A DNA stretch of 64,000 bases. Source: a virus. The notes beneath the pieces are model-generated. The model worked only from the letters and a program-made list of their open reading frames with translations. It was not told the DNA's origin and searched no databases. Positions within the stretch are counted from its first letter, which is position 1; every line of letters starts with the position of its first letter. Positions 1 to 64,000 of the stretch are shown piece after piece. The DNA is taken from IMG/VR virus record IMGVR_UViG_3300033997_000478, positions 1 through 64,000 of that record; one strand, given 5' to 3'. The translations under genes were made by a program, and so were the position numbers.

Positions 1-2895
1 GAGATCACCATCGTGGTGGAGAACTACGCACTGCTCAACCACCTCTACCGCTACCCGATCAACTACTTCCGCCAGTACTACATGTGGTGGAACGTGCAGG
101 CAGCACTGTGGAAGAACGTTGGCCGCATCACTGACTCCTACCCGCAACGGAATCAGTACCTGCGTGTCAACCTGCCCACCATCCTGCCGCCGATGAACAT
201 CCTGCGTCGCGGCGAAGGTGAGATGACCCGCACCCTGCTGCCCAACTTCGTTGAGCCAGAAGCGCTGTTCATTCTGGAGATCTGGAAGTGGCTGGGCGAG
301 CGCCGTGAGAACTCGGTACTGTCCAAGGTCTCCCCGGAATCGCTGCGTCAGATGAACATCATGTTCGTCGATGGCGACCGCTGGATCATGCTCAACCTGG
401 GACTGCTGGATCAGTGGCGTAAGGCACCGGGTGCTGAACTCACTGAAGACAGCGATCCGTCCAAGGTCAAGGGCGTGCTCGATGCAGTGCCGCTGCAGAA
501 GCGTTTCCTGCGCATGCTGATGACCTTGATGGACAACCGTCTGTCCAAGGAAGAAGCTGCTCAGGTCACCGCACAGATCGACACGGCAGCGGTGCCCACC
601 GAGATCCCGGCTGATAGCCCGGCCGGTGAACCGGTACAGACCGACATCGTCACTGCACGTGCCGAACCGGTCAAGCTGGACATCACCAATGCCGACGGCA
701 GCGTCTCCAAGGTCAAGCTCACCTCGAGCCTGAATCTGGATCGCCTGCCCGAGCAGCTGATCGAAGAAACCGAAGCCAATGCCAAGCGCATTGACGAGGC
801 CATTACCCGCGACCTGGAAGCACTGGAGCACATCGCTGCGCGCTACCAGGAAACCCGTACGGCCGAAGGTGCTGAAGACGCCCCCGAGGCGGTGGAACCC
901 AGCACTGAGGCTGGTAGTTTCATCAAGTACGATCCGGAAGACCGTACGCTCACCTCCGGGGTGATGAACATCGTCAATCAGCAAGCTGACGCCGGCATGA
1001 TCTCTGGTGCCGAGTACCGTCGCATGCAGGCGCTGGCCGATGCGTACACCCGCCTGCCCAATCCCTTCGGTGAGGGTCAGCTGGTGGATATGCTGGACAT
1101 CCCCAAGGATGATCTGGTTCTGCATCCGGAAGAAGTGGCGCCGAATCTGCCGACCGTGCCGGACAAGTCCATGCTCTCCTCGGTGGTGGCCTCCTATGAC
1201 CGCCAGTACCTGCGCAACGTACTGCCCAAGGACATCGTTCGTTCGGTGTTGTCGGTGCAGAATGCAGGCGTGGCCGTTACCGGTTTCCAGATGGAGGAGT
1301 ACCGTGACGCGCTGAGTAACTATCAGCAGTTCTCGGTCAACCTGACCCCGGTGGTGGGCAAGCCTTCCACGGTTCACTTCAAGCTGCCGGTCGTTGATGA
1401 CGATGGCACCTACACCGATAACGGCACCCGTCTGCGTCTGCGCAAGCAGCGCGGTGACATGCCGATCCGTAAGGTGGCGCCCAACCGCGTGGCGCTGACC
1501 AGCTACTACAACAAGGTCTTCATCAATCGAAGCGAGAAGAAGGCGTACACCTATTCGGATTGGTTGCTCAACCAAGTCGCTGCGCGCGCAGCCGACGAAG
1601 AGAACCCCTCCATCGTTTCGGCGATGATGGCCGATGTGTGTGACCACACCATCCTCTTGCCGCGACTGTACATGATCTTCGCCAGTCGTTTCCGCTCGTT
1701 CACCGTCTTCCACGAAGAGCGTCCGCTCAACTTCTTCTTCGACTACCATGCCCGCAAGGCTATGTTCGGCGAAGACGCGGTCGCCGCAGCGGAAAGTAAT
1801 GGTCTGGTGGTCTGTGGTCGCGTGGGCGACAACCTGCTGGTCATCGACAACACCGGAGCTGTCTACGAATCGCAAGGTCTGGAAACCCGTACCTTGGGTC
1901 CGCTGACCACCCTGCTGGACATTACCGGCAAGGCTCCGACGGAGATGGCCGAGATCAAGGTCTTGGGCAAGCTGATCCCGCTGGGTGTTGTACTGGCTTA
2001 CTACCTGGGTCTGAACGAACTGCTGCGCCTGCTGGGCGTGACGCCACGTCGCATCCCCACCGGTACCCGTGCTTATCTGGCCGATGATGAAATCGCCCTG
2101 CGCTTTGAAGATGAGATGTTGGCCATCCCGGCTGACAACGGCGTGCGTTCGATGTTGCTGACCGGCCTGGCTGCTTTTGAAAAGAGCACCCGTAACTACC
2201 CGGTCGCCCTGTTCAATCGCCGCGAGATCTACTTCAACGTGCTGGAGCAGTCCGGCTACGGCGGCCGCTACCTGCGTGAACTGGATCTGCTGCGCGACAT
2301 GTTCGTTGATCCGATCACCGCTGAGCTGCTGGAGGAAATGAAGGAGCCGACCGAGTGGATTGGTCTGCTGCTGCGTTCGTGCCAGTTGCTGGAAACGGAG
2401 TGGGCTCCGGATGAAACCGACATGGCCTACATGCGCATCAAGGGCTACGAGCGTTTTGCTGGCGCCATCTATGGCGAGCTGGTCAAGGCGATCCGTGTCC
2501 AGCGTTCGCGTGGTTCGGTAGCGCGTGCCAAGATCGACATGCACCCCCATGCGGTGTGGACCTCACTGCGCGAAGACCCGGCGGTGAAGATGGTGGAAGA
2601 ATCCAATCCCGTGCACAACCTGCGCGAGCGTGAGGAAGTCACCTTCTCCGGCACCGGTGGTCGTTCCAATCGTTCGATGGTTGGTCGTGCGCGCGTGTTC
2701 CATGAAAACGACATCGGCCTGATCTCTGAGTCCACCAAGGACTCCGGCGACGTGGCCATCACCACTTTCATGACTGCCAACCCGACCCTGATCAACGTGC
2801 GCGGCACCAGCCGCCGTTTTGAAGAAGGTAAGGACGGTGCTGCTTCGATCATGTCTTCACCGGCAATCCTCTCGCCGTGTGCGGATAACGATGAT
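1..2895 (+). CDS. RNA polymerase beta subunit (probably virion RNAP), exon 1, 5' end outside window
   Basis: The reading frame is open from base 1, so the gene starts upstream of the window. About 965 codons are present. The end of this exon (codons for NPVHNLREREEVTFSGTGG and following residues) aligns by eye with the fork-loop region of bacterial RpoB (NPLSEITHKRRISALGPGG), and the exon ends with SPCADNDD just before the region equivalent to RpoB ASLIPFLEHDDANRA. The frame meets TAA at 2896-2898, but the remainder of the beta subunit continues in frame at 4226 after a group I intron, so this is an exon and not a truncated protein. Gene order downstream (two or three unknown proteins, then a prohead protease) resembles phiKZ gp178-gp175, which suggests the polymerase packaged in the virion. 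The assignment to virion rather than non-virion enzyme is inference; the beta identity is firm. Confidence 0.85.
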
Positions 2896-4225
2896 TAATG
2901 GTTCTATTGAATACCTGTTAAGTTAACACTCCTATCTTATGGATGAGAGGAGATTGAGAGATGAAAAATTTGAGGTTCTTGCCGGGGTTGAGTAAATACG
3001 GCTTTAGCGAAAGTGGCCGTATATTCAGCTTCCGCACACACCGGTGGTTGAAGTACAGTAAAGACACAAATGGGTACTTCACCCTACTGCTGATAAATGA
3101 TGACGGGGTTTCATCCCGATACCTCCGACATCGGTTACTGGCACGACTATTTTTGGGCGAACCCAATTCACCCGAATTGCTAGTTAATCACAAAAACGGC
3201 ATAAAGGGCGATGATCGCATCGATAATCTTGAGTGGGTATCACCAACCGAGAATGTCGAGCATGCGGGGGCAATGGGCCTCACACCCAAATGCTTTCCTA
3301 TTTCTGTTCGCCATGTATCAGACGGCACGATCCACCACTACCCAAGCGCTGTCGCAGCGGCGCGCGCTCTCGGCATGAGTAAAGATGCGATCCTGTGGAG
3401 GATTCATGGCGACCCCGACGCCGTCTATCCTGAAGGACGTCAGTATCGTAAGCGCGATGATAATGCAACCTGGTTAACCGGACCTCGTAAAAATGGGCGA
3501 TCGGTGGTTACCCTCATGCGCGACATTCAAACCGGTGACGTTCTACGTTTCGAGCAGCAGGGGAAAGTGGCTGAGTTACTCTCATTGAGTTTGGCGGCCG
3601 TCAACAAGGCAGCCGGCGATGGGAGGCAGCGGTTACTTCATTCTAGGTATCTCTTGAAGCTAGAGGGAGATCCGACCCCATGGCGCGAGATCTCCAACCC
3701 AATGTTGGAAGGGGTGGGGTGTTGTGTGGTTGTCACACACGCTTCAACCGGCAATACACAGACCTTTAACACAGCCAAGGAGTGCGCTGAGGTGATGGGT
3801 CTGAAAGCAACAACTCTCAATGAACGACTTAACAAGGGCGGGCAACGTATCTATGCCGACGGGTACAGCTACAGCCGCCTGTAGAATCCTAGTCCATCTT
3901 CTAGGCGACTAGAAGAATGAATGTCCTTTAATTGCTGGAAACCCCTTAGAGCCACGCTACCACTGCGAGACGAAAGTCAAAGCCACTCCGTAAGGAGGTA
4001 CCCGTCCGTCAGGGCGAGTATGGTTAGAAAAGTGCGTGGATTGGGCAATCAGCAGCCAAGCTCCGTGTAGGAGAAGGTTCAACGACTAAGGCCTTATCAG
4101 CCTGTAGGGTCAAGTGGCCCGAAATGGGGACCCTCTCTCGAAGAGGAAGATATAGTCTCGTCTGCATGGAAACATGCAGCCGCCTTAGGGCGGGTGGTGT
4201 CTAACGAACACCATCGAAGATAACG
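2896..4225 (+). ncRNA. Group I self-splicing intron (T4 td-like core) inside the beta-subunit gene
   Basis: The stretch 3929-4160 carries the conserved core of a phage group I intron: P-like AATTGCTGGAAACCCC near 3930, R-like AATCAGCAGCCAAGCTCC at 4047, GGTTCAACGACTA at 4076, and S-like AAGATATAGTCT at 4147. These closely resemble the T4 td core as known. The best in-frame splice is after T2895 (exon GATGAT, intron TAATGG) and after G4225 (intron end ATAACG, exon GGCAAG); it joins ...NDD to GKRVNF. Bases 2889-2895 can pair imperfectly with 2901-2909 as a P1 helix with a U.G pair at the splice site. The 3' splice position is less certain: G4216 or G4219 also keep the frame. The intron is about 1.33 kb, and an HNH gene fills its 5' half. 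Confidence 0.9.
2961..3884 (+). CDS. Intron-encoded HNH homing endonuclease
   Basis: The 307-residue product has the I-HmuI-like HNH signature VNHKNGIKGDDRIDNLEWVS near residues 75-95, followed by TENVEHA. An N-terminal NUMOD4-like segment precedes it, and the C-terminal half carries repeated small helix-turn-helix (NUMOD1-like) units, for example around SAVAAARALGMSKDAILWRI and NTAKECAEVMGLKATTL. Such proteins nick or cut intronless alleles so that the intron is copied in. The ATG at 2961 has AGGAG upstream (2947-2951). Base composition is clearly more AT-rich than the flanking exons, as expected for a mobile gene. The ORF lies between the 5' splice site and the ribozyme core, so its translation must be compatible with splicing. 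Confidence 0.92.
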   Translation: MKNLRFLPGLSKYGFSESGRIFSFRTHRWLKYSKDTNGYFTLLLINDDGVSSRYLRHRLLARLFLGEPNSPELLVNHKNGIKGDDRIDNLEWVSPTENVEHAGAMGLTPKCFPISVRHVSDGTIHHYPSAVAAARALGMSKDAILWRIHGDPDAVYPEGRQYRKRDDNATWLTGPRKNGRSVVTLMRDIQTGDVLRFEQQGKVAELLSLSLAAVNKAAGDGRQRLLHSRYLLKLEGDPTPWREISNPMLEGVGCCVVVTHASTGNTQTFNTAKECAEVMGLKATTLNERLNKGGQRIYADGYSYSRL

Positions 4226-5350
4226 GGCAAGCGCGTGAACTTCATTCCGATCCAGCACTCCTCCGGTACGTTCTGCAAGGGCGCCAAGCCCACGCCGCTG
4301 CATACCGGTGCCGACATGGTCATGGCCCACCGCACCGATCGTGCGTTCTCGGTGCCGGCCATCAAGGACGGTGTGGTGACCTCGCTGAATGAACGCGGCA
4401 TGGTGGTGACCTACGAAGACGGTACGACCGAGAACATCGCCCTGGGCCGTCGTTACGGCAAGGCGCAAGGTCTGTACTTCCCGCAGAACCTGACCACCCA
4501 GCTGGAGTTGAACCAGCCGGTCAAGGTGGGTGACATCATCGCCTACAACGACCGCTACTTCCAGCCGGACCGCATGGTCAAGAACCAAGTGGTGTGGAAG
4601 GCGGGTCTGTTGGTGCTCACCGCACTGATGGAAACTCCCGACACCCTGGAAGACTCCTCGGTGATCTCCGCCGAAGTGGCGAAGGAACTGGAGACTGAAA
4701 TCACCTACATTCGCGACATCACTGTGCAGTTCAAACAGGCCGTTCATGGCCTGGTAGAACCGGGCCAGGTGGTGGACATCAACAGTATCCTATGTACGAT
4801 TGAGGACGCTGTGACGGCCGAAAATCAGCTGTTCGACGAGCCTTCGTTGGACATGTTGCGTCTGCTGTCGTCCAACACGCCGCGAGCCAAGTACAAGGGT
4901 GTGGTCGAAAAGGTCGAAGTGCTCTACCACGGTGACATGGACGATATGTCCGACACCCTGCAAGAGATCACTGCCCTGTCCGATCGTGAGCGTAAGCGAG
5001 CCGCCCGTGCCCTCCAACAACCGGCCGTTCTCGGCCGCGTCAACGAGTCGGCACGTATCCAAGGTAAGCCTCTGCCGGTGGATTCCTTGGTCATTCGCGT
5101 GTACATCACCAGCCCCACGGCTGCCGGTGTCGGCGATAAGGGCGTGTTCGCCAACCAGATGAAGACCATCTTCGGCCGCGTCATGAATGGGCGCAACGAA
5201 ACTGCCGATGGTCGTCCGCTGGGTGCGATCTTCAGTTACCAGAGTCTGTCCAACCGTATCGTGCTCTCCCCAGAGAAGATCGGTTTGACCAATTCGCTTC
5301 TGATTGAAATTTCCAAACGCGCCGCCAAGGCGTATCGAGGCAACCGATGA
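4226..5350 (+). CDS. RNA polymerase beta subunit (probably virion RNAP), exon 2
   Basis: This exon encodes the catalytic C-terminal part of the beta subunit, about 374 residues. It starts with GKRVNFIPIQHSSG, equivalent to RpoB ASLIPFLEHDDANRA, followed by KDGVVTSL (RpoB KRGGVVQYV) and GDIIAYNDRYF (RpoB GDVLADGPSTD). The segment GVGDKGVFANQMKTIFGRVM corresponds to RpoB PGDKMAGRHGNKGVIS, and SYQSLSNRIVLSPEKIG to the VLNPLGVPSRMNIGQ region. A GTG at 4235 lies in this frame but has no ribosome-binding site and sits inside a conserved motif, so independent translation is unlikely; the exon is expected to be read only after splicing. The stop overlaps the ATG of the next gene (ATGA). Confidence 0.88.
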   Translation, partial: GKRVNFIPIQHSSGTFCKGAKPTPLHTGADMVMAHRTDRAFSVPAIKDGVVTSLNERGMVVTYEDGTTENIALGRRYGKAQGLYFPQNLTTQLELNQPVKVGDIIAYNDRYFQPDRMVKNQVVWKAGLLVLTALMETPDTLEDSSVISAEVAKELETEITYIRDITVQFKQAVHGLVEPGQVVDINSILCTIEDAVTAENQLFDEPSLDMLRLLSSNTPRAKYKGVVEKVEVLYHGDMDDMSDTLQEITALSDRERKRAARALQQPAVLGRVNESARIQGKPLPVDSLVIRVYITSPTAAGVGDKGVFANQMKTIFGRVMNGRNETADGRPLGAIFSYQSLSNRIVLSPEKIGLTNSLLIEISKRAAKAYRGNR

Positions 5351-5568
5351 GTGACTTCAAACAATCCCTGATCCGTGCCAACACGCCCATCATTGCCAAT
5401 GCCCTGGAACTGGGTGCTGCGGCTATCATGGACGTTTCGGGCAACGAGATTTCCAACCACGTGGACGGCCGGGAAGTGACCCCGGCCTTCCTGCAATCGG
5501 CGCTGGGTCGTAGCCTGAAGCACAACCTGCTTCACCACAACCCCAAGCCCACCAAGAGCTGGAGCTGA
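5347..5568 (+). CDS. Small hypothetical protein (73 aa)
   Basis: The start codon overlaps the beta-subunit stop (ATGA), so the gene is translationally coupled to the polymerase, and the next gene begins 4 bases after its stop. The product is mildly basic at the C-terminus (KPTKSW) and has no motif that I recognise. Codon use matches the neighbouring probable virion genes. The position between polymerase and likely virion proteins suggests a minor virion or assembly role, which is inference only. Confidence 0.7.
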   Translation: MSDFKQSLIRANTPIIANALELGAAAIMDVSGNEISNHVDGREVTPAFLQSALGRSLKHNLLHHNPKPTKSWS

Positions 5569-5571
5569 TCG

Positions 5572-6996
5572 ATGTCGCTGACCAAAACCTCCCTGGGCCT
5601 GGCCCACATGATCGCCAGCTCCCTGGCCGATCAGAACGTGGAACTGGGTACCGTGCCCAACACCAGTGTGGACGAGCTGACCCGCCTGTCCACCGGCGTG
5701 CTGGAGATGCAGGAAAGCATCCATCCGGCAGGCCGTGCCAACGTCACCATGCTGTCCATGGCTGACGCACTGGAAGCCGGCGCTTCGGCCACCACCGATG
5801 AAGAGCACTACCCGCACAGCGGCGCGATGGCACGCTTTGCCCAGAACGCCGGCCGTGTCCTGGCCTCGACCCTGGACCTGACCCAGAACAAGGTCACCCC
5901 GATGATCGGCCGTGTGGTCGAAGCCATCAACCAGACCGTGACTGAGCGCCTGCAAGGCATGGACTCCCCGCTGACCTTGGTCGAGCGTAAGGACGATCCG
6001 ATGCTGTCCTCGCATTACCTGCAGGAGAACGTGGCACGCTACGCCGGCTATCCGAGCGGCATGCGTCTGCGCAACTTCGGCCTGGGTGCATGCAGCTGGA
6101 ACCTGGCCGCCACCGGCCACTCGGGCATGGACAGCGAAGTGGCTGAGTTCACCAACCGCGTCGGTCAGGAAAAGATCAACTGGGTGTGCAACGCACTGTT
6201 CAACGGTGGCGCTGCCAACAGCTCGGAGATCTACGGCCTGGCTGATCAGTTCGAGAACTCGGTCATCGCCTACTTCCTGGCCATCCAGGGCCTGACCAAC
6301 GTTCCGGACGGCATCAACTGCTCGCTGGAAGAGTGGAACAGCTACTGCTCGCAGATCGTCAGCACCGCCGGTGCGGCCATCTCTTACGTGATGTCCCGTC
6401 GCGACAAGGTCAACTCCACCGGTCTGCTGGTCGTGAGCGCCCCGCTCAGCGGCGCCACCAGTGGCGTGATCGAAGTCAATGCTGCCCGCTACGCCGACTA
6501 CCTGGCTCAAGGCGGTACCGTCGAAGCGCTGTACGGCTCGTTCTACGAGCGCGGCAACTTCGAGCCGGGTTACCTGCTGGCCAACCAGGAACGGCTGACC
6601 AAGGACTGGGAGAACAGCCTGGCCCTGTGGAAGACCCAGCTGGTCGGTGCTCGCCTGGACGCCATGATCGCCGCCACCACTGCCGTGCTCACCGCCGAGA
6701 TCAACGCGATCCCGGAAGAAGAACTGGTCGGTTCGCGTGAAGCCTACCACGCTCGCCTGCGCGAGCGCATGGGTCATGCCAAGGCGCGCGACTTCGACAA
6801 CATGTGGCACTTCGCTCGCAAGGCGGTCTGCCGCGTGATCTTCCCGCACACCGACGCCGAAGTGCTGCTGCTGGGCGTTGAGCAGCAGGAGAAGATCTAT
6901 CCGGGTACTCCGGTGCGTGAGCTGGCCCTGCGTGCGGCCGTGGACCTGATGGGTGCATGGCTGGCTGAGCAGATCGTCACCACGGTCGTCAAGTAA
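5572..6996 (+). CDS. Probable virion structural protein (474 aa), phiKZ gp177-like by position
   Basis: The 474-residue product is rich in Ala, Leu and Glu, looks mainly helical, and has no recognised catalytic motif. Its codon use is the strict GC-ending pattern seen in the sheath, tube, ChmA and PhuZ genes of this window, which suggests a highly expressed protein. It sits between the RNA polymerase beta gene and a prohead protease. In phiKZ the corresponding interval (gp176-gp177) encodes virion proteins, as I recall. Residues around 60-75 (MLSMADALEAGASA) and the C-terminal helix (AVDLMGAWLAEQIV) are notably Ala-rich. Function is unknown; the virion role is inferred from context. Confidence 0.75.
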   Translation: MSLTKTSLGLAHMIASSLADQNVELGTVPNTSVDELTRLSTGVLEMQESIHPAGRANVTMLSMADALEAGASATTDEEHYPHSGAMARFAQNAGRVLASTLDLTQNKVTPMIGRVVEAINQTVTERLQGMDSPLTLVERKDDPMLSSHYLQENVARYAGYPSGMRLRNFGLGACSWNLAATGHSGMDSEVAEFTNRVGQEKINWVCNALFNGGAANSSEIYGLADQFENSVIAYFLAIQGLTNVPDGINCSLEEWNSYCSQIVSTAGAAISYVMSRRDKVNSTGLLVVSAPLSGATSGVIEVNAARYADYLAQGGTVEALYGSFYERGNFEPGYLLANQERLTKDWENSLALWKTQLVGARLDAMIAATTAVLTAEINAIPEEELVGSREAYHARLRERMGHAKARDFDNMWHFARKAVCRVIFPHTDAEVLLLGVEQQEKIYPGTPVRELALRAAVDLMGAWLAEQIVTTVVK

Positions 6997-7006
6997 GGCC
7001 TGAGTC

Positions 7007-7732
7007 GTGAATCCCTCGACTTGGGTGCGCGATTGGGACAAGGTGAAGAAATGCCTTGTCACCAATGCCGACAAGTCGGTGATGACCACCAAGGCAGTCA
7101 AGATCTATATCCCGGAGCGATACCGGGAGAAGTCGCTGGCTGAAATCGGAACCGATACGTACATCCTTGGGATGTACGCCTTGGTGGTGGAAGACAAGTA
7201 CTACGCGGTGAGCAATGTCTGTGGCATGGTGCGAATCAAGCCCAGCTCCATTGCCACCGTGAAGTACGAGGGGGAGTCCTACTTGGAGTTCTCCTTTGAT
7301 CCGGGCAGTGTGGTCATTGCGACCACCTCCCTGGTGCGCGATGACGTTCTGGTCTACCGCATCTTCCACTACTTCATCGCCGGCGGTCGTGTTCCGTTCT
7401 ACATGGACTACGACGATGCCTGCCAGCTGTTCAAGACAGCCGACAAGCACGCCAACGTCCGGCTTGCCCGCTCCCGCCCCATTCTGGAAATGTTTGCTGC
7501 CACGATCTCCCGAGATCCGAAGAAGCGAACTGAGTACTACCGCCATTCGTTGCCGCAGGGCACTGAAGCGCCGACCTTTGGTCCGGCCTTTGTGGCCATG
7601 CGCGACGTAACCATGGGTCCGACCAACACGACAGCACGCCTGCAAGGTGCGTACTGGAATGATGCTCTGACCTCCGCGCTCGTCAACCCCAGCTCCCGAC
7701 CGGAGCGGTTCGAGCAACTTCTGCGCGCTTAA
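7007..7732 (+). CDS. Hypothetical protein (241 aa), phiKZ gp176-like by position
   Basis: The start is GTG at 7007, ten bases after the preceding stop, with AAGG at 6993-6996 as a modest ribosome-binding site. The first 50 residues are basic and contain an IPERYREK segment; the middle part (IKPSSIATVKYEGESYLEFSF) looks like beta structure, and the second half looks helical. I recognise no enzymatic motif. It is immediately followed by the prohead protease, so a head-assembly or virion role is the simplest reading. Confidence 0.72.
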   Translation: MNPSTWVRDWDKVKKCLVTNADKSVMTTKAVKIYIPERYREKSLAEIGTDTYILGMYALVVEDKYYAVSNVCGMVRIKPSSIATVKYEGESYLEFSFDPGSVVIATTSLVRDDVLVYRIFHYFIAGGRVPFYMDYDDACQLFKTADKHANVRLARSRPILEMFAATISRDPKKRTEYYRHSLPQGTEAPTFGPAFVAMRDVTMGPTNTTARLQGAYWNDALTSALVNPSSRPERFEQLLRA

Positions 7733-7744
7733 GGAAACAGGTCC

Positions 7745-8524
7745 ATGAGTTTTTCTCTTTCCTGTACCGCGCTGGTGGGCACCAACAAAGCTGGCACCCT
7801 CAAGCCGGATGCAGATGGCTATTACCAAGTGGTTCTGGGCGCACTGGACGTTTACAACAACACCGGTGCGTTCTACCCCGAGGCCACGGCCCGTCAACTG
7901 TTCCAAGCGTCCTCCTCGCTGATGCGCCGCATCGCCTCGGGTAACCTCCGCGGCGAGTACGGTCACCCCACCCCGGAACCGGGCATGTCCATGGATGCCT
8001 TCGTTGCGCGCGTTCGCCGCATCGACGAAGACCGCATCTGCATGCACATCCGCAAGGTGTGGATCGATTACTCCTTCAAGAACCTGAAGGGGCAGCCGAT
8101 CATTGCGATCCTCGGTGAAATCCGTCCGTCCGGCCCGCGTGGTCCGGCACTGAAGGACCAGCTGGAGAATCGCTTCGAGGACGTGTGTTTCTCCATTCGT
8201 TCGCTGACCCACGACTTCAACTCCGGTGGTCGCCTGACGAAGAACTTCAAGATGATCGTGACGTGGGACTACGTCAACGAACCGGGCCTGGATGTTGCAC
8301 GCAAGTGGAACTCCCCGGCCATGGAAAGTCTGAAGGAGCCAGTACTGGCCAAGCAGCTGGAAGAGCGTTTCATCATGCCCTTCCAGATCGCCAACATGGC
8401 CAAGACCCAAGGGCCGAACATGCTCGGCATGGAAAGCAACGGCGGCGTCTCGCTGGAGGAGATGGCCGAAGTCATGTCCGAAGTCGAGAAGGAAACCACC
8501 CCTCCGGCCTGGATGAATTGGTAA
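7745..8524 (+). CDS. Prohead (capsid maturation) protease, S80/T4 gp21-like, phiKZ gp175-like
   Basis: The 259-residue protein carries the hallmarks of the herpesvirus-assemblin/T4 gp21 serine protease fold: NLRGEYGHP with the candidate catalytic His74, and FEDVCFSIRS with the candidate nucleophile Ser150 (the family pattern is a Ser in a strand followed by x-R). A plausible second His (His156, SLTHDF) follows. Such proteases clip scaffold and capsid proteins inside the prohead before DNA packaging. In phiKZ the homologue is gp175, next to gp176-gp178, which matches the gene order here. A good ribosome-binding site (AAGGAA) lies before ATG 7745. The last 40 residues are acidic. The catalytic assignments are by pattern only. 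Confidence 0.78.
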   Translation: MSFSLSCTALVGTNKAGTLKPDADGYYQVVLGALDVYNNTGAFYPEATARQLFQASSSLMRRIASGNLRGEYGHPTPEPGMSMDAFVARVRRIDEDRICMHIRKVWIDYSFKNLKGQPIIAILGEIRPSGPRGPALKDQLENRFEDVCFSIRSLTHDFNSGGRLTKNFKMIVTWDYVNEPGLDVARKWNSPAMESLKEPVLAKQLEERFIMPFQIANMAKTQGPNMLGMESNGGVSLEEMAEVMSEVEKETTPPAWMNW

Positions 8525-8546
8525 GGGCATTTCTGAAAAGAAATAC

Positions 8547-8560
8547 ACACCCTTACTATC
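8547..8560 (+). promoter_or_regulatory. Candidate phage promoter motif (ACACCCTTACTATC)
   Basis: The motif is one of a set of similar sites in this window that occur just after a transcription unit ends and 27-149 bases before the next start codon. Here it lies 48 bases upstream of ATG 8609. Function is inferred from recurrence and position. Confidence 0.5.
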
Positions 8561-8608
8561 TGAGTGAACTGTCATCCCGATAGACGCTCACCAACCAAGG
8601 AGCAACCC

Positions 8609-8887
8609 ATGCAGGACACCACCAGCTTCATCGAACGCGACGGCATGATCAGCGACAAGGACACCATGGCCGGTCAGACCACCGGTGATTGGATCGACCG
8701 CGAAGTCGTCGGCGGCTTCATCCGTGACAACGACACCCAGGCTGGCACGGCCGTGGGTGAAGGCATCAGCCTGGCCACCGAAACCATCGTCGACAACGGC
8801 GTCGAAGGCCTGAGTAACGGCTACGACGAAGGTATCACCGGCGTCGAAGATGTCATCAAGAACGACGCCTTCAACGTCGGCGGTTAA
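8609..8887 (+). CDS. Small acidic Gly/Asp-rich protein (92 aa)
   Basis: ATG 8609 is chosen because AAGGAG (8597-8602) sits at good spacing; an in-frame upstream ATG at 8564 has none. The product is acidic, rich in Gly, Asp and Thr, and has repeated short units of the form TIVDNGVEG/GITGVEDVI. It is a single-gene unit: a candidate promoter precedes it and a strong terminator hairpin follows. Codon use is that of highly expressed genes. No family is recognised. Confidence 0.75.
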   Translation: MQDTTSFIERDGMISDKDTMAGQTTGDWIDREVVGGFIRDNDTQAGTAVGEGISLATETIVDNGVEGLSNGYDEGITGVEDVIKNDAFNVGG

Positions 8888-8901
8888 CCGCGCCTGCATA
8901 T

Positions 8902-8928
8902 CGCCCAGCTCCTGTTAAGGGAGCTGGG
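8902..8928 (+). terminator. Rho-independent-type terminator
   Basis: Nine-base arms GCCCAGCTC and GAGCTGGGC are followed by TTTATG, the short U-tract ending common to terminators of this genome. Confidence 0.8.
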
Positions 8929-9007
8929 CTTTATGTCGTCAAGTCGTCAATCTTTACACCGGGGTCTGATAGCTTGAACCATCCCCAACCACCAAGGAGT
9001 CATCTGA

Positions 9008-9427
9008 ATGGCATCTCTCAGCCGCCACGAAGTCAAAGAGCTGATCGCGAAGTTCAAGGAAAAGCACTTCCCCAAGTACAAGCCGGGGACCCAGTTGGTC
9101 GATCACATCGGTAACGGCGATACGCTGTACCCCGAGATCGGTCCACTGGAACACGAGCTGGACCACACCACCGGCCCGCTGGGTCCGTGTGTCAAGAACC
9201 GGGCGCGCATCCTCAAGCACTTCATCGAGATGCCGGCCGGGCCCGAGGTGTTGCAGATGTTCAACTTCGCCATGCATCGTGTCCGCTACGAAGGCGATGC
9301 CACGCGCGTGATCAAGCGCTTGCGCATCGACTGGACTGCGCACAAGAAGCAGCAGGACGAGCAGCTCAAGAAGCTGCCGAAGGTGATGGCCGAGATCAAC
9401 GAGGCCGAACGCCGCCTGTCGGCCTGA
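9008..9427 (+). CDS. Hypothetical protein (139 aa)
   Basis: ATG 9008 is preceded by AAGGAG (8994-8999). The product is highly charged: a Lys-rich N-terminal third (RHEVKELIAKFKEKHFPKYK) and a helical, Lys/Gln/Glu-rich C-terminal third that could form a coiled coil (KKQQDEQLKKLPKVMAEINE). The middle has a His/Asp-containing GPLEHELDHTTGP segment. No domain is recognised. The gene ends just before a perfect terminator hairpin. Confidence 0.75.
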   Translation: MASLSRHEVKELIAKFKEKHFPKYKPGTQLVDHIGNGDTLYPEIGPLEHELDHTTGPLGPCVKNRARILKHFIEMPAGPEVLQMFNFAMHRVRYEGDATRVIKRLRIDWTAHKKQQDEQLKKLPKVMAEINEAERRLSA

Positions 9428-9434
9428 ACCACGG

Positions 9435-9454
9435 GCGGGAGGGCAACCTCCCGC
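9435..9454 (+). terminator. Terminator hairpin before the macro-domain gene
   Basis: Perfect eight-base arms GCGGGAGG and CCTCCCGC around a GCAA loop are followed by TCTTATG. Confidence 0.7.
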
Positions 9455-9476
9455 TCTTATGCTCGCAAGGAATGAC

Positions 9477-9935
9477 ATGATTATCTCGGAACAACGGGAA
9501 GATCTGTTTCGGTGCCGTATGCAATGCCTGATATGTAGTGTTAATACGATCGGCGCCATGGGCAAGGGCATTGCAGTGGAGTTCCGCAATCGCGTACCGG
9601 GTCTCTACCGTTTCTACCAAGGCATCTACAACGACATCCCGCCCAACTACCACAAGATCCATCGTCTGGAAGTGTTTGACGTGGATGACAAGCGTAAGGT
9701 GTTGTTGTTTCCCACCAAAGACAACTGGCGCTTTCCGTCCAAGCTGCCAATGATCGATGCGAACCTGCGACAGCTCGCAGAACGCTACGAAGAATTCGGC
9801 ATCACCTCCATCGGCCTGCCCCTGATCGGGTGTGGGCACAACACCGGTCAGCTCAACTGGGAACAGCAGGTTCGTCCATTGGTTTATCAGCACTTGGACC
9901 CACTTCCCATTCCAGTCAAGATCTGCATCGGATAA
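9477..9935 (+). CDS. DarG-like macro-domain protein (candidate ADP-ribosyl-DNA hydrolase, anti-DarTG)
   Basis: The 152-residue protein is a stand-alone macro domain. Ligand-loop features are visible in order: VNTIGAMGKGIAVEF (residues 22-36), FPTKDNWRFPSKL (78-90) and PLIGCGHNTGQLNW (115-128). This combination (VN-x-G-MGKGIA, PTK-x-x-W-R, then a Gly-rich loop ending in L-x-W) is typical of the DarG antitoxin macro domain, which removes ADP-ribose from thymidine in DNA after modification by the DarT toxin. ATG 9477 is preferred over ATG 9459 because AAGGAA (9467-9472) lies just before it. DarG's C-terminal DarT-binding domain is absent and there is no darT next to it, which suits an anti-defence enzyme better than a toxin-antitoxin pair. 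Another ADP-ribose substrate cannot be excluded. Confidence 0.82.
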   Translation: MIISEQREDLFRCRMQCLICSVNTIGAMGKGIAVEFRNRVPGLYRFYQGIYNDIPPNYHKIHRLEVFDVDDKRKVLLFPTKDNWRFPSKLPMIDANLRQLAERYEEFGITSIGLPLIGCGHNTGQLNWEQQVRPLVYQHLDPLPIPVKICIG

Positions 9936-9948
9936 CAAGGATTCAGCA

Positions 9949-10851
9949 ATGAGCAATATCGTCAGCCTTGACAAGTTCAAAACCGGTCGTAACTTGGACT
10001 CCGTGACGGCCTGGTTCGAGCAGTTTGCAACCGGTCCGGTATTCATGGAAATCATCCGCGGTGCTTTCGAAGCCCACTCAGATATTGACGGTGAGTATAC
10101 CCTACCGTTTAGCATCAGCGCACCGCGCATGGTGGCCGGTCAGTCACTTGACATGTGTTTCTATCGGGACGATCAGGAGTTCAGCAGTCTCACTCTAGGT
10201 TGGATGGCGGCGCCGGCGTTCGCCACTTTCGGTGTGATCCAATCCATGACACCGACCCTGGTGGAAACCACCGATCAAAGCAAGGCTTACCTGCAAAAAA
10301 CTATCGGTGAAATGCTGCTGTCCCTGAACGTCTATACCAACTTCGGTGGTGTGGGCAACTTGCTTTCCATGGCAGTTTGCCTGCTCACCGAAATGGTCAA
10401 GAGAACCGGGATGATCCACGAATACGTGGCGCCGGATGGGGATCATTTCTTCACCGCTTTCGTCACGGAGGACGGGGCTGATCCGAATGACGTAGAGCCG
10501 GAAGTTCTCACGCTGCGCATCAAGCATCAAGAATACAATCTGGTCAAGGGCCGCTTGCGGGCGCTGATGAAAACGCAGATGCCCGCAAGAGGTCCTAGCT
10601 GGGAAAATGTCGAGGGCGGCAAGATTCGTGCCAAGATTGTTTCCAGTAAGAAGCCTGAGAGTCCCCTCTTCAAGAGAGGCAAGGACAAACAAATCAACAA
10701 GTGGATCGGCGAAATCCTTACCGAGGAGATCGTCGGTAATGATCGCACTGCGATGGAGCGGTATGTCCGCAACCTTCTGTGCTGGCACGAACACTACGCC
10801 ACTTACTACAACATCGAAGGATGGTCCTATGAAGTTTCTTGGAAGGGATGA
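9949..10851 (+). CDS. Hypothetical protein (300 aa)
   Basis: ATG 9949 is selected because AAGG precedes it and it follows the macro-domain stop by 13 bases; the frame is open further upstream but overlaps the macro gene. The product begins with a short SLDKFKTGRN segment, has hydrophobic stretches (residues 80-100 and 125-150) without clear transmembrane character, and a basic C-terminal third. It overlaps the next gene by 23 bases, so the two are likely co-translated. No domain is recognised. Confidence 0.7.
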   Translation: MSNIVSLDKFKTGRNLDSVTAWFEQFATGPVFMEIIRGAFEAHSDIDGEYTLPFSISAPRMVAGQSLDMCFYRDDQEFSSLTLGWMAAPAFATFGVIQSMTPTLVETTDQSKAYLQKTIGEMLLSLNVYTNFGGVGNLLSMAVCLLTEMVKRTGMIHEYVAPDGDHFFTAFVTEDGADPNDVEPEVLTLRIKHQEYNLVKGRLRALMKTQMPARGPSWENVEGGKIRAKIVSSKKPESPLFKRGKDKQINKWIGEILTEEIVGNDRTAMERYVRNLLCWHEHYATYYNIEGWSYEVSWKG

Positions 10852-11809
10852 AGTCGTGACGTTAGCTGAGGTTCAAAAGTCTGCGGACGACCTACGCGTC
10901 ACATTCGATTTCTTTTCCACCGACGTGGGGAAGCTGCAGGAGAAATTGCAGAATAACCCGCTTTGGTTAGTCGAGACCATGTGGCGACTTCGCAAGAATG
11001 TTGGGACCGTAACGAATGAACGCGGGTTGTCTCCGGCGGCATTGGCGCGTGTCATCGGGTTATCGTTGGATCTGGAGTATCTTGAAGATCGAGTAAAGGA
11101 CTTTGCCGAACTTCTACCGGATTTCGTCAACTCCCAGGCCGAGGTAGAGTACAGGGAACTCAATGCCTTCCTGATCTCAGCTGAGAGTTCGTTTAGCATT
11201 TACGAGTTGATCATCCAGACAGCAATGATGGGCGTGTCCATTGAGAGTGAGGATCTCCCCTCGCTTTTGGACATGGAGAAGGAGGTACGGGACTACATCG
11301 ATCGGCTCGAAAAAGTTACAGTGAGCCCGAAATCGTTCTTCATGTCGATTCGGCTTATCAAGCTTCGACATCAATACGAATCCCTCTTGATGCAGTTTGA
11401 CTACGTCTCAGATCTGCAAGTCGGGTTGGAGAAAAAGCAACTCAAGAAAGCAGCCGAGCAAGCCAAGCTTTATCGCTTCTGTGACGCGCAGTCAGCAGTA
11501 GCTGCCGTCTGTCGCAAGGCCAGAGACTGGCTGGAGCAGACCTCCGACGAGCACTACGAGGAATGTTGTCGTGCTCTGGCATATGAAGTGCGGCGCGCCA
11601 TGAGTGAGTTGGGGGCGGCCACCATCGAACTTCAAGACCATCCAGGTTACGGTAAATATCGTAGCGAGTATGACGCGGCCAGTTTGACTTCCAAGTCGGT
11701 ATTGGCTTCCATCGACAAGGCTGTGCAGCATCACCAAAACAGCTTGACGCGGTGGGGACGGTTTGCCAACTGGATCGATAAGTGTCTCAGGACCAAGGAA
11801 CCCATGTGA
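10829..11809 (+). CDS. Helix-rich hypothetical protein (326 aa)
   Basis: The start could be ATG 10829 or GTG 10856 (AAGGGATGAAG precedes the latter); I use 10829. The product is almost wholly helical by inspection, with heptad-like stretches (residues 80-110 and 200-230, for example LKKAAEQAKLYRFCDAQ) and a short basic tail (RFANWIDKCLRTKEPM). It is the first of three consecutive overlapping genes encoding similar coiled-coil-like proteins that all end in a basic, Trp/Leu-containing tail. Base composition is more AT-rich than in the structural genes. No family is recognised. Confidence 0.7.
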   Translation: MKFLGRDEVVTLAEVQKSADDLRVTFDFFSTDVGKLQEKLQNNPLWLVETMWRLRKNVGTVTNERGLSPAALARVIGLSLDLEYLEDRVKDFAELLPDFVNSQAEVEYRELNAFLISAESSFSIYELIIQTAMMGVSIESEDLPSLLDMEKEVRDYIDRLEKVTVSPKSFFMSIRLIKLRHQYESLLMQFDYVSDLQVGLEKKQLKKAAEQAKLYRFCDAQSAVAAVCRKARDWLEQTSDEHYEECCRALAYEVRRAMSELGAATIELQDHPGYGKYRSEYDAASLTSKSVLASIDKAVQHHQNSLTRWGRFANWIDKCLRTKEPM

Positions 11810-12246
11810 CTACAATTCCAGTTAAGCTTTTCAAGGATCAAATCGAAGAGTTGCACGACAAGGCCTTGGAGTTGAGCAAACATCTCGATGCCCTCGATAA
11901 TGCGTGCGATGATTCGGGGCGGAGCTTGGAGGAGCTCAAGAAGTCGATGGCACGTGCCATCGAACTGAGGGAGATCGGCAAGGCTTTGCAGCAGGAAGCC
12001 AATGAGATCACCTGCAGGGCACCGACGGCGATCTTCGAAGTCTCCGAGAGCGTGCGGCCAGCACTGAGTGCTTACTCACGGCAGGTGTACACGCTGTGCT
12101 TGACCATCTGCGCTCGAGCCGAGACTCTGTGTATGTTGACCGAGGCTCTTGTTGAGGAACACCAGATGTTCCATATCACACCGACCCGTCGATTCCGCAA
12201 TTGGCTGGGTGGGCTCTTCAGTCGAAAGGTGGCTCATCATGGTTGA
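11806..12246 (+). CDS. Helix-rich hypothetical protein (146 aa)
   Basis: GTG 11806 overlaps the preceding TGA (GTGA) and has AAGGAA at 11795-11800, so it is preferred over the further-upstream in-frame GTG. The first 70 residues look like a long amphipathic helix (IEELHDKALELSKHLDALDN). The C-terminus is basic (TPTRRFRNWLGGLFSRKVAHH) and resembles the tail of its upstream and downstream neighbours (RFANWIDKCLRTK; WWYALLRGLGLRKG). Membrane-surface or nucleic-acid binding by this tail is conceivable but unproven. Confidence 0.7.
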   Translation: MTTIPVKLFKDQIEELHDKALELSKHLDALDNACDDSGRSLEELKKSMARAIELREIGKALQQEANEITCRAPTAIFEVSESVRPALSAYSRQVYTLCLTICARAETLCMLTEALVEEHQMFHITPTRRFRNWLGGLFSRKVAHHG

Positions 12247-12664
12247 TGAACAAAAGCAAGTTCTTCAAGACAGCCAAATGCTTCTCATTGAAGCCAACGG
12301 TCTGGTCGAGCAAGCTCGCTACCTCCTGAACATCGCGGAAAGGAAATTGCCCCAGCGGGCAGATTGGCTGGAGTCCACCGCCCATCGACTCCGCGAGGAA
12401 GCCTGTAAGTTGATCGCAGATCACGGTGAGCTGCTCAATCGTCGTGAACCACCTGTGGACATCTACGCTCAGGCGTATTGGCGACACGCCACTGAACAAG
12501 TGGTGAATGCGCGTGAGACGGTCAGCAAGGCTTGGGTGGCAGCCACAAGCTACGCAGTGGAGCTGCGTTACCCACCAGGACCCAAGGGGTGGTGGTACGC
12601 CCTGTTGCGCGGTCTGGGGCTTCGTAAGGGCATTGACCGCAAATCGCTGGATGGTCAAACCTAG
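12239..12664 (+). CDS. Helix-rich hypothetical protein (141 aa)
   Basis: ATG 12239 overlaps the end of the previous gene by eight bases. The product is helical and ends in a Trp-rich basic tail (GPKGWWYALLRGLGLRKGIDRK). With the two upstream genes it forms a compact three-gene set with shared architecture, which suggests ancient duplication or a complex of related subunits. No known domain. Confidence 0.7.
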   Translation: MVDEQKQVLQDSQMLLIEANGLVEQARYLLNIAERKLPQRADWLESTAHRLREEACKLIADHGELLNRREPPVDIYAQAYWRHATEQVVNARETVSKAWVAATSYAVELRYPPGPKGWWYALLRGLGLRKGIDRKSLDGQT

Positions 12665-12677
12665 ATAAACGCATTAC

Positions 12678-12692
12678 AACCCTGTACTATCC
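12678..12692 (+). promoter_or_regulatory. Candidate phage promoter motif (AACCCTGTACTATCC)
   Basis: This is the clearest copy of the recurrent promoter-like motif, just after the stop at 12664 and 149 bases before ATG 12841. It leaves a long leader that contains a perfect palindrome. Confidence 0.55.
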
Positions 12693-12716
12693 CTTTGCAC
12701 ACAGCTGGAACAAAGC

Positions 12717-12734
12717 TGTTGCACCGGTGCAACA
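12717..12734. promoter_or_regulatory. Perfect 18-bp palindrome in the leader of the 12841 gene
   Basis: TGTTGCACCGGTGCAACA reads the same on both strands. It lies 25 bases after the candidate promoter and about 107 bases before the start codon. It could be a dimer-binding operator or, in RNA, a hairpin. Confidence 0.55.
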
Positions 12735-12840
12735 CTTCGCAACACCCCTTGAATCTGCAGTAAATAGTTACCGACGAGGGTAGCTGTTATGCAGAACACG
12801 CAAAAGTTCCATTCCAACGCAACCACGAGGTTAGAACAAG

Positions 12841-13338
12841 ATGTCCACCGCAACCGAAACCAAGAAGACCACCAAGGCCGCCGCCGAAGACAACCCCCAC
12901 GGCATCTCCGACACCGTGCTGTCGCTGGCCAAGCTGATGCAGCAGAGCGGCGAACTGAAGGACGGCAAGTTCGAGCTGAACGCCGACTTCGTCAAGGACA
13001 ACCTGCCGCCGGACGTCAGCGAAGCCAGCTTCAAGCGCCACTCCCAGGTCCGTGCCGAACTCATCGCCGCCGGCGCCCTCGCGCTGTCCAACGTGGCCGG
13101 CCAGGACTTCAAGAAGCACAAAGACCACGACACCGCCTCGCTGCGCTTCAAGCTGGGCCGTGACACCGTCGACATCGACTACGACCGCGTGCGCGAGTTC
13201 AACGATGGCAAGGGCGGCAAGGTCAAGAAGCTGGGCCACGTGTCGGTGGGCTTCACCGCGGCCGGCGCCACGCCGACCGGCGACCTGGGCAAGGTCCGCA
13301 AGCACTCCAACGACGAAGCCACCCGCCTGTTCGGTTGA
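12841..13338 (+). CDS. Small basic abundant-type protein (165 aa)
   Basis: ATG 12841 starts a protein with strict GC-ending codons, so high expression is likely. The N-terminal 20 residues are Lys/Thr/Ala-rich and look disordered; the C-terminal half is rich in Lys, Arg and Gly (DGKGGKVKKLGHVSVGF). Overall charge is positive, which would suit a nucleic-acid-associated protein. It has its own promoter-like motif, a 149-base leader with a palindrome, and a strong terminator, so it is a single-gene unit. I recognise no domain. Confidence 0.78.
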   Translation: MSTATETKKTTKAAAEDNPHGISDTVLSLAKLMQQSGELKDGKFELNADFVKDNLPPDVSEASFKRHSQVRAELIAAGALALSNVAGQDFKKHKDHDTASLRFKLGRDTVDIDYDRVREFNDGKGGKVKKLGHVSVGFTAAGATPTGDLGKVRKHSNDEATRLFG

Positions 13339-13374
13339 TCTTCGCGCCTTGCCGGCGCCACTAGGCGCCATACG

Positions 13375-13400
13375 GCAGAGGCCCATTCGTGGGCCTCTGC
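13375..13400 (+). terminator. Strong terminator hairpin
   Basis: Perfect ten-base arms GCAGAGGCCC and GGGCCTCTGC are separated by ATTCGT and followed by TGGTTATG. A smaller GGCGCC hairpin precedes it at about 13354-13369. Confidence 0.8.
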
Positions 13401-13441
13401 TGGTTATGCAGTACATCTTTTTTAGCTGTAGGGGGTACGTA

Positions 13442-13618
13442 GTGAATGATCTGACCTCAAGTCCGACGGCACTGATGATGATTCGTCAGTACTTGGATCG
13501 AGGCTACACGGCCGAGACCATCGCACGTGAGCTAGGGGCACCGATCAAGCGCATCAATGCGCTGGTCCACGAAGTAGAGCGTCAAGTAGCAGAGCAGAAG
13601 AATTCCACGCAAGGATAG
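13442..13618 (+). CDS. Small helix-turn-helix-like protein (58 aa)
   Basis: GTG 13442 has an AGGGGG-type ribosome-binding site at 13429-13434. The product contains YTAETIARELGAPIKRINAL (residues 22-41), which reads as a helix-turn-helix of the resolvase or sigma-like kind: helix, GA/P turn, recognition helix. It could be a small transcription regulator. An in-frame ATG at 13407 would add a Cys-containing extension but overlaps the terminator region. The next gene starts four bases after its stop. Confidence 0.6.
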   Translation: MNDLTSSPTALMMIRQYLDRGYTAETIARELGAPIKRINALVHEVERQVAEQKNSTQG

Positions 13619-13622
13619 GTGT

Positions 13623-14150
13623 ATGTCCGAACAACATGTCGTGCGGCTTTTCAGTATCCAAATGGGGAAGTGGCGTTTGGCCAAAGATCACGGCATCGAT
13701 CTGGTGGACACCACGCACGCTTCTCGGTTCCAACTGTTCTCACCAGTACGTGAGGCAGTGTACGCGTACAAGAACGGTACGATCGATGAGGAGGAGTACT
13801 CCAAGATCTATCGTCAGACCTTGATCAACTCTTGGCAGTCTAAGCGCCAGAACTGGATGGACTTCTTGCAGGCTGCGCCGATGAGTGCCATGGCTTGCTA
13901 CTGTGCTCCGGATAAGTTCTGTCATCGCCACCTGTTGATCAAATTCCTCGAACAGCTGTGCAAGCAGCTGAACATTCCCTTCGAATACTACGGTGAGCTT
14001 ACCGATGTTGAAAGTGCTTCGAAAACTGTGGCCGTCGTCCCCGAAGGAAAACCGCCCAGCCGGGGAACCGATCCCCAGCCAACCCCTGGCCCTGAAGCCG
14101 ACCTCCCTCAACAGCCTGCTGGTGCTGACGGAGATCCGTGGCCTCTGTGA
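13623..14150 (+). CDS. DUF488-like protein with Pro-rich tail (175 aa)
   Basis: The segment WMDFLQAAPMSAMACYCAPD (residues 79-98) leading into KFCHRHLLIKFLEQ is the signature of DUF488-type proteins, whose core is a Cys-x-Cys ... CHR-H motif. The family has no settled biochemical function. The last 40 residues are Pro/Gly-rich and overlap the start of the next gene in another frame for 146 bases. ATG 13623 follows the HTH-like gene directly, so the two are probably co-transcribed. Confidence 0.72.
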   Translation: MSEQHVVRLFSIQMGKWRLAKDHGIDLVDTTHASRFQLFSPVREAVYAYKNGTIDEEEYSKIYRQTLINSWQSKRQNWMDFLQAAPMSAMACYCAPDKFCHRHLLIKFLEQLCKQLNIPFEYYGELTDVESASKTVAVVPEGKPPSRGTDPQPTPGPEADLPQQPAGADGDPWPL

Positions 14151-14412
14151 GTTGCTCAAGCTCGATGAGACCGACCTTCGGACCTACAAGCTCTACAAGC
14201 TGATGGAAGCCGGCGAAAACGTCGCGCTCCATTTCGACGACGTCGATGCCGAAGAAATGTGGTTCCTGCTCCATACTCCGCAGAGCGTTGTCAGTGTGCG
14301 CGAGAAGCTGTGGGAAATGGTGCAGTTCCACGAAGTCGACATCGATTCCATCACAACCGCAATGTCCCAGTACAGCTGGGAACAACTGCGCAATTGGGTA
14401 GCGGCCAAATGA
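14005..14412 (+). CDS. Hypothetical protein (135 aa), overlapping the DUF488-like gene
   Basis: ATG 14005 has GGTGAG just upstream (13992-13997). The first 48 codons lie in the end of the upstream gene in a different frame, so this DNA would encode two Pro-rich segments at once. From residue 49 on the protein looks ordinary and helical (EIRGLCELLKLDETDLRTYK). It overlaps the next gene by ATGA. No domain is recognised. A later start would remove the overlap, but I see no better one. Confidence 0.65.
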   Translation: MLKVLRKLWPSSPKENRPAGEPIPSQPLALKPTSLNSLLVLTEIRGLCELLKLDETDLRTYKLYKLMEAGENVALHFDDVDAEEMWFLLHTPQSVVSVREKLWEMVQFHEVDIDSITTAMSQYSWEQLRNWVAAK

Positions 14413-15197
14413 ACAACCCCGATGAAATGAATATCCTTCCCCCTTCCGAGGGGGAGGGCATTTATGACGATGAGCCGGAGCGGACCGATCCGCTCGGTGA
14501 AAAGATCAGTCCCGCTCAAGCCCGGCTGATCTATCGCATGACCATGCCGAACCTGATCATGCGGGTGCTGCGCTTCTTGTTGCCCCACGAAGCCGCCAGC
14601 CTGGCTCCAGAAGCCACGGAGAAGCTCCTGAGCGATGACATCATCGAGAAGGTGGTGTTGGGCGAGGGTACGACCTACATGCTTATCTACGAGCGTCTGG
14701 TGGCCCTGGAGGTGATCGAGGACCAGAAGCTGGGTGAGTATGCTTTGGCCTACCTGCGCAATCCCGATCCGTTGCAGGAAAAGATCGATCATAAGCTGGT
14801 CGAAGAAGAGGTGCGCTCTAATCACGCACTTGGCGTAGTTCCCACAGCGCTGACCTTCACCCCCGACGCGCAGCTGTTCAACTTCGATGAAGACAGCTTC
14901 TTGGTCCACGGCTCGCTGGTGGGTCGAGTCAAGCGCAACGGCCACACCTTGATGCGAGCTGTCGACTTCCAGTACATCTACAAGTGCGGCTGTGTGGGTG
15001 CGGTGTCTGATCCGGACGAACGCAAGAAAGTGCGCAGTCAAGCCCTCGGCGTCAGTCGCAGTGTGGTCCTGGAACACCTGCGCGATAACCCGCGTCTGTA
15101 CTTCGGCGTTTATGGCGGCTTGGAGGTGGAGTCGGTCACGTTGATCGATGTGGACATCTTCCGCGCCATGGATCACAAGGGCACCATCTTCATCTAA
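14409..15197 (+). CDS. Hypothetical protein (262 aa)
   Basis: ATG 14409 overlaps the previous stop. The first 30 residues are acidic and Pro-rich, followed by a helical hydrophobic region (residues 38-62) and a C-terminal half of alternating strands and helices (RAVDFQYIYKCGCVGAVSDPD). I recognise no domain. It is part of a tight operon running from 13442 to 16372. Confidence 0.7.
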   Translation: MNNPDEMNILPPSEGEGIYDDEPERTDPLGEKISPAQARLIYRMTMPNLIMRVLRFLLPHEAASLAPEATEKLLSDDIIEKVVLGEGTTYMLIYERLVALEVIEDQKLGEYALAYLRNPDPLQEKIDHKLVEEEVRSNHALGVVPTALTFTPDAQLFNFDEDSFLVHGSLVGRVKRNGHTLMRAVDFQYIYKCGCVGAVSDPDERKKVRSQALGVSRSVVLEHLRDNPRLYFGVYGGLEVESVTLIDVDIFRAMDHKGTIFI

Positions 15198-15212
15198 AGA
15201 AGGAGGTTGTGG

Positions 15213-15602
15213 ATGCAAAACACCGACTGGCTTTTCCTGATCCAAGATCGGAAGAAGACCCACAAGCTCCCGCCGGCGATGGTCTACGTCTGGGGGTCTG
15301 AGTCGAAGATGGCACGCCTACAGGTTGACCGGCGTTTCCCCAACGCAATGCTCCTGATGCAATTGGAAATCAGGGGCTTGGCCAAGCAGGGCCAGCAGTT
15401 CGTGACCCTGCACTGCGGGAAGGACAAATACCACATCGCGGTGGAGCCGGAGAACTACTTCTTCAACACCTTGATGACCGCTTACCGGGAAATGAATCCG
15501 GAGCGGTCTTGTAAGGAGTTCGTCTACGATCTGGTGCAGGCCCGCGTCTTCACCATGTCCCCTGAATCCCACGCCTTCTCAATCACCGAGCACTGGCGTT
15601 GA
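15213..15602 (+). CDS. Hypothetical protein (129 aa)
   Basis: A full AGGAGG (15201-15206) six bases before ATG 15213 fixes this start over the in-frame TTG at 15207. The product mixes beta-prone and helical stretches and has a conserved-looking ending (FSITEHWR). It has no recognised motif. Confidence 0.72.
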   Translation: MQNTDWLFLIQDRKKTHKLPPAMVYVWGSESKMARLQVDRRFPNAMLLMQLEIRGLAKQGQQFVTLHCGKDKYHIAVEPENYFFNTLMTAYREMNPERSCKEFVYDLVQARVFTMSPESHAFSITEHWR

Positions 15603-15618
15603 CACCCTGAGGAAACGC

Positions 15619-15975
15619 ATGTCAAGTAAAATCATCGCCATCGTCGAAGGCCAGCAGAACGCCAGCGTCCTGCCCAACCTGATCGTCATTCATGGCCATG
15701 TCGACTTCAAGGCACAAGGTGGCAATGAAAAGCCCTTCACTGCCTTGCTCCAGAACGACCAAGCGTGGAAGCTGCAGGATGTCACGCAGGGCTGGAATGA
15801 GGTTACCCCGCAGGTCCTGGAGTGGTTGAACTCTGAAGATCAGATGGTCAGGGTTCTTCTGGGCATCCATCCCGATGCGGCCATCACCTCTGCCAACCTC
15901 CACCTCACCCGTCTCATCATGTCCACGGGCATGACCTACCCCATCCAACGCCGCAAAGAGAAAACCAATGACTGA
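15619..15975 (+). CDS. Hypothetical protein (118 aa)
   Basis: GAGGAAACGC precedes ATG 15619. The product begins with strands (KIIAIVEGQQNASVLPNLIV) and ends in a basic tail that overlaps the next gene by eight bases. No domain is recognised. The tight spacing indicates the same operon as its neighbours. Confidence 0.7.
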   Translation: MSSKIIAIVEGQQNASVLPNLIVIHGHVDFKAQGGNEKPFTALLQNDQAWKLQDVTQGWNEVTPQVLEWLNSEDQMVRVLLGIHPDAAITSANLHLTRLIMSTGMTYPIQRRKEKTND

Positions 15976-16372
15976 CATTACTGCAGGCTGCGCATCCAAC
16001 GTCTTCGCCGTCAACGACATCGAACGCTTCACCCAGCGCATGGCCGAACATCAGCCGGAAGTGGTGATCACTCCCCACTCGCCCAACGAAGCCGGTGTCC
16101 CGATGGTGAAGCTGCACACCGACTATGGTAACTGGCCGGAAGTGGATGAGATGGGCGAGACCCATGCGAACTTCTACCAGATCCTGATCGATCACACCAA
16201 CGATGGTGAAGTTGTGTTGAGCACGGTCAGCATCATGGGGCCGGGTAATATCCACTTCGAGTCCACCCTCGTTCGGCGTGAGGAACTGCTGCCGGGTCTT
16301 TACGAACCGGTGCTGTGCAGCATCCGTCTGGCCGACATCGAACGCCTGCAGGATTTCATCAGCTACCTGTAA
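15968..16372 (+). CDS. Hypothetical protein (134 aa)
   Basis: ATG 15968 overlaps the end of the preceding gene. The product has an acidic middle and strand-rich C-terminal half (EVVLSTVSIMGPGNIHFES). It is the last gene of the operon and is followed by a terminator nine bases after its stop. Function is unknown. Confidence 0.7.
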   Translation: MTDITAGCASNVFAVNDIERFTQRMAEHQPEVVITPHSPNEAGVPMVKLHTDYGNWPEVDEMGETHANFYQILIDHTNDGEVVLSTVSIMGPGNIHFESTLVRREELLPGLYEPVLCSIRLADIERLQDFISYL

Positions 16373-16380
16373 ACGTGTTG

Positions 16381-16402
16381 CCCCCTGCCTTCGGGCAGGG
16401 GG
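16381..16402 (+). terminator. Terminator of the 13442-16372 operon
   Basis: CCCCCTGCC and GGGCAGGGGG arms around a TTC loop are followed by TTTATG. Confidence 0.85.
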
Positions 16403-16439
16403 TTTATGTCGGCTTCTTTCTTTTTTGGTTTCGGCGGCA

Positions 16440-16606
16440 TAAAACCCCGCCCTCTTGCGAGGGCGGGGCGAGGTCCCCAAGGGTAGCGAATCCTTGGATC
16501 GGGTTGCCGTCGGTTGGGGGAGAGCGGTCCCGCGACGGCGCCAGATGCTTTCAACGAGAGATGTCAGCAGATGTCGATGCGCTTCTTACATACCATAGGG
16601 CATAAA
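16440..16606. other. Structured non-coding interval between convergent units
   Basis: No credible gene is seen between 16403 and 16606. The interval holds a perfect ten-base hairpin (CCCCGCCCTC 16445-16454 / GAGGGCGGGG 16459-16468) and a second seven-base pair GCCGTCG 16506-16512 / CGACGGC 16533-16539. Two terminators flank it. It may encode a small RNA or may be only a backup terminator cluster. Confidence 0.45.
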
Positions 16607-16626
16607 GCGGGAGGTTTCCCTCCCGC
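16607..16626 (-). terminator. Terminator of the tail sheath-tube unit
   Basis: Read on the minus strand, GCGGGAGG and CCTCCCGC arms are followed by TTTATG. It lies 22 bases after the tube-gene stop. Confidence 0.8.
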
Positions 16627-16647
16627 CTATGCTTGGTACGGTTGTCC

Positions 16648-17529
16648 TTACGGACGCGGAACGGTGTTGCCGCTGGTGGCGACGCGACGCGCCTGCTCCA
16701 TGTAGCCGTTCGGCACATCGGCCACGTACGGGTCGATGCGGCTGGTGAAGGCGTTCTGGGTCAGGTACGGGTTCATGCCGGTCATGACCATCGCGCTCAG
16801 ACGCTCCTGCGCGAAGTCGATGACACGCTGGCCGACCTGGGTCAGGGCGGTGAACTCGACGTTGTAGTCGAGCGACTCGCCTGCCTGGGTCAGATCACGG
16901 CGACCGGTGGTCTCGGCGATCTGGTTGTTCGGCCGCATGTTGGTGCACAGCCATGCTTCCTGGACCTTGGTGAAGGTCGGATCCGGCTCGAAGAAGAGCA
17001 CGGTCATGGCGGTGTAGTCGGGCAGCAGGTCGTTCGGACGGCGGCCGGAGGCGATGATGCCAGGTGCCTTGGTGATGGGATCCATCATCAGCATCTGGAC
17101 CCAGCCGTTCAGGAAGGCCTTGATCGGCTTGCCGTACTTTTCGGTCCAGGTGAAGGCCGGCACCGAACGGGTGCGGGTCACGTTGGACAGGTCCTGCTGC
17201 ATTTCGCCAGCGCCACCCACAGCGTTCTCGACGTGCTCGACGTTCAGGGTCGAGTTGAGGCCGTCGATGGACTTCGGGTGGACCTCGACCAGGGCCTTCA
17301 GAGTCTGTTCCCAGATCTCCGGATTGTCCAGGTCGCGGAAGCCGCGCGGAGCGGCGATCAGCAGGGCGATGATGTTCCGACGCACGTAGGCCGCGTTGTT
17401 CACGTAGGCCGCGAAGTCGGTCATGATGCCCATCTGGCCGCCGATGGCCGGATTCAGCATCGGAGCCTGGGTCTGCTTGCCGAAGGCGTTGCTACCCAGG
17501 ATCGTGCCTTGGATGCGAGTGTTGCTCAT
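16648..17529 (-). CDS. Tail tube protein (phiKZ gp30-like by position)
   Basis: The 293-residue product lies directly downstream of the tail sheath gene, as is usual for contractile-tailed phages, and has strict high-expression codons. Strand-rich segments (NVEFTALTQVGQRVIDFAQE near residue 227) suit a tube-type beta-barrel fold. GAGGAA precedes the ATG. The tube forms the inner channel through which DNA leaves. Identity rests mainly on gene order (sheath then tube, then divergent virion genes and terminase) and abundance-type codons. Confidence 0.72.
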   Translation of the reverse strand: MSNTRIQGTILGSNAFGKQTQAPMLNPAIGGQMGIMTDFAAYVNNAAYVRRNIIALLIAAPRGFRDLDNPEIWEQTLKALVEVHPKSIDGLNSTLNVEHVENAVGGAGEMQQDLSNVTRTRSVPAFTWTEKYGKPIKAFLNGWVQMLMMDPITKAPGIIASGRRPNDLLPDYTAMTVLFFEPDPTFTKVQEAWLCTNMRPNNQIAETTGRRDLTQAGESLDYNVEFTALTQVGQRVIDFAQERLSAMVMTGMNPYLTQNAFTSRIDPYVADVPNGYMEQARRVATSGNTVPRP

Positions 17530-17574
17530 TGTCTTAGTTTCCTCGAGTCGTAGTCAGACTGTGGTGAGGGCCCA

Positions 17575-19686
17575 TTACTGGGCCAGCACCAGATCAGCCG
17601 TGTCATGGGCCACGACGGAGTACGTGCCGACGGTACGCATCTGTTCACCGTACATGTGGATGTCGGTCTTCCAGCTGTACCCACGCTGCTCGTCGGCGAC
17701 GGTGAAGTAGGTATCCGGCTTGATGGTCACACGGCCGTCGTACTTACCTTCGGTGCGGCTGGTGATCAGCTCGTTCGACTTGGCGATGAACTGACCCTGG
17801 GTCAGCTTGCCACTCGAACCGGTCAGATCGGCCCAGGCGCGCTGCGCAACCTTCCACAGGTCCACCGCGATGGCGACGTTGAAGAAGTTGTTCAGGATCG
17901 AGGTGTCGTCGTCGTAGACGGTCTGCAGGCCGGGCCAGAACTGGCTCAGCATGTCGTAGTCCTGCGCCCAGACCAAGCCATTGCGCCAGTCATTCAGACG
18001 GGCGTTGGCGCCCTTGTCGGTGATGTTGACGTTCTTGAACTTGCTGATCTGGTTGTTCGGCGACTCGTCGAAGGCGGCGTTCGAATTCCAGATGCCGGTG
18101 CCGGCGCCCATGTAGGCGGCGCACTTGGCAGCGAACTCGATGGTCAGCGGCAGCTGGTTGTTCTGCGGACCGCGGTACTTGGAGTTCAGCAGCTGGCCGG
18201 AGTGACCCACGACCACCGCACGGCAGACCTTGGTACCGAAGATTTCCGACTCCGGATACAGGCGAGCGGCGTTCTTCAGGTTGATGGCCATGGACGATTC
18301 CTTGGCGCCATCGTTCTGCGGCTGGCTGATGTCCTGGGTGGACAGCACCGAGATCACGTCCTTGCGCACGCCGATCGGCCGGAGGAAGGCCAGCTTGGTG
18401 TCCAGGGTGAAGCCGGAGTCGTAGTAGAACGACACCGGGTACTTGGCCCAGTTCTCCATCTTCGCTTCCAGCTGGCCGTAGTTGGTCAGCTCGTTGCGCA
18501 CCGCGCTGTCGAAGGCGGTGAAGGACTGGGTACCGTCAGCACCACCCACAGCCCACTGCGCCGAAGCGTCGGACAGCAGGATGCCACCCTGGGCCGGACC
18601 CAGCAGCTCGTAGCTGTAGTACGGGGTGCCGTACTGGTCGGTTGCGCCCAGCAGGTTCACCATGTACAGGTACTGCGAATTGGCGTCCATGGTCAGTTCC
18701 GGCAGCAGACCCGCCGGGGCTTCCTTGGCGCCGATCATGGCCAGCACTTCCTTGATGTTGTCCTCGTAGATGTGGACATCACCGAAGGCGCCGTACACCG
18801 GGCTCATGCCCGAGGACGGGTCGGCCGCCTCGTAGGCGTCCTTGAAGGTGCGGGCCAGGTAGATCTCGGAATCGTTGCTGGTGTCGATCGCATCGGGCTT
18901 CAGCGAGAAGTCCAGCGTCGGGCTGCCCAGCAGGGTGTTGATGACGTTGGTCGTCGAATCCGGGTCGTTGCGCTTGACCAGCTGCAGGCGGTAGATGTAC
19001 GACTTGGTCTGGGAGACCAGGTTGTCGTTGATCGGGTTGCCCGACTGGGTGGTCGGCACGCTGAAGCGGGTGCCCTTGTTGTTGCCGGCATTGCCGAACC
19101 AACGGGCCGGCAGTTCGATCAGCGGGATCACCTGCGACTGCACGTCGGTGCTGGAGGTCAGACCACCAGCCTTCTTGCTGACCAGGCCGAACTCCTCGAC
19201 GGTGTTGCCCAGGGTCCAGTCGTTCAGGACCAGACGGGCACGGTGGCCGGGGATCTTGGCGCCGGAGCCGGTCACCGGGATCTTGGCACCGCTTTCGTCG
19301 CGCTTGAAGGTCTTGTCGTCGTTACGCTCGTACTGCTGCACGTCGTCAGCAACGATGTCCAGCGACAGCAGCAAGCGGGCTTCCTTACCGTCGGCCGGAC
19401 GAATGCGCTGCGCCATGATGGCGTTGCCTGCGCCCATGATCTGGGAGGCCAGCTCCGAGGCATGGTTGTAATACGGGGAACGGGTGTCCAGCGTCTTGGC
19501 GCCGTACAGGGTGGAGAAGGCGGCACCGGAAGCCAGGTGCGGCAGGGTGGGGCCGTCTTCGGCGTACAGGTACACGTGCGCCAGGTGGGTCGGCAGCGCC
19601 AGCGGTTCACGCACAGGAGCATTTCCGGAGTCGTCCAGAATACCCTGCATGTGAATGGCCGGAGCAGCGCTGAGGATGTTGCTCAT
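17575..19686 (-). CDS. Contractile tail sheath protein (phiKZ gp29-like)
   Basis: The start at 19686 (MSNILSAAPAIHM) is chosen because CAGGAGC lies ten bases upstream; the frame extends another 15 codons without a site. The 703-residue size fits phiKZ-type sheaths. The N-terminal part has the typical sheath beginning (SNILSAAPAIHMQGILDD; later LYGAKTLDTRSPYYNHASEL), and the C-terminal part has the conserved sheath-like RTVGTYSVVAHDTADLVLAQ ending. Codon use is of highly expressed genes. The sheath contracts around the tube to drive infection. It is transcribed with the tube gene from a divergent promoter region at 19687-19899. Confidence 0.85.
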   Translation of the reverse strand: MSNILSAAPAIHMQGILDDSGNAPVREPLALPTHLAHVYLYAEDGPTLPHLASGAAFSTLYGAKTLDTRSPYYNHASELASQIMGAGNAIMAQRIRPADGKEARLLLSLDIVADDVQQYERNDDKTFKRDESGAKIPVTGSGAKIPGHRARLVLNDWTLGNTVEEFGLVSKKAGGLTSSTDVQSQVIPLIELPARWFGNAGNNKGTRFSVPTTQSGNPINDNLVSQTKSYIYRLQLVKRNDPDSTTNVINTLLGSPTLDFSLKPDAIDTSNDSEIYLARTFKDAYEAADPSSGMSPVYGAFGDVHIYEDNIKEVLAMIGAKEAPAGLLPELTMDANSQYLYMVNLLGATDQYGTPYYSYELLGPAQGGILLSDASAQWAVGGADGTQSFTAFDSAVRNELTNYGQLEAKMENWAKYPVSFYYDSGFTLDTKLAFLRPIGVRKDVISVLSTQDISQPQNDGAKESSMAINLKNAARLYPESEIFGTKVCRAVVVGHSGQLLNSKYRGPQNNQLPLTIEFAAKCAAYMGAGTGIWNSNAAFDESPNNQISKFKNVNITDKGANARLNDWRNGLVWAQDYDMLSQFWPGLQTVYDDDTSILNNFFNVAIAVDLWKVAQRAWADLTGSSGKLTQGQFIAKSNELITSRTEGKYDGRVTIKPDTYFTVADEQRGYSWKTDIHMYGEQMRTVGTYSVVAHDTADLVLAQ

Positions 19687-19899
19687 GGTTGGAAGCTCCT
19701 GAAAACTGGGACCAGTTTTTGCTTGCGGCAACGAAATCTCGGGACGCGACTCCGAAATTAAACGTGGTTGACACAGGCAGTGCTGACTAATGCTATAGCA
19801 ATGGAGTGATGTCGCGCATCATAGTAATAAATAACTCACACATCATCTATCTCCGATGCGCAACCTTTTGACCCAAACAACCTCCGCTGGAGTGGCAAG
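19687..19899. promoter_or_regulatory. Divergent promoter region between sheath and 19900 genes
   Basis: This AT-rich interval drives the minus-strand sheath-tube unit and the plus-strand virion-terminase unit. On the minus strand TTACTATGATG (19828-19818) resembles the recurrent TACTATC motif. On the plus strand only ATCATCTATCTCC (19841-19853) is loosely similar. No gene is seen. Confidence 0.5.
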
Positions 19900-20835
19900 A
19901 TGATTGATTCTGCATACCAAACCACGGCAGCCTCGGCAGCTGCTGCGGCCACCAAGCCGATCCAGATGGCGCTCAAGCAAGCGTTCATCCATGGCGATCT
20001 GGCACCGGCCAAATCGCTCAAGGGTGAGATCATTGAGGGGGTCTACATCGTACCTCCATACCTTAAGGGGGTGGCCCCCTTCACTATGCCGTTGGAATTT
20101 GAAACGGCCCAAGGTGAAGCAATCGCCGTCGATGCCCGTGGCTTCATGCGCGGCAACGATGCTGACTCGCTGAAGGTGGTCCAACCCGGTGAATACGAAG
20201 GCGCCGTCCTGCAAGCGGCCCTGACCCGCATCTGGCGTCGCAACGGTGCCACCGAAATGCGCCGCTGGAATGATCTGGCCGCCAAGGTCTACATCCGTCT
20301 GGTCTCTGAAACGTTGGTGCGCGTGCTGCACCTGAGCGCCTACGACCAGCAGCCGCTGGCGGTGCTGACCGGCTACTTCTACTACACCCTGTTCATCGGT
20401 AACCGGGAGATCCTGCGAACCGATGCGATCACTCACGAAGAGCGTGAGAAGATCATCGTGGCCGTCTCGCGCATCACCCGAGTCAATCCGAGCAAGGTCG
20501 AAGAGATCATTCGCGAAGATCTGACCCGACCGTACACCCTGCAAGACTTCGCCGAGATGCTCAAGCGCGAGATCCCGACCCCGCGTCTGGAAAAGCTCTC
20601 CGATGCGCTGATCATGCAGATGCTCGGTGGCATCTGGTACGGTGGCAACGCCCGCCAGCTGGTGGCCGTGGCCCTGGAGTTCCCGCCGGCGTGGCTGACC
20701 ATGATCTTCCAGGCGGTCAATGATCGCGGCTTCCGCGGTGCAGGTCTGACCAAGATGGTCGAAGACAACAACAAGCAAGATGCCGGCGCACGCTTCACGC
20801 GCGACGTGCTCAATGCGCTGGAGGACTTTGGATGA
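19900..20835 (+). CDS. Probable virion protein (311 aa), phiKZ gp28-like by position
   Basis: The product starts with an Ala-rich helix (TTAASAAAAATKPIQMALKQA) and contains a mixed alpha/beta core. It overlaps the next large gene by ATGA and lies between sheath and terminase, where phiKZ-like phages carry virion genes gp26-gp28. No motif is recognised. A clear ribosome-binding site is not obvious; CTCCGCTGGAG is about 13 bases upstream. Confidence 0.75.
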   Translation: MIDSAYQTTAASAAAAATKPIQMALKQAFIHGDLAPAKSLKGEIIEGVYIVPPYLKGVAPFTMPLEFETAQGEAIAVDARGFMRGNDADSLKVVQPGEYEGAVLQAALTRIWRRNGATEMRRWNDLAAKVYIRLVSETLVRVLHLSAYDQQPLAVLTGYFYYTLFIGNREILRTDAITHEEREKIIVAVSRITRVNPSKVEEIIREDLTRPYTLQDFAEMLKREIPTPRLEKLSDALIMQMLGGIWYGGNARQLVAVALEFPPAWLTMIFQAVNDRGFRGAGLTKMVEDNNKQDAGARFTRDVLNALEDFG

Positions 20836-23435
20836 GCAACACTGACGATTACCTCGTCCGCCATGCGTTGAAGAACGTATGGTGCAGTCCTCGCCAGGAC
20901 TTGCAGGTGATCTACACGCCTCGTCGCATTTCGAACCCGCGTGGTGAGCGGGTCTCGATCAACCACCTTTGGGGGTCGGTGATGCTGCCCACCAACACCG
21001 ATGTCTATCATGTCTATCAGATCGGTCAGTACGCACCGCATCTGGTTGGTCTGAAGGCTGAGCGTGGGGTGTGGCACCATGTTCCGACCATGATGCACGA
21101 TGAAGAACTCATCGTGGACATCTATACCAGCAATGGTGTCAACGTGGCGCGGCTGTACACCTGGATCATGATCACTCCGGACAAGGACATCCTGGTCGCT
21201 GTGCGCGATCAGCCGCAGGTGGTCAATCTTCGTACCACGCCGATCCATGTGCGGTTGTACTCCAACTCGTTCTTCTCCTCGGTTCGCAGTGACGACTTCC
21301 AGCACCAGATCTACAGCTGGGGCCGGCGTTGCCTGACCCCGGCACATCAACTGGAAGTGCAGCGCGCCTACCACGAGTACATGCTCAAGCGTGGTCACAC
21401 CTGGCTCTACGTCAACGGCATCTACCGCGACGACTACACCCCCTCGATGTTCGTCTCCGGCGACATCGTCGAGTTCGTCTACGACAGCACGGTCAAGGCA
21501 GTCAAGGAATGGAAGGTCAAGGACCTGGACTACTTTGACAGCGATCGCGACAACAAGCGCAAGTACTTCCTGCATTATGCTGGCGACCAAGTCGGCGGGC
21601 AGATCATCGACTATCAAGATGACATTGATGTCTTCCTGATCAAGCGTCGTGCGTCCAACAACGATCGCTTCGACGGTCTGTACTACCACAAGAACAATGT
21701 CGATGGCGATGCGATGCGCATGGTCACCCACCGTGACTATTCGATTGTGGTCGACTACGTGGTCAGTCTGCAGCAGTCGCGTGTGGCGCAGTGGCCGACG
21801 GTGGAAGATCTGTCGGTGCAGCTGTTCATCCGCGAAGGCGGCTACTCCCGTCCGTTGGTGTTTGAACATCACCGCATCCAAGAGCTGTACAAGCTCAAGG
21901 AACCGGATCTGTATCAGGCCATGGTCGGTGTAGACTCCTCGGTCCACTGGTGGCGGGCCAACGAGCTGGAGAATTCCCTCTACGTCAAGATCATGGGCAT
22001 GAACCCGCACGTGATCACCAACGACGTGGTGCGCGACGCCTACGGCTACAACGCCATCGCCAAGCTGATTGGCGACACGCCCAAGTACGTGGTGGACATC
22101 AACGGTCGCAAGGTCGTGCCGATGCCCTACGGCTTGCAGGTGGATTCGACGGTCTACGAGCTGGATGCCAACGGGCTGCTGATTGCCCCGTACGTTCATC
22201 GGGCCGGCGTGGAGTACACCCCGTTCAACGCTAGCTGTCGTTCGATCGAAGCCATCGGTGGTATCGGTGGGGGTCGACTGGATCTGAGTCTGGCCATGGA
22301 CGATGTGGCCTTGCAACCCAACGCCAGCTATCGCTTCTACGTGGCCCCGATCCTGCATGATGTCATCCAGTGGAATGACTGGGAAGATGTCACCGGCGAT
22401 GAGACCAAGTACACCATCATCGACGGCAAGATCAAGTGGCTGGTGGACCCGCGCTTCTTCTACACCGCGGTCAAGTCCGACACCATGTTCCTGAGCTATG
22501 AACTGGATCTGGCCCCGGACAACGGGTTGCTGCGATTCTCGGTCAATGGCCAGTACACCGAAAAGGGCGTGGTCAAGTCGGGCATCATGTACATCCCGCC
22601 GGGTCGTCTGGACATCTGGCTCAACAGCCATGCCCTGATCGAAGGTCTGGACTACTACGTGCAGTGGCCGCAGGTGGTGATCTGCAACAAGGAGTTCCTG
22701 GTCGACGGCAAGGCGCAGAAGCTGCGCATCCGTGGTACGGGCTTCTGCAATCCGGACATGTCCTTGGTCCAACCCAAGGAAGTGGGCTTTGTCAAGTACG
22801 GCAAGCTTTCCCACAACAGCCGCTTTGACCTGCGCGATGACCGCGTCATCCGTCTGGTAGTGCGCGGTGGTACCTACAACCGCGACAAGCTGTTGTTCAA
22901 CGAGGACACTCCGGACCTGTGGATGGACAACGTCCCCAACGGTTCACCGTACACCATGGAAGACCTGGTCGTACCGCTGCGCGGGATCGTCAATGGCGAT
23001 ACCTACGATCTGATGGAGAGGTCGCGTGAGGTGGATGCGGCCGTGTCGGCATACCTGACGCAGTACCTGCCTGAGCCGGTGCCGGAAAACCCGGACCCGA
23101 TTCCGGAGCGGTACACGATCTACAGTCCCTTCGCCTCCACGGTCATGTACGATTTGCTCAATGGTCGTCTGAGCTATCAGCAGTTCATGGGGCAGTACTC
23201 GGATCAGAAGCTGCGCGAGTTCTTGGCAAGTTACGAATGGCTGCTGGATTACGATCCGTGCATCCGTGACAATGTCGATCTGCGCTACGTCTGTGTGCAC
23301 CCGCACGACCGGACGGTGACGTTCGATCTGAACATCTACCAGTACAACATGCTCCGGCGTGCGATCAGGATCTTCCTGAACGATAAGGTGGACATCTCGC
23401 ACTTCGTCCGTATCAAGGACTCCTACGTCGATTAA
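20832..23435 (+). CDS. Large probable virion protein (867 aa), phiKZ gp27-like by position
   Basis: The 867-residue product overlaps the upstream stop by four bases. It is rich in aromatic residues and alternates strands throughout (TWLYVNGIYRDDYTPSMFV; RFYVAPILHDVIQWNDWEDV), which suits a baseplate or tail protein with beta domains. The last 120 residues are helical. I recognise no enzymatic motif. Placement between sheath and terminase supports a virion role. Confidence 0.75.
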   Translation: MSNTDDYLVRHALKNVWCSPRQDLQVIYTPRRISNPRGERVSINHLWGSVMLPTNTDVYHVYQIGQYAPHLVGLKAERGVWHHVPTMMHDEELIVDIYTSNGVNVARLYTWIMITPDKDILVAVRDQPQVVNLRTTPIHVRLYSNSFFSSVRSDDFQHQIYSWGRRCLTPAHQLEVQRAYHEYMLKRGHTWLYVNGIYRDDYTPSMFVSGDIVEFVYDSTVKAVKEWKVKDLDYFDSDRDNKRKYFLHYAGDQVGGQIIDYQDDIDVFLIKRRASNNDRFDGLYYHKNNVDGDAMRMVTHRDYSIVVDYVVSLQQSRVAQWPTVEDLSVQLFIREGGYSRPLVFEHHRIQELYKLKEPDLYQAMVGVDSSVHWWRANELENSLYVKIMGMNPHVITNDVVRDAYGYNAIAKLIGDTPKYVVDINGRKVVPMPYGLQVDSTVYELDANGLLIAPYVHRAGVEYTPFNASCRSIEAIGGIGGGRLDLSLAMDDVALQPNASYRFYVAPILHDVIQWNDWEDVTGDETKYTIIDGKIKWLVDPRFFYTAVKSDTMFLSYELDLAPDNGLLRFSVNGQYTEKGVVKSGIMYIPPGRLDIWLNSHALIEGLDYYVQWPQVVICNKEFLVDGKAQKLRIRGTGFCNPDMSLVQPKEVGFVKYGKLSHNSRFDLRDDRVIRLVVRGGTYNRDKLLFNEDTPDLWMDNVPNGSPYTMEDLVVPLRGIVNGDTYDLMERSREVDAAVSAYLTQYLPEPVPENPDPIPERYTIYSPFASTVMYDLLNGRLSYQQFMGQYSDQKLREFLASYEWLLDYDPCIRDNVDLRYVCVHPHDRTVTFDLNIYQYNMLRRAIRIFLNDKVDISHFVRIKDSYVD

Positions 23436-23445
23436 CGGGTTACAT

Positions 23446-23499
23446 GCGGCACTGCCGTGAACAGCACGCTCGGCTACTACAAGTCCATGGCAGTGCCGC
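23446..23499 (+). repeat. Inverted repeat between two virion genes
   Basis: Perfect 11-base arms GCGGCACTGCC (23446-23456) and GGCAGTGCCGC (23489-23499) enclose 32 bases. The element occupies most of the 98-base gap before ATG 23534. It may act as an attenuator or RNA-processing site. Confidence 0.6.
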
Positions 23500-23533
23500 C
23501 TCTCCCGTTGCCTTTTCAACATCAGGAAATCTC

Positions 23534-25210
23534 ATGTCCAATACCATCCCCGGTAACGGTGTGACGTTCATCGTCGACCCGAACCGTCGTTTCACCAGCT
23601 GGCACATCAGCGAAATCTACAAGCCCGGTGGCGATCCGGAAGTGGCCAAGTACGTTCCCAACAAGAACGACGAAGTCCGCGACTGGGACAGCGGTACCTA
23701 CCGGGTCACCGATGTGGATTACACCACCGGCATCTCGATCCTGACCAAGTGGAAGGAGCCGACCACGCCGGGCGAGGTGGAGAACGTCGACGTCCTGCTT
23801 GCTGCAGGTCCCGGTCATGTCTCCGAGTCCTACCGCTGCTACATCGATGACAGCGTGATCCCGCACACCCTGTGCGTGGATGCGCGTGCGCACGTCTACG
23901 GCACCACCGTCACCAGCTTCAAGATCTTCCTGGGTTCGGACATCGGTCAGAACGGGGAGATCATCTCCAGCCTCTACGACAACGCCGGCAATCTGCTGGG
24001 CGAGAACATCCCGTTCGAAGTGGTGGCCATGGATGACATCAACAACATCGCCATCAAGGCTCCGATGGTGGGCCACACCAACCGCAAGCTCAAGGACGGC
24101 GAGCAGCTTACGCTGGTGGCCTACGATGCTTCCGGTCAGCCGCGCTCGCAGGTGCTGTTGGTGGTCAAGAACACCCGCTTCATCCGTCGCCATGATGCGT
24201 CGCTGAAGTACGTGCTGGGCATCAGCCTGGAGACCCCGTTCCTGAATCCTTCCGATCCGACGGTGGTGGAATACCCGATCAACATGCCGGTGGCGGGCCT
24301 GAACCTGATGGGTCGTGTGACCTATTCGGACGGCACCTCGCTGAGCATGCCGGTGGACGGTACCAAGTTCTCCATCGCAGGCCTGACCAACTACGTGGCC
24401 ACCATCCAGGGCCAGCCGGCGCCGCTGATGCTGTTCTACCAGCTCAGTGATGGCGAGGTCGCTTACCTCGATACCCCGGCACCGAATCGCAAGATTCCCA
24501 AGCCGTACACCGCCCGCACCAAGGAGCGCGATGGCGCTTACTCGGTCAAACTGTACGTGGTTCCGACCTGGGTGGACGTGCTCACCGGCTACCGCCTGAA
24601 CTACTTCCTGTACGATCTTGACCGCAAAACGGTCTATGATGTGACGTCCCACGTCGAGTTCGGCGTTAACAGCCCGGCTTTCCGCCCCACCGAATACGGT
24701 GTGGTGCAAAACCTGGTAGTGCGTCTGAACATGCAGAAGGTCAATCCGCAGTTCGAACAATGGGCTCACACCCAGACCTTCGCGCTGACTCTGCTGCGTC
24801 GTGGTGACCAGGACGTTGGCACCAACTGGACCATCGCGTACGATCCGGGCCAGAACCCGCCGTACGGCGAAGCGCTCAAGGCTGCCTACAAGTTCATCAA
24901 CGTCGGCAATTACCAGCTCAACGTTTCCTCCGGTGCCCTCACCCAGGAAGAATGGCTGGATCGCCTGTACTACCGTTCCAAGCCGCTGTTCGATGCACGC
25001 AGCGAATCGGCGCCGCTGGTTCCGACCCACTTCACCGTGGTCACCGGTACCCAGAGCATCGACCTGCCGATCTCGGCCTGGAACCAAACCATCACCGCCA
25101 CGGCCATCCCGGCCGAAGGTCGTCCGGTCTACATCCGCTTCATCCGGCGGATGGCAGACAACGACCTGCAACTGGCGTTGGCAGGTTTGATTACCCACCA
25201 AACCCCATAA
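23534..25210 (+). CDS. Probable virion protein (558 aa), phiKZ gp26-like by position
   Basis: ATG 23534 is preceded by AGGAAA (23524-23529); the frame upstream runs through an inverted repeat and is not used. The product appears strand-rich, with several Ig-like-looking segments (VTSFKIFLGSDIGQNGEIIS; QSIDLPISAWNQTITATAIP). High-expression codons suggest a virion component. No motif is recognised. Confidence 0.75.
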   Translation: MSNTIPGNGVTFIVDPNRRFTSWHISEIYKPGGDPEVAKYVPNKNDEVRDWDSGTYRVTDVDYTTGISILTKWKEPTTPGEVENVDVLLAAGPGHVSESYRCYIDDSVIPHTLCVDARAHVYGTTVTSFKIFLGSDIGQNGEIISSLYDNAGNLLGENIPFEVVAMDDINNIAIKAPMVGHTNRKLKDGEQLTLVAYDASGQPRSQVLLVVKNTRFIRRHDASLKYVLGISLETPFLNPSDPTVVEYPINMPVAGLNLMGRVTYSDGTSLSMPVDGTKFSIAGLTNYVATIQGQPAPLMLFYQLSDGEVAYLDTPAPNRKIPKPYTARTKERDGAYSVKLYVVPTWVDVLTGYRLNYFLYDLDRKTVYDVTSHVEFGVNSPAFRPTEYGVVQNLVVRLNMQKVNPQFEQWAHTQTFALTLLRRGDQDVGTNWTIAYDPGQNPPYGEALKAAYKFINVGNYQLNVSSGALTQEEWLDRLYYRSKPLFDARSESAPLVPTHFTVVTGTQSIDLPISAWNQTITATAIPAEGRPVYIRFIRRMADNDLQLALAGLITHQTP

Positions 25211-25274
25211 GCCAAAACCAGCCAGAGGGGGAGCGAAGGCTCCCTCTCTGGTCGGCGATGGCAAAGGATTCTTT

Positions 25275-27572
25275 ATGATTCTGTTTCACAGTGATTGGGA
25301 TTACTATCCCGACGCCATCGCTGATTTTCAAACCACCAACCAGAGCTTCGTGCGTCTGGCTCAGCTGTACGCTGATATGGGCGTTGAGAACAACGTCTTC
25401 CATCTGGCGCTGCATAACCCGGACCTGCAGGGCGTTGACCCATTCTCCCCCAACCTGACCGTCGAGCAGATGGTCGACATCGGTTTGGAGTGCGCGGAAA
25501 ACCCGTGGTACTTCTTCCGAGAAATCATTCGCGTTCCCGCGGCTGGTGGTAGCGAGCATCCTCGCTTGATTGCTAACCGTGGCAACATTGGCATGTATTG
25601 GTGCTTCTTCAACCACGTCGACGTTGCGCTGATCCAGCCACGTCAGACCGGTAAGTCGGTGTCCACGGACTGCTTGATGGTGAACCTGGTTCACTTCGCA
25701 ACCGACCACACCTACATCACGATGATCACCAAGGACAACAGCCTGCGCACCAAGAACGTCGAGCGTCTGAAGAAGATGCGCGACCTGCTACCTAAGTACC
25801 TGTTGGAGATGCGCCCGGACGATGCGGACAACCAGATCGAGCTAACCTACAAGTCGCGCGACAACGGCTACTCCACCGCCGTGGCCCAGAACTCCGAGGC
25901 CGGTGCGAACAACGTGGGTCGTGGTTTGACCTCCCCGGTTCTGCATTCGGACGAAGGTCCGTTCACCAGCTTCATCAACATCATTCTGCCGGCAGCACTG
26001 GCAGCAGGTACGGCTGCTCGTAACAACGCCAAGAAGGACGGCCAGCCCTACGGTAACATCTTCACTACCACGGCCGGTAAGAAGGACAACCGCGAAGGTA
26101 AGTTCATGTACGAACTGATCTTCGGTGGCATGACTTGGGATGAGCGCATGGTGTTTGATGCGGCCAACCAAGAAGAGCTGCACCGTCGTATCAAGAAGAA
26201 CTGTACCGGTGTGGTGGGTCCGGGTGGTAAGAAGGTCGACGATGACATGAAGCGTGCGCTGGTGAACATCACCTTGTCGCATCGTCAGCTCGGTTACACT
26301 GACCGCTGGCTCAAGGAGGCTATGGCCAACGCCGGTGGTACGCCGGAGTCGCTGGCTCGAGACTTCCTGAACTTCTGGTCGTCCGGTTCGCTGTCCTCGC
26401 CGCTGAGTCAGAAGCTCAACGAACGCATCCGCGATTCGATGCGCAAGGCCGATTACCTGGAATGGTCCAAGGACAACTACTGTCTGAACTGGTACATCCC
26501 GGAAAACCAGATTGCCAAGCGCATGGCCGAAGGTCGCTTCATCGCCGGTTTGGATACCTCCGAAGCGGTCGGCCGCGATACCATCGCGCTGGTGATCATC
26601 GACGTGGAAGATCTGTCGGTAGTGGCTACCGGTACTTACAACGAAACCAACCTGATCAAGTTCTGTAACTATCTGGGTAATATCCTGATCCGTTACCCGA
26701 ACATCACCTTGGTGCCGGAACGCAAGTCCACCGGTGGCATGATCATCGACTACCTGATCCTGCAGTTGACTCGCGCCGGTCAAGATCCGTTCAAGCGCAT
26801 CTTCAACCGCATCGTGGACAACGCCTCCACCGATCCGGAATCGTTCAAGGAAATCCAGACCAGCCTGCTCTCGCGTCTGGAAAACTTCTACGATACCCGC
26901 AAGGCCACCTTCGGCTTCAACACCAATGCCGAAAACCGCAGCCTGCTGTACACCACGGTGTTGCAGAACGGTGCCAAGAACGGCGGCGACAAGGTGCACA
27001 GCGAAAAGCTGGTCACCGAGCTGCTGGGTCTGGTGGTCAAGAACGATCGCATTGATCACAGTGCCTCCGGGCACGATGACCATGTCATTGCTTGGCTGTT
27101 GGGTCACTGGTTCGTGGCTCACGCCCGTAACCTGGCTTACTACGGCATCCCCAATGGTCTAGCCATGTCGGCGGTGGCCAAGTTCTCCTTGGAAGAGGAG
27201 ACGGTGGAGCAGCAGTACCAGCGCCAGCAACAACAGCGCCTGCTCAACGAAGTGGCCAGCCTGCTGGAGCAGCTCAATGACTTCCAGCAAGACCCGATGA
27301 GCGTGGCCAAGTTGGAAGGTCGACTGCGCGCCATCTCCGGTCGCTTGGTGGATGACACTGATGTCTCCTACGTGCAGACCATCGATGCGGCTATCCGTGA
27401 GTCGCAGGAAACGCGTATGCAGCGCATGCGCATGCGGGGTCGCAACGCAGGCGGTTACCGACCGCTGGAAGGGGTGGGTTGGAACTCGCCGTCTTCGATG
27501 GCTGGAACGTCGGCCTACAACCCGTACAGCTCGCTCATTGGCGGGCCGAGCCACAACATCACCTTTGCATGA
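25275..27572 (+). CDS. terL: Large terminase subunit (phiKZ gp25-like)
   Basis: The 765-residue protein has the two terminase domains. The ATPase part shows Walker A QPRQTGKS (residues 121-128) and a Walker B-like VLHSDEGPF near residue 225, the ATP-coupling region being TTTAGKKDN. The RNase H-like nuclease part starts with AGLDTSEAVGRD (about residue 425) and ends with the acidic HDDHVIAW motif (about residue 600). It cuts concatemeric DNA and pumps it into the prohead. A Gln-rich coiled coil (EQQYQRQQQQRL) and a Gly/Arg-rich tail follow. Position relative to sheath and tube matches phiKZ gp25-gp30. Confidence 0.92.
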   Translation: MILFHSDWDYYPDAIADFQTTNQSFVRLAQLYADMGVENNVFHLALHNPDLQGVDPFSPNLTVEQMVDIGLECAENPWYFFREIIRVPAAGGSEHPRLIANRGNIGMYWCFFNHVDVALIQPRQTGKSVSTDCLMVNLVHFATDHTYITMITKDNSLRTKNVERLKKMRDLLPKYLLEMRPDDADNQIELTYKSRDNGYSTAVAQNSEAGANNVGRGLTSPVLHSDEGPFTSFINIILPAALAAGTAARNNAKKDGQPYGNIFTTTAGKKDNREGKFMYELIFGGMTWDERMVFDAANQEELHRRIKKNCTGVVGPGGKKVDDDMKRALVNITLSHRQLGYTDRWLKEAMANAGGTPESLARDFLNFWSSGSLSSPLSQKLNERIRDSMRKADYLEWSKDNYCLNWYIPENQIAKRMAEGRFIAGLDTSEAVGRDTIALVIIDVEDLSVVATGTYNETNLIKFCNYLGNILIRYPNITLVPERKSTGGMIIDYLILQLTRAGQDPFKRIFNRIVDNASTDPESFKEIQTSLLSRLENFYDTRKATFGFNTNAENRSLLYTTVLQNGAKNGGDKVHSEKLVTELLGLVVKNDRIDHSASGHDDHVIAWLLGHWFVAHARNLAYYGIPNGLAMSAVAKFSLEEETVEQQYQRQQQQRLLNEVASLLEQLNDFQQDPMSVAKLEGRLRAISGRLVDDTDVSYVQTIDAAIRESQETRMQRMRMRGRNAGGYRPLEGVGWNSPSSMAGTSAYNPYSSLIGGPSHNITFA

Positions 27573-27580
27573 CGGCATAA

Positions 27581-27604
27581 GCCCCCTCCCAAACGGGAGG
27601 GGGC
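27581..27604. terminator. Bidirectional terminator between terL and the minus-strand unit
   Basis: GCCCCCTCCC and GGGAGGGGGC arms with an AAAC loop sit in the setting GGCATAA-stem-GTTATG, usable from both sides. Confidence 0.85.
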
Positions 27605-27615
27605 GTTATGTTGGT

Positions 27616-27975
27616 TCAGCCGATCTTGCGGTGGTCGGCCATGGCCTGACGCTTTTGCTGGATGACCACATCCAGCAGCTTCATGACCGTCATGTCGCGG
27701 GCGCGATTGAAGTCATCGTCGGGCAACACCACGCTGACGCGAATGGGTTCGCCGGTCAGGGTTTCGGCCGTACCGTCCATGGCCCACACACGATTGACTT
27801 CTTGGGCAACCCAGGGGAAGACGAAGTCGCGACGCAGCACGATCTTTCGACCACCCACCATGACCTTACGCAGGTGGCCCTTCAGGCGCGCCGCTTCGAT
27901 CGGGGTGAACTGGATGTACTCGGAGAAACCGGTGCTCACCGAGGACGGACCCCGGAGCCATTTGGGAAGTTTCAT
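27616..27975 (-). CDS. Hypothetical protein (119 aa)
   Basis: The start at 27975 (MKLPKWLRGPSS) overlaps the upstream stop by four bases; a longer frame to 28077 would overlap the previous gene extensively and is rejected. The product is basic in its first half (ARLKGHLRKVMVGGRKIVLR) with a strand-rich centre. It is last in a three-gene minus-strand unit. No domain is recognised. Confidence 0.68.
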   Translation of the reverse strand: MKLPKWLRGPSSVSTGFSEYIQFTPIEAARLKGHLRKVMVGGRKIVLRRDFVFPWVAQEVNRVWAMDGTAETLTGEPIRVSVVLPDDDFNRARDMTVMKLLDVVIQQKRQAMADHRKIG

Positions 27976-28373
27976 AGTTCTCGTTGGTTTGTCAGATGCA
28001 CGCCAGGCACCCGGTCCAAGAACGCACGCATCACGTACGCCTGCGGATAGCGGGTGTGGCGCAGCAGAGGGTTGCACAGCATCGGGAAAGTGATGCGCTC
28101 AAAGAACCGTGGATCGATGTACGGTTTCTCTGCCTCCGAGGCAAAGGCCTTGACTTCGAACAACACAAACAGTCGGTCGGGAATCCACCATCGGACAAAG
28201 CGGGTCCTGTAGGTGCGCTGGCGAATTTCCAAGCCCAGCTCGATTTCCTTTTTGTCGGTATCAGTGCGGTAGGTTACCGTGGGGTAGAGCACCTTTTCGA
28301 AGGTCTCCTCGGTCCGTCGTTCCCCCAGCAGGTTATCCCACAGCAGACCCAGTTGCAAGAGCAGCCATTGCAT
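27972..28373 (-). CDS. Hypothetical protein (133 aa)
   Basis: GGGAG precedes ATG 28373 on the minus strand. The product starts with a hydrophobic amphipathic helix (MQWLLLQLGLLWDNLLG) and is otherwise rich in Arg and aromatic residues (RTYRTRFVRWWIPDRLFVLF). It is translationally coupled to the next gene. A virion or assembly role is possible from context; nothing more can be said. Confidence 0.7.
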   Translation of the reverse strand: MQWLLLQLGLLWDNLLGERRTEETFEKVLYPTVTYRTDTDKKEIELGLEIRQRTYRTRFVRWWIPDRLFVLFEVKAFASEAEKPYIDPRFFERITFPMLCNPLLRHTRYPQAYVMRAFLDRVPGVHLTNQREL

Positions 28374-28388
28374 AGGAGTCTCCCTGAC

Positions 28389-29645
28389 TCACGAGGTCTT
28401 GATGAACTGGGCGGTGTTGTTCTGGTAGTACTGCATGGCCATGGCCCTGATCACCAGATACAACTGAACACCCGTCTTGACCGAAGCAATGACGGACTCG
28501 TTTCGAGACTTGATCGAATGTCGTACAACCCGCTCGGCCAGTTCCTTGGTCTTGAGCAGGGTCGGATCGGCCATACGCGAGGCCATGTACATGGCGCGCA
28601 GTTTGGTGATCAGCGGCATCAGGCCGCCACGGGGGTTGTAGAGCTCACGATCGGAGGTGATCATGCCAAAGGCGTAGATCAGCGTTTCGTTGGCCAGCTC
28701 AGTGATGTACTCATGGCCCTTGGTCTGCTTGAACCGGGACATCCAGGTCAAGGCATCACGCAGGTCATTGGGATTCATCGAACGCATGCCATCACTGACC
28801 ACCTCAATCAGCTCTTCGATCACAAAGCTGCGGGGGTCGTCCATCACCTCGTTCAGGTAACGGATGAAAGTGGTGAACTGACGCGTTCGGTCTTGCATGA
28901 CCACCGAGCCGTCCACCTCGGTGCGCACGCTTTTCTGCACGACGACTTTCTTGCCTTCTTCGTGCAGCTTGTAGAAGATCTTGTTGATGGACTTGATCAG
29001 CTCGCGGATACGGTTTTGGATGTCGGAGATCATGTAGATCACATCCTTGTCGTTCTTCATCTCCATGTAAGCCCGGCGGTAGACGCTTCGGGGGGAGATG
29101 ATTTCCGCGGCTCGCTTTTCGATCAGGTCGCCCCAGTTCTTGTGGGTCTTGATCAGGAACTTACGGCTCATCGCGTTCAGGGCTGCCTGCGCCGTGCCTT
29201 CGTCGGCCGGGTAGGGGTAGCTGCGCGAGAGCACCGAACCGAGGTACTTGTAGAGCAGGGCTCGGATGGTCAGTTCCGCACCTTCCTGGCGCAGGGCCGG
29301 GGAGATGTGTTCGGCAGTCATAAGCCGGTGGACCAGCCACACTGCCGATTGGTTGAAGGTATCGTTGGCTCGCACCCAGTCTTTGGGGATGTCGAGTTTG
29401 GCAACGCCTTCTTCGACTGCGCCCTCGTCCACATCCCGCAGGATTTCGACGAACCACTTTTCGCGGTCGGAGGGACGGAAGCGCATGGGGTGGACGCCAG
29501 TAAGCTGGCCGCCGAAGAAAGCGATGTGGTCCTCGTTACGGGACGTGAAGCTGTGGTCAAACTCACGCAGCCGCTTGATCAGGTCGAGGTCGACCTTGAA
29601 GTCAGGCGCAGCTGCGTCGAAGACCGATTTGATGTTAGGGGACAT
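28389..29645 (-). CDS. Hypothetical protein (418 aa), phiKZ gp24-like by position
   Basis: The 418-residue product is mostly helical and charged, with possible coiled-coil segments (ISDIQNRIRELIKSINKIFY near residue 210). It begins 15 bases before the next gene of the same strand and converges on terL. Codon use is less strict than in sheath or tube. Function is unknown. Confidence 0.72.
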   Translation of the reverse strand: MSPNIKSVFDAAAPDFKVDLDLIKRLREFDHSFTSRNEDHIAFFGGQLTGVHPMRFRPSDREKWFVEILRDVDEGAVEEGVAKLDIPKDWVRANDTFNQSAVWLVHRLMTAEHISPALRQEGAELTIRALLYKYLGSVLSRSYPYPADEGTAQAALNAMSRKFLIKTHKNWGDLIEKRAAEIISPRSVYRRAYMEMKNDKDVIYMISDIQNRIRELIKSINKIFYKLHEEGKKVVVQKSVRTEVDGSVVMQDRTRQFTTFIRYLNEVMDDPRSFVIEELIEVVSDGMRSMNPNDLRDALTWMSRFKQTKGHEYITELANETLIYAFGMITSDRELYNPRGGLMPLITKLRAMYMASRMADPTLLKTKELAERVVRHSIKSRNESVIASVKTGVQLYLVIRAMAMQYYQNNTAQFIKTS

Positions 29646-29685
29646 TGCGCGCCTTTAGGAAGTGAAGAGGGCTCAAGAATTCTTG

Positions 29686-29699
29686 GAATCTATACCATC
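29686..29699 (+). promoter_or_regulatory. Candidate phage promoter motif (GAATCTATACCATC)
   Basis: This variant of the recurrent motif is 29 bases before the HNH start at 29729 in the gap between divergent genes. Confidence 0.4.
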
Positions 29700-29728
29700 T
29701 TGTTGAAAACCTAAAGGAACTTCAAGAC

Positions 29729-30289
29729 ATGACATCACATGGCATGAGTTACACGGCGGAATATTCAGCTTGGCGAGAAGCGAAATACCGGTGCATTCGA
29801 GCAACCCACCAGAACTATCCACATTACGGAGGCCGGGGTATTCGGATGTGTGAACGGTGGTTGGAATCTTTCGAGGCCTTCTTCGCAGACATGGGTCCCC
29901 GCCCCAGTGAAGACCATTCCCTCAATCGAATCAATAACGATGGTGACTATGAGCCGGGGAATTGTGAATGGGCTACTCTCAAAGAGCAGGCTCGCAATAA
30001 AACCAACAATCGCAAATTCCACCACGATGGGATCGACAAGACGGTAGCTCAGTTGGCCGAGGAACGTGGCCTGAGTCCCCATCGCGTTTTCCAGCGGCTG
30101 GATCAACAAGGCGATTCGCTTGAACGGGCCCTAAGACCGGTCAAGGTCCGACCTGTCTATAGTCACGATGGGAAGTCTTTAACGCTCAGCGAGTGGTCAA
30201 AGGTGACAGGTATTCGGACATCTACTCTTCATCGAAGAATTCACGATCTCGGCTGGTCTGTAAGCAAAGCGCTCACCACTCCGACTTGA
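29729..30289 (+). CDS. Free-standing HNH endonuclease (186 aa)
   Basis: The protein matches the common phage HNH type: YGGRGIRMCERW (residues 33-44), DMGPRPSEDHSLNRINNDGD (54-73, with the catalytic His and metal ligands) and YEPGNCEWATLKEQARNKTN. Two C-terminal NUMOD/helix-turn-helix-like units follow (VAQLAEERGLSPHRVFQRL; LSEWSKVTGIRTSTLHRRI), used for target binding. It is not within a gene or visible intron. Base composition is more AT-rich than its surroundings, consistent with recent transfer. A paralogue lies at 62587. Confidence 0.9.
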   Translation: MTSHGMSYTAEYSAWREAKYRCIRATHQNYPHYGGRGIRMCERWLESFEAFFADMGPRPSEDHSLNRINNDGDYEPGNCEWATLKEQARNKTNNRKFHHDGIDKTVAQLAEERGLSPHRVFQRLDQQGDSLERALRPVKVRPVYSHDGKSLTLSEWSKVTGIRTSTLHRRIHDLGWSVSKALTTPT

Positions 30290-30544
30290 TGTTTTCCACG
30301 AGGAGAGCTCCAGGAGGATCGAAAGAGTAGGCTACACAATTACACCGATCCTCTGAGCATATCCTCTAGAGTCTGCTGTAAGATTTCAGTGAAGCCCTTG
30401 TTCACAGGCCCATTTCTGGGCCTTCACAGGCTTACGTAATTCTTAACGTAAGTGACTGTATCTCGTAGTAGATATTTAACAGTAGTACCTACGGTACTAC
30501 TATACTACTTGTTATATTTGCTTCTATTGGGACTACTAGAAAAA

Positions 30545-30590
30545 TTTGGGACCAAGCCCAGGCCCGTAGGGCTGGGCGTTAAGGTCCAAA
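30545..30590 (+). ncRNA. Nested stem-loop, candidate small RNA
   Basis: Outer arms TTTGGGACC and GGTCCAAA (one unpaired base) enclose GCCCAGGCCC-GTA-GGGCTGGGC with one bulged base. The whole can fold as one long stem, followed by A-rich sequence and then a terminator. Confidence 0.45.
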
Positions 30591-30610
30591 AAAGAAATTT
30601 CGTTTAGGAC

Positions 30611-30631
30611 GCGAGGGCCCCAAGCCCTCGC
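30611..30631 (+). terminator. Terminator hairpin upstream of the 30703 gene
   Basis: GCGAGGGC and GCCCTCGC arms with a CCCAA loop are followed by TTATG. Confidence 0.7.
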
Positions 30632-30702
30632 TTATGACGTTGAGTAGAAAAGCACACAAGCTCCTATGTCTATGTAACCTATCCCTCTTAGAGATCCTTC
30701 AC

Positions 30703-31179
30703 ATGACTGAAAACGCTTCGACCTCCACGCCGCGCGTTGCGGTCTTCGCGACTGTCTCGATGGAATCACGTCTGCGCGGTCTTGAGACCCGCGCTGAGCT
30801 CATCTTCCCGGAAGGCTCGCAGGTTTCCATGGAAACCCAGCAGCTGGAAGAGAAGGAAAAGATCGACAACCTGGTTGATCAGCACGAACGTCTTCGTGCC
30901 CTGCTCAAGGACGAACGTACTACCGGCGCCGCCCACCTGTACATCCTCGAACCCGAAGCGCTGGCTCACTCCGATCCGGCGGCGCAGTCGACCCTGCAGG
31001 CGTTGACCAACGCCCAGCTTTCGGACAAGACCTCCATCGTGGCGGCCATGCTGCCTCCGACCACCGGCTACACCGACGCCGGTCTGGCCGCCCTGGATCT
31101 GCTCAAGCCGGATCTGGAAAACGGCAAGGTCGTCACCGTCGAATCCTTCGACGACCTGCTGGCGTTGCTCAACCGCTAA
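30703..31179 (+). CDS. Hypothetical abundant-type protein (158 aa)
   Basis: ATG 30703 is chosen over the in-frame ATG 30634, which would read through AT-rich leader sequence. The product appears to alternate strands and helices (RVAVFATVSMESRLRG; LYILEPEALAHSDPA; IVAAMLPPTTGYTDAGLAAL) as in small Rossmann-like or adhesion-type folds. Codon use is of the strict high-expression kind. It is a single-gene unit closed by a terminator. No family is recognised. Confidence 0.75.
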   Translation: MTENASTSTPRVAVFATVSMESRLRGLETRAELIFPEGSQVSMETQQLEEKEKIDNLVDQHERLRALLKDERTTGAAHLYILEPEALAHSDPAAQSTLQALTNAQLSDKTSIVAAMLPPTTGYTDAGLAALDLLKPDLENGKVVTVESFDDLLALLNR

Positions 31180-31190
31180 GCGGCATACGG

Positions 31191-31208
31191 CCCCACCTTC
31201 GGGTGGGG
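31191..31208 (+). terminator. Terminator hairpin
   Basis: CCCCACC and GGTGGGG arms with a TTCG loop are followed by TCTTTATG; GGCATA precedes it. Confidence 0.85.
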
Positions 31209-31248
31209 TCTTTATGCAGGCAATACGATGACTAATGAAAAACCTTTC

Positions 31249-31262
31249 AGGACTATAATACC
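31249..31262 (+). promoter_or_regulatory. Candidate phage promoter motif (AGGACTATAATACC)
   Basis: The motif lies 26 bases before ATG 31289 and after a terminator, as do other copies. Confidence 0.45.
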
Positions 31263-31288
31263 GAAGGGAGATACACCCACGATAAAGG

Positions 31289-31876
31289 ATGGCTTCAATG
31301 GTTGCAAAGATCAAAGACATGACCGGTGAGCGGTTTGGTCTACTGACGGTGATCGGAATGCATCCGCACCGCAACAGATTCAAGCAGGTCATGTGGGACT
31401 GCCGCTGCGATTGCGGCAACATGATCGCCTACAGCGGATGCCTGCTGCGGATCAACAACATCGTCCACTGCGGCAAATGCCCCTATCGCATCCTGGGTTA
31501 CGCCAAGGGGTCGATCCGCTTGGCATGGCTGGAGGTTCTCAAGGACCTGCACAAGGTGTACATCGACCCCAAGTGGGTTATGTCGATCATCGAGTTCTAC
31601 AAAGACGTTGGCGACCGACCCAGCGCAGATCACGCGCTGGAGCGCATCGATCCTAAAGGTCCATACGTCAAGAACAACATGCGGTGGGTAGACGGTCTGG
31701 CCCACCGGCGCCAGCCGCGTTACCTGTTCATGGGCGAGAGCGTGTCGTGTGCGGAGCTGGCTCGTAAGTTTGGCATTACTCGACAGGCGATGAGTCAAGG
31801 CTTGAAGTCTGGCTGGACGATGGCCCAGCTCGAAAAGCGCTACCGCAAACAGCAAGCCGAAATGAGCAGCAAATAA
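31289..31876 (+). CDS. Zinc-ribbon HNH-type endonuclease-like protein (195 aa)
   Basis: The N-terminus has the GERFGLLTVI pattern followed by WDCRCDCG and HCGKCPY, a four-Cys zinc ribbon seen in many phage HNH/AP2-type endonucleases. Residues 109-130 (GDRPSADHALERIDPKGPYV and KNNMRWVD) match the HNH core found in the 29729 and 62587 proteins. A C-terminal helix-turn-helix (CAELARKFGITRQAMSQGL) would bind DNA. The third metal ligand is not obvious, so activity is uncertain. The start may be ATG 31298 instead of 31289. It is free-standing, not in an intron. Confidence 0.78.
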   Translation: MASMVAKIKDMTGERFGLLTVIGMHPHRNRFKQVMWDCRCDCGNMIAYSGCLLRINNIVHCGKCPYRILGYAKGSIRLAWLEVLKDLHKVYIDPKWVMSIIEFYKDVGDRPSADHALERIDPKGPYVKNNMRWVDGLAHRRQPRYLFMGESVSCAELARKFGITRQAMSQGLKSGWTMAQLEKRYRKQQAEMSSK

Positions 31877-31885
31877 AAGAAATTC

Positions 31886-31901
31886 AGAACTATACTACTC
31901 C
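31886..31901 (+). promoter_or_regulatory. Candidate phage promoter motif (AGAACTATACTACTCC)
   Basis: This copy precedes the structured 31937-32007 leader and the 32027-34652 operon. Confidence 0.5.
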
Positions 31902-31936
31902 TACGACAGGTGCCCTGTAATTTCTCTTCGCTCTAT

Positions 31937-32007
31937 GGTGGGGCAGTCAGTGCCCACGGTCTAGTTAGCCCCCTGGTCGTGGGGTGCGCGCTGGCTGTCT
32001 CACCACC
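31937..32007 (+). ncRNA. Structured 5' leader of the 32027 operon
   Basis: GGTGGGGCAGTCAG (31937-31950) can pair imperfectly with CTGGCTGTCTCACCACC (31991-32007), and CCCACG (31953-31958) with CGTGGG (31978-31983) inside it. The result is a long hairpin just before AAGGA and ATG 32027. It could regulate translation; it matches no riboswitch that I recognise. Confidence 0.45.
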
Positions 32008-32026
32008 CTATTCTCAAGGAACTGCA

Positions 32027-32515
32027 ATGAAAGATGAATCCAAGCGTTTGGAAATGAAGATCAACAAACCCACCACCGATGGCTACTGTCGCATCATTGT
32101 TACCCTCGATGCCGCTGTACCCATGGTCGGAAAGAGGACGATCGACAAGGCCCCCAACGGGCGCCTCAACGAGCTGCTCCCCATGGCGAAGATCCGTAAC
32201 TACAACAAAAGCGATACGGACTTCCACAAGGACGCCGGTGTTGTCATTTGTGCAACCGTGAAGTTCGGTCGCGTGATCAACGCCGACGATCGTCCGGATG
32301 GTAGTTACTCGACTTTCGAAACTACCGTGACCATCCACAGCTCCGAGCACGGCTCGGCCGATCTTGACATAGCGCTGGCGCAGTACAAGGCGCAGATCGC
32401 TCGCACCGAACCGATCATCGTCCACGCACTCGGCGCGCTCACTACCGATGAAGCCGAGGCCGATCTGCTGTTCTCCTCCATCATGCACGCCATAACTCCG
32501 AAAGAAGTCAACTAA
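32027..32515 (+). CDS. Hypothetical protein (162 aa)
   Basis: ATG 32027 has AAGGA at 32017-32021; the frame is open upstream through the structured leader but lacks a site there. The product starts with several likely strands (YCRIIVTLDAAVPMVG; VVICATVKFGRVINADDR; STFETTVTIHSSEHG) and ends with a helix. It opens a five-gene unit that ends at 34652. Function is unknown. Confidence 0.72.
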   Translation: MKDESKRLEMKINKPTTDGYCRIIVTLDAAVPMVGKRTIDKAPNGRLNELLPMAKIRNYNKSDTDFHKDAGVVICATVKFGRVINADDRPDGSYSTFETTVTIHSSEHGSADLDIALAQYKAQIARTEPIIVHALGALTTDEAEADLLFSSIMHAITPKEVN

Positions 32516-32547
32516 CCTACCGCTTCAACAACCCCAAGGAATCTGCA

Positions 32548-33093
32548 ATGAACGCTCTGAACAAGATGATCCGCAACATCTCCGACTCGCTGTTCTTCCG
32601 CAGCCGCAATCCCCATCAGGTGCACCGCAACGGCCACCACCTGCACAACGAATACCGCCGGATCCTGACGGCACCTGATCTGGCCGTCGAAGTACTGATG
32701 ACCATCGCACTGAAGGACGAACACTTCCGCGACCTGCTGCCCAAGAACGAGGGTCCGGGCCTGGTGCGTCTGGCCGTGGTCGGCAACTTCCTGTACGCCA
32801 ACGTTTTCGAACTGCACGAATTCCCCGGCGGTCCGATGGAACATCCGTTCAACGAAGACTGGCGCAAGGACAGCATCATCGACTACCTGGTCGCCACCGA
32901 AGTCAGCTACAACGACAAGGGCCGGCCGGAATCGTTCATCCATTCGCTCGAACCGATCGTTCGCCACTACCACACCCACCACAGCTTCGATCCCGACGAA
33001 CCGATCCACTCCTACGCTCTGACCTTGAACAAGGAAGAGCTGGAGCAGATCAACCGCCTCAGTGTATCCCACCATCGCCGCAAAGCGGCATAA
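32548..33093 (+). CDS. His-rich hypothetical protein (181 aa)
   Basis: AAGGAATCTGC precedes ATG 32548. The product has His-rich patches near both ends (HQVHRNGHHLHNE, residues 23-35; RHYHTHHSF near residue 140), which could bind a metal. A helical stretch covers residues 39-70. It has high-expression codons. No domain is recognised. Confidence 0.74.
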   Translation: MNALNKMIRNISDSLFFRSRNPHQVHRNGHHLHNEYRRILTAPDLAVEVLMTIALKDEHFRDLLPKNEGPGLVRLAVVGNFLYANVFELHEFPGGPMEHPFNEDWRKDSIIDYLVATEVSYNDKGRPESFIHSLEPIVRHYHTHHSFDPDEPIHSYALTLNKEELEQINRLSVSHHRRKAA

Positions 33094-33103
33094 AGGAACT
33101 ACC

Positions 33104-33736
33104 GTGAACAAGATCCTGATCAGCTCCATCCTGGTTGCGGCCCTGGTGGGTTGCAGCAAGGCTGAACCGGCGCAGACCACTACCACTGTCAAGGAGGTGG
33201 CTGCTGCTGAAACCGCACAGGCCCTGGCGGCCGAGGTGACTGCACTCCGGCAGGAGCTGGCAGCCAAGGACGTACAGGCCGCCACTGAAGCGGCCAAGTA
33301 CGTGGACGTCGACCCGGCGCTGTGGTCGCAGATTCCCAACAACCAGGCTCAGGCCGATGCATCCAAGGCAGCTGCCAAGGAACACATCGAATCGGGCAAG
33401 GCGTGGGACTACCTGCCCTCACAGCACGTCCAGGTCGATGGCTACCCGGTCTTTGACACGGTGACCTGTGACTTTGACGCTTTGCCCAACGCCTCCCTGT
33501 GCGAAGTCAACGGCAACGAAGCCGTCGATGAGTACTGGGTCAGCCTGCACACCACCGTAGTGGACAACCGTGACTTCTTCCGCAAGGACTGGATCTGCGG
33601 TCGCGTCTGCTTCGATGGCGCCGGCAACCTCGTCGGCTCGGTGAGCGAAGAGATGGTCAACTGGGTTACCGCCCAGTGCGACTGGTCTGTTTACACTGCG
33701 CCGGACTGCACCATCAACCGCAAGAAGAACCACTAG
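33104..33736 (+). CDS. Phage-encoded lipoprotein (210 aa)
   Basis: GTG 33104 has AAAGGAA just before it. The first 17 residues form a lipoprotein signal peptide: MNK, a hydrophobic core ILISSILVAAL and lipobox LVGC with the lipid-bearing Cys17. Ser at +2 predicts outer-membrane sorting in Gram-negative bacteria. A Glu/Ala/Thr-rich coiled-coil-like linker (residues 30-65) follows, then a C-terminal domain with six Cys that could form disulfides in the periplasm (VTCDF, SLCEV, WICGRVCF, AQCDW, PDCTI). Such phage lipoproteins often alter the host envelope, for example by blocking superinfection. That role is inference. Confidence 0.85.
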   Translation: MNKILISSILVAALVGCSKAEPAQTTTTVKEVAAAETAQALAAEVTALRQELAAKDVQAATEAAKYVDVDPALWSQIPNNQAQADASKAAAKEHIESGKAWDYLPSQHVQVDGYPVFDTVTCDFDALPNASLCEVNGNEAVDEYWVSLHTTVVDNRDFFRKDWICGRVCFDGAGNLVGSVSEEMVNWVTAQCDWSVYTAPDCTINRKKNH

Positions 33737-33747
33737 GAAAGCAATCA

Positions 33748-34215
33748 ATGTACAAAGAGAAGATCAACTACTTCGCCGGCACGATCATCCCCAAGTCTGC
33801 GGTGGATGGTTTTGAAGATACGCTGCGCGACCTGATCACCTTCGATGGTGTGGAGCGTAAGCTCCAGCGTATCGCCAACCGTGAAAGTGACAGCCGAGCA
33901 CGGGCCGGGCTGAAGAAGCCGGTAACCATTGCCGGCGAAGTAGTGGTCGACCTGAGGGGTGAGAATAAGCCGAACTTCTTCTTCACCGCCAAGTACGAGT
34001 TCGAGGCTGACGAGCTGGACTACAACGTCATCCTGCGCATCTCGGCGGAGCGCAGTGCGATCTTCAACGACATCTATCGGGAAGGCCTGATTCGCATGCG
34101 CGATCTGACTGACCTCAAGCCGCATTACAAGCCCGAAGATGCCGATAGGTTGGAGATGTTGGAGCAGACGATCGCCACGTTCCTCCATGACCTGTCATCC
34201 ATCCTCCCGCACTAG
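33748..34215 (+). CDS. Hypothetical protein (155 aa)
   Basis: ATG 33748 follows the lipoprotein stop by 11 bases, with AGGAAA upstream. The product begins MYKEKINYFAGTIIP, similar to the start of the next gene (MKFKEKITITLPPT), which hints at distant duplication. Strands dominate the middle (FFFTAKYEFEADELDYNVIL) and a helix ends it. Function is unknown. Confidence 0.7.
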   Translation: MYKEKINYFAGTIIPKSAVDGFEDTLRDLITFDGVERKLQRIANRESDSRARAGLKKPVTIAGEVVVDLRGENKPNFFFTAKYEFEADELDYNVILRISAERSAIFNDIYREGLIRMRDLTDLKPHYKPEDADRLEMLEQTIATFLHDLSSILPH

Positions 34216-34223
34216 GAGTCGTC

Positions 34224-34652
34224 ATGAAGTTCAAAGAGAAGATCACCATCACTCTCCCACCGACTTCACCAGGCGCTTACGACTCCAAGGCCTATGGTGA
34301 GGAGTTCGTGGGTGGGATGATCCGTGAAGCGGTGGCGGTCTTGGATCGTCACGCCAAACCACCTGAGATTGAGGTGAAGGTGTACGACCAGCCCCCACGA
34401 ACCCCGTCGGGATTCATGGAGATCGAGTACTCGGTCGAGTTTGAGTACATCTCCCTGTGCAATGTCAGTCAAGACCGGGTCCAGCAGTTTGATCGGGAGC
34501 GGACCAGCACTCAAGATGTGGTGGACGCGGTGATGACCATGCGGGCAGCTTCGATCGGGCAGATACTGCTGAACGCCATCCAGCATCCGGTCATCTACGG
34601 AAATTCGGACGTGATGATCGATATGATCGAGCTGCTTCCCAAGCAGATCTAA
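34224..34652 (+). CDS. Hypothetical protein (142 aa)
   Basis: AGGAG precedes ATG 34224. The layout (N-terminal strand MKFKEKITITLP, central strands, C-terminal helix) parallels the preceding gene. It closes the 32027-34652 unit and is followed by a terminator nine bases later. No domain is recognised. Confidence 0.7.
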   Translation: MKFKEKITITLPPTSPGAYDSKAYGEEFVGGMIREAVAVLDRHAKPPEIEVKVYDQPPRTPSGFMEIEYSVEFEYISLCNVSQDRVQQFDRERTSTQDVVDAVMTMRAASIGQILLNAIQHPVIYGNSDVMIDMIELLPKQI

Positions 34653-34660
34653 CGGCATAG

Positions 34661-34686
34661 CCCCTCCTCCCGATCGGGAGGAGGGG
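34661..34686 (+). terminator. Terminator hairpin (perfect 26-base palindrome-type stem)
   Basis: CCCCTCCTCCCG and CGGGAGGAGGGG pair completely around AT; GGCATAG precedes it. Confidence 0.8.
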
Positions 34687-34744
34687 CGGATAGGGTGCTT
34701 TTCTTTTTCGCTATTTTGTGGATACCAACACAGAGGAAACATCC

Positions 34745-35131
34745 ATGCAGTTCTACGAAGGTCTGGTCATCACGCGTAACGCCAACATGACCGACGACGG
34801 TGCCGACTGGACCGCCGACCTGGTCGCCCATTGCTCCGGTGATGGTGCGGTCAACCTCGGCGCCCAGCTGGTGGTCAGCGATGACCCGGATGCTCCGAAC
34901 TACTCGGTGGTCTACATCGCCGGCGTGCAAGCCGCACCGACCCTGGGCAACGAACGCCACGAACAGCCGCCGATCGAGTCGGATGTTCTGGACCAAGCGA
35001 TGGTCGAGAAGATCGCCAACCTGCGTGCCCGTGTCGTGGCTCGTCTGCTGTACATCGCCATTCGTCATGACGACCTGCTGTACATGGACAACCTGGAAAC
35101 CCTGCGAAACACCATCTCCCCGTCGTACTGA
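34745..35131 (+). CDS. Hypothetical protein (128 aa)
   Basis: GAGGAAAC precedes ATG 34745. The product begins with a strand (QFYEGLVITRNANMTDD), has an acidic middle and a C-terminal helical part (VEKIANLRARVVARLLYIAI). High-expression codons are used. It is a single-gene unit ending in a terminator shared with the convergent gene. Confidence 0.74.
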   Translation: MQFYEGLVITRNANMTDDGADWTADLVAHCSGDGAVNLGAQLVVSDDPDAPNYSVVYIAGVQAAPTLGNERHEQPPIESDVLDQAMVEKIANLRARVVARLLYIAIRHDDLLYMDNLETLRNTISPSY

Positions 35132-35138
35132 CGGCATA

Positions 35139-35162
35139 GCCCCTCCCCATTTGGGGAGGGGC
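35139..35162. terminator. Bidirectional terminator
   Basis: GCCCCTCCCC and GGGGAGGGGC arms with an ATTT loop lie between convergent genes. Confidence 0.85.
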
Positions 35163-35172
35163 CTTATGATGC

Positions 35173-35973
35173 TTAGTTGTTTCCCCCCGTTAGGGTCCGC
35201 AGTGCTCTTTCGTAGCCCTTGCGATCGTCCATGAACATCACCTTTTGCCAGACTTCATCGATGTAGTCCAGATACATCTGGTTGGCGTCAGAGTAGCTGT
35301 CGATGATCTCGCGGTAACGACCCAGTTCCATACCACCGACCAGACGATTCATGCCGGTGGGGATGACCTGGTTGTTGTAGATGTAGGCCTTGGTTGCCAA
35401 CTCTACCAACTTGGAGAACGGGCGGTAGGTGGTCGGCTGGAGCGTGTTGAACTCGTCGTCGTATTCCAGATAGCAGCGCAGGAAGCAGGTGCGCGGCATC
35501 GACAGCACATCGCTGACCAGCAGGACGTTGTCACCGACCAGACGGATGTAGGCGGTGGAGACGATCGGGATACCCATCTGCGCATTCATCATGCCTTGGG
35601 CGGCATCGAGGATTTGCGAGTAGCCATTGACACCCATGTACGAGTTGTTCATCGTGTTGCTCGGACCGATGGTCAGCGAGACGACACGGGAGATCTTGCG
35701 GTTCTGGGTGAGGTTGGCCGGAATGCGGTAGATGTAGCGCGCGGTGTCGATTTGCTCAGCCGGCACGTTGTCCAGCGGGATCTCGATCATGTTGCCGCCG
35801 GCCAGATTGCAGTCGGGGATCACGCGCTCGTTGATCACCTTCTCCCGGATCATGGCATCCAGTGAAACCGGCATTGGAGTCCGGTTGAACTCCTTGCGGA
35901 TAAAGACCTCCTCAAGGATCTCTCGAGGAATGGCGAACTTGACGTCTTGGATCGCCTTTTGAAGAGCGCCCAT
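35173..35973 (-). CDS. Probable virion-associated protein (266 aa)
   Basis: AGGAGT precedes the ATG on the minus strand. The product has mixed alpha/beta character with strand-rich residues 60-170 (ARYIYRIPANLTQNRKISRV; LVGDNVLLVSDVL) and a helical, acidic C-terminal part (YSDANQMYLDYIDEVWQKVM). Other minus-strand genes in this window are mostly virion proteins, which is the only hint at function. No motif is recognised. Confidence 0.72.
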   Translation of the reverse strand: MGALQKAIQDVKFAIPREILEEVFIRKEFNRTPMPVSLDAMIREKVINERVIPDCNLAGGNMIEIPLDNVPAEQIDTARYIYRIPANLTQNRKISRVVSLTIGPSNTMNNSYMGVNGYSQILDAAQGMMNAQMGIPIVSTAYIRLVGDNVLLVSDVLSMPRTCFLRCYLEYDDEFNTLQPTTYRPFSKLVELATKAYIYNNQVIPTGMNRLVGGMELGRYREIIDSYSDANQMYLDYIDEVWQKVMFMDDRKGYERALRTLTGGNN

Positions 35974-36026
35974 GAAGGACTCCTATGTAGATTCTCATAG
36001 ACTAATCCATCAATAGACCAACTTTC

Positions 36027-36043
36027 AAAACTACAATATCTCC
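36027..36043 (+). promoter_or_regulatory. Candidate phage promoter motif (AAAACTACAATATCTCC)
   Basis: This copy lies in the AT-rich divergent gap 35974-36122 and would serve the 36123 gene and PhuZ. Confidence 0.45.
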
Positions 36044-36122
36044 TTGAGTCAGCTACGTGAAGACGTAAAAAATCCCACTAGCTAACTCATCGTTTGATAA
36101 CCCCGCCATTGAGGCTTCTCTC

Positions 36123-36590
36123 ATGTCCCGTTCTTTCGCAGCAAATCACAGTTGGGTGGTCCATCGCGACTTGCGGTACATCAGTCGCAATCTTACCCCG
36201 GAAGACCACGACAGGCTGGCCCTGTACGTTGTCAGTCGAGATCCCGAGTTGTATGGGATCCACGCCACCGTCAACTACCAGCCAATGCTGGGGGTAGTTG
36301 TGGGTAAGCGCACGATCCACGTTCGGGTCTATGACCTGGATGCGATGAAGAAGAAGCCTGACATGTTGGCCAGCCGCTTGGGGCTGATCGACAATGCCAG
36401 CTATATCCTGTTCGATCACAGAGGTGAGCCGTATGTGGTTCACGGTGAACAACGGTATGTAGCCAGCGGCGAGTCACCGGAGTTCGTTGCGGAGAAGTAT
36501 CTGAGCCCCGCAGCTGTTGTTGCACTGGACAATGCACTGGTCCAACAGCAGAAAATCGAACCCTCCCGACCACTGGCGGCGGTTAGCTAA
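36123..36590 (+). CDS. Hypothetical protein (155 aa)
   Basis: GAGG lies ten bases before ATG 36123. The product is basic at its N-terminus and strand-rich in the middle (LGVVVGKRTIHVRVYDLD; ILFDHRGEPYVVHGEQRYV). It is 33 bases upstream of phuZ and probably shares its transcript. No domain is recognised. Confidence 0.72.
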   Translation: MSRSFAANHSWVVHRDLRYISRNLTPEDHDRLALYVVSRDPELYGIHATVNYQPMLGVVVGKRTIHVRVYDLDAMKKKPDMLASRLGLIDNASYILFDHRGEPYVVHGEQRYVASGESPEFVAEKYLSPAAVVALDNALVQQQKIEPSRPLAAVS

Positions 36591-36623
36591 ACGCACTACC
36601 CACATCCCATTTCGAGGAAGAGC

Positions 36624-37607
36624 ATGAGTATCGAAGAGACCCCGCGCGGCAAGATCAGCCTGTACGGCGCCGGCGGCGCTGGCATCAACCTGGTCAGCAG
36701 CTGGAACGACGCGCACAACGACCACGCCACGGGGCAGGCTCTGCTGCAGGTGTCCTACGTGGACACCTCCAAGTCCAACCTCCCCGCCAGCGTCAATCCG
36801 GAAACCGTGTACGTGCTCGATGGCGTGGACGGCTCGGGCAAGATCCGCAGCGAGAACCACGTGGAAATCTCGCGCAACATCCGCAGCGTGCTGCAGAAGC
36901 ATGCGCCGGGTGACCTGAGCGTGGTGGTGTTCTCCGCCTCCGGCGGTTCTGGTTCGGTGTTCGGCCCGCTGCTGATCGCCGAACTGATCAGCACCGGCAA
37001 TCCGGTGGTGGGCGTGGTGGTGGGTTCGGAAGAATCCAAGATCACCACCGAGAACACCCTCAAGACCCTGAAGACCCTGGAACACATCGCCCAGTCCAAG
37101 GGCGTGCCGGTGGTCATCAGCTACCACCACAACAAGGCCGGCACCAAGCGCTCGGACAACGACAAGGCAGCCCGCCGCGTCATGGCCACCCTGAGCGTGC
37201 TGGCTTCGCGCCGCAACACGGCGTTGGACACCAAGGACATCGCCAACTGGCTCGAATACACCCGCGTGGCCCCGGCCATCAAGCCGCAGCTGTCGCTGCT
37301 GCACGTGTACGACCAGATCGACGACGTCCAGAATGCCACCCGGCCGATCTCCATCGCCGCGCTGCTGAAGGACCCGGACGAGCCGACCTTCGACGTGCCC
37401 TGCGAATACGAGACCACCGGCTACCCCAAGAACTGGCCGGACGGCTTCAACCAGCTGTTCTTCGTCATCAACGTCGATGGCGTGCCGGTCGTGGAGAAGA
37501 TGGTCAAGGACCGTCTGGAAGGTCTGGAGAAGGCCAGCGCTTCGCGCGTGACGCGTGACTCCATGGTCGACGGCAAGGACAACATCGTCGGCGACCTGAT
37601 CCTGTAA
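36624..37607 (+). CDS. phuZ: Phage tubulin PhuZ
   Basis: The 327-residue protein is a tubulin/FtsZ-fold GTPase of the PhuZ type. It shows the N-terminal nucleotide loop YGAGGAGIN (residues 14-22), LQVSYVDTSKSN in the T2-T3 region and the G-box FSASGGSGSVFGP (103-115), where cellular tubulins have GGGTGSG. FNQLFFVINVDG (about 285) is the C-terminal-domain strand. PhuZ filaments form the spindle that centres the phage nucleus and carries capsids to it. Codons are of the high-expression kind; AGGAAG precedes the ATG and a strong terminator follows. Its presence is strong evidence for a nucleus-forming phage. Confidence 0.93.
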   Translation: MSIEETPRGKISLYGAGGAGINLVSSWNDAHNDHATGQALLQVSYVDTSKSNLPASVNPETVYVLDGVDGSGKIRSENHVEISRNIRSVLQKHAPGDLSVVVFSASGGSGSVFGPLLIAELISTGNPVVGVVVGSEESKITTENTLKTLKTLEHIAQSKGVPVVISYHHNKAGTKRSDNDKAARRVMATLSVLASRRNTALDTKDIANWLEYTRVAPAIKPQLSLLHVYDQIDDVQNATRPISIAALLKDPDEPTFDVPCEYETTGYPKNWPDGFNQLFFVINVDGVPVVEKMVKDRLEGLEKASASRVTRDSMVDGKDNIVGDLIL

Positions 37608-37616
37608 CCGACAACG

Positions 37617-37638
37617 CCCCCTCCCTTCGGGGAGGGGG
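37617..37638 (+). terminator. phuZ terminator
   Basis: CCCCCTCCC and GGGGAGGGGG arms with a TTC loop are followed by TTATG. Confidence 0.85.
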
Positions 37639-37651
37639 TTATGGAACCCCC

Positions 37652-37846
37652 ATGAACGATACCTTTGTCTGCGACACCTGCGGCTGCATCGATCAACTCG
37701 AGCTGGCCGGAATCACCAACCCCTGCGGGAATCTCCAATGCACCCAATGCGCTTCCGGGACGTGGCACGATCTGTTTCCGAGGAGGCAGTACAATCCGAT
37801 CACCGATTTGGTCGTGAACCGACCCAACGGCATCGGGATCGGGTAG
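37652..37846 (+). CDS. Small zinc-ribbon-like protein (64 aa)
   Basis: The product has two Cys-x2-Cys knuckles, VCDTCGC (residues 6-12) and QCTQC (residues 29-33, with CGN before), as in minimal zinc ribbons or rubredoxin-like folds. Its 3' end overlaps the next ORF for about 109 bases in another frame. The short spacer after the phuZ terminator (TTATGGAACCCCC) lacks a good ribosome-binding site, so expression is less certain. Confidence 0.55.
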   Translation: MNDTFVCDTCGCIDQLELAGITNPCGNLQCTQCASGTWHDLFPRRQYNPITDLVVNRPNGIGIG

Positions 37847-38313
37847 CCAACCAAAACCCGGCCATCACCATCCTCGTTCCGTGGGAGGACCCTGAGTTCT
37901 TCGACGAAGACGATCGACTGGCCTGCGATGAACTGACCATCGACCTCAACTACCTGTTCGTTGAGGCCGCAGGGTTCATGCCCTTGTTGGAGGTGGAGTA
38001 TCACTCCACCCAATTCATGGCCGTACTGGACATGAACTACAACGTGGTCTGGGATTGCCTGTGGAACATGTTCGAGGCGTGCGCCGACGACCAGCGGGTC
38101 ATGTCGCGCGATGCTTACATCGGACTGGCCGAACAGCACATCCACACACTGGTCCATACCACCGGCCGGATCATGGAGTGGATGGCGTGGCGGTGCAGTA
38201 ATTTCGCCGCTCCTCGTGAAGGTATGCATCCGCTCCACACGTACATCGACAATGCCGAATGGCGGCCGGGGGTGGGCGTATACATCTCCTTTGACTTCAG
38301 CGATGCGTATTAA
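37738..38313 (+). CDS. Strand-helix-strand family protein 1 (up to 191 aa)
   Basis: The likely functional part starts around residue 40 with the strand AITILVPWEDPEF, then a helical core with Cys and Trp (VVWDCLWNMFEACADDQRVM) and ends with the strand GVGVYISFDF. This N-strand/helical core/C-strand plan recurs in about ten consecutive genes up to 42727. The start is uncertain: ATG 37738 or 37747 both overlap the zinc-ribbon ORF, and no better start lies downstream. No known domain. Confidence 0.65.
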   Translation: MHPMRFRDVARSVSEEAVQSDHRFGREPTQRHRDRVANQNPAITILVPWEDPEFFDEDDRLACDELTIDLNYLFVEAAGFMPLLEVEYHSTQFMAVLDMNYNVVWDCLWNMFEACADDQRVMSRDAYIGLAEQHIHTLVHTTGRIMEWMAWRCSNFAAPREGMHPLHTYIDNAEWRPGVGVYISFDFSDAY

Positions 38314-38324
38314 GGATAGTTGAA

Positions 38325-38747
38325 ATGAACCAACCCAAAGGCTTGACTGTCCATTTTGATCCGGCTGAGTTTGCTGGACCGCAGGACAGGCAGTTGCTGG
38401 AAAGCTTGAATCTGGCGATGGCTGATCTGGTCAACGTGGTACTCTGGGTGTGGCCTTCCTTCAAAGACGACCCCAGTCGCACCTATGAGGTGATCGTCGA
38501 TGAAATCGCCGAGATGGTGATGGGCGACGTCGAAGACCATCGGGCCACGGCGCTGTGCGAAGGAGCCGATCAGGTGGTAGATTTGTGCACCCGGATCTAC
38601 AGCCACCTAGAGCCGTCCATCAGGGACCTACCCGATCAGCTGTACGATGCAGTCAATAGCGGACTGCGCTCGGACCTGGACAGCGGAATCATGCATGTAC
38701 TGCGCGAGGTCCCGCAGGGCAAGATGCTGCTCTTGTCGATGGATTAA
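38325..38747 (+). CDS. Strand-helix-strand family protein 2 (140 aa)
   Basis: The product begins with strand LTVHFDPAEF, has an acidic helical core (TYEVIVDEIAEMVMGDVEDH) and ends REVPQGKMLLLSMD. This matches the layout of the neighbouring genes. AAGGATAG precedes ATG 38325. A double terminator follows, so genes 37738-38747 may form the first sub-block of the array. Confidence 0.72.
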   Translation: MNQPKGLTVHFDPAEFAGPQDRQLLESLNLAMADLVNVVLWVWPSFKDDPSRTYEVIVDEIAEMVMGDVEDHRATALCEGADQVVDLCTRIYSHLEPSIRDLPDQLYDAVNSGLRSDLDSGIMHVLREVPQGKMLLLSMD

Positions 38748-38753
38748 CATACG

Positions 38754-38807
38754 GCCCGGCCTCGCCGGGCTTTATGCCGCTAAAAGCCCCTCAGACGCGT
38801 TCTGAGG
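38754..38807 (+). terminator. Double terminator
   Basis: The first hairpin is GCCCGGC/GCCGGGC (38754-38770) followed by TTTATG. The second is CCTCAGA/TCTGAGG (38789-38807). Confidence 0.78.
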
Positions 38808-38901
38808 CCCGTACGTTATTTGCCACACCGTTCCGTAATCTAGTGTATGGAAAGGCCGCCAAGGCGCGCCTGTTGGCCTTCCCTTCAAAGAGACATTTTC
38901 C

Positions 38902-39294
38902 ATGAACCCTCAGACGCGCCAATATCCGAGTAAGTTCGTGCTCTCAATAGCCAATATCGAGACCGAACTGATGGCTTTGACCGAAGCCACAATGCAGCAG
39001 ATGGGCCGCAACAAAGATGACGAACCATTCCGCGATCAACTGATCCGGGCGTGGGTGGTGCATCAGTTGCAGCGTGAGCTGTATCTGACCTTCGATCGAG
39101 ATCGCACGTACAACGAAGCACAGACCATGTTCTTCGAGACCCCGCCGTCGTACTTCAACACCCACCGACACCTGATTGATCAGTTTGTCGGCCAAGTCCG
39201 CCCCGTGCTGAGCGTGGGACCGGACATCCCTTACAACGAGCGCATCTGTACGGTGGAGTTCTGGCTCCCCAACCTGACGCTCAAGTTCCTATAA
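38902..39294 (+). CDS. Strand-helix-strand family protein 3 (130 aa)
   Basis: The start SKFVLSIANIETELMALTEA (residues 10-29) is clearly related to SKYFIISIAEEVDVLMMSIE of the next gene, and the following DEPFRDQLIRAW resembles its NNPLRQQLLPA. The end LPNLTLKFL is the C-terminal strand. AAAGAGA precedes ATG 38902. Together these show that at least these two genes arose by tandem duplication. Function is unknown. Confidence 0.75.
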   Translation: MNPQTRQYPSKFVLSIANIETELMALTEATMQQMGRNKDDEPFRDQLIRAWVVHQLQRELYLTFDRDRTYNEAQTMFFETPPSYFNTHRHLIDQFVGQVRPVLSVGPDIPYNERICTVEFWLPNLTLKFL

Positions 39295-39302
39295 AGAGAA
39301 AA

Positions 39303-40025
39303 GTGACCGCCATGGCAAATCTGCCTGAAAGTAAGTACTTCATCATCTCCATCGCCGAGGAGGTGGATGTGCTGATGATGAGTATCGAGGAAATGGCGGC
39401 AGGCATGTTCGACAACAACCCTCTGCGCCAGCAGTTGCTGCCGGCAGTATCGGAGGAGACGAAGGGGTTCAACCCCGTGACGTGCGCAGAGCTGGCCAAA
39501 GCGTACTACCTGAACTGTCTGCAGGAAACCGCCCTGTGGATGGAAAAGGCCGGTACCAAACAGGACTACGTGGTGGACCAGCTGGGGGTGATGATCCCGA
39601 TGTGGAATGATGTCGATTCCAAGACGCAAGATGACATCGTCCGTTTTGTTGAGGCAGCCTTTGCCGAAACGGCCAACGACAATCTGGTGCTGTTCGATGG
39701 CCCAGATCCGAATTGGCGTGTGTGGGCCGCACGCACGCTCAGCACCAATGCACTGGTGTTGGAGAATGTGGGCGACTTCCGCATTCTGGATTGGGAGCGC
39801 CGAATGGGCCTGACCGAACAGGCCGAGAAGGACGGCGTGGAAGTTTCCGAAGATGCGTGGGATGTGGATGAGGATATGCGTACCTTCGCCCAGCTCAACA
39901 GCATCCGGGCCAGCAAGTCGACCTCGGTCCGGTTGTATGCGGTGGATGTACTGGATCATCGCAAGGCCAAGGCTCAAGGTCGCGGTAGCAGGATCGTCGC
40001 CCGTGCAGTCCGCCACGACCTCTAA
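39303..40025 (+). CDS. Strand-helix-strand family protein 4 (240 aa)
   Basis: GTG 39303 is used because AAGAGA lies at good spacing; ATG 39312 is the alternative. The N-terminal 60 residues are paralogous to the preceding gene. It is longer than its relatives, with an acidic middle (GVEVSEDAWDVDEDMRTF) and a basic tail (DHRKAKAQGRGSRIVARAVR) that overlaps the next gene. The internal VRLYAVDVLD may be the C-terminal strand. Function is unknown. Confidence 0.72.
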   Translation: MTAMANLPESKYFIISIAEEVDVLMMSIEEMAAGMFDNNPLRQQLLPAVSEETKGFNPVTCAELAKAYYLNCLQETALWMEKAGTKQDYVVDQLGVMIPMWNDVDSKTQDDIVRFVEAAFAETANDNLVLFDGPDPNWRVWAARTLSTNALVLENVGDFRILDWERRMGLTEQAEKDGVEVSEDAWDVDEDMRTFAQLNSIRASKSTSVRLYAVDVLDHRKAKAQGRGSRIVARAVRHDL

Positions 40026-40500
40026 ACTACCCCCCTCGTTGCGACAGACCAATGCGCAACGTCGCTTCAACCCCAAACCACGGCACATCATCGTCGACCT
40101 GAAATGGTTCGGCGAACGGATCGAGACCACCATTGAGCATTACTTGGGAACGGCCTCGTTCGTGGACTACTCCGTGTTGGCAGACTTCATCGCTGGCGGG
40201 CTGGAACAGATTTTTTACGGGGCAGCATTTACTGGTGAGGCCACGCTGGAAGGTCTGTTGGCTGAGTACCGAGTTCCCCGTGACGTAGCCCGTCAATTGC
40301 TCGATGAATTGGACATCGCAGTCCAGCGGTATTTCGACCAGGAGTTCGGTGGTCGAGATTCAGCCAACGAATACAACTTCCGCCTACTCTCGGCCAATAC
40401 GGTGATCCTCACCGAAAGCCAGCCGGTTCCAGAGTTTCGGAAGGGCTACCTACTTACGGAGTCACCGCATGACCTTTACATCGAGGTACCAACTCTCTGA
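40003..40500 (+). CDS. Strand-helix-strand family protein 5 (165 aa)
   Basis: GTG 40003 is the most plausible start, overlapping the preceding gene by 23 bases; the frame is open further upstream inside that gene. After a basic leader the product follows the family plan: strand HIIVDLKWFG, helical core (SVLADFIAGGLEQIFYG; RDVARQLLDELDIAVQRYF), strand NTVILTESQPV. It overlaps the next gene by 32 bases. Function is unknown. Confidence 0.68.
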   Translation: MQSATTSKLPPSLRQTNAQRRFNPKPRHIIVDLKWFGERIETTIEHYLGTASFVDYSVLADFIAGGLEQIFYGAAFTGEATLEGLLAEYRVPRDVARQLLDELDIAVQRYFDQEFGGRDSANEYNFRLLSANTVILTESQPVPEFRKGYLLTESPHDLYIEVPTL

Positions 40501-40984
40501 TCACGAGGATGACCGCGCGGTCGACTACACCAACGTGATCATCCCCATCGAAGATGTGTGGCATGAGCTCTATCAAGATTACCGACTCTTCTCACATCTG
40601 GAGTTGGACCCAAGCGAAGTGATCAAAGCGGCCATCGCCTACGCAATCGCTGGCACCCGCACTGATGACAGTCCGTTGGTCTTCACCAACGCCTTCGCTC
40701 GTGTCAACGCCCACATGCAGGCCTATCAGCTGATCGTCGACCGGGCGCAGTATCCGGACGAGGTGATGCAAGAGGGAGCTTCGCATCTAGACGTCCATCG
40801 GTTGGTGGACATTATCGGTAAGGTCGCTTATCGTCTGACCGAGGCACTGCTGCTCAACCTTGGCACTGTGCCACTGCAAACCCGTCTTCACCGATTCCTC
40901 GGCCGAGACATCATTCTTCTGATACCAACCGAGGTACACCGTGGGCATGAACGTAATCTTGCCCGTTCGAATTCCCGACTCTGA
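40469..40984 (+). CDS. Strand-helix-strand family protein 6 (171 aa)
   Basis: The family plan is strand NVIIPIEDVW, helical core (VIKAAIAYAIAG; AHMQAYQLIVDRAQ) and the ending LHRFLGRDIILLIPTEV. The RFLGRDIILLIP element corresponds to RYLAQDVMVRIEP and RWIDEDFIVSIP in the next two proteins. The gene overlaps both neighbours, so translation is coupled. Confidence 0.72.
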   Translation: MTFTSRYQLSDHEDDRAVDYTNVIIPIEDVWHELYQDYRLFSHLELDPSEVIKAAIAYAIAGTRTDDSPLVFTNAFARVNAHMQAYQLIVDRAQYPDEVMQEGASHLDVHRLVDIIGKVAYRLTEALLLNLGTVPLQTRLHRFLGRDIILLIPTEVHRGHERNLARSNSRL

Positions 40985-41369
40985 TCGAGTTGCGGTAGAA
41001 CGGGCCATGGAAGCATGCCGGAACAAGCTGGACTTCACCGACTTTCTGATGCTCGCCTTCGAGTATTGGGATCTGGGCGATGACGGCCAGTATTCCGGGA
41101 TGCAGGACGACGCTCTCCGAGATGTCTTGCGCGGCCACCTGAACAAGGTGCTGCCTAAGATCGTCCATACTTACGCCCAGCTGGAACAGCTGACGGCGTT
41201 GGTGATGCACGCAGTGACGGTATTCCGTACCGCCGCTTACACTTCACTGGGCCCCATCGTGGAGTCCCTCAACGCACCGGTGACGATGTACTTCGTGCGC
41301 TATTTGGCACAAGACGTCATGGTGCGGATCGAACCGGAATGGGAGGCTACGTCTCATGAGCAGGAATGA
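40941..41369 (+). CDS. Strand-helix-strand family protein 7 (142 aa)
   Basis: GTG 40941 is used (GAGG at 40932-40935); ATG 40947 is the alternative. The product begins with strand NVILPVRIPD, has a helical core and ends YFVRYLAQDVMVRIEPEWE. It belongs to the tandem family. Function is unknown. Confidence 0.72.
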   Translation: MGMNVILPVRIPDSDRVAVERAMEACRNKLDFTDFLMLAFEYWDLGDDGQYSGMQDDALRDVLRGHLNKVLPKIVHTYAQLEQLTALVMHAVTVFRTAAYTSLGPIVESLNAPVTMYFVRYLAQDVMVRIEPEWEATSHEQE

Positions 41370-41835
41370 ACGAGACCGCGCCTACCTGGTCTTCAATGGC
41401 CGGGAGATCATCGGTGAGATCAAGCCGTCCTCGACCTTGCTGGAAACCCTGGAGCTCACCCCGCGTACGGTCGTGCGTGAGATCTTGGAGGTGGTGTTTA
41501 GCGCCAACAAGTACCAGCATATCCAGCCGCCGATTGCCGCAGCCCACATCCCCGGTGCTGGCCAGTTGATCCGCGCCACCTACGCAGTGCAGGAGATGAT
41601 CGAATCCAACTGGATGGAGCAGCTGGAAGAGACCTCTGAGATCGCCCGCCGAGCTCGGGAGGACATAGCCGCCCTGCGTCAGCTGTTGTATTCGATCTGG
41701 ACTCTGATCAGTGATGAGCTGATCTATCTGATTGAAGCCTTCAAGCTCAGTGACGCTGAGATCCGCGATCTGCGTTTTGAACGCTGGATCGATGAGGACT
41801 TCATCGTGTCCATTCCATCCCGCCGGAGGAAGTAA
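41356..41835 (+). CDS. Strand-helix-strand family protein 8 (159 aa)
   Basis: The N-terminal strand is AYLVFNGREIIGEI, the core is helical (EMIESNWMEQLEETSEIARR) and the ending FERWIDEDFIVSIPSRRRK carries the family C-terminal strand plus a basic tail. It overlaps its upstream neighbour by 14 bases and the next start (TAATG). Function is unknown. Confidence 0.72.
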   Translation: MSRNERDRAYLVFNGREIIGEIKPSSTLLETLELTPRTVVREILEVVFSANKYQHIQPPIAAAHIPGAGQLIRATYAVQEMIESNWMEQLEETSEIARRAREDIAALRQLLYSIWTLISDELIYLIEAFKLSDAEIRDLRFERWIDEDFIVSIPSRRRK

Positions 41836-42350
41836 TGCAGAAACCCAAGACGATCGCCCGCTACGGGCAGATCAGGCCGGCCAGGCTGATCTTGGACCCG
41901 CAACTGAGTGACGAGCAGATCATCGCCCTGAATCAGTTCACCTACGAATGCGATGCCACGTTGACGGGCACGGCGAAAGCGCCGGTGTGGATGATGGTGG
42001 CACAAGGCATTTTGGATGTGGTGTGTCGCCATGAACGCGACCATGTCACTGCCGTGGACACAGCAGCAATGCTGGGCAGTCAACCCAAGCCCGCACGACC
42101 GCAGGTCGACCCCAGCGAGTTGTGTGATCACGTCTATGGCTTGTTCGAGTCATTGCCGATTCCGATGCTCAATGCCGAACGGGTCTACGACGAACCGATG
42201 CGTACGTTGCTGGTCCATCTGTACGAAGCAATGCAGCAGTACGTCCCGCAGCTGCTCGGTACTTCGATGTGGTCTCGTTTCGAGAACTTCATCCAAGTCG
42301 AACGTTTCGGCTCGCGTATGCTGGAGCTGCACTTTACGAGGCCGGTGTGA
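41835..42350 (+). CDS. Strand-helix-strand family protein 9 (171 aa)
   Basis: ATG 41835 overlaps the previous stop (TAATG). The plan is strand ARLILDPQLSD, helical core (VWMMVAQGILDVVCRHERDH; LVHLYEAMQQYVPQLLG) and ending RFENFIQVERFGSRMLELHF. It belongs to the tandem family. Function is unknown. Confidence 0.72.
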   Translation: MQKPKTIARYGQIRPARLILDPQLSDEQIIALNQFTYECDATLTGTAKAPVWMMVAQGILDVVCRHERDHVTAVDTAAMLGSQPKPARPQVDPSELCDHVYGLFESLPIPMLNAERVYDEPMRTLLVHLYEAMQQYVPQLLGTSMWSRFENFIQVERFGSRMLELHFTRPV

Positions 42351-42727
42351 GTTACTCACTCCCGACTCGGGTGGTCCTCTCCGGCCGCGAGGCCGGAGTG
42401 CGACCGCAATCCTTGATTAACGGCATGATCCAGCGCCCCATGGACCTCAATGCCTACGGCGACATGATGGTCCAGATGATGCGGGCAGTGCACGACAACT
42501 GGTCAATTGCCCAGCGCTCAGAACTGGCGATGTATTTCCTGCGTGGCTTCGAATTGAAGGACGTGGAAGACCCCGGCTTTGACCAACGCATCATGTTGGA
42601 AGCGGTCAACTTCGGTGCACTGATGTTCCTTGAGAACTGGCGCGCAGCAGTGCCGAGCTGGGTACCTCTGAACCAGTACCATTTCGATCGCTGGATTGGC
42701 TGGGACTTGGTCCTGGTCAGGCAGTAA
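42347..42727 (+). CDS. Strand-helix-strand family protein 10 (126 aa)
   Basis: GTG 42347 overlaps the previous TGA (GTGA) with GAGG ahead (42338-42341). The plan is strand TRVVLSGREAG, helical core (DMMVQMMRAVHDNWSIAQRS) and ending YHFDRWIGWDLVLVRQ, where RWIGWDLVL matches RWIDEDFIV of member 8. It is the last clear family member. Confidence 0.7.
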   Translation: MSYSLPTRVVLSGREAGVRPQSLINGMIQRPMDLNAYGDMMVQMMRAVHDNWSIAQRSELAMYFLRGFELKDVEDPGFDQRIMLEAVNFGALMFLENWRAAVPSWVPLNQYHFDRWIGWDLVLVRQ

Positions 42728-42761
42728 GGTATGACACCTTTCTTTTTTGTAGGCGCATGCC

Positions 42762-43169
42762 ATGCTCAATCAATCTGACATCGTCCTGGGCACGACCGTC
42801 ACTTTCGATCTGTACCCGTTTGCCCTGTTCGGCACGACCATCAAGAATGCGAAGGTCCTCTCGCTGCTCGATGGTCAAACCGCCCAGGTGCTAGGCTACG
42901 ACCCCCGTAGCCTGCATGTACAGGTCTACCCGACCCTGCCGCCCGGTACGCCCGACGGCTTTGACAAGTACTTCTACCTCCAGGTGCTGCTGCCCTCCGG
43001 TCAGCGCGCCGTCTACGGCCTGCCGTGGATCAAGAGCGAGACGTACAAGACTGAAGTGATGCGCGACATCATGATCCGCTTGAACGGGGTCACCCCGGAC
43101 AAGGAAAATCAGATCCGTCGCGCCCTGGCCAACATCGACCAGCCGATCACTTCGCTTGATGTAGTGTGA
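42762..43169 (+). CDS. Hypothetical protein (135 aa)
   Basis: The first 80 residues look like a small beta-barrel (TTVTFDLYPFALFGTTIKNA; LHVQVYPTLPPGTPDGFDKY), similar to the SH3-like barrels of many jumbo-phage small proteins; the C-terminal 45 residues are helical. Codons are of the high-expression kind. The ribosome-binding site is weak (GTAGGCGC). Function is unknown. Confidence 0.72.
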   Translation: MLNQSDIVLGTTVTFDLYPFALFGTTIKNAKVLSLLDGQTAQVLGYDPRSLHVQVYPTLPPGTPDGFDKYFYLQVLLPSGQRAVYGLPWIKSETYKTEVMRDIMIRLNGVTPDKENQIRRALANIDQPITSLDVV

Positions 43170-43422
43170 ACGACCGGTTTTTTCTCACAGACAAGCAGCT
43201 ATAGTGTGGATGACATCGGCGGGTGGCATCCATCAGCCACGGCGTTTTTCGGTTTCGACGTGGCGCTTCGGAATGGTGTCTGTGACACTAACCATTTGGC
43301 GCTCTGCCTGTGCGACGATGGTGGGAGGTCCCGTTTGGGGCCTCCCTTCTTTTTATGCCGTTTAGGTGTGATTTGCTTTTTTATCAGCGAGTATAATGGA
43401 GTAGGTAGGAAGTGGATAGAAC
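43170..43422 (+). other. Non-coding interval with terminator; candidate small RNA 43205-43355
   Basis: No convincing gene is present; an 80-codon frame here has no ribosome-binding site and reads through a terminator. CAGCTATAGTGTGGATG (43196-43212) looks promoter-like, GTGTC-TGT-GACAC forms a small hairpin, and GGGAGG/CCTCCC (43323-43346) followed by TTCTTTTTATG is a terminator. The layout of promoter-like box, about 150 bases and terminator suits a small RNA. AGTATAATGG (43391-43400) may serve the polymerase gene. Confidence 0.45.
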
Positions 43423-45642
43423 ATGCATCATTTCGTAAATCCGGCTGACACGTACGTCCGCAAAGTCGACATTCGACGCACGTATGTCGAGGACACAGCG
43501 CGTTACCTGTCGCTGATGACCAAGCAGCCCTATGACTACTGCTTGAATTTCGTATCAACCCTGGTCGGCCCCGGCGGCACCATGGAGATGAAAGACCCGG
43601 AAGTCATGGTGCTACGCCGTGGCGAGAACGGGGACCGCGAGAAGATCTTCACCACGTTCGGGGGATTCCTGCAATCGGTGTATTCCGAGAACCAGATGCT
43701 GTCCCCGTCGATGACCGCTTATATCCACCCGGACAAGCAGAAGTCGATCCTGGCTCTGTACATTGACGGCAACTTGCAGCTTCGTAAAGAGGCCAAGCAT
43801 GAGATGTTCGTCGCCCAGATGGCCGGTGATGAGATCAAGCGCAAGATCCAGAACTCCAAGCAGACCACGTTCAAGATCAAGAACAACTCGCTGTCGGGCG
43901 CGCACAGCTCGCCGTACACGATCCTGTGGAATAAGTCCAGCCACTCCACGCTGACCTCCACCTGCCGTGTTGCCGTGTCCTACGGCAACACCAACAACGA
44001 GAAGTTCCTGTACGGTAACCGGCATTACTGGTGCCCGGACGTGGCCCGCAATAACATCATCTCCATCATCAACCACACCGATCTGGAGAAGGTCGCTGCG
44101 GTAATGACCAAGTACGGCCTGAAGGCGCCCAGCGTGGAGCTGGTGATGTCGTTGCTGGAACGCTCCACGGAGAACTACTGGCGCAGTACCGAGGAAATGG
44201 CCCGCCTGCGACTGCTGGTGGAGGCACTGGACGATACCCAGCGTTCGGCCTTCGCCTACGTCTCAGATCTGTACCACCTGTCGCTGGGTAACGATGAGTT
44301 CGTTCGCGAGTTCTTCCGTCGCATGTCCAAGCATGACCTTGAACCCATCACCGATATGGACGAGGCCGACAAGTGGACCAGCAAGAAGATGATGGACGAC
44401 AACCTGCTGGCCTTCGTTGGCATGTTGTGCTCGGAAGAGCTGGGTGGCGGTACGCTCAATAACGTCCACGGCGATAACACCAACCTGAAGCTGAAGGACG
44501 TTCGTCCCAAGGACTATGGCGTGTTCGCAGCCACGGTGCGCAACGTCCATGAAACGCTGGACTACTACGAAGATTTCATCCGTGCATTCTGGGTCACCCC
44601 CAACCTGCCGGCTTCGGTCTTCCAAGCGCCGAGCATCATCCGTCGTGGCGCCATTGCCTCGGATACCGACTCGACCATCTTCACCGTGCAGCACTGGACC
44701 ATGTGGTATCGTGGCCAGCTGGACTTCACCAAGGAGTCTGAGGACGTCGCATCGACTGCGGTGTATCTGGCCGGTCAGCTGATCCGTCACGTTCTGGCAA
44801 CCACCTCCGGTGCAATGGGTGTGGCCAAGCAGTTCGTTAACAAGCTGTCGATGAAGAACGAGTTCTACTTCAAGGTGTTCTTCTTGACCTCCCGTGCCAA
44901 GCACTACTACGCCTATCAGGCAGCACAGGAAGGTAACGTCTTTAAGAAGATGAAGAAGGAGATCAAGGGTGTTGCACTGCGCAACTCCAACATCCCGCCT
45001 TCAATCACCAAGAAGTCCAACGCGCTGCTGACCTACGTGATGGATTCGGCACTGCGACTGGAAGAGATCGATCCGCGTCGTCTGCTGCGTTACGTGGCCA
45101 AGGTGGAAGATTCCATCCGTTCTGAAGTGTACCGTGGTTCTTACGACCTGCTGGCAACGGTGGGTATCAAGGCACCTGATGCGTACAAGAAGGGCGAGGA
45201 CACCCCGGCTTATCAGCACTACCTGATGTGGGAGGAGGTCTTTGCCACCACCTACGGTCATGCCCCGCCACCGCCCTACGGTGCGGTCAAGGTTCCGGTC
45301 AAGCTCGAGAAGAAGATCGAGATGAAGGAATGGCTGGACAACATGGAAGACCAAGTGATCGCAGATAAGTTGCGCGCTTGGAATGCCAACACAAAGGGCA
45401 CGATGGCTGTCATGTACCTGCCCGAGCAGGTGTTGGGTATGACAGGTATCCCCAAGGAAATCATCGCCGCGGTGGACATCCGTCCGCTGATTGCGCAGAT
45501 GATGGAAGCGTTCTACCTGATCCTTGAGTCGGTGGGCCTTTTCATGAAGAACGCAGACAACACCCGTCTGGTCTCCGATGAAAAGTGGCTGCTGCGTGAG
45601 GACTGGCCGCTTCCGGAACTGGACATCGACCATTTGGGTTAA
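43423..45642 (+). CDS. Family B DNA polymerase, palm/fingers/thumb part (phiKZ gp44-like)
   Basis: The 739-residue product shows the motif B-like KIKNNSLSGAHSS near residue 145 (family pattern K-x3-N-S-x-Y-G) and the motif C Asp-Thr-Asp-Ser at residues 414-417 (IASDTDSTIF), one of the two catalytic metal sites. KxY-like RAKHYYAYQAA follows near residue 488. No 3'-5' exonuclease motifs are seen N-terminal to the polymerase part, and motif A is not clear, so the exonuclease may be a separate protein, as I believe it is in phiKZ. The enzyme would replicate phage DNA inside the nucleus. Gene order PhuZ, polymerase, ChmA matches phiKZ gp39, gp44, gp54. Confidence 0.82.
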   Translation: MHHFVNPADTYVRKVDIRRTYVEDTARYLSLMTKQPYDYCLNFVSTLVGPGGTMEMKDPEVMVLRRGENGDREKIFTTFGGFLQSVYSENQMLSPSMTAYIHPDKQKSILALYIDGNLQLRKEAKHEMFVAQMAGDEIKRKIQNSKQTTFKIKNNSLSGAHSSPYTILWNKSSHSTLTSTCRVAVSYGNTNNEKFLYGNRHYWCPDVARNNIISIINHTDLEKVAAVMTKYGLKAPSVELVMSLLERSTENYWRSTEEMARLRLLVEALDDTQRSAFAYVSDLYHLSLGNDEFVREFFRRMSKHDLEPITDMDEADKWTSKKMMDDNLLAFVGMLCSEELGGGTLNNVHGDNTNLKLKDVRPKDYGVFAATVRNVHETLDYYEDFIRAFWVTPNLPASVFQAPSIIRRGAIASDTDSTIFTVQHWTMWYRGQLDFTKESEDVASTAVYLAGQLIRHVLATTSGAMGVAKQFVNKLSMKNEFYFKVFFLTSRAKHYYAYQAAQEGNVFKKMKKEIKGVALRNSNIPPSITKKSNALLTYVMDSALRLEEIDPRRLLRYVAKVEDSIRSEVYRGSYDLLATVGIKAPDAYKKGEDTPAYQHYLMWEEVFATTYGHAPPPPYGAVKVPVKLEKKIEMKEWLDNMEDQVIADKLRAWNANTKGTMAVMYLPEQVLGMTGIPKEIIAAVDIRPLIAQMMEAFYLILESVGLFMKNADNTRLVSDEKWLLREDWPLPELDIDHLG

Positions 45643-45662
45643 AAATCGACTGACGGCATAAG

Positions 45663-45694
45663 CCCCCTAGCACTCCTCACGGGGCGCTAGGGGG
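45663..45694. terminator. Bidirectional terminator after the DNA polymerase gene
   Basis: CCCCCTAG and CTAGGGGG outer arms contain a further GC-rich inner pairing; GGCATAAG precedes it. It separates convergent genes. Confidence 0.78.
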
Positions 45695-45701
45695 TGGTGC
45701 C

Positions 45702-46790
45702 TTACAGGTACGGCTTGATGCCGCGGTCGATCAACATCATGATCTCATCAAAGGTCTGCGCAGACAGCGCGTTGCGCAAAGCGCCGTTACCTTCGATGTA
45801 TTGCAGATGTCGACGGATGTAGTTCAGGTACTGGTAGTTGCGTTGGTTGTCGGTGTTCCGGTTGAACTGGACCAAGAAGGCAATCAGCATTACACGAGCC
45901 AACAACACTGCCCAGGAGATCTGGGTAGAGTAGGCCTGTTCCGGCAACCGTAGTGTCTCGTGTAAATCTTCAGAGGAAACCGTAGGAATGTGAGACACCA
46001 ACGTGTCAAAGTCCCACCGCTTGGAACTGGCCAGCATCAGCCAGCGTTCCAACAGGCTGTCCACCTCTTTATCCCAGTTGGTGACGAAGAAGGTGTGGTG
46101 ACGTTCAGTATCGCGGGGTGATTCAATCCCGAAGTACAGATTCGTCAGGCGGTTGAGGATGGCGATGTCAGCGTAGGAGTCGAGCATGTTGGGCAGCGGG
46201 TACGCTTGCAGGAACTGACCAACCGTTCGTGGGGATTCGTCCACCACGCTGTTGGCCCGGCGCCACGCACGGTACTGACTGGCCAGCATGGGGATATTGA
46301 TCGAGATGACAGCAATGCCACTTTCAGTTGACGCGAACTGATCGTCGGCCACTGGCATATTAAGGGATGTCATCGGATGGTACAGGTAGCGAATGGGACT
46401 TAGCTCCTCCCATCGCTCCAGTCCCGCCTTGACGTCCCATTGATCGGTATCGGCAATGATGACTTCTTGTACCTTATTGCCCAAGAAAGGTCCAGGACGC
46501 CAGAGTTGTCCACGAGAGAGAGCCGAGGTCATCTTCAGGCTCTGCGTGAACAGAAGTGCGACGTCGGAAATCTTGTCGTTGAAGACCTGATCGGTAGGTC
46601 CATTCGAATAGGGAATCGAACCCATCAGCCGCAACAGCAGATGGCCACCCGTGATGTTGCGGGGATTCTCCCGACGGTACTTCTTGACACGTTCCACCGT
46701 CAGGCGCAGTCCATCACGGACACGCCTGAACTCAGGAAAGGTCATGCCGCCTCCAAAGTTCAGAGGCGACTGGTTCAGCAGTTGGTACAT
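45702..46790 (-). CDS. Probable virion-associated protein (362 aa), phiKZ gp53-like by position
   Basis: GGAGG precedes the ATG at 46790. The product is Arg- and aromatic-rich with long helical segments and a hydrophobic stretch around residues 300-315 (WAVLLARVMLIAFLVQF) that could be membrane-associated or a buried helix. It is transcribed away from chmA. No motif is recognised; the phiKZ gp53 comparison is position only. Confidence 0.7.
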   Translation of the reverse strand: MYQLLNQSPLNFGGGMTFPEFRRVRDGLRLTVERVKKYRRENPRNITGGHLLLRLMGSIPYSNGPTDQVFNDKISDVALLFTQSLKMTSALSRGQLWRPGPFLGNKVQEVIIADTDQWDVKAGLERWEELSPIRYLYHPMTSLNMPVADDQFASTESGIAVISINIPMLASQYRAWRRANSVVDESPRTVGQFLQAYPLPNMLDSYADIAILNRLTNLYFGIESPRDTERHHTFFVTNWDKEVDSLLERWLMLASSKRWDFDTLVSHIPTVSSEDLHETLRLPEQAYSTQISWAVLLARVMLIAFLVQFNRNTDNQRNYQYLNYIRRHLQYIEGNGALRNALSAQTFDEIMMLIDRGIKPYL

Positions 46791-47090
46791 TTCGCCTCCA
46801 CGGGAGATGGGTCACGGCTGTAAGGTTGGGGTCATAATATCCCGCCCAGATAACTCTTGAGTAATTCTTTACGACAATTGTACTATGTTGTAGGAGATGT
46901 ACGCTCCAGACCGCTCTTCGGAGAGGTCTGCAACCTGGAGGGTATATTCTCGACCGGTGGTAAGGGACAGAAAAACCGATTCAACCATTCTGAATCCCCT
47001 TACTATCTACTTGACACTGGAGGAGAGCGTTCTTTCCGGTGTTCGCGCGAACATCCACGATTTATCAAAGGCAACCGAGGTTTTTAAGAA
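46791..47090. promoter_or_regulatory. Divergent control region and long chmA leader
   Basis: These 300 bases separate the minus-strand 362-aa gene from chmA. Plus-strand promoter-like motifs are AATTGTACTATGTTG (46876-46890) and AATCCCCTTACTATC (46993-47007), the second leaving an 83-base leader. A short frame at 46857-47087 has no ribosome-binding site and is rejected. Two promoters in series would fit strong expression of the shell protein. Confidence 0.5.
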
Positions 47091-49019
47091 ATGGCCACCA
47101 ACACCCCGAACGACAACAACAACGAAACCGGCACCACCAGCGCAGAAGCCATCTTCAACCGCAACTCCGGCAACACCGCCGGTGCCCAGAACGCCGGTGG
47201 CAGCCAGAGCGGCGGCTTCAACCGCAATGCCGGCCGCGCTGCCCGTCCGGGCCTGACCGCTCGCCTGAGCGGCGCACGTGGCGTGGTCTCGCGCCGCCGT
47301 CCGGGTGCCGAACTGGAAGTCATGCGCAAGGCCTTCGAAGAGGCCCTGAGCCAGTTCCACACCTCCGGCCGCCTGCAGGGCGGTGAGAACCTGAAGCTGA
47401 TGCTGATCGATCGCCAGGAACTGGACCGCAAGGTCGAGCTGCTGGTTGCCTACATCCCGATGACCGTCGACAACCAGCTGCACGTGTCGATCTACACCGT
47501 GATCCTGGCCGACCAGAGCGAGAACCTGGACAGCATCAAGTTCCAGGGCACCGGCGGCCGCAACTTCGCCTACACCGTGACCGCAGGCGACGCCTGGGAT
47601 CGCAACCTGTGGGTGAAGGTCGCAGCGATCGTGCAGGAAAACATGGGCGCTGTCGCCATCCAGCACAACGCCGGCGCGCAGGTCATCCCGGCCGAAACCG
47701 ACGTCACCGACAAGGGCCTGATCCACGGCCTGGCGTTCTTCGTCTCCGAAGGCCTGACCCGCACCATCACCGACAAGATCCTGAAGTCCACCGATGACGT
47801 GATCTCGGTCGCCGACATCGGCGACGACGAAATCGTCGAAGGCAAGCTGGTCTACAGCACCCTGCCGCTGACCACCGCCGCCGGCCTGCCGCTGCGTGGT
47901 GACATCCAGGCCAAGCTGAGCTACAGCCAGCGCGGCAACGAGGGTGACCAGCGTGAACGTGCCTTCAGCCTGGACAACAGCCGTCCGCTGGCCGGCGCCG
48001 CCGGCTTCATCGACCTGGGCTGGGAAGACCCGCAGCAGCCGGCCTTCGGCCAGCAGCCGGCCACCCAGCGCTACCGTGCACGCTTCGTCATGACCCGCCT
48101 GGACACCGAAGGTGACTGGATCACCCCGGAACTGCAGCTGCTGTCGCTGGCCGGCGCCACCCTGGTGGCACGTCAGATGGCCTGGGCTCGCATCTGGTCG
48201 CAGGAGTTCCGTACCAAGGAACACGACATCGGCGTGATCGGCTACGAGCTGGCTCCGGGTGGCGAAGCTGAGCGCATCAACACCTCGGCCGCAGCCTTCA
48301 CCAACGAAGCGCTGTACCAGCTGGTGTCGGCGACCATCTACCCGGACATCCTGTTCCAGCTGGACATCGAAGAAGTCGGCGAGCTGTCGTTCCAGAACCG
48401 CGTGCTGCTCGACGCTGCCAACAACAACGCCGATGCGCAGGACGCCGTGATCGCGGCCGCCAACAACCTGACCAACAACGAGTTCACCCGTCTGTGGCAG
48501 GCCGGCACCCCGTTCGTCATGAACGATGGCAACCGCATCCACCTGGGCTACTACGAAGCCAACGACGGTCAGCGTCGTGACATCCGTGACCTGGACTACC
48601 TGTTCATGCTGGAGCGCTTCGGCGCGCAGGATCCGAAGATGGTCGAGCGCTGGCAGGCGACCTTCGACGACGTCGAACGCGACGAAGTCGAGCGTGTGGC
48701 TGAGCGTGAAGACATGATCCGCAAGATCCTGGGCCCGACGGTGACCATCACCGGCTACGCTCGTCGCGTGACCTTCCACCCGCAGGCCCTGGACGTCCTG
48801 CTGGCCGCTTGCGGCGCAGCCGGCCTGACCATCCGTCAGGACTCGCAGTCCTACGGCTTCACCGGTTCGGCCGCTCGCGGTCGTGCTTCGGGCGGTGCCT
48901 TCGCCTTCGGCGGCGGCGCTACGAACAACCTGTTCAGCTCGGGCGTCACCGGCAGCCGTGGTCGCGGCTTCGGCTCCACCTTCACCGGTGGTTCGACCTG
49001 GCGTGGTCGCGGTAACTGA
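47091..49019 (+). CDS. chmA: Putative phage nuclear shell protein (chimallin, ChmA)
   Basis: The 642-residue protein has the size of known chimallins (about 630 residues) and lies immediately upstream of the RNA polymerase beta-prime N-terminal gene, as phiKZ gp54 does next to gp55. Codon use is the strictest in the window, as expected for the most abundant early protein. The first 65 residues and the last 50 look disordered and are rich in Gly, Arg, Asn and Ser (GSRGRGFGSTFTGGSTWRGR), while the middle is a folded alpha/beta core. Chimallin assembles into a one-protein-thick lattice that encloses phage DNA. I could not align the core to a known chimallin, so the call rests on size, context and abundance; another abundant phage protein is possible. 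Confidence 0.65.
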   Translation: MATNTPNDNNNETGTTSAEAIFNRNSGNTAGAQNAGGSQSGGFNRNAGRAARPGLTARLSGARGVVSRRRPGAELEVMRKAFEEALSQFHTSGRLQGGENLKLMLIDRQELDRKVELLVAYIPMTVDNQLHVSIYTVILADQSENLDSIKFQGTGGRNFAYTVTAGDAWDRNLWVKVAAIVQENMGAVAIQHNAGAQVIPAETDVTDKGLIHGLAFFVSEGLTRTITDKILKSTDDVISVADIGDDEIVEGKLVYSTLPLTTAAGLPLRGDIQAKLSYSQRGNEGDQRERAFSLDNSRPLAGAAGFIDLGWEDPQQPAFGQQPATQRYRARFVMTRLDTEGDWITPELQLLSLAGATLVARQMAWARIWSQEFRTKEHDIGVIGYELAPGGEAERINTSAAAFTNEALYQLVSATIYPDILFQLDIEEVGELSFQNRVLLDAANNNADAQDAVIAAANNLTNNEFTRLWQAGTPFVMNDGNRIHLGYYEANDGQRRDIRDLDYLFMLERFGAQDPKMVERWQATFDDVERDEVERVAEREDMIRKILGPTVTITGYARRVTFHPQALDVLLAACGAAGLTIRQDSQSYGFTGSAARGRASGGAFAFGGGATNNLFSSGVTGSRGRGFGSTFTGGSTWRGRGN

Positions 49020-49064
49020 TCCTCAAGTCGCAATGACCTGAGCCGCGCAACCCGCGGATAAGAG

Positions 49065-49097
49065 AGAGCCACCCTTCGGGGTGGCTCTCTTTTTTTG
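49065..49097 (+). terminator. chmA terminator
   Basis: GAGAGCCACCC and GGGGTGGCTCTC arms are followed by seven Ts, the best U-tract in the window. Confidence 0.92.
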
Positions 49098-49306
49098 CCG
49101 TTAAGACGTAATTTGCAACACAATAGAGAGATCTATTGAGCACTGTCTTTTGGGTGGCAGTGTGAAAACGACAAACCGAAAACCCAAGCAGAAACGAGGG
49201 CTGTGTCATAGACACTCAACTACCAGATGTTGGTGAAAACCCATATCGTGCTGTCCCACGCATCCCCGTAGGACTGGGGCGTAAGTTCGATGGTATCGGT
49301 ATCGGG

Positions 49307-50743
49307 TTGGTGGATTTCGATGCGCTGTTTGAGCAGGCAACGACTCCCCCGGTGATTCTCAACACATTCAACGTCGATACGGTGGATGACAAGACGTTGC
49401 TGGACTCGATGGTGTACACTTACTACGACGGCGATTCGCTGAACGTGGTACCGATGTGTGAATGCCAGCGCACCACTGGTGCCGGCATGATCAATCAGCG
49501 ATGTAGCTTCTGCGGTACGACCGTTCTCCCGCTGAGCGAGCGTCCGCTGGAATCGCTGCTGTGGATGGAACCTCCGGCAGGTGTGGAGACGTTCATCAAT
49601 CCGCAGGTGTGGACCATGCTGTCCAAGGCCATGACCCATGGTGGGATCAATGGTCTGTTGTGGTTGGTGGATCCTCTGGCCATCGTAGGGCCGGAACCGC
49701 ACAAGGAAATTCGACGCCTGATGGATCTGGGCATCGATCGCGGCATCAATCACTTCTACAAGAACTTCGACCAGATCATCGAGCTGCTGTTCAATACGCA
49801 GGTGATCGCCGGTGGCAACCGCCATCAGCGTGAAGAGCTGTGGCAGTTCATCCAGTGCAATCGGCACAAGATCTTCGCCAAGCGACTGCCGGTCCCCTCG
49901 CGTATGGGCTTTGTGGCCGAGCGTACCGTCACCGGTACGTTTGCAGATAAGACCATGAAGCCGATGCTCGATGCGATCCGCACGATCTCCTCGGCAGTGC
50001 ATTCGCAGACGCCACTGGACATCCGCAAGCTCCAGTCGCGCACGATGCTGGCCAATGACCTGGTGGCAACCTACTCCCAGGACTTCATGGCCGCAACGCT
50101 GACCTCCAAGCGGGGTTGGCTGCGTAAGCACGTGTACGGCAATCCGCTGTTCTTCACCTTCCGTGGTGTGATCAGCTCGATGTCCGAGCGCCACGAGTAC
50201 GACGAACTGCACGTGCCGTGGGGCATCTGCATGTCGACCTACTCCAAGCACTTGGAGAACAAGCTCTACAAGACGGCGATCAATGAGCGTGGACGTCCGT
50301 TCACTCCCAACGAAGCTATCGGGCTCATCGAAAGCCATACCCTGCGGTACCACCCGGTCCTCCACAGCTTGTTCAATGAGCTGATCGAGGAATCCCCGCA
50401 CAAGGGCCTGCCGGTGCTGTTCAACCGCAACCCGTCGCTGGACCGTGGTTCGATCCAGGAGTTCTTCATTACCAAGGTGATCGAAGACCCCGAGATCAAC
50501 GCCATCGCAATGTCGGTTCTGTGCCTGAAGGCGCCGAATGCTGACTTCGACGGCGATGCCCTCAACGGCATGGCGATTCTGGACAACCGTTCTGAACGCC
50601 ACTTCGCTGCACTGGCCCCGCACTTCGGTGCACTGGACCTGGATCATCCGCGCCGGATGTCCAACAACCAGGCTTTCCCGCCTCCGGTTGCTGGCGCCAT
50701 CGCGAACATGGTTCATCGCAGCGATCGTACTGTGGTACAATGA
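49307..50743 (+). CDS. RNA polymerase beta-prime subunit, N-terminal half (non-virion RNAP, phiKZ gp55-like)
   Basis: The protein carries the invariant catalytic motif NADFDGD (residues 411-417, counted from TTG 49307) whose three Asp bind the active-site magnesium. Near the N-terminus MCECQRTTGAGMINQRCSFC aligns with the bacterial beta-prime zinc ribbon (C-x-C ... C-x2-C). It ends shortly after the active site, so the beta-prime subunit is split into two genes, as in phiKZ-type polymerases. The start is problematic: the frame is open back to 49166 without ATG, GTG or TTG, and the upstream residues (VGLGRKFDGIGIG) look genuine. The true start may be a rare codon such as ATA 49208, which has GAGGG seven bases upstream. 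Confidence 0.9.
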   Translation: MVDFDALFEQATTPPVILNTFNVDTVDDKTLLDSMVYTYYDGDSLNVVPMCECQRTTGAGMINQRCSFCGTTVLPLSERPLESLLWMEPPAGVETFINPQVWTMLSKAMTHGGINGLLWLVDPLAIVGPEPHKEIRRLMDLGIDRGINHFYKNFDQIIELLFNTQVIAGGNRHQREELWQFIQCNRHKIFAKRLPVPSRMGFVAERTVTGTFADKTMKPMLDAIRTISSAVHSQTPLDIRKLQSRTMLANDLVATYSQDFMAATLTSKRGWLRKHVYGNPLFFTFRGVISSMSERHEYDELHVPWGICMSTYSKHLENKLYKTAINERGRPFTPNEAIGLIESHTLRYHPVLHSLFNELIEESPHKGLPVLFNRNPSLDRGSIQEFFITKVIEDPEINAIAMSVLCLKAPNADFDGDALNGMAILDNRSERHFAALAPHFGALDLDHPRRMSNNQAFPPPVAGAIANMVHRSDRTVVQ

Positions 50744-50754
50744 CCGGCATAAGG

Positions 50755-50774
50755 GGAGGAGCTTCGGCTCCTCC
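50755..50774 (+). terminator. Terminator hairpin
   Basis: GGAGGAGC and GCTCCTCC arms with a TTCG loop are followed by TTCTTG; GGCATAAG precedes it. Confidence 0.8.
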
Positions 50775-50803
50775 TTCTTGTGCTCTACCCTGGAGAGTGT
50801 TCA

Positions 50804-51301
50804 ATGCAACATAGTCTTCCGAAACTGATCATCCGCAATGGCGGCGAAGGTGGCGATACCTTCGGTCCCATCATTGCTGGGCCCAATCCCTACAACCGTC
50901 CATCCTTCCGCGTGGATGGGGAGTTCAAGTTCAAACGCGTTTACAAGGCCAGCGAAGGCAACTTGACCTTGGTCTCCACAGTGGGTCTGGGTGGCGATGC
51001 GGTGATCAGCCACTACGCCATCGATCATGAACTGCCCGGCCACTTCGCCGGATACGTGAATGATTTCATCGACCGCCTGATCACCACCCTGAAAGTGCAG
51101 AACTACCGGGACAAGGAGAACCTGTGGTTGGTGGAAGTGCACTGGCGTGATCTGGCTGGCGAGCATGGTCATCGGCAGGTGACGTTGGAACCGTGGGAGC
51201 GCATGCTTCATGACATGCTCTCCATGGACGTCTTCAACTTCCAGTCCTACCTGACGATCGCCGAAGCTCAAGCAATCGATCATCCGCCCGGCCAAGAATA
51301 A
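50804..51301 (+). CDS. Hypothetical protein (165 aa), paralogue of the 51708 gene
   Basis: TGGAGAG precedes ATG 50804. The C-terminal half (DFIDRLITTLKVQ; LWLVEVHWRDLAGEHG; LEPWERMLHDML) resembles the 51708 product (GFLERVASASKEE; FLITEVHLDWRDVVGS; WEAFIAPIRAKV), so the two are probably distant duplicates. The N-terminal part is Gly-rich and strand-prone. Function is unknown. Confidence 0.72.
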   Translation: MQHSLPKLIIRNGGEGGDTFGPIIAGPNPYNRPSFRVDGEFKFKRVYKASEGNLTLVSTVGLGGDAVISHYAIDHELPGHFAGYVNDFIDRLITTLKVQNYRDKENLWLVEVHWRDLAGEHGHRQVTLEPWERMLHDMLSMDVFNFQSYLTIAEAQAIDHPPGQE

Positions 51302-51316
51302 CAAGAAAAGTCCTTC

Positions 51317-51330
51317 AGGACTGTACTATT
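51317..51330 (+). promoter_or_regulatory. Candidate phage promoter motif (AGGACTGTACTATT)
   Basis: It lies 41 bases before ATG 51372 in the gap between units. Confidence 0.5.
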
Positions 51331-51371
51331 CAATTGCAACATCCGCCTACACAACAAGAAAGGTAAAACCG

Positions 51372-51704
51372 ATGAGCACCGAAGAACAGACCAAGGAAAT
51401 CGTGGACGCAGCCCTGGCCAAGCAGGTCACGGCCAACGGCGATCTCGCTCAGGCCACTGCCGTGGCGCTGCGTGGTGTCCTGCCGTACGCGCGTCAGGAA
51501 GTGCTGAGCATCCATGAAGTGGCCCGCCGTGATGGCGATGAAGTGGCCGCCAGCGAAGCAGCTGCCGGCGATGTCGCCATCGAACGTGCCGACAAGGTGC
51601 TGCGTGCGATCGACAAGTCGCACCTGCCGATCAGCGCGTTGAAGGATGACCACTTCGACAACCACATCAACACCTACCTGGACGAAAGCGCCGGCGAGGA
51701 GTGA
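51372..51704 (+). CDS. Small acidic protein (110 aa)
   Basis: ATG 51372 follows AAAGGTAAAACCG. The product is acidic, Ala-rich and helical (AIERADKVLRAIDKSHL) and uses high-expression codons. It is followed after three bases by the next gene. No domain is recognised. Confidence 0.72.
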   Translation: MSTEEQTKEIVDAALAKQVTANGDLAQATAVALRGVLPYARQEVLSIHEVARRDGDEVAASEAAAGDVAIERADKVLRAIDKSHLPISALKDDHFDNHINTYLDESAGEE

Positions 51705-51707
51705 TCG

Positions 51708-52055
51708 ATGGAGCTGACCCCACTTGAAATCTTCATCATCGACAATCTGGTCAAGGGCGGAGCGTCGGTCTATCTTTCTCACCGCAGGGAGATCGTGCTG
51801 AAGTTTAAGCGAGTCGCCGACGGTGAGGAGACGGAGATGAGTTTCACCATTCCGGCGCTGACGACCTACGTTCACTGGACCATTCACGGGTTCTTGGAAC
51901 GTGTTGCATCGGCCAGCAAAGAGGAGTTCCTGATAACGGAAGTCCATCTGGACTGGCGTGACGTGGTGGGGTCATGGAAGGAAGGTGAGGATTGGGAGGC
52001 ATTCATCGCTCCCATCCGCGCCAAGGTCGTCAATCCCTACCAGAAGATCCAATAG
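51708..52055 (+). CDS. Hypothetical protein (115 aa), paralogue of the 50804 gene
   Basis: The product has strand- and helix-forming stretches with the EVHLDWRDVVGSW segment shared with the 50804 protein. GAGGAGTGATCG precedes ATG 51708. Function is unknown. Confidence 0.7.
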   Translation: MELTPLEIFIIDNLVKGGASVYLSHRREIVLKFKRVADGEETEMSFTIPALTTYVHWTIHGFLERVASASKEEFLITEVHLDWRDVVGSWKEGEDWEAFIAPIRAKVVNPYQKIQ

Positions 52056-52101
52056 ATTTTTACAGGGCTTTGCTACCTTATAGAGCCTCAGAGGAATTCA
52101 G

Positions 52102-52722
52102 ATGTCAGGAATCATTGACGGCGGCCGTCTCGCCTTCAGAGCGATGGCCTTCGGTCGACCATCGCAGCAGAAGATTGAGTTTCTGCAGCGTCAGTTCGAT
52201 GACCCGAGTCGAGCGTTGAACTTTGCCAACCGCTCGTTCTTCGAGCGATCCCGGCAACTGTTCGAGAACAACTTCAGTGAAGATGTGATGTACCAGTACG
52301 ATCGTGTACTGGAAAGTCACAACCGGACGTGGGACGAAGACAGCATCCGTCCGCTGCGCACGCTGGAAGATTTCCAGTTTGCCAAGCCGCAGATGCAGCG
52401 TTGGATGATGGCCAATCCGCGCCTTCGTCAGTTGCAGCGCCAAGGTCGCATCAGCGGCTGGGCCGGCAGCTACTTCGACCACTCGCCCAAGATCGACCCA
52501 CGCAAGCATCACGACTACCGTAAGGTCATGTCGGGTTTGGAGCAGGAAGACGAAAACGGCGAGACTGTGTTTATCACTTATATGGACGAGGAACTGCCGG
52601 GCGATAGCCCGCTGTACTTCACCGATAAGAAGATCATTCGCAGTGCTTGGGAGGAGATGGAGCATCTGCTGGATACCCAGCGGAAAGATCCGACCGACAC
52701 CGAAGGGTCCGATTGGGGTTAA
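52102..52722 (+). CDS. Hypothetical protein (206 aa)
   Basis: GAGGAA lies before ATG 52102. The product is Arg/Gln-rich and basic in its N-terminal and central parts (KPQMQRWMMANPRLRQLQRQ) and acidic at the C-terminus (DTQRKDPTDTEGSDWG). GCTACCTTATAG (52072-52083) may be a weak promoter. A strong terminator follows. No domain is recognised. Confidence 0.72.
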   Translation: MSGIIDGGRLAFRAMAFGRPSQQKIEFLQRQFDDPSRALNFANRSFFERSRQLFENNFSEDVMYQYDRVLESHNRTWDEDSIRPLRTLEDFQFAKPQMQRWMMANPRLRQLQRQGRISGWAGSYFDHSPKIDPRKHHDYRKVMSGLEQEDENGETVFITYMDEELPGDSPLYFTDKKIIRSAWEEMEHLLDTQRKDPTDTEGSDWG

Positions 52723-52728
52723 GCATAA

Positions 52729-52750
52729 CAGGGGCCCTTCGGGGCCCCTG
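52729..52750 (+). terminator. Terminator hairpin
   Basis: CAGGGGCCC and GGGGCCCCTG arms are followed further on by TCTTTTTTCTTT. Confidence 0.82.
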
Positions 52751-52785
52751 CATTCAGCTTTCTTTTTTCTTTGCATGGGCCCATC

Positions 52786-53208
52786 ATGTCCGACACACCG
52801 CGCAAGAAAGCGATCGCTACGCTCAGTACGATCGGCTATGCCACCGACCCCGAGCAACGCTTGGATCGGTTGATGGCATACTACCTGACCAGCTACTACT
52901 CCCAGTCGCTGCTGTTCAGGGGAAACATCATGTCGCTGCAAAAGCAGCTGCGTGAATACGGTCACGACACCACCGAACTGGTCACTCGTGTCACCGATGA
53001 AATGACCAGCTACCTGGCCCAGGAATTCCAGGGCGTCACGGTGCGTATCCGTACCGACATCCCTAACCCCGAAGACCCCGGTCGTATCAACATGACCGTG
53101 GAGGCAGTCGTCTCGGTGGATGGTAAGAACTATTCGCTGGCACGCGTGGTGGAAACCCGCAATGCCGTCATCATCGACATCATCAAGATCAACAACGAAG
53201 GCCAGTAA
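52786..53208 (+). CDS. Hypothetical protein (140 aa)
   Basis: ATG 52786 is preferred over in-frame TTG 52771. The N-terminal half is helical (QRLDRLMAYYLTSYYSQSLL), and the C-terminal half is strand-rich (QGVTVRIRTDIPNPEDPGRI; NYSLARVVETRNAVIIDIIK). The next gene starts one base after its stop. Function is unknown. Confidence 0.72.
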   Translation: MSDTPRKKAIATLSTIGYATDPEQRLDRLMAYYLTSYYSQSLLFRGNIMSLQKQLREYGHDTTELVTRVTDEMTSYLAQEFQGVTVRIRTDIPNPEDPGRINMTVEAVVSVDGKNYSLARVVETRNAVIIDIIKINNEGQ

Positions 53209-53209
53209 C

Positions 53210-54013
53210 ATGTCCGAACAGAACGAGGCTGCCACCGAAGCGGCGGCAGTGGAAACCCCGTCCACGCCGGTGGGCACCGAACAACTGCTGAAGTCGCTTC
53301 AGCAAACCGAACATGCGCTGTTCGCACTGATCCAGTCCAATGGCAAGATTGCTGCCCAGCTGGGCAATGCTCTGCGCCGGATCGATCTGCTGGAAAGCGA
53401 AGCCCAGTACCAGGGTACGCTGTTCGGCGACCTCTACCATCACCTGGAACTGGAGCCGCCGGCACGCCCGGTTGTGGTTCACGCCCTGAACGGCAACCTG
53501 ATCCACCCCAGCGATGAAGGCTACGACCCCGTCCAGAATGCCGCCCTGCGCGTCAAGTTCCACAGCGAAGCGCATCCGATCTACGGTTCGTACGAAGTGC
53601 TGGTGACGGACGTCGAAAACGGTGGCTCGCCGGTGGCTCGTCCAATCGAAACCCTGCATCCGCTGGCCCAGCAGCTGATCGCTTCGGAATTCCTGCGCCT
53701 GCGCGAAGAAGGCAAGCTGGACGAGTCCGTGTTCTACGGCACCAACTTCATCGCTCGGACCGAAGCGCCGCTGTCGGACACGTCCACGCCGGCCACCATG
53801 GCCGACCCGCTGCCGGTCGGCGTAACGGCCGATGAACCGGCAGGTGAGTCAGACGTACCACCGGCGCCGGAACCGATCGAAGAAACGCCGCACGTGGAAA
53901 CGGTGAAGGAAGTGTCGGTCGACACCGACGCCTTCGAAGCCGATGGCGAACTGGGTGGCGAAGCACCGCATGCAACGGGTGAAACCAATGCCGACGATTC
54001 CGAACGATCCTGA
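53210..54013 (+). CDS. Hypothetical protein with acidic disordered tail (267 aa)
   Basis: ATG 53210 immediately follows the upstream stop. Residues 20-75 look like a coiled coil (LKSLQQTEHALFALIQSNGK), the middle is folded and the last 80 residues are acidic, Pro- and Glu-rich and probably disordered. The tail DNA overlaps the start of the next gene by 26 bases. High-expression codons are used. No domain is recognised. Confidence 0.72.
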   Translation: MSEQNEAATEAAAVETPSTPVGTEQLLKSLQQTEHALFALIQSNGKIAAQLGNALRRIDLLESEAQYQGTLFGDLYHHLELEPPARPVVVHALNGNLIHPSDEGYDPVQNAALRVKFHSEAHPIYGSYEVLVTDVENGGSPVARPIETLHPLAQQLIASEFLRLREEGKLDESVFYGTNFIARTEAPLSDTSTPATMADPLPVGVTADEPAGESDVPPAPEPIEETPHVETVKEVSVDTDAFEADGELGGEAPHATGETNADDSERS

Positions 54014-54575
54014 TGCACTCGAACCGGCGTTGGCAGCGCCGGCTCCGACCCCAGCCACGGTCCTGACCGCCTTCAAGCAGCTGGCCAGCATCGAAGCGAC
54101 CGAACTGACCAAGCTGCCCGAGCCGCACTTCCGTGACAAGCTCTTGCCGTTGGTCAAGGCATGGCGCGAGAATCCGGGCAACGTTGACATCTCGACCTAT
54201 CTGGCCGTGGCCGGCGGCCCGCAGCGTCCGATCGATGTCATCGACCACGCAACCGGCGAAGTCCTGTTCCGTGCCCCGCCGCTGCTGGGTACGCTGGATC
54301 TGATGACCAAGGAACATCGCCACATCCACGCAGTGGTCAACCAGGCCGTGCTGGTGGAAGCCAACCAGCACGCGGCGGTGGCTGACCGTGTCCTCTATGA
54401 AGGCCTGTCTCCACACCACCCCACCGCGGTTGGTCGAGTCCGCGATGCCATCGCGCAGTGGAATTTCATTTTCGCGCGCTATGGTCTGGAACCGTCCTTC
54501 GCCGGCAGTTCCTCCCCCACTGAAGCTTTCGATCCCAACCAGACGGCCGAGCCTTTCGACCAGATGGACTTCTAA
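53988..54575 (+). CDS. Hypothetical protein (195 aa)
   Basis: ATG 53988 overlaps the acidic tail of the upstream gene; GGGTGAAA is the possible ribosome-binding site. The product has a Pro/Ala-rich N-terminus, a helical core and an acidic C-terminus (TEAFDPNQTAEPFDQMDF) that ends in a D-x-D-F-like tip somewhat like SSB-interacting tails. Function is unknown. Confidence 0.7.
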   Translation: MPTIPNDPDALEPALAAPAPTPATVLTAFKQLASIEATELTKLPEPHFRDKLLPLVKAWRENPGNVDISTYLAVAGGPQRPIDVIDHATGEVLFRAPPLLGTLDLMTKEHRHIHAVVNQAVLVEANQHAAVADRVLYEGLSPHHPTAVGRVRDAIAQWNFIFARYGLEPSFAGSSSPTEAFDPNQTAEPFDQMDF

Positions 54576-54587
54576 AAAAGAGGCAGC

Positions 54588-55730
54588 ATGAAGCCGGAAT
54601 TGTATGGAGCTTCCATCTCTGACGTCCACCTTGGGCATCAGAGAACGAAGACCCGCCATATTGTCGACAACCTGTGGAAGGCATTTCCCAACGCCGAGTC
54701 AACCGGTCAGTTGGATGTCATCTTCTGGGGTGGCGACTTGTTTGACCGGCTTCTGACCTTGGGTGATGAAGCTGTTCCCCAGATTCTCGTATGGGCCTAC
54801 TCCTTCTTGGAGATGGCCAAGGAAAGAAAGATCCATGTGGTGTTCATGGAAGGCACGCCTTCCCATGACTGGGCCCAAACCAAGCTGCTGAAAACCATTG
54901 CAGAATTCGGTAAGGGTAACCCGTACTTCCACTATATCGACACCCTGTCGATCGTTCACTTCGACGATCTGGATGCCGATGTCCTGTTCGTGCCCGATGA
55001 GTGGCGCCCGGAACCGGATGATACCTGGATGGAAGTACGCGAACTGTTGCGAGAAAAGGGACTGGAGAAAGTCGATTTCACCTTGCTTCACGGTGTCTTC
55101 GATCACCAGCTCCCCGATCACGTAAGCGTCCCCACCCATGTGACTGAGCGGTATGTATCGATCACCCGGCACTTCGTGTTCGGGGCGCACGTGCATACGC
55201 CCTCCGTACGAGATAACTTCCCGGCCGATCACGGCCGGCTCTACGTCAATGGCTCCTTTGATCGACTCGCCCACGGCGAGGAGGAATCGAAGGGCCATTG
55301 GCGCTTCCGCTTCCCGACAGACAAACCACCCCAGTGTTGGTTCGTCGTCAATGAAGGGGCCCAGATTTACAAAACGTTGGACTGCACCAAAAAGTCCCTC
55401 GAAGAATCTTTGGCCTTCCTGCAACAGGTCAGCAAGTTGCCTGAGGACAGCAGCATCCGCGTTCAAGCGAACAAGGATGATCCGATCTTGGCCAACTTCG
55501 ATGTCCTGCGTCGGGAGTATCCCCACATTCACTGGTCCTCCAAGCCCAACGAGGCGGTGGAGAAGGACGTGCAGAAGAACCTGCTCGTGGATCTGCGCTC
55601 GGCGTACACCTCTGTGCAGATCACCCGTGATAATCTTGAAGAGCTGTTGATGGAACGTATCGGTCTGCTGACCAACGATCCTGATCAGCTGCAACGATGC
55701 GCTCGCCGCATTCAGGAAGTGGTCCGATGA
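54588..55730 (+). CDS. Mre11/SbcD-like calcineurin-type phosphoesterase (380 aa)
   Basis: Metallophosphoesterase motifs appear in order: SDVHLGH (Asp12, His14), WGGDLFDR (Asp50, Asp53), MEGTPSHDW (His93, Asp94), LLHGVFDH and GAHVHTP. The set and the size resemble Mre11/SbcD nucleases that process DNA ends in replication and recombination. The third motif has EGTPSHD where GNHD is usual, so the Asn ligand is replaced or shifted; activity may be altered. A C-terminal acidic helical part (residues 270-380) could be a partner-binding region. No Rad50/SbcC-like ATPase is in the window. It overlaps the next gene (ATGA). Confidence 0.83.
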   Translation: MKPELYGASISDVHLGHQRTKTRHIVDNLWKAFPNAESTGQLDVIFWGGDLFDRLLTLGDEAVPQILVWAYSFLEMAKERKIHVVFMEGTPSHDWAQTKLLKTIAEFGKGNPYFHYIDTLSIVHFDDLDADVLFVPDEWRPEPDDTWMEVRELLREKGLEKVDFTLLHGVFDHQLPDHVSVPTHVTERYVSITRHFVFGAHVHTPSVRDNFPADHGRLYVNGSFDRLAHGEEESKGHWRFRFPTDKPPQCWFVVNEGAQIYKTLDCTKKSLEESLAFLQQVSKLPEDSSIRVQANKDDPILANFDVLRREYPHIHWSSKPNEAVEKDVQKNLLVDLRSAYTSVQITRDNLEELLMERIGLLTNDPDQLQRCARRIQEVVR

Positions 55731-56578
55731 ACTTCATTCAGCAAGCAGTGGAAGCACGCGAAAAAGGGCAGACCGTACCGGTGTCAATCGGTACGGCTTT
55801 GGCCATCGAAGCCGGCTGTGGCGTCTACCCAGATCGCCCCGAACATCCGGCACCTTTCGTCTTTGTCCAGCAAGTGTGGATCAACTTGCGCACCTTGGTG
55901 CGTAACCTCTACGCCTGTTTGGACAAGGACGTGAAGGATACCGCCCTGCCCGATGATCTCTGGCAGGCGGGTCTGGAAGAAATGCAGATCATCGAAACCG
56001 CCGTGGCCCAAGCCACCGGTAATCGAACCAAGGTGGTGTTCTACGTGTCCGACTACAAGCGGCCGGAGCAACTCTTCCCTGGAGCCATCATCAAGAAGGC
56101 GATCACCCCCAAGCAGATCTTCCAGCTGACCGTGGAAGAGGACACCCTGAAGTTGATGCTGCAGAACAACCAGCAAAACCACATGGTGCACTTCTACGAG
56201 TTCATGATCGAGGGGAATCACCCCGCCAGTCTGATCATTACCCACATGCCGGTTGACTTGCTCGCCCGGTTCAGGTTTGAGCGACTGGAGTTGCTGGAGT
56301 CCCATACCGGCGCTATCAAGAAGCCGGCGCAATGGAACACGAAACTGACCAACGGCAAAGAGTTGACCAACATCCCCTTCAACCGGATGACGTTGCAGCT
56401 GTTTGGGGATAACGGAAACCTGTTTTCGCCCCTGTCCATCACCATTCGTCGAGAGGTGGTGCGACTAGCCGGTATCGACCAGTGGACGGCCGTGACCAGT
56501 ATGGAAAAGGTGCGTGCCACAATCAGTGGGAAGATGGACAACGACGAGCATCGCAAGACCGTGCTCAAGCTGATGTAA
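55727..56578 (+). CDS. Hypothetical protein (283 aa), coupled to the Mre11-like gene
   Basis: ATG 55727 overlaps the stop of the Mre11-like gene. The product has a helical N-terminal part and a strand-rich C-terminal half (TLQLFGDNGNLFSPLSITIR). Position between a nuclease and an SSB suggests a role in DNA metabolism, which is inference. No motif is recognised. Confidence 0.72.
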   Translation: MNFIQQAVEAREKGQTVPVSIGTALAIEAGCGVYPDRPEHPAPFVFVQQVWINLRTLVRNLYACLDKDVKDTALPDDLWQAGLEEMQIIETAVAQATGNRTKVVFYVSDYKRPEQLFPGAIIKKAITPKQIFQLTVEEDTLKLMLQNNQQNHMVHFYEFMIEGNHPASLIITHMPVDLLARFRFERLELLESHTGAIKKPAQWNTKLTNGKELTNIPFNRMTLQLFGDNGNLFSPLSITIRREVVRLAGIDQWTAVTSMEKVRATISGKMDNDEHRKTVLKLM

Positions 56579-56630
56579 ATTTTCCCACATCCCGCTTATC
56601 TATTGAGAACCACTCCGGAACACTGAAACC

Positions 56631-57434
56631 ATGTCTGACGGCCAACAGAATCGTACCAACAAACCGCCCATCCTCACCATGGGCGTCCAGAGCCTGAAGC
56701 TCTATGGCGAGAACATCAACGGCGCGACCAAGTCGCCGATGCTCTCGCTGAAGATCAAGCGCAACGAGCCCGTCCTGGCCGTGTCCACCGGTGTGGAAGG
56801 TGACAAGGACTACGGCAAGTTCGAAGTGGCCATCGACTGGCCGACCCTGTTCCAGATCTTCCAGCACGTCGACGACGCTGCCAACAATCCGGAATTCCCC
56901 GGCGCCAAGATCGAGTTCCACCAGAAGCGCTACATGCGTGCCCAGGGTGGGCAGTCGCAGACCCCGATGCTGGAAGGCCAGATCGTCGTCGGCCGCATCG
57001 CCGCTTCGGGCGTGATCTACATCGGCGTGTCGACCTGGGACAACGATCGTCCCAAGTGCAAGTACATCTTCCGTCCGATCATCGATGCACGCAAGAAGGT
57101 CCAGGTCTTCAAGGGCGACGGCACCCCGTGGGGTGAAGGCGAACTGAGCCAGGCCTACGCCAAGGGTTGGGTGCGCATGATGTCGCAGATCGCCGTCATG
57201 ATGGCCAGCCAGGAATACGTGGCACCGGACTACAGCCAGCAGAACGGCGGTGGCGGTCAGCGTCAAGGCGGCGGTGGCGGTAGCTGGGGTAACCGCGGCG
57301 GTGGCAACGGCGGTGGTGGTTACAACCAGAACCGCGGTGGCGGTAATGGTGGTGGCGGCTACCAGCAGAACCAACAGCAGTCCAGTGGCGGCGGTTCGTC
57401 CGGCGGCTGGGGTGATGACGACATCCCCATGTAA
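56631..57434 (+). CDS. Single-stranded-DNA-binding-like protein with SSB-type acidic tip (267 aa)
   Basis: Residues 15-175 look like an OB-type strand-rich domain (VQSLKLYGENINGATKSPML; EGQIVVGRIAASGVIYIGVS). They are followed by about 75 residues of Gly/Gln/Asn/Arg-rich linker and the C-terminus GWGDDDIPM. Bacterial SSB proteins have the same build and end in DDDIPF, the tip that recruits replication and repair enzymes. The protein lies next to an Mre11-like nuclease and upstream of RNA polymerase genes. High-expression codons and its own terminator suit an abundant DNA-coating protein. The OB fold is a visual inference; the tail is explicit. Confidence 0.8.
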   Translation: MSDGQQNRTNKPPILTMGVQSLKLYGENINGATKSPMLSLKIKRNEPVLAVSTGVEGDKDYGKFEVAIDWPTLFQIFQHVDDAANNPEFPGAKIEFHQKRYMRAQGGQSQTPMLEGQIVVGRIAASGVIYIGVSTWDNDRPKCKYIFRPIIDARKKVQVFKGDGTPWGEGELSQAYAKGWVRMMSQIAVMMASQEYVAPDYSQQNGGGGQRQGGGGGSWGNRGGGNGGGGYNQNRGGGNGGGGYQQNQQQSSGGGSSGGWGDDDIPM

Positions 57435-57454
57435 GGGATGCCGAGTTGAGGAAC

Positions 57455-57474
57455 GAGGGGGCTTCGGCCCCCTC
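57455..57474 (+). terminator. Terminator after the SSB-like gene
   Basis: GAGGGGGC and GCCCCCTC arms with a TTCG loop are followed by AATTCTT. Confidence 0.82.
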
Positions 57475-57788
57475 AATTCTTCCCCTTAAACAAGGCGCTG
57501 AAAAAGGCCTAATCCTATTACGGTGGATAGACATGTCCAAGCAACACATGCAGTGCATCTACTGAACAACCTCAAGACCTCACCGAAGCTCTCAATAGCG
57601 CCAAGGCGTATTGGGGGTTTCGAGGCAACGTAAGTTGCCCCTCCATTCGAGGGGACGTGTGGCGTATAAACAGAATAACCGAATTTCAAACCCACACTAT
57701 CCTTTCGAACACACCTATCAGAAATAGCGCAAGGACTGCGCTCTGGGTAGTTCGCAATAAGAAGTAAAACCGAAGGGAACCCGCCAAG
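57475..57788 (+). other. Non-coding leader region of the gp68-like gene
   Basis: No credible gene is seen in these 314 bases. Hairpins occur at GGCAAC-GTAA-GTTGCC (about 57624-57639), CCCCTC-CATTC-GAGGGG (about 57639-57655) and AGCGCA-AGGAC-TGCGCT. The promoter-like AAACCCACACTATCC (57688-57702) lies 86 bases before ATG 57789. The AT/GC mix and hairpins upstream of the promoter could mark another small RNA. Confidence 0.45.
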
Positions 57789-59384
57789 ATGAAAATCAGT
57801 GCAATCTCAGCCCCCGGTCAAGGGTTGACGACCGTCATCACCGAACATGGTGGCGAACGACTGACATGGGATGTTAGTCCGACATACGGCCGCAGTAATA
57901 GCCGTGGTGGTAAAGGCAGTATCGCCGATGATGAAATTGACAGCGCCAAGCTGTTTGATGAATTCAACGGCTACGTGGCAACGCTCAGCATGGAACGGCA
58001 GCAGGGTATCTGGGAAGCATTCCAGGACATCTACGCCATCTTCCGTGCGGACTACGAACTGGAAACGGCCACCGAGAAGCTCAAGCAGAAGATCCGCTCG
58101 CTCTACTCGATGATCCCGATGGCAGAGTTGCGCCACTGGCTCCAGTTCTACGGCAACATCAACTATCCGGCCACCGTCAAGGAACGGTTGGATGGGGATG
58201 AAATCACCGACCGCTCTCCCAGCCGTACGTACCTGCGTGCGGACTACTTCGGTCTGGTGGTCTTCACCGTCGCACTGCGACCGATGCTGCCGATCTGGGG
58301 TGAGTACATCGCAGCCACCCGGCGCGACTCGGGCAACAACTACAAGGAGAACCGAGCCTGGGGTCTGCTGTATCACACCGAGCTGCCGCGCTCTCCGGAA
58401 TACGATCGTCTGCTGGAATTCATCACCCACACCAGCCAGAACTTCATCAAGCAGGACGAGACCTTCACTGCAATTCTCGAAGGCCTCAGCACTGCTGAGA
58501 TGCCGAGCTGGATGCTGGCCATCACCGCCGTACGGCGTCTGGTGATCAGTGAAATCCATCCCGATCCGGATCAGCGCAACAAGAACCTGATCGCGATGGT
58601 CCACTTCTTCATTGACAGCAAGATCCTGTCGATGCCCCGCGACTTCGGTCGCAAGTTCGGTGGTCGCATCAGCGACAAGAAGCCGCCAGCCGGCCAGTCC
58701 GAGGAAAGCAACTCCTCGGTGGTGGAGCAGTACAAGATCAAGCCGGACATTCCCGACGGCCACATCGTTTCGCTCAACGTGTACTCCGAAGATCCCCACC
58801 GGATGTTGCTGGTGCGCGATCCCGACGTACCGACGGAACTGCTCGAAAAGTGCCTGAACTCCATCAAGGACATGGCACCGCGCGACATCGACGCCAGCGG
58901 CATGTGGCTCACCCGCTGGGCCATCAGTCCCGTACTGCCGGCCCGAGCCATCGATCTGCTGCTGATCGATTCGCTGAAGAATACCATGGCTGTCTCCCAG
59001 GCAACCCTGTGGCATTGGGGTTTCTACGATCTGGCAGCACTGGTCACTGCAACACCGCAGATCACCAACGATGAAATCATTACCGCTCCGGGTGAATCGC
59101 GTGGTAAGGTCAACAAGGAGATGATGTCTCAGTTGGCCCAGAACTACACGTACCACCCCCAAGTCAAGCGCAGCACTTCGGTCCGTCAGGCCCGAGGCGA
59201 CGTGCGTGCAATCGACGCACTGGCTGATCTGATTTCCCGCAACGACTGGATCCTCAATGCTCCCTCAGAGCTGATCGAGGCCTCCTCCACCATCGGCGAC
59301 TCGCGGTTCATGATGCCGCCGCCGCTGCTGCGTGTCCAGTTGGGGCATCTGCTACTCCACCCGAAGTTCAACAGGATTGATTAA
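57789..59384 (+). CDS. Putative fifth subunit of the non-virion RNA polymerase (phiKZ gp68-like by position)
   Basis: The 531-residue product has the size of phiKZ gp68 and heads a block (57789, 59391, 60838, 63240) that parallels phiKZ gp68, gp69, gp70 and gp71-73. Gp68 is the extra subunit of the non-virion polymerase needed for promoter recognition. No sigma-like or zinc motif can be seen here, which is also true of gp68 as I know it. The N-terminal 60 residues look flexible, then helical segments alternate with strands (WLQFYGNINYPATVKERL; VSLNVYSEDPHRMLLVRDPD). Identity rests on synteny and size. Confidence 0.55.
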   Translation: MKISAISAPGQGLTTVITEHGGERLTWDVSPTYGRSNSRGGKGSIADDEIDSAKLFDEFNGYVATLSMERQQGIWEAFQDIYAIFRADYELETATEKLKQKIRSLYSMIPMAELRHWLQFYGNINYPATVKERLDGDEITDRSPSRTYLRADYFGLVVFTVALRPMLPIWGEYIAATRRDSGNNYKENRAWGLLYHTELPRSPEYDRLLEFITHTSQNFIKQDETFTAILEGLSTAEMPSWMLAITAVRRLVISEIHPDPDQRNKNLIAMVHFFIDSKILSMPRDFGRKFGGRISDKKPPAGQSEESNSSVVEQYKIKPDIPDGHIVSLNVYSEDPHRMLLVRDPDVPTELLEKCLNSIKDMAPRDIDASGMWLTRWAISPVLPARAIDLLLIDSLKNTMAVSQATLWHWGFYDLAALVTATPQITNDEIITAPGESRGKVNKEMMSQLAQNYTYHPQVKRSTSVRQARGDVRAIDALADLISRNDWILNAPSELIEASSTIGDSRFMMPPPLLRVQLGHLLLHPKFNRID

Positions 59385-59390
59385 TAGCCC

Positions 59391-60863
59391 ATGAAAATTG
59401 TCAAAGTTCTGTTCATGGAAATTGGCGCAAATGACCAGATGTATCTGCGCCCGTTTCAGGCAAACGTGGATGGCGAGGAACTGAACCACCTGCAGGAAGT
59501 CACCCGCAACGGCAAGAACCTGACACCGGCCGCGCTCAGTGGCGTGGGTGCTGACATCATGCGTCCTTCGGCCACGATCTCCAATCCGGTGGACGTGGTG
59601 GGCGGTCTGAACAACGGCCGTCTGGTGTTCATGATGGAAGTGGAATGGCCGGCGCAAGCGGGTCTGGTCACGGTGGAGTACCTCACCGGTTACACCGACT
59701 ACGTCGGCGTCAACGCCACCTTCGGTCGCAACACCTACGACCCGAACATGCGGCTGTACTTCAACAACGTGATCCGCGGTAGCCGTCGTCGCGATCGCAG
59801 CGGCTTTGCTTCCCGCTCCACGGTGCACGTGCAGGATTCCCACCAGATCATCTCCGGTGAGTACCAGCCGGACATCACCAACCTGCACAACGTCCCGCAC
59901 CTGATGCGCCCGCAGGACGTGTTCACCAACGTCTCCATGGCCGAATGCCGGAACCTGATCTCCGGCGACGTCTACGACACCCGCTCCACCCACGGCCCGG
60001 ACAAGCTGCAGGTCAGCGACCGTCGCAACAACATCCCCGGCACCTACCTGTCGCGCCTGCTGACCACGTGGAACGATCACAGCGATCGTGATCACCACGA
60101 CGAGGCGACCATGTACAGCTCGATGGCCTCGGTGGTTGCAGAACCGTCGATCATCAAGCTGCGCACGATCTCCAAGCTGTCCACCATGACCGACCTGCGT
60201 CGCGGTGGTTCGGTCACCTGGGGCGAGCTGAAGGAAGCCGATGAAGTGGGCATGCTCGAAGCCCGCACCACGGCGGCACTGGCGCTCTCCAATGCCACCC
60301 GCAGTCAGCTCAGCCATGTCGGCCAGGGTCAGCACTGGCGCGGTAATGATCACCACACGATCATCGCCACCAGCGTCGCCCAAGCAGTTCCGGGCATCAT
60401 GGCGCAGCTGCTGTTGACCATGGCGCAGTTCACGGCCACCAACATGACCTTGGACGGCAGCTGGATCGTCAACATGATCGACTGGGAGTCCTTCAACGAC
60501 GACCAGGACATGGTGATCGAGCAGGTCAAGCTGTTCCAGCAGCGCATGATCACTGATCTGCTGTTGGGTGTTTCGGCAGGCAACCTGATGCCGATGGCCC
60601 TGACCTGCACGTTCGATGTCATGTCCCAGACCAGCATCGAAGTGGACTTCGACGGCGAAGCTGTACCGTTCTTCGCCCCGAGCTTCTGCGACGGCCTGTT
60701 CTCCAACATCCGCGCACCCGGCACCAACGCTTTGGACGATCTGGCTACCAACATCCAGAAGCTGATGCTCTCCATGCATCAGGACAACTCGGCCAAGCAC
60801 ACCGCCTACGAACCAATCGAAATGGGAAATTTCCGTAATGATCAAGCCAACCACTCTCTTTGA
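59391..60863 (+). CDS. Putative nuclear protein-import factor (Imp1/PicA, phiKZ gp69-like by position)
   Basis: The 490-residue product follows the gp68-like gene and precedes the gp70-like gene, as phiKZ gp69 does. Gp69 homologues (Imp1, PicA) sit in the phage nuclear shell and select proteins for import. The N-terminal segment is strand-rich (MKIVKVLFMEIGANDQMYLR), the centre is His/Asp-rich (TWNDHSDRDHHDEATMYSSM) and the end is helical. I cannot verify homology by alignment; the assignment rests on gene order alone. Its 3' end overlaps the next start by 26 bases. Confidence 0.5.
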   Translation: MKIVKVLFMEIGANDQMYLRPFQANVDGEELNHLQEVTRNGKNLTPAALSGVGADIMRPSATISNPVDVVGGLNNGRLVFMMEVEWPAQAGLVTVEYLTGYTDYVGVNATFGRNTYDPNMRLYFNNVIRGSRRRDRSGFASRSTVHVQDSHQIISGEYQPDITNLHNVPHLMRPQDVFTNVSMAECRNLISGDVYDTRSTHGPDKLQVSDRRNNIPGTYLSRLLTTWNDHSDRDHHDEATMYSSMASVVAEPSIIKLRTISKLSTMTDLRRGGSVTWGELKEADEVGMLEARTTAALALSNATRSQLSHVGQGQHWRGNDHHTIIATSVAQAVPGIMAQLLLTMAQFTATNMTLDGSWIVNMIDWESFNDDQDMVIEQVKLFQQRMITDLLLGVSAGNLMPMALTCTFDVMSQTSIEVDFDGEAVPFFAPSFCDGLFSNIRAPGTNALDDLATNIQKLMLSMHQDNSAKHTAYEPIEMGNFRNDQANHSL

Positions 60864-62133
60864 AATGGTTCTGAACTCGGCCGGTGCCGACCACGACGAA
60901 AACGGTCTGGTCAGCATGCGCATGATCGATGAAGAACCGATGCCGTGGAAGATCGGCGGCAAGCGACTGGCCATCCCGTACAAGGAGCTGCTCCGTGAGG
61001 GCGCCTTCAACGAAGATGGTCAGCTGATCGCCTTCCAGCCGTTCAGCGAGAACGTCGTGCTGGACACGTCCCCGGTGCTGGAGTCGTTGAACAACGCCTT
61101 CCTGCATCGCCTGACCACCGTCACCAAGGAGCTGGTCATCCAGCTCTCGGCGGTGGCTGCGGACAAGGACAAGCACCCGAAGATGAAGATGAATGCCCAG
61201 AAGGTGCTCTCGGCCATGCCGGACGCCGACGAGACCATGGCCAAGTCCTTCGCCAAGATCATGCAGGCATCTTCCACCGTCGGCAAGAACCAGCTGCTGT
61301 CGCTGTTCGTGCGCTCCTCCGGCACCTACGGCGGCGAGAAGGTGCATCGCCTGGGCAAGTTCTTCCCGCGCGTGGCCGGTGAGCTCGACGATGGCAACCA
61401 CGAGATCTTCGGCGTAACCCTGCGCAAGAAGAAGGACGTGCCGATGTTCAAGGCACTGCTGGAGTACCTGTTCCCCGGCTACGAGGATCCGGACACCTAC
61501 TCGGCCCCGTCCAACTCGCCGGTGGCACCGACCTTCCACGCGCTGCTCAAGTGCTTTGCCAAGGTGGCTGCTCAGCTGAACAAGATCGTGGACATCCACG
61601 CTCGTCACCTGAACAACCCCGACAGCCTGCGCATCGACATCGACTGGCGGGAAGCGGTGGAAAGCCTGGAACCGTACCGCGACCTGCTCCCGGTACTGCC
61701 GGGCAACGACGGCAAGGAAGGCATCAAGACCCAGCGCGTGCGCGCTGAGAAGAGTACGGCCGCGGCCAACACCGCAGCAGCTGCAGCGCCGGCACCGGTC
61801 CGCAAGGAAGGCGGCGTGAGCGTGACTGACTTCCTCGGCGGCATCCGTCAATCCACTCAGCCGGCAGCGGCCAGTGGTTGGGGACAGCCCGCCAATGCGG
61901 GGGGTCTTCAACCCATGGGTTTCCGCGCTCAACAGCAGGAGCTGATCCGTCGCCAGCGTGAGCTGGAGCAGTTGCCCGATTGGGCTCGTCCGGAGCAGGA
62001 TAATTCCCGCTTCCAGTCCAACACCGGCAGTGGCTGGGGTCGGGACAACGGCACCATCTCTCGGGGTGGTGGGCGAGTCTTCGGTGGTGGCGGTAGCAGC
62101 CGTGGCGGTTGGGGTGGCGGTTCTTCCCTGTAA
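60838..62133 (+). CDS. Gly/Trp-rich-tailed protein (431 aa), phiKZ gp70-like by position
   Basis: Residues 1-300 form a folded, helical part (LVIQLSAVAADKDKHPKMKM; FHALLKCFAKVAAQLNKIVD). From about 310 the chain is low-complexity: Ala-rich, then a Gly/Arg/Trp-rich end (SGWGQPANAGG, SGWGRDNGT, GGWGGGSSL). The GWG units recall the tails of the SSB-like and putative ChmA proteins. It is coupled to the gp69-like gene. Function is unknown; location in the phage nucleus is a guess from context. Confidence 0.72.
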   Translation: MIKPTTLFEMVLNSAGADHDENGLVSMRMIDEEPMPWKIGGKRLAIPYKELLREGAFNEDGQLIAFQPFSENVVLDTSPVLESLNNAFLHRLTTVTKELVIQLSAVAADKDKHPKMKMNAQKVLSAMPDADETMAKSFAKIMQASSTVGKNQLLSLFVRSSGTYGGEKVHRLGKFFPRVAGELDDGNHEIFGVTLRKKKDVPMFKALLEYLFPGYEDPDTYSAPSNSPVAPTFHALLKCFAKVAAQLNKIVDIHARHLNNPDSLRIDIDWREAVESLEPYRDLLPVLPGNDGKEGIKTQRVRAEKSTAAANTAAAAAPAPVRKEGGVSVTDFLGGIRQSTQPAAASGWGQPANAGGLQPMGFRAQQQELIRRQRELEQLPDWARPEQDNSRFQSNTGSGWGRDNGTISRGGGRVFGGGGSSRGGWGGGSSL

Positions 62134-62145
62134 GGCGGCATAAGC

Positions 62146-62169
62146 GCCAGGCCCCTCCGGGGGCCTGGC
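62146..62169. terminator. Bidirectional terminator
   Basis: GCCAGGCCCC and GGGGCCTGGC arms with a small loop follow GGCATAAG and separate convergent genes. Confidence 0.82.
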
Positions 62170-62183
62170 AACTCAGGACATTT

Positions 62184-62522
62184 TCATTTTGCCAAGGACC
62201 GATACACTTGGTACAGGCGATTGAGGGTTTCGGTCGTAGGAATCATGACCGTACCTCGACTGCCATCAAACTCGGTGGGGTTGGTCATGCCATTGACCCG
62301 CAGTGCTACCCAGTGACGCTCAGGTGGGACTCCCAGTTCCAGCAGGGCTCCATCAAAGTCGCCGCGGTACTTGTAACCCAAGTGGTCGTCAATGATCACC
62401 ACGTCCATCTCCGCACTGCTTCGCAGCCATTGGAGATGGTCTTCCACCAGCTTCCTCCATTCGGGGGTGTAGTAAACAGCACCACCGGAAGGGGTAAGCA
62501 GGCCCAAAACCGACATGGTCAT
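62184..62522 (-). CDS. Hypothetical protein (112 aa)
   Basis: A full AGGAGG lies five to six bases before the ATG at 62522 on the minus strand, so this lone gene is very likely real. The product has alternating helix and strand (EWRKLVEDHLQWLRSSAEMD; VVIIDDHLGYKYRG) with a DD motif, but no recognised family. It is the only minus-strand gene in the 46.8-64 kb region, between the gp70-like gene and an HNH endonuclease, and may have travelled with the latter. Confidence 0.78.
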   Translation of the reverse strand: MTMSVLGLLTPSGGAVYYTPEWRKLVEDHLQWLRSSAEMDVVIIDDHLGYKYRGDFDGALLELGVPPERHWVALRVNGMTNPTEFDGSRGTVMIPTTETLNRLYQVYRSLAK

Positions 62523-62544
62523 CGCGACCTCCTAAAAAATCTTA

Positions 62545-62557
62545 GACACATACTATC
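62545..62557 (+). promoter_or_regulatory. Candidate phage promoter motif (GACACATACTATC)
   Basis: It lies 29 bases before the HNH start at 62587, in the divergent gap. Confidence 0.5.
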
Positions 62558-62586
62558 ATGGGGAGAGTACTCCTGGTAGAATTGTA

Positions 62587-63168
62587 ATGCACAAAACCAA
62601 ATCGCCGAATTACCAGCGTTGGGTCATGATGGTGCGCAGATGCACCAATCCCCAAGACCCCTCATACGGAAACTACGGTGCACGTGGTATTCGAGTTTGC
62701 GAAAGGTGGATGTCTTTCGAGAACTTCGACGCCGACATGGGATTGCCACCAACGCCCGATCATTCGATCGAACGTCTTGACGTCAACGGCCATTATGAGC
62801 CGAACAATTGTTGTTGGGCCACTCCCCAGGAACAAGCAAGAAATCGCAGAAGTAACGTTCTGCATGAGCATGACGGGGAGAAACACTTCCTCGATGATCT
62901 GGCTGATAAGAACAACATCCCTAAGCGCACCGTGATCGATAGGATGCGTCGAAAGGGAATGAGTTTGTCCGAAGCACTGACAATGCCGAGGATGCGCGAA
63001 GACGTCTACATTGAAGTGGACGGCGTAAAGGTGAAAAGGGCTGATCTCTTGCGTAACGCCAAGATTTCCATACCCACTTTCAACAAACGACTCAGTCAAG
63101 GAATGTCGGTCGAAGAGGCACTGAAGGCGCCCGTCGTTAGGGGTCGCCCGCGTAAAACACCTAAGTAG
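62587..63168 (+). CDS. Free-standing HNH endonuclease (193 aa)
   Basis: The protein has the same build as the 29729 endonuclease: YGARGIRVCERW (residues 31-42), DMGLPPTPDHSIERLDVNGH (50-69) and YEPNNCCWATPQEQARN. Two helix-turn-helix-like units follow (LADKNNIPKRTVIDRMRRKG; LRNAKISIPTFNKRLSQGMS). It lies just upstream of the RNA polymerase beta C-terminal gene. In phiKZ an HNH gene (gp72) interrupts that same polymerase gene (gp71-73); here it sits beside it. AT-rich composition marks it as mobile. No ribosome-binding site is obvious (ATTGTA before ATG). Confidence 0.9.
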   Translation: MHKTKSPNYQRWVMMVRRCTNPQDPSYGNYGARGIRVCERWMSFENFDADMGLPPTPDHSIERLDVNGHYEPNNCCWATPQEQARNRRSNVLHEHDGEKHFLDDLADKNNIPKRTVIDRMRRKGMSLSEALTMPRMREDVYIEVDGVKVKRADLLRNAKISIPTFNKRLSQGMSVEEALKAPVVRGRPRKTPK

Positions 63169-63176
63169 GGTCGGTT

Positions 63177-63191
63177 AGAACTACTGTATCC
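63177..63191 (+). promoter_or_regulatory. Candidate phage promoter motif (AGAACTACTGTATCC)
   Basis: It lies 48 bases before ATG 63240 in the 71-base gap between the HNH gene and the polymerase gene. Confidence 0.45.
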
Positions 63192-63239
63192 GCTGCCGCC
63201 GCAGCACGTCGTAAAAGCTACTGGGGTAGAAATAAGACC

Positions 63240-64000
63240 ATGAAACAGGTCAACGAACACCGCGCCGAATTGGCGTCCTCAGCATCGTTCAACCCGTTCA
63301 TCGCCCATGATTCCTCTGCCCGCGTGCAGATGATGGGCTCGCATCTTTCGCAAGCACTCCCCGTCAAGGATTGCCAACCGCGCCGGATTCTTACCGGCAT
63401 GGAACGGGAATTTGGCCGGGCCACGTTCAATGTCGAGATTCCGGTGGATGCGGAAATCATCGACATCATTCACAAGTTCACCGATACAGCCGGTGCAGGT
63501 GGTATTCGCATCAACCCCACCACCGTGATCATCTACATGGATGCTCGCACCAACCAGTTCGATGCCGTGGAGTTCAACAGCTACCACAGCATGCACCAGT
63601 CGTTCGGCTTCAACTTCGTCCGCACCCAGGCCATGCGCAACCTGCGTCCTGAGCAGTCGATCCCGGCCGGCACCGTACTGGGTCGTTCGCCGACACTGGA
63701 TGATCAGGACAACTACCGGATCGGTCTGAACGTCAAGTCGGCGTTCATGTCCATTCCCGGCGTTACCGAGGACGGCTTCATCGTCTCCGAAAGCCTGTGC
63801 AAGCGCATGACCACCACGTGCATCAAGAAGACCAGCTTCAGCTGGGGCAAGACGTGGTATCCGCTGAACTTGTACGGCGATGAGAAGAACTACAAGCCGA
63901 TGCCCGACATCGGTGATCGCATCCGTGACGATGGCCTGATCTGCACCCTGCGCCGCATGGACCAGGATACGGACATCATGTACTATCCGCTGGAGATGTC
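63240..64000 (+). CDS. RNA polymerase beta subunit, C-terminal half (non-virion RNAP, phiKZ gp71-73-like), 3' end outside window
   Basis: The frame is open from ATG 63240 to the right edge (253 codons). It begins exactly at the conserved split point: SASFNPFIAHDSSARVQMMG corresponds to RpoB ASLIPFLEHDDANRALMG, followed by LPVKDCQPRRILTGMEREFG (RpoB ADKPLVGTGME). Further on, TEDGFIVSESLCKRMTT corresponds to RpoB FEDSILVSERVVQEDRFT. It is a different beta from the one at 1-5350, so the phage has two polymerases. The N-terminal beta half must lie elsewhere. The ribosome-binding site is weak (GGGGTAG). Confidence 0.88.
   Translation, partial: MKQVNEHRAELASSASFNPFIAHDSSARVQMMGSHLSQALPVKDCQPRRILTGMEREFGRATFNVEIPVDAEIIDIIHKFTDTAGAGGIRINPTTVIIYMDARTNQFDAVEFNSYHSMHQSFGFNFVRTQAMRNLRPEQSIPAGTVLGRSPTLDDQDNYRIGLNVKSAFMSIPGVTEDGFIVSESLCKRMTTTCIKKTSFSWGKTWYPLNLYGDEKNYKPMPDIGDRIRDDGLICTLRRMDQDTDIMYYPLEM

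Follow-up and report, generated by a model that had tools for sequence, protein, structure and literature searches.

Interruption of the virion RNA polymerase gene

The segment of 64,000 nt analyzed here (the window, positions 1 to 64,000 of IMGVR_UViG_3300033997_000478, whose source is termed the study phage) contains a beta subunit gene of a virion RNA polymerase (vRNAP) that is interrupted close to its catalytic region. The locus raises the question of what the interrupting element is, whether it belongs to the mobile introns known from related phages and what its endonuclease gene may do. The following features define the locus:

1..2895, + strand, 5' exon of the vRNAP beta gene, continuing upstream across the end of the circular contig (phrog_3148, E 4.9e-286)
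2896..4225, + strand, group I intron of 1330 nt (RF00028; ends set by intronless homologues and related introns)
2896..2910, + strand, 5' intron segment with a candidate internal guide sequence (GUU-CU-AUUG pairs with exon CGAUGAU)
2961..3884, + strand, HNH homing endonuclease ORF of 307 aa (PF13392, PF22083, phrog_59, PDB 1u3e, PhiPA3 gp210)
3875..4179, + strand, catalytic core of the intron (RF00028; covariation across 12 introns)
4226..5350, + strand, 3' exon of the vRNAP beta gene (phrog_3148, E 3.9e-148)

At the sequence level, the element is confirmed as a group I intron that carries an HNH homing-endonuclease gene and splits the virion beta gene. The covariance-model search with RF00028, which a preliminary description of this DNA had named as a check, matches 3875-4179 on the + strand over the full model length, scoring 74.1 bits against a gathering score of 50 (E 6e-17), and it is the sole match above gathering score for any Rfam family in the 64-kb window. 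The core is intact according to the model and its motifs are conserved; among 12 related phage introns sharing one consensus fold, 47 of the 66 core pairs exhibit compensatory changes. The 5' ORF ends with ...ADNDD and runs into TAA at 2896-2898, the first bases of the intron, while the 3' exon resumes in frame at 4226 with GGC AAG CGC (GKR). Joining 2895 to 4226 generates a single open beta frame of 1340 aa inside the window, or ~1500 aa once the part across the contig end is added. Comparison with uninterrupted homologues, and with a naturally occurring empty/occupied pair for this site, places the intron ends at exactly the same bases; LucasX, DT01, FLC9 and environmental phages encode an uninterrupted beta subunit with ..DD-X-KR.. 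at the insertion point. With the boundaries fixed by these intronless homologues, the 5' exon ends in U2895 and the intron in G4225, as is the rule for group I introns. The RNA architecture suggests that the intron is self-splicing. A candidate P1 of 7 pairs plus a 2-nt bulge can be drawn, which is equalled by 9.6% of control segments and is not significant alone; since P1 does not reach significance in single introns, it was rejected as stand-alone evidence for the 5' splice site. An intein was also rejected, since the insert opens with a stop codon and its ORF possesses a separate start.

The preliminary description had placed a group I intron at exactly 2896-4225, with the HNH ORF 5' of the catalytic core and the insertion at NDD/GKR beside the catalytic region, all of which is borne out by the covariance-model match, the order of ORF and core and the in-frame junction. 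The "IPF...HDS" block that it read after the junction needs correction, as the motif found there is GKRVNFIPIQHSSG.

The interrupted gene and its phage

Both exons are covered by the same beta family, with matches to positions 115-1050 and 1052-1423 of the phrog_3148 profile. Judging from its ends, which share a 127-nt direct terminal overlap and can be joined, the 324-kb record seems to represent a complete genome, either circular or circularly permuted. As this overlap makes the contig circular, the beta gene begins at the opposite end of the record. The gene for beta' (phrog_2986, a phiKZ gp180 homologue) lies upstream of beta in the same synteny as in LucasX. Two further genes bear on the type of polymerase:

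47586..48968, + strand, homologue of ChmA, the phage nucleus shell protein (29% identity to PhiPA3 gp53, E 4.7e-38)
49295..50719, + strand, homologue of the N-terminal part of non-virion RNAP beta' (40% identity to PhiPA3 gp54, E 5.8e-103)

The presence of ChmA and of a separate non-virion beta' homologue predicts a nucleus-forming jumbo phage with both polymerases, in which the interrupted one is of the virion type. Family membership in phrog_3148 and the LucasX-type synteny agree with this assignment, and the earlier reading of the gene as virion rather than non-virion beta of a jumbo phage was correct. The study phage belongs to the LucasX clade, with Xanthomonas phage LucasX as the nearest isolate. 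IMGVR_UViG_3300035670_000161 represents an identical phage, with a 100% match along 10.7 kb (window 1-10699).

Known introns at the beta site

The best-characterized intron at this position is that of PhiPA3, in which gp210 lies within the vRNAP beta gene gp211/209 (Birkholz et al., 2024, Science; PMC11620839). The HNH enzyme gp210 nicks the empty phiKZ gene gp178, imported gp210 blocks virion formation, gp210 lowers phiKZ output, and PhiPA3 gains an advantage through gp210 during co-infection (PMC11620839). Both introns interrupt vRNAP beta at an identical inter-codon position, behind a pair of conserved Asp codons, and both combine a group I core with an HNH ORF 5' of it in a ChmA-encoding phage. 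They differ in length (1352 nt in PhiPA3 versus 1330 nt in the study phage), in the residue after the junction (Gly in the study phage, not Met as in PhiPA3) and in sequence, the HNH proteins being only 36% and the exons about 40% identical. Unlike PhiPA3, the study phage sits in the LucasX clade. A target gene or site distinct from that of PhiPA3 was rejected, the inter-codon position being identical; the preliminary description, which had missed PhiPA3, supposed that the target might differ from that in phiKZ.

Introns at the beta site are also present in 201phi2-1 (where the interruption is annotated), HPP-Temi, EL, the Serratia phages 2050HW/Haymo and environmental phages. In 201phi2-1 (gp273/274), HPP-Temi and EL, the same insertion point is occupied by introns without an endonuclease ORF (336-415 nt); those of 201phi2-1 and HPP-Temi match RF00028 and that of EL has recognizable core motifs. 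In the RefSeq annotation of 201phi2-1, gp273/274 is a joined protein that was detected by mass spectrometry and whose gene a mobile element interrupts. The vRNAP beta gene of 2050HW/Haymo, from a different phage clade than the study phage, contains an HNH intron of 1371 nt at the same site, with an HNH protein 35% identical to that of the study phage. Since the insertion site is identical to that of PhiPA3 and the 201phi2-1 case was already annotated, the study intron is a new example of a known element; it is real but largely expected, and not new in kind. The Serratia phages Yaphecito and BUCT660 carry a ~424-nt insert with core-like motifs at the same beta site (Yaphecito locus 3382-3805); the Yaphecito insert has no match to RF00028 at the gathering cut-off, and no final G stands at the expected base.

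The endonuclease and its relatives

The HNH ORF is full length and its HNH_3 motif aligns to gp210. PF13392 (HNH_3) and PF22083 (I-HmuI-like C-terminal domain) score above cut-off, and matches to NUMOD1/4 are weak and below it. The sole credible solved relative is PDB 1u3e (E 4e-8), the HNH nicking endonuclease I-HmuI of SPO1, which is likewise an HNH/NUMOD-type enzyme encoded by a group I intron of a phage but aligns to the study HNH in its N-terminal region only (residues 12-145). The I-HmuI intron interrupts a Bacillus phage gene for DNA polymerase. PhiPA3 gp210 is the best full-length phage homologue (36% over 99%), and the HNH from the beta-site intron of 2050HW/Haymo comes next (35% over about 300 aa). 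Setting aside the copy in the identical phage, the nearest IMG/VR HNH is that of env24312 (IMGVR 3300024312_000005), at 43% over about 300 aa and also from the beta site. Beta-site HNHs are mostly 33-46% identical to each other over about 300 aa, with one outlier at 25-28%, whereas their similarity to the two HNHs encoded in DNA-polymerase introns of the study phage is more distant (26-36%, mostly partial); the study HNH itself matches these two at 26% over 327 aa and at 36% over only 182 aa. The study HNH is therefore nearest to the enzymes of the gp210 site and not to other HNHs, which places it in the gp210-site lineage, and in these comparisons the HNH clade tracks the insertion site.

Mobility of the beta-site introns

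The beta site is interrupted in 10 of the 29 beta genes compared, and the closest relatives of the study phage, LucasX and env11559, lack the intron. On the beta tree, intron presence is scattered to the same degree as shuffled labels: it requires at least 8 changes, compared with 8.6 after shuffling, and 6 of them are forced by supported branches. At DD|PKR, the environmental phage env24312 contains an insert of exactly 1306 nt that is absent from the intron-free environmental phage env24282 (IMGVR 3300024282_000001); the two are 99.3% identical along 4842 bp on the upstream side, and their identity is 100% for at least 2807 bp on the downstream side. Of the 32 mismatches upstream, five lie in the 100 nt nearest the site (binomial P 5e-4), and such a pile-up of mismatches just 5' of the site is expected from homing with one-sided exon co-conversion. 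Gain by homing is the simplest reading, though the difference could also reflect a precise loss. The site family thereby exhibits the features of mobile introns, i.e. patchy distribution, precise insertion and a signature of exon co-conversion, the last of which belongs to the env24312/env24282 pair and not to the study phage.

A recent transfer into the study phage itself is unsupported, as the junction is not surrounded by a clear excess of mismatches to LucasX. In addition, the HNH is no more similar to gp210 (36%) than the exons are (about 40%), so that no recent transfer is indicated for this copy. Recent movement shows only in the environmental relative env24312, as far as can be read from the sequences compared.

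Proposed mechanism and alternative explanations

The study element is very probably a mobile group I intron of the PhiPA3 gp210 kind with an HNH enzyme for homing or interference. According to this model, the intron RNA would excise itself from the beta mRNA and join the codons NDD|GKR, which should restore an intact beta subunit of the virion polymerase. In co-infecting relatives whose vRNAP genes are intron-free, the HNH protein encoded by the intron should nick this same conserved site. Repair of the nicked gene would copy the intron into it together with some flanking exon sequence (homing); where the genomes are too diverged or reside in separate phage nuclei, the competitor would simply lose an essential gene (interference). 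Interference has been demonstrated experimentally only for PhiPA3 against phiKZ (PMC11620839).

If the HNH gene were a mere passenger, the intron would splice but be immobile and its endonuclease harmless to competitors. The persistence of ORF-less beta-site introns in 201phi2-1, HPP-Temi and EL shows that the endonuclease can be lost or absent from copies of the intron and lends this explanation some weight, yet the full-length ORF with its gp210-like HNH_3 motif, the correspondence between HNH clade and site, and the recent occupied/empty polymorphism that involves the nearest relative, env24312, make it unlikely. A role in regulation, as put forward in the preliminary description, would have splicing efficiency set the amount of virion polymerase made and packaged. 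Unspliced mRNA does stop right after NDD, and splicing is hence needed for an intact beta subunit; the patchy presence of the intron, its absence from LucasX and env11559 and the existence of the near-identical intron-free env24282 argue against a regulatory need for it in these phages, and this idea is hardly tenable.

A degraded, non-splicing intron between exons that are translated as two polypeptides and assemble into a split beta subunit is also conceivable, given that natural splits of jumbo-phage polymerase subunits occur elsewhere (PMC7598289), that each half is annotated as a gene by itself in EL and HPP-Temi and that a GTG start is available at 4235. Against such an arrangement stand the intact core, the single chain encoded by intronless relatives, the joined 201phi2-1 protein found by mass spectrometry and the location of the junction in a near-active-site motif, which would be an unusual place for a chain break, and it is regarded as highly improbable. 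The mobile intron with its own endonuclease is thus the preferred reading.

A hairpin over the ribosome-binding site

Upstream of the HNH ORF, folding predicts an additional element:

2929..2952, + strand, hairpin CUCCU/AGGAG over the Shine-Dalgarno sequence of the HNH ORF

In the study phage this hairpin is present with unremarkable energy, the Shine-Dalgarno pairing probability is 0.75, and the structure is weaker than in the PhiPA3 gp210 intron. Across 9 HNH ORFs of vRNAP introns, the mean pairing probability is 0.76, compared with 0.46 in 54 control genes, i.e. other genes of such phages (p 2e-4). The hairpin sequences differ and six of the 9 are individually significant. Hairpins of this kind are in use in the intron endonucleases of T4 (PMC2988022), and the ribosome-binding site (RBS) is base-paired likewise across vRNAP introns. 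Endonuclease synthesis is probably kept low by the hairpin over its RBS, which would hold back translation of the ORF. Term searches limited to main text returned no description of an RBS hairpin for gp210, and no earlier report of unusual RBS base-pairing across vRNAP-intron endonucleases was found. A Shine-Dalgarno hairpin was also observed at the equivalent place in 7 other loci with intron HNH ORFs.

Introns in beta' and in the DNA polymerase gene

The beta' gene of the study phage harbors an ORF-less group I intron of 397 nt (contig 321927-322323, outside the window, 62.6 bits) at GAD|FDGDT, within the catalytic motif, for which no earlier report was found. LucasX and env11559 are occupied in the same way, and in env31933 (IMGVR 3300031933_000228) an HNH intron follows these GAD codons. 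In phiKZ, a group I intron with gp179 interrupts the virion beta' gene gp180 at GAD|FDGDT; it is thus an HNH intron of a virion polymerase gene at the same site as the beta' intron of the study phage, in beta' and not in beta. A restriction of this site to the LucasX clade was rejected, as phiKZ is occupied too; the preliminary description had spoken of a phiKZ intron in the non-virion beta gene and lacked the one in virion beta'. EL combines its beta-site intron with an HNH intron in beta' near the GAD|FDGDT motif. The introns in beta and beta' across these phages identify both active-site sequences of the virion polymerase as recurrent intron targets. Two group I cores in tandem near the catalytic motif were observed in env31933 beta' (locus about 4689-5461), where they possibly flank a very short exon.

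These data extend the site of a proven phage-versus-phage intron endonuclease weapon to a new nucleus-forming clade, with LucasX as nearest isolate. The survey portrays the beta site as repeatedly gained and lost, and yields a near-identical natural pair with and without the intron that, together with the RBS hairpin, makes homing, resistance and endonuclease timing directly testable. In a broader scenario, which is speculative and quite unlikely to hold, beta DD|XKR and beta' GAD|FDGDT would jointly serve nucleus-forming phages as an intron battleground, the conserved RBS hairpin would gate endonuclease release to the stage at which it harms rivals, and doubly occupied phages would be protected from both weapons.

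In the same genome, the family B DNA polymerase gene (minus strand, contig 68000-78000 region) is split by a pair of group I introns, both of which contain an HNH ORF of their own (383 and 443 aa):

contig 73668-73951, - strand, DNA-polymerase intron core
contig 71879-72180, - strand, DNA-polymerase intron core

Together with the introns in beta and beta', this amounts to four detectable group I introns in the genome of the study phage.

Follow-up and report, generated by a model that had tools for sequence, protein, structure and literature searches.

A stand-alone phage macrodomain of the DarG type lies in a phage-only clade among DarT-linked antitoxins and may reverse DNA ADP-ribosylation

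Here, we report that a gene at positions 9477..9935 (+ strand) of the window, that is, the whole stretch of 64,000 nucleotides analysed, encodes a stand-alone macrodomain of 152 amino acids. From its sequence and its predicted fold, the assignment of this protein to the DarG-type macrodomains, together with a likely hydrolase chemistry, is well supported. While phage macrodomains are common and a DNA-erasing role has already been allowed for in print, so that the idea itself is not new, what is added here is a phage-only clade among DarGs and its sequence signatures. As for function, we see about even chances that the protein is a hydrolase that would reverse DarT-like DNA ADP-ribosylation during infection and thereby act against DarTG-carrying hosts. 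The window is part of a virus record of 324,428 bases, the completeness of which is not stated.

The macrodomain gene

The reading frame is complete, from an ATG at 9477 to a stop at 9935. An alternative upstream ATG at 9459 would give a protein of 158 amino acids; we prefer the ATG at 9477 because it follows an AAGGA (9467..9471, + strand), its likely ribosome-binding site, and because the alignment with the homologue of Xanthomonas phage LucasX begins at this same methionine. A codon-usage gene caller favoured a start at 9558, which was overruled by the homology found across the first 27 residues.

Two further viral contigs, L012 and L013, carry DNA identical to the gene over all of its 459 bases, and the LucasX protein is 64% identical. 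In the ten gene pairs compared, three of which include the window gene, pN is always below pS (0.23 versus 0.81 for the window and LucasX pair). The dN/dS ratio ranges from 0.03 to 0.14 in five unsaturated pairs, none of them with the window gene, dS being saturated in the other five. Since pN is below pS and the gene has been retained through a relocation (see below), it is, as judged from these comparisons, under purifying selection. Together with the complete frame and the profile matches described hereafter, these ratios establish that the ORF singled out in the original prediction is real.

A macrodomain closest to DarG

The Pfam Macro profile recognises the protein at 22.7 bits, barely exceeding its cut-off of 22. 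The PADLOC DarG profile matches it at an E-value of 6.6e-33, the match covering positions 2-142 of the 329 in that profile, and the NCBIfam DarG profile scores 105.1 bits, missing the full-length cut-off of 250 because only the first half of that family is matched. The match to the macrodomain family is beyond chance. In a sequence search of the PDB, the top three chains belong to DarG or DarTG. The PHROG name of the protein is 'phosphatase', as for Appr-1''-phosphate phosphatases of the Poa1p type.

The AlphaFold2 model has a pLDDT of 91.7 and was built from an alignment of 73 sequences, which drew on 32 of the 43 loci in the clade, 34 of the 80 cellular ones and 6 further viral loci, named phages being left out. 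The original prediction had proposed to compare the predicted structure with DarG, and this comparison went in its favour: DarG entries from three organisms hold the first four places (5m3e, Z 22.2; 5m31, 21.6; 5m3i, 21.4; 7omu, 21.3). They are followed by TARG1 (18.6), the Bacteroides protein 2fg1 (18.2) and Poa1p (entry 6lfr, 17.1, to be set against 22.2 for DarG in this comparison by fold), with SCO6735 lower at 16.0.

The protein thus shares with DarG, the DarTG2 antitoxin with solved structures from Thermus aquaticus, M. tuberculosis and Thermosipho africanus, the macrodomain fold, the catalytic lysine and the tree position. It differs from it by an insert in loop 3, by Cys20 and Leu77 instead of the common Asn, by the lack of the second domain and by a record without a DarT match. 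We therefore class it as a member of the DarG macrodomain family, DarG being nearest by profile and by fold, with equivalents of the catalytic Lys, of N22 and of K29 and a grouping with DarG in rooted trees. It is not a full DarG antitoxin, as the ORF stops at 152 amino acids with no C-terminal domain, nor part of a DarTG toxin-antitoxin pair, as a search with Pfam DarT at E 0.1 was negative across the 324,428 bases of the record, which may be incomplete. DarG-type identity, on which profiles, trees, fold and catalytic lysine agree, as well as stand-alone state and absence of DarT, were all anticipated in the original prediction. At the same threshold, NADAR, KptA and YAcAr also gave no match in the record, nor did Nudix at E 0.01; all of these families were found in control genomes.

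Active site and ligand loops

In a phmmer alignment with the DarG of T. aquaticus (Taq DarG), loop 1 (VNTIGAMGKGIA, residues 22-33; 9540..9575, + strand) places N23 and K30 on N22 and K29. The FPTKDNWR motif (residues 78-85; 9708..9731, + strand) places T80, K81 and W84 on T79, the catalytic K80 and W83, the codon of K81 lying at 9717-9719. Loop 3 (GCGHNTGQLNW, residues 118-128; 9828..9860, + strand) has G118 and G120 for G117 and G119. This loop is devoid of acidic residues and carries a two-residue insert particular to the subclade of the window; Taq DarG N120 aligns with a His of the loop. It had been claimed that all three loops have the DarG pattern: this holds for loops 1 and 2, but not for loop 3, owing to its two extra residues and its His. 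Other Taq DarG residues that are changed are N8 (to D), T20 (to S), Q34 (to E) and H82 (to N). Mutagenesis of Taq DarG was reported to yield an inactive K80A, markedly impaired N22A, K29E and G119E, and little affected H82A and W83A variants; its macrodomain by itself is described as a sufficient antitoxin to DarT (PMC5179494).

Lysine 81 is found in all 50 clade sequences, in all 79 DarT-linked sequences (66 cellular, 13 viral) and in the 25 other viral ones, the clade and DarT-linked counts including duplicates here and below. Elsewhere, the clade departs from the DarT-linked sequences. Indeed, residue 20 is Asn in 79/79 of the latter, while in the clade it is Cys in 41/50, among them the window protein, and Asn in 7/50; residue 77, Asn in 60/79 DarT-linked sequences, is Leu in the window protein. 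The position of K30 is occupied by Ala in 21 and by Arg in 13 of the 50 clade sequences, and that of W84 by Thr in 13. Finally, the insert in loop 3 is present in six clade members (window, L012, L013, L014, L015 and LucasX) and in none of the 79 DarT-linked sequences. Given these differences, any assignment of the substrate is tentative.

Relatives, linkage to DarT and phylogeny

The 152-aa macrodomain is no lone oddity, as 259 of 50,697 phage records contain a macrodomain match, a range wider than the clade of the window, and, according to a survey, 56% of jumbo phages have a macrodomain (PMC9503650). To place the protein, we kept the best 80 of 344 relatives from IMG/VR and the best 80 of 581 from GTDB contigs. 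The latter were scanned with a DarG-like motif, and the DarT linkage of cellular relatives is therefore partly expected from the search. Using HMMs built from ten neighbours, all called DarT by Pfam, DarT was detected at 66 of these 80 cellular loci and 13 of these 80 viral loci, within the DNA retrieved for each. Among the viral loci without DarT, 56 have an ORF of at most 165 amino acids (two of these, L071 and L090, being cut by a contig end) and 11 a longer one. DarT adjoins none of the 43 loci of the window clade that were scanned.

In a quick tree of 179 sequences, in which the second macrodomain of the record, L199 and 17 DarG-type sequences were not included, the protein falls in a clade of 50 (SH-aLRT 97). 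Besides the window and L133, this clade holds 6 named phages, 35 viral loci of the single-domain kind and 7 longer ones. One of the longer loci, L042, is phiEco32 itself with an ORF extended upstream, and L133, a contig from a bacterial bin, carries an RNA polymerase and other genes common to the phages of the clade. A more careful tree of 120 sequences, from which seven long-branch sequences and duplicates were left out and in which the cellular sequences were randomly thinned from 80 to 40, L133 being lost thereby, recovers a phage-only clade of 40 (support 100/95) among DarT-linked sequences, with no DarG group singled out as its sister. MacroD-type sequences, the sole outgroup, fall outside at 100/100 on a long branch of 3.6. 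A closer placement with macrodomains acting on other substrates had been named as what would speak against the DarG reading; the protein instead groups with DarT-linked DarGs and far from the MacroD type, in trees that hold no TARG1- or Poa1-type sequences.

Single-domain phage versions outside the window clade also lie among DarT-linked DarGs. Along the careful tree, the single-domain phage and DarT-linked states are separated by eight changes, at least five of them on well-supported branches and gains and losses being counted alike, so that the single-domain state has changed more than once. PHIKZ104 of phiKZ (162 aa) is likewise a stand-alone phage DarG-type macrodomain with the FPTK lysine, but lies outside the window clade, on a long branch and without firm placement.

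Several minor features were noted among the relatives. In two members of the clade, the macrodomain is joined to a YAcAr (SLOG) domain, namely in Proteus phage 10 (L010:2501-3328, 24.3 bits) and in L049:6001-7287 (28.6 bits), for a cut-off of 28.2. A second, weak copy may follow the macrodomain gene of Burkholderia phage FLC9 (L006:3470-3919; phrog_335, E 0.0055). In L092, L094, L099, L103 and others, a short DarG (~283-331 aa) precedes a DarT of ~316-344 aa, whereas DarT comes first in the other arrangement; in the four loci of this kind that were compared with Pfam, the C-terminal part of DarG matches no family above cut-off.

Proposed function and alternatives

We propose that phages keep a DarG-type macrodomain hydrolase without DarT and without the second, DarT-binding domain of DarG. 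ADP-ribose would most likely be bound in the DarG pocket, Lys81 would serve to detach it from single-stranded DNA, at thymidine or at a site much like it, and host DarT-type toxins would thereby be unable to halt phage replication. That the protein is catalytic, that it acts on thymidine and that it helps against hosts with DarTG are all inferred. By analogy, an activity on thymidine-linked ADP-ribose is likely, since DarG, TARG1 and SCO6735 were all reported to have it (PMC9411070). The DarG profiles and fold, the conserved catalytic residues, the phage-only clade and the DarT-linked cellular kin count for this proposal. The residue changes relative to DarT-linked sequences, the motif-biased cellular scan and the YAcAr fusions in the clade count against it. 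Moreover, T4 NADAR is described as erasing guanine-linked ADP-ribose in vitro while leaving cells unprotected from DarT1 (PMC11125620); therefore, an erasing activity need not mean protection.

SCO6735 and human TARG1 belong to the same wider macrodomain class, have no toxin partner and reverse thymidine ADP-ribosylation, and SCO6735 was reported to rescue E. coli from DarT (PMC9411070). They differ from the window protein by being cellular, SCO6735 also by a Gln for the Lys and TARG1 by an additional catalytic Asp. On the viral side, AdfA, AdfB and phage NADARs are tied to DarT escape or to the reversal of DNA ADP-ribosylation, but AdfB is described as likely binding DarT, and NADAR as having an unrelated fold and acting on guanine-linked ADP-ribose (PMC11481870, PMC11125620). 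In the open-licence literature, among the matches listed, we found no report of a phage macrodomain assayed against DarT. Knockdown of PHIKZ104 was reported to lower chimallin weakly, with no substantial change in PFU or CFU, and its authors suggested that the protein may be useful where the host has other defences (PMC12571901). A structure survey describes viral matches to the macrodomain of DarG, not to its C-terminal part, and suggests counter-defence in eukaryotic antiviral responses while leaving room for other roles (PMC12487901).

The main alternative, which we consider unlikely, is that the protein hydrolyses small ADP-ribose derivatives (ADPr-1''-phosphate, O-acetyl-ADPr or cADPR-type signals) and thereby blunts a Thoeris-like or NAD-based defence, or recycles NAD. 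Small molecules can cross the phage nucleus, the YAcAr fusions of Proteus phage 10 and L049 point to small NAD-derived molecules, the PHROG name is in line with it, and Poa1p is among the fold neighbours (Z 17.1). A contextual argument on phage macrodomains in general has also been published (PMC9503650, PMC7824862), Iyer and colleagues proposing that they mostly act on low-molecular-weight ADP-ribose derivatives and that a few may reverse toxin-antitoxin DNA ADP-ribosylation (PMC9503650). Nonetheless, DarG leads Poa1p by 4 to 5 Z units, the DarG catalytic residues are conserved in the 152-aa protein, and the record yields no match to the YAcAr, KptA, NADAR or Nudix families.

It is rather improbable, in our estimation, that the protein strips ADP-ribose off RNA or proteins which non-DarT host toxins or the phage's own transferases have modified. 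The sequence differences between the clade and DarT-linked sequences would fit such a substrate, and TARG1, which comes next by fold (Z 18.6), is reported to act on proteins and on nucleic-acid phosphate ends, as SCO6735 does on both DNA and protein (PMC9411070); CmdTAC furthermore illustrates mRNA ADP-ribosylation in phage defence (PMC11618068). However, of the Lys/Asp dyad of TARG1, DarG is described as having the lysine only, and activity on protein as a trait of SCO6735 unlike DarG (PMC9411070), while loop 3 of the 152-aa protein lacks an acidic residue. Finally, we regard it as very improbable that the protein is an ADP-ribose binder or sensor, or a steric DarT inhibitor, rather than a hydrolase, because even if ICP1 AdfB is described as an antitoxin mimic likely working by direct interaction (PMC11481870) and an inactive SCO6735 mutant as still inhibiting DarT (PMC9411070), Lys81 is invariant across the clade, the K80A macrodomain of Taq DarG was reported to fail to inhibit DarT (PMC5179494), and the remainder of DarG is absent.

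Returning to the erasure of DarT-type DNA ADP-ribosylation, the relation to the phage nucleus has to be considered. The window phage was predicted to form a nucleus, which is supported by a gene for a 642-aa chimallin (nuclear shell) homologue at 47091..49019 (+ strand): the shell protein gp54 of phiKZ matches 47604-49001 at an E-value of 1.5e-33, with 29% over residues 158-625 of 626. The suggestion that the nucleus makes a DNA-repair enzyme a notable addition fared less well. A shell excluding host proteins may itself keep DarT off the phage DNA, and the clade includes phiEco32, a 77-kb phage which is not known to form a nucleus. Because of this clade member, we rejected a nucleus-specific function as an explanation.

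More tentatively, and with somewhat less confidence than in the proposal for the window protein itself, we suggest that a phage-borne branch of DarG-type erasers, common to nucleus-forming jumbo phages and to small phages such as phiEco32, enzymatically undoes DarT-type DNA ADP-ribosylation. Since further phage versions with a single domain occur in other places among the DarT-linked DarGs, such erasure might be a general and recurrent counter-defence, with the Asn-to-Cys exchange and the altered loop 3 having adjusted its range of substrates. Should this hold, repairing ADP-ribosylated DNA by an enzyme would be a common way for phages to answer DarTG rather than a rare trick, which would help to explain why many large phages retain a macrodomain. 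This reading separates DNA repair from the published small-molecule view of phage macrodomains and offers a direct test in the tractable phages phiEco32 and phiKZ.

Genomic surroundings and relocation of the gene

The macrodomain gene presently sits between matches to LUCX_14 and LUCX_16 of LucasX. Its upstream neighbour (139 aa; 9008..9427, + strand) matches the former, and its downstream neighbour (300 aa; 9949..10851, + strand) matches the latter through its 3' part (10579-10848). At ~81.8-90.7 kb, the window phage still has the former locus, recognisable by its matches to LUCX_91-95 and LUCX_104, and both macrodomain matches of the record are located away from it. The gene has thus been relocated within the lineage of the window phage. 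In LucasX, an HNH endonuclease gene (LUCX_96) lies between a small gene and the macrodomain gene, directly upstream of the latter. Homologues of LUCX_96 occur in the window at 29744-30286 and 62611-63135, with a weaker one at 31571-31798, and an endonuclease of this type is a possible agent of the relocation.

Gene order around the clade macrodomains is of two main types, the counts being a lower bound since starts were set by the longest ORF and L046 and L090 also carry the small-gene family. In 22 of the 49 clade loci, a small gene of the phrog_12109 type lies upstream of the macrodomain ORF, from which its end is separated by -4 to 25 bases. Another 13 have a 139-aa gene of a different family at -4 to 12 bases, and in the remaining 14 neither gene was found within the limits applied. 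The order in 13/49 loci, of the Erwinia AH06 type, is a ~461-aa gene (UvsX-like in AH06), the 139-aa gene and then the macrodomain. No homology was detected with hhalign between this pair and the upstream pair of the LucasX/FLC9 type (phrog_4585 and phrog_12109), and AH06 carries a phrog_4585-type gene elsewhere that is annotated as a baseplate protein. For these two reasons, we dropped a single DNA-repair operon based on recombinase linkage. A pairing with SLOG was likewise discarded for the 152-aa macrodomain, given the lack of a YAcAr match in its record.

A second macrodomain of another type (phrog_2613), below the Pfam cut-off, is also encoded in the record (match at 196188-196562; L005:1318-1962 corresponds to G000:C1 ~196.0-196.65 kb), and its sequence matches in the PDB are weak. 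Finally, the window harbours a group I intron at 3875-4179 (Rfam RF00028, 74.1 bits), between long ORFs at 13-2898 and 4235-5350, the second of which matches a beta-subunit family of phage RNA polymerases over its final quarter. An ORF lying between them, at 2961-3884, may encode the endonuclease of this intron. DNA similar to the intron region occurs in 73-kb Pseudomonas phages, in one of which a group I intron is annotated.

Follow-up and report, generated by a model that had tools for sequence, protein, structure and literature searches.

The window, a stretch of 64,000 nucleotides of viral DNA, originates from a chimallivirus, i.e., a phiKZ-like jumbo phage, with Xanthomonas phage LucasX as a relative. 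It encodes the nuclear shell protein ChmA (chimallin; 47091..49019; phmmer 1e-33 to phiKZ gp54 and 7e-46 to the nuclear shell protein of Ea35-70), which places the phage in the Chimalliviridae. All genes considered here lie on the plus strand. Ten small genes, m1 to m10, are flanked upstream by phuZ and a Zn-ribbon gene and downstream by a pair encoding an SH3 protein and a DNA polymerase. The upstream border is formed by the tubulin PhuZ (36624..37607; PHROG tubulin PhuZ 6e-90), which is 53% identical to LucasX PhuZ; the 3' end of phuZ recurs over 31 bp at genome position 168581, apparently through chance agreement of codons. The adjoining m0 (37652..37846) encodes a 64-aa Zn-ribbon-like protein (CxxC...CxxC) orthologous to LUCX_45 (57%, BLASTP), with further relatives in DT01 and many viral contigs. 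Downstream, the SH3-like protein m11 (42762..43169), the orthologue of phiKZ gp49 (BLASTP 3e-18; PHROG 3235), is the border and stands outside the array membership, and it is followed by the family B-like DNA polymerase (phiKZ gp50; 43423..45642; 65% to LucasX, 36% to phiKZ).

The first-pass annotation had described about ten small, overlapping genes after phuZ; ten small plus-strand genes, many overlapping or abutting, were confirmed there. They comprise m1 (ORF 37738..38313), m2 (38325..38747; LUCX_47 slot, BLASTP 4e-5), m3 (38902..39294; LUCX_48 slot, BLASTP 2e-19), m4 (39303..40025), m5 (40003..40500; start at GTG 40003 or TTG 40039), m6 (40469..40984), m7 (40941..41369), m8 (41356..41835), m9 (41835..42350; assigned to the LUCX_53 slot by position alone) and m10 (42347..42727), the last slot, which starts with GTG 42347, overlaps m9 in the letters GTGA and shares 39% with LUCX_54. 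The single-copy anchor is m4, a member of the phiKZ gp43 family (6e-20) with a DYRIxDW motif past the last strand; its profile gave 59 matches across 58 loci, and the m5 profile family was found in 43 loci. The earlier placement of the array start at 37738 had to be given up, as the m1 ORF opens inside m0, a gene missed at that stage. The strand-coding part of m1 starts just 3' of the m0 stop codon (37844-37846), with no ordinary start codon between the two. Because the frames of m0 and m1 are offset by the same amount in five phages, a -1 frameshift was considered as a possible junction of both genes; no slippery heptamer is common to the five.

Searches of each array protein against Pfam, NCBIfam, PADLOC and PHROGs gave no usable match, with a single match at 0.052 in PADLOC, whose library covers defence proteins and not counter-defence proteins. 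No described family covering the array was found, and a search of the published literature found none naming phiKZ gp43-48. Overall sequence identity among the array proteins is very low; paralogues are nevertheless detectable by BLASTP within single genomes, and homologues of m4, m5, m6, m7, m8 and m10 were found among the array genes of other phages. In an all-against-all comparison of profiles, 10% was reached by 31 of 703 array-array pairs, 1 of 1254 array-control pairs and 0 of 496 control-control pairs. The L040 "control" matches to array profiles are array genes of a contig skipped in the array set and are not true controls. By profile, m6, m7, m8 and m10 are assigned to one family (S6-S8 91.6%, S7-Q5 88.6%, S8-S10 81.7% over 23 columns). 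One profile takes in m6, m8 and m10 at 1e-11 to 1e-14; the last-slot profile matches m6 at 4.7e-14, m8 at 3.5e-11 and m7 itself at just 0.017, its orthologue L013:7451-7837 at 6e-13. The similarity extends past these four genes: judged from their sequences, m4 and m5 are joined (76-84%, hhalign) and m1 is weakly linked to m2 (60%; slot profile S1-S2 59.8%), with additional links of m2 to m7 (S2-S7 45%) and S2-Q5 at 36%, compared with a control maximum of 10.4%. For m3, no cross-slot profile link exceeded the controls, and m9 has none to other slots, S3-S9 at 4.9% being within the control range. Accordingly, the supposition of one undescribed paralogous set with a single layout holds by profile and fold for most members, m3 and m9 remaining unlinked and being counted by position and visible layout only. 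The visible duplication formerly read into m3 and m4 is not significant in pairwise comparison (BLASTP E=0.1). Shared ancestry was shown for at least six of the ten genes, i.e., m4 with m5, and m6, m7, m8 and m10 together, and the array genes mostly derive from one ancestral gene.

The array proteins are small and acidic, with a median charge of -7 vs -3. Their strand scores exceed those of neighbouring genes from the same loci at the N-terminus (1.32 vs 1.30, p=2.7e-9) and the C-terminus (1.29 vs 1.24, p=1.6e-10), and the middle regions do not differ (p=0.45). Per single protein, the strand-end effect is modest. The motif R-F/Y/W-x3-D, noted at first sight in m6, m7, m8 and m10, is real: 8.7% of the C-termini in the array carry it, compared with 1.8% in the controls (p=1.5e-7). 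Across 120 array members, no residue is invariant, and no conserved catalytic residue was found in the array proteins. The predicted AF2 model is good for m10 (pLDDT 85.9, pTM 0.79; order E-H-H-H-H-E-E) and moderate for m4 (pLDDT 75, pTM 0.66), with a common beta-alpha4-beta-beta core, i.e., a strand, about four helices and a beta-hairpin. Thus, the strand initially seen at both ends was correct insofar as strand-like ends are commoner in the array than in its neighbours, but the C-terminal end consists of two strands in the models. Foldseek searches with the two models retrieved partly the same chimallivirus proteins, with several from each phage, and the fold of other slots was assessed via matches whose organism and length fit array proteins of LucasX and Eowyn. 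No significant fold match to the m10 model was obtained in the PDB (best E=0.38, TM 0.25). Profile matches in the PDB to THR6, a designed protein, and to the secreted effectors 3naw/3sqv (1e-3) cover low-complexity helical or partial stretches and were set aside, also because of this missing fold match. Likewise, phiKZ gp43 as a tandem fusion of two array domains was not supported.

The array is a feature at a fixed place across chimalliviruses and not peculiar to the phage of the window. In nearly every related phage examined, 7-12 equally small genes occupy this place; their number varies from 3 in EL and 8 in DT01 up to 12 in others, with gp43-48 in phiKZ. In nearly all loci, the row adjoins the SH3 and polymerase genes, and ChmA is its neighbour in 52 of the 54 loci that could be tested. 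In the best-populated family, copies cluster by array position and not by genome, the tree requiring 7 changes of slot (minimum possible 5, shuffled mean 22.7), which indicates old duplications whose order has been preserved since. Between close relatives, 7-9 slots are reciprocal best hits, slots are retained and turnover of genes was not seen. Gene-wide dN/dS in close pairs is mostly 0.1-0.3, showing purifying selection on the array genes of close relatives. Rapid diversification against host factors, one of two functions proposed by the first-pass annotation, is not favoured given the grouping of paralogues by slot, dN/dS well below 1 and one-to-one slots; the other, a hetero-oligomeric assembly, fits better.

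Our tentatively preferred explanation is a chimallivirus-specific, non-enzymatic set of small, mostly acidic proteins, mostly old paralogues with one core fold, whose slots may have specialised as assembly subunits or adaptors. These would be different parts of one intracellular assembly that acts during infection in the nucleus/replication programme. Subunits might pack through a three-stranded sheet built from the N-terminal strand and the C-terminal hairpin, the overlapping genes could ensure co-translational, balanced assembly, and the fast sequence drift may reflect subunits co-adapting to one another. The long-held gene order points to differentiated components of a phage machine and away from an arsenal against the host. 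It is possible, if rather doubtful, that nucleus-forming phages build from these paralogues a hetero-oligomeric machine whose 7-12 differentiated subunits have an undescribed fold, are encoded in order next to the genes for PhuZ, DNA polymerase and chimallin, and specifically serve the phage nucleus or replisome. Several observations count against an assembly: a complex of fixed composition would hardly be expected to vary in gene number (from 3 in EL to 12), m3 and m9 are unlinked, the PhiPA3 array proteins gp38-45 are outside the top-25 ChmA or RecA proximity lists (PMC10643120), and phiKZ 043-048 are not in the knock-down hit table, although they may not have been among the genes tested (PMC12571901).

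A host-takeover or counter-defence kit, with every small protein binding its own host target (defence protein, polymerase, nuclease) and the array diversifying along with the host, appears somewhat unlikely. It would explain the fast divergence of the array relative to the polymerase (30% vs 66% identity between the window and LucasX or L013), the small acidic products, the lineage-dependent gene number and the sporadic recent duplication (slots 2 and 5 in L070); these are opposed by the purifying dN/dS and one-to-one slots of close pairs, the old duplications kept in order, no usable match to PADLOC defence-system models and no further copies of array genes elsewhere in the genome. The position beside polB could also mean that the array proteins serve the adjacent polymerase and SH3 protein as accessory subunits or as regulators and so adapt the replisome. 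According to Iyer 2021 (PMC7824862), these phages lack a classical sliding clamp, and the SH3 protein might be a subunit of the polymerase. Still, this is improbable, as phuZ and chmA cluster at the same place and proximity to polB is therefore not specific, the AR9 polymerase is related but its neighbourhood features neither a profile match nor a comparable gene row, and gp49 and gp50, unlike gp43-48, are listed as knock-down hits (PMC12571901). That some members act as Imp-class import factors for the phage nucleus, each admitting part of the cargo, would fit many small adaptors with divergent surfaces, the tracking of ChmA and the several import factors known to act in cargo-dependent combinations (PMC13282480); the top list of PhiPA3 shell proximity includes none of the array proteins (PMC10643120), and we regard it as quite improbable. 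Unrelated genes alike by chance, or virion parts, are very improbable despite the very low identity and the unlinked m3 and m9, since profile links far exceed controls, Foldseek neighbours overlap, the tree is slot-conserved and the homologues 201phi2-1 gp74-80 carry no mass-spectrometry note (gp73, gp81 and gp98 do; a missing note is a weak sign); for m4-m8 and m10, chance likeness is already unlikely.

Most chimallivirus core proteins are without assigned function, and the array genes diverge so fast that core-gene lists built on similarity do not readily include them; the combination of position, profile and fold reveals a conserved multi-gene feature missed by simple similarity searches. 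As one assembly, the array would fill a gap in the phage-nucleus life cycle with a multi-subunit component and exemplify how paralogy diversifies subunits in a virus; as a takeover kit, it would offer a catalogue of new host inhibitors. Under either reading, phiKZ gp43-48 are concrete, testable targets. With regard to known systems, phiKZ gp43-gp48, PhiPA3 gp38-45, 201phi2-1 gp74-80 and LucasX LUCX_46-54 have the same place (phuZ to SH3/polymerase) and similar sizes, all annotated as "hypothetical". In phiKZ, slots are fewer than in the window and most are too diverged for sequence pairing; gp43 is orthologous to m4 by profile but longer (357 aa). PHROG 14023, of no assigned function, matches 11 of 53 m4-family members (best 1e-47) but misses m4 itself and leaves the other slots uncovered. 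The SH3-fold protein upstream of polB (phiKZ gp49; Iyer 2021, PMC7824862) is a fixed next-gene neighbour of a separate SH3-like family. PicA/Imp1, ChmB and ChmC are import and shell factors of the multi-component chimallivirus nucleus programme, in which the array may likewise take part, but they are encoded at other loci (phiKZ 002, 067, 069) and are not mutual paralogues as far as described. Finally, anti-defence gene islands of phages likewise present a row of small, fast-evolving genes without assigned function, whereas the array features conserved slot order and ancestry, purifying selection and no defence-related profile match.

The window belongs to a 324-kb virus record. Since PhuZ (36624-37607), a phiKZ-type DNA polymerase (43423-45642; 65% to LucasX, 36% to phiKZ) and chimallin (47091-49019) are encoded, its phage is a chimallivirus, and Xanthomonas phage LucasX (PhuZ 53%) was the closest named relative found. 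Between phuZ, on the upstream side, and the SH3-like gene m11 (42762-43169), an orthologue of phiKZ gp49 and regarded by Iyer et al. 2021 as a possible polymerase subunit (PMC7824862), ten small genes (m1-m10) are arranged, all on the + strand. The first-pass annotation rightly recognized this row, but its starting point, 37738, falls within an overlooked Zn-ribbon-like gene of 64 aa (m0, 37652-37846). Overlaps amount to 1 base (m8/m9), 4 bases (m9/m10) and 14-44 bases each (m5/m6, m6/m7, m7/m8). In the window (m1, 37738-38313), LucasX and the compared phages L013 and L015, the strand-coding part of m1 follows or crosses the m0 stop, no ATG, GTG or TTG precedes the strand, and the frame relative to m0 is constant, while L018 features an ATGA overlap at this junction. 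Possibly, m1 starts inside m0, at a rare start codon or by a frameshift. The gap between phuZ and m0 (37618-37651) contains GC-rich inverted repeats, CCCCTCCCTTCGGGGAGGGG then GGGGGTTATGGAACCCCC, the second arm abutting the m0 ATG; these represent a possible terminator or translation control. Besides, a PHROG 3179 gene is located at 35173-35973 (-), where compared phages carry a minus-strand gene of similar size; in phiKZ this position is that of gp42, a gene without a known function that scored strongly on knock-down (PMC12571901). Three further small genes (u1-u3, 33676-35131) form a second row on the + strand, which corresponds to LUCX_37-41 in position, with u1 similar to LUCX_40 (BLASTP 0.002).

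The array is not peculiar to this phage. Equivalent rows occur in LucasX (LUCX_46-54), Eowyn (74-84), DT01 (134-142), Ea35-70 (209-215) and phiKZ (43-48), as well as in PhiPA3, 201phi2-1 and SPFM2, the latter without an annotated phuZ there. As LucasX also contains an unannotated m6 orthologue overlapping LUCX_50 (15640-16302 of locus L003, 1e-11), its array likewise comprises ten members. A polymerase profile search added 80 viral contigs, and every contig with sufficient DNA upstream of the polymerase showed a row of small genes, typically 7-12; smaller arrays are found in EL (three genes only) and JM-2012 (few). A recognizable ChmA was present in 52 of the 54 array loci whose downstream sequence extended for at least 5 kb. 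The polymerase neighbourhood of AR9 featured neither a small-gene row nor an array profile match; AR9 is grouped with PBS1, a phage described as having no chimallin (PMC10299810).

Homology among the members was assessed by hhalign, with other small genes of these loci serving as control families. A probability of at least 10% was obtained for 31 of the 703 array-array pairs, compared to 1 of 1254 array-control and 0 of 496 control-control pairs; 12 array-array pairs attained at least 70%. Part of the array-array links join orthologues to each other. Within one genome, links connect m6 with m8 (80%), m4 with m5 (76%) and, confined to the C-terminal hairpin, m8 with m10 (73%); adjacent genes in L063-type contigs are linked at 49%. 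An iterated search with the m10 (last-slot) family retrieved m6 (4.7e-14), m8 (3.5e-11), m10, itself part of the seed (3.2e-12), and the L013 orthologue of m7 (6e-13), the window's m7 being marginal (0.017). Slot profiles assigned by synteny (S1-S10) were further compared with family profiles built without the window lineage (Q), the highest control score being 10.4% among 350 pairs. The last-slot group (S10-Q0 95%, S8-Q5 97%, S6-Q5 96%, S7-Q5 89%) and the m4/m5 side (S4-Q1 99%, S5-Q2 99%, Q1-Q2 84%) are connected by a weak bridge of 15-25%. S1-S2 (60%), S2-S7 (45%) and S2-Q5 (36%) scored lower, and neither S3 nor S9 showed a link to other profiles above controls. The array's most conserved feature is a DYRIxDW motif after the last strand, marking the single-copy m4/phiKZ gp43 family (m4, 39303-40025) in most loci; gp43 matched the m4 profile at 8e-21 and, more weakly, that of m5 at 8e-4. 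Searches of the 324-kb record with m10- and m4-family profiles revealed no extra copy.

An architecture of strand, helical core and strand had been claimed for nearly all of the products. AlphaFold2 models of m10 and m4 retain the N-terminal strand and helical core, but these are followed by a hairpin. For m10 (120 sequences; pLDDT 85.9, pTM 0.79), a strand (8-11) and four helices precede strands 111-117 and 120-125, whereas the less confident m4 model (53 sequences; pLDDT 75.3, pTM 0.66) features additional C-terminal helices behind its hairpin (139-147, 150-158). Foldseek matches of m10 in BFVD came mostly from chimalliviruses (four from RP12, four attributed to LucasX by length, two from Eowyn), and those of m4 overlapped them, including entries corresponding by length to LUCX_50 and LUCX_54. 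As most matches had E > 0.01 and TM 0.3-0.6, the evidence lies in the overlap of both lists, not in single matches. Against the PDB, the m10 model gave no significant fold match.

A 53-row tree of the last-slot family has long branches and weak support at many forks; in it, copies cluster by distance from the SH3 gene instead of by genome, requiring 7 label changes (minimum possible 5; shuffled mean 22.7), and a likely recent copy appeared in L070 only. In close pairs, reciprocal best hits were obtained in 7-9 slots, and dN/dS was 0.03-0.52, mostly 0.1-0.3, for array genes and 0.06-0.12 for the polymerase, dS being saturated at greater distances. The array genes are constrained, and their rate of evolution is about two to three times that of the polymerase.

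The array proteins are acidic, and an enzymatic role is unlikely because no residue is invariant across 120 m10-family members. Our tentative preference is an assembly of subunits, as differentiated subunits or adaptors fit old, ordered and constrained paralogues better than a churning arsenal does; against this stands the differing gene number between lineages. By proximity labelling in PhiPA3, the top-ranking neighbours listed for ChmA and RecA did not include array proteins (PMC10643120), and phiKZ 043-048 are absent from the listed knock-down hits (PMC12571901). Of the two options suggested by the first-pass annotation, hetero-oligomeric assembly and rapid diversification against host factors, the latter is disfavoured by the same age, order and constraint, and a host-directed kit appears less likely than the assembly. 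That the proteins serve as replisome accessories is improbable, and a function as import factors is the least credible of these readings.

Searches of the available libraries turned up no family, fold or paper describing this array, in agreement with the initial impression that no described family has this layout. Sequences of its members have been available for a long time under the label of hypothetical proteins, and the m4 family is partly covered by PHROG 14023. The novelty would lie in the protein family and the array, while their function may yet be of a known kind.
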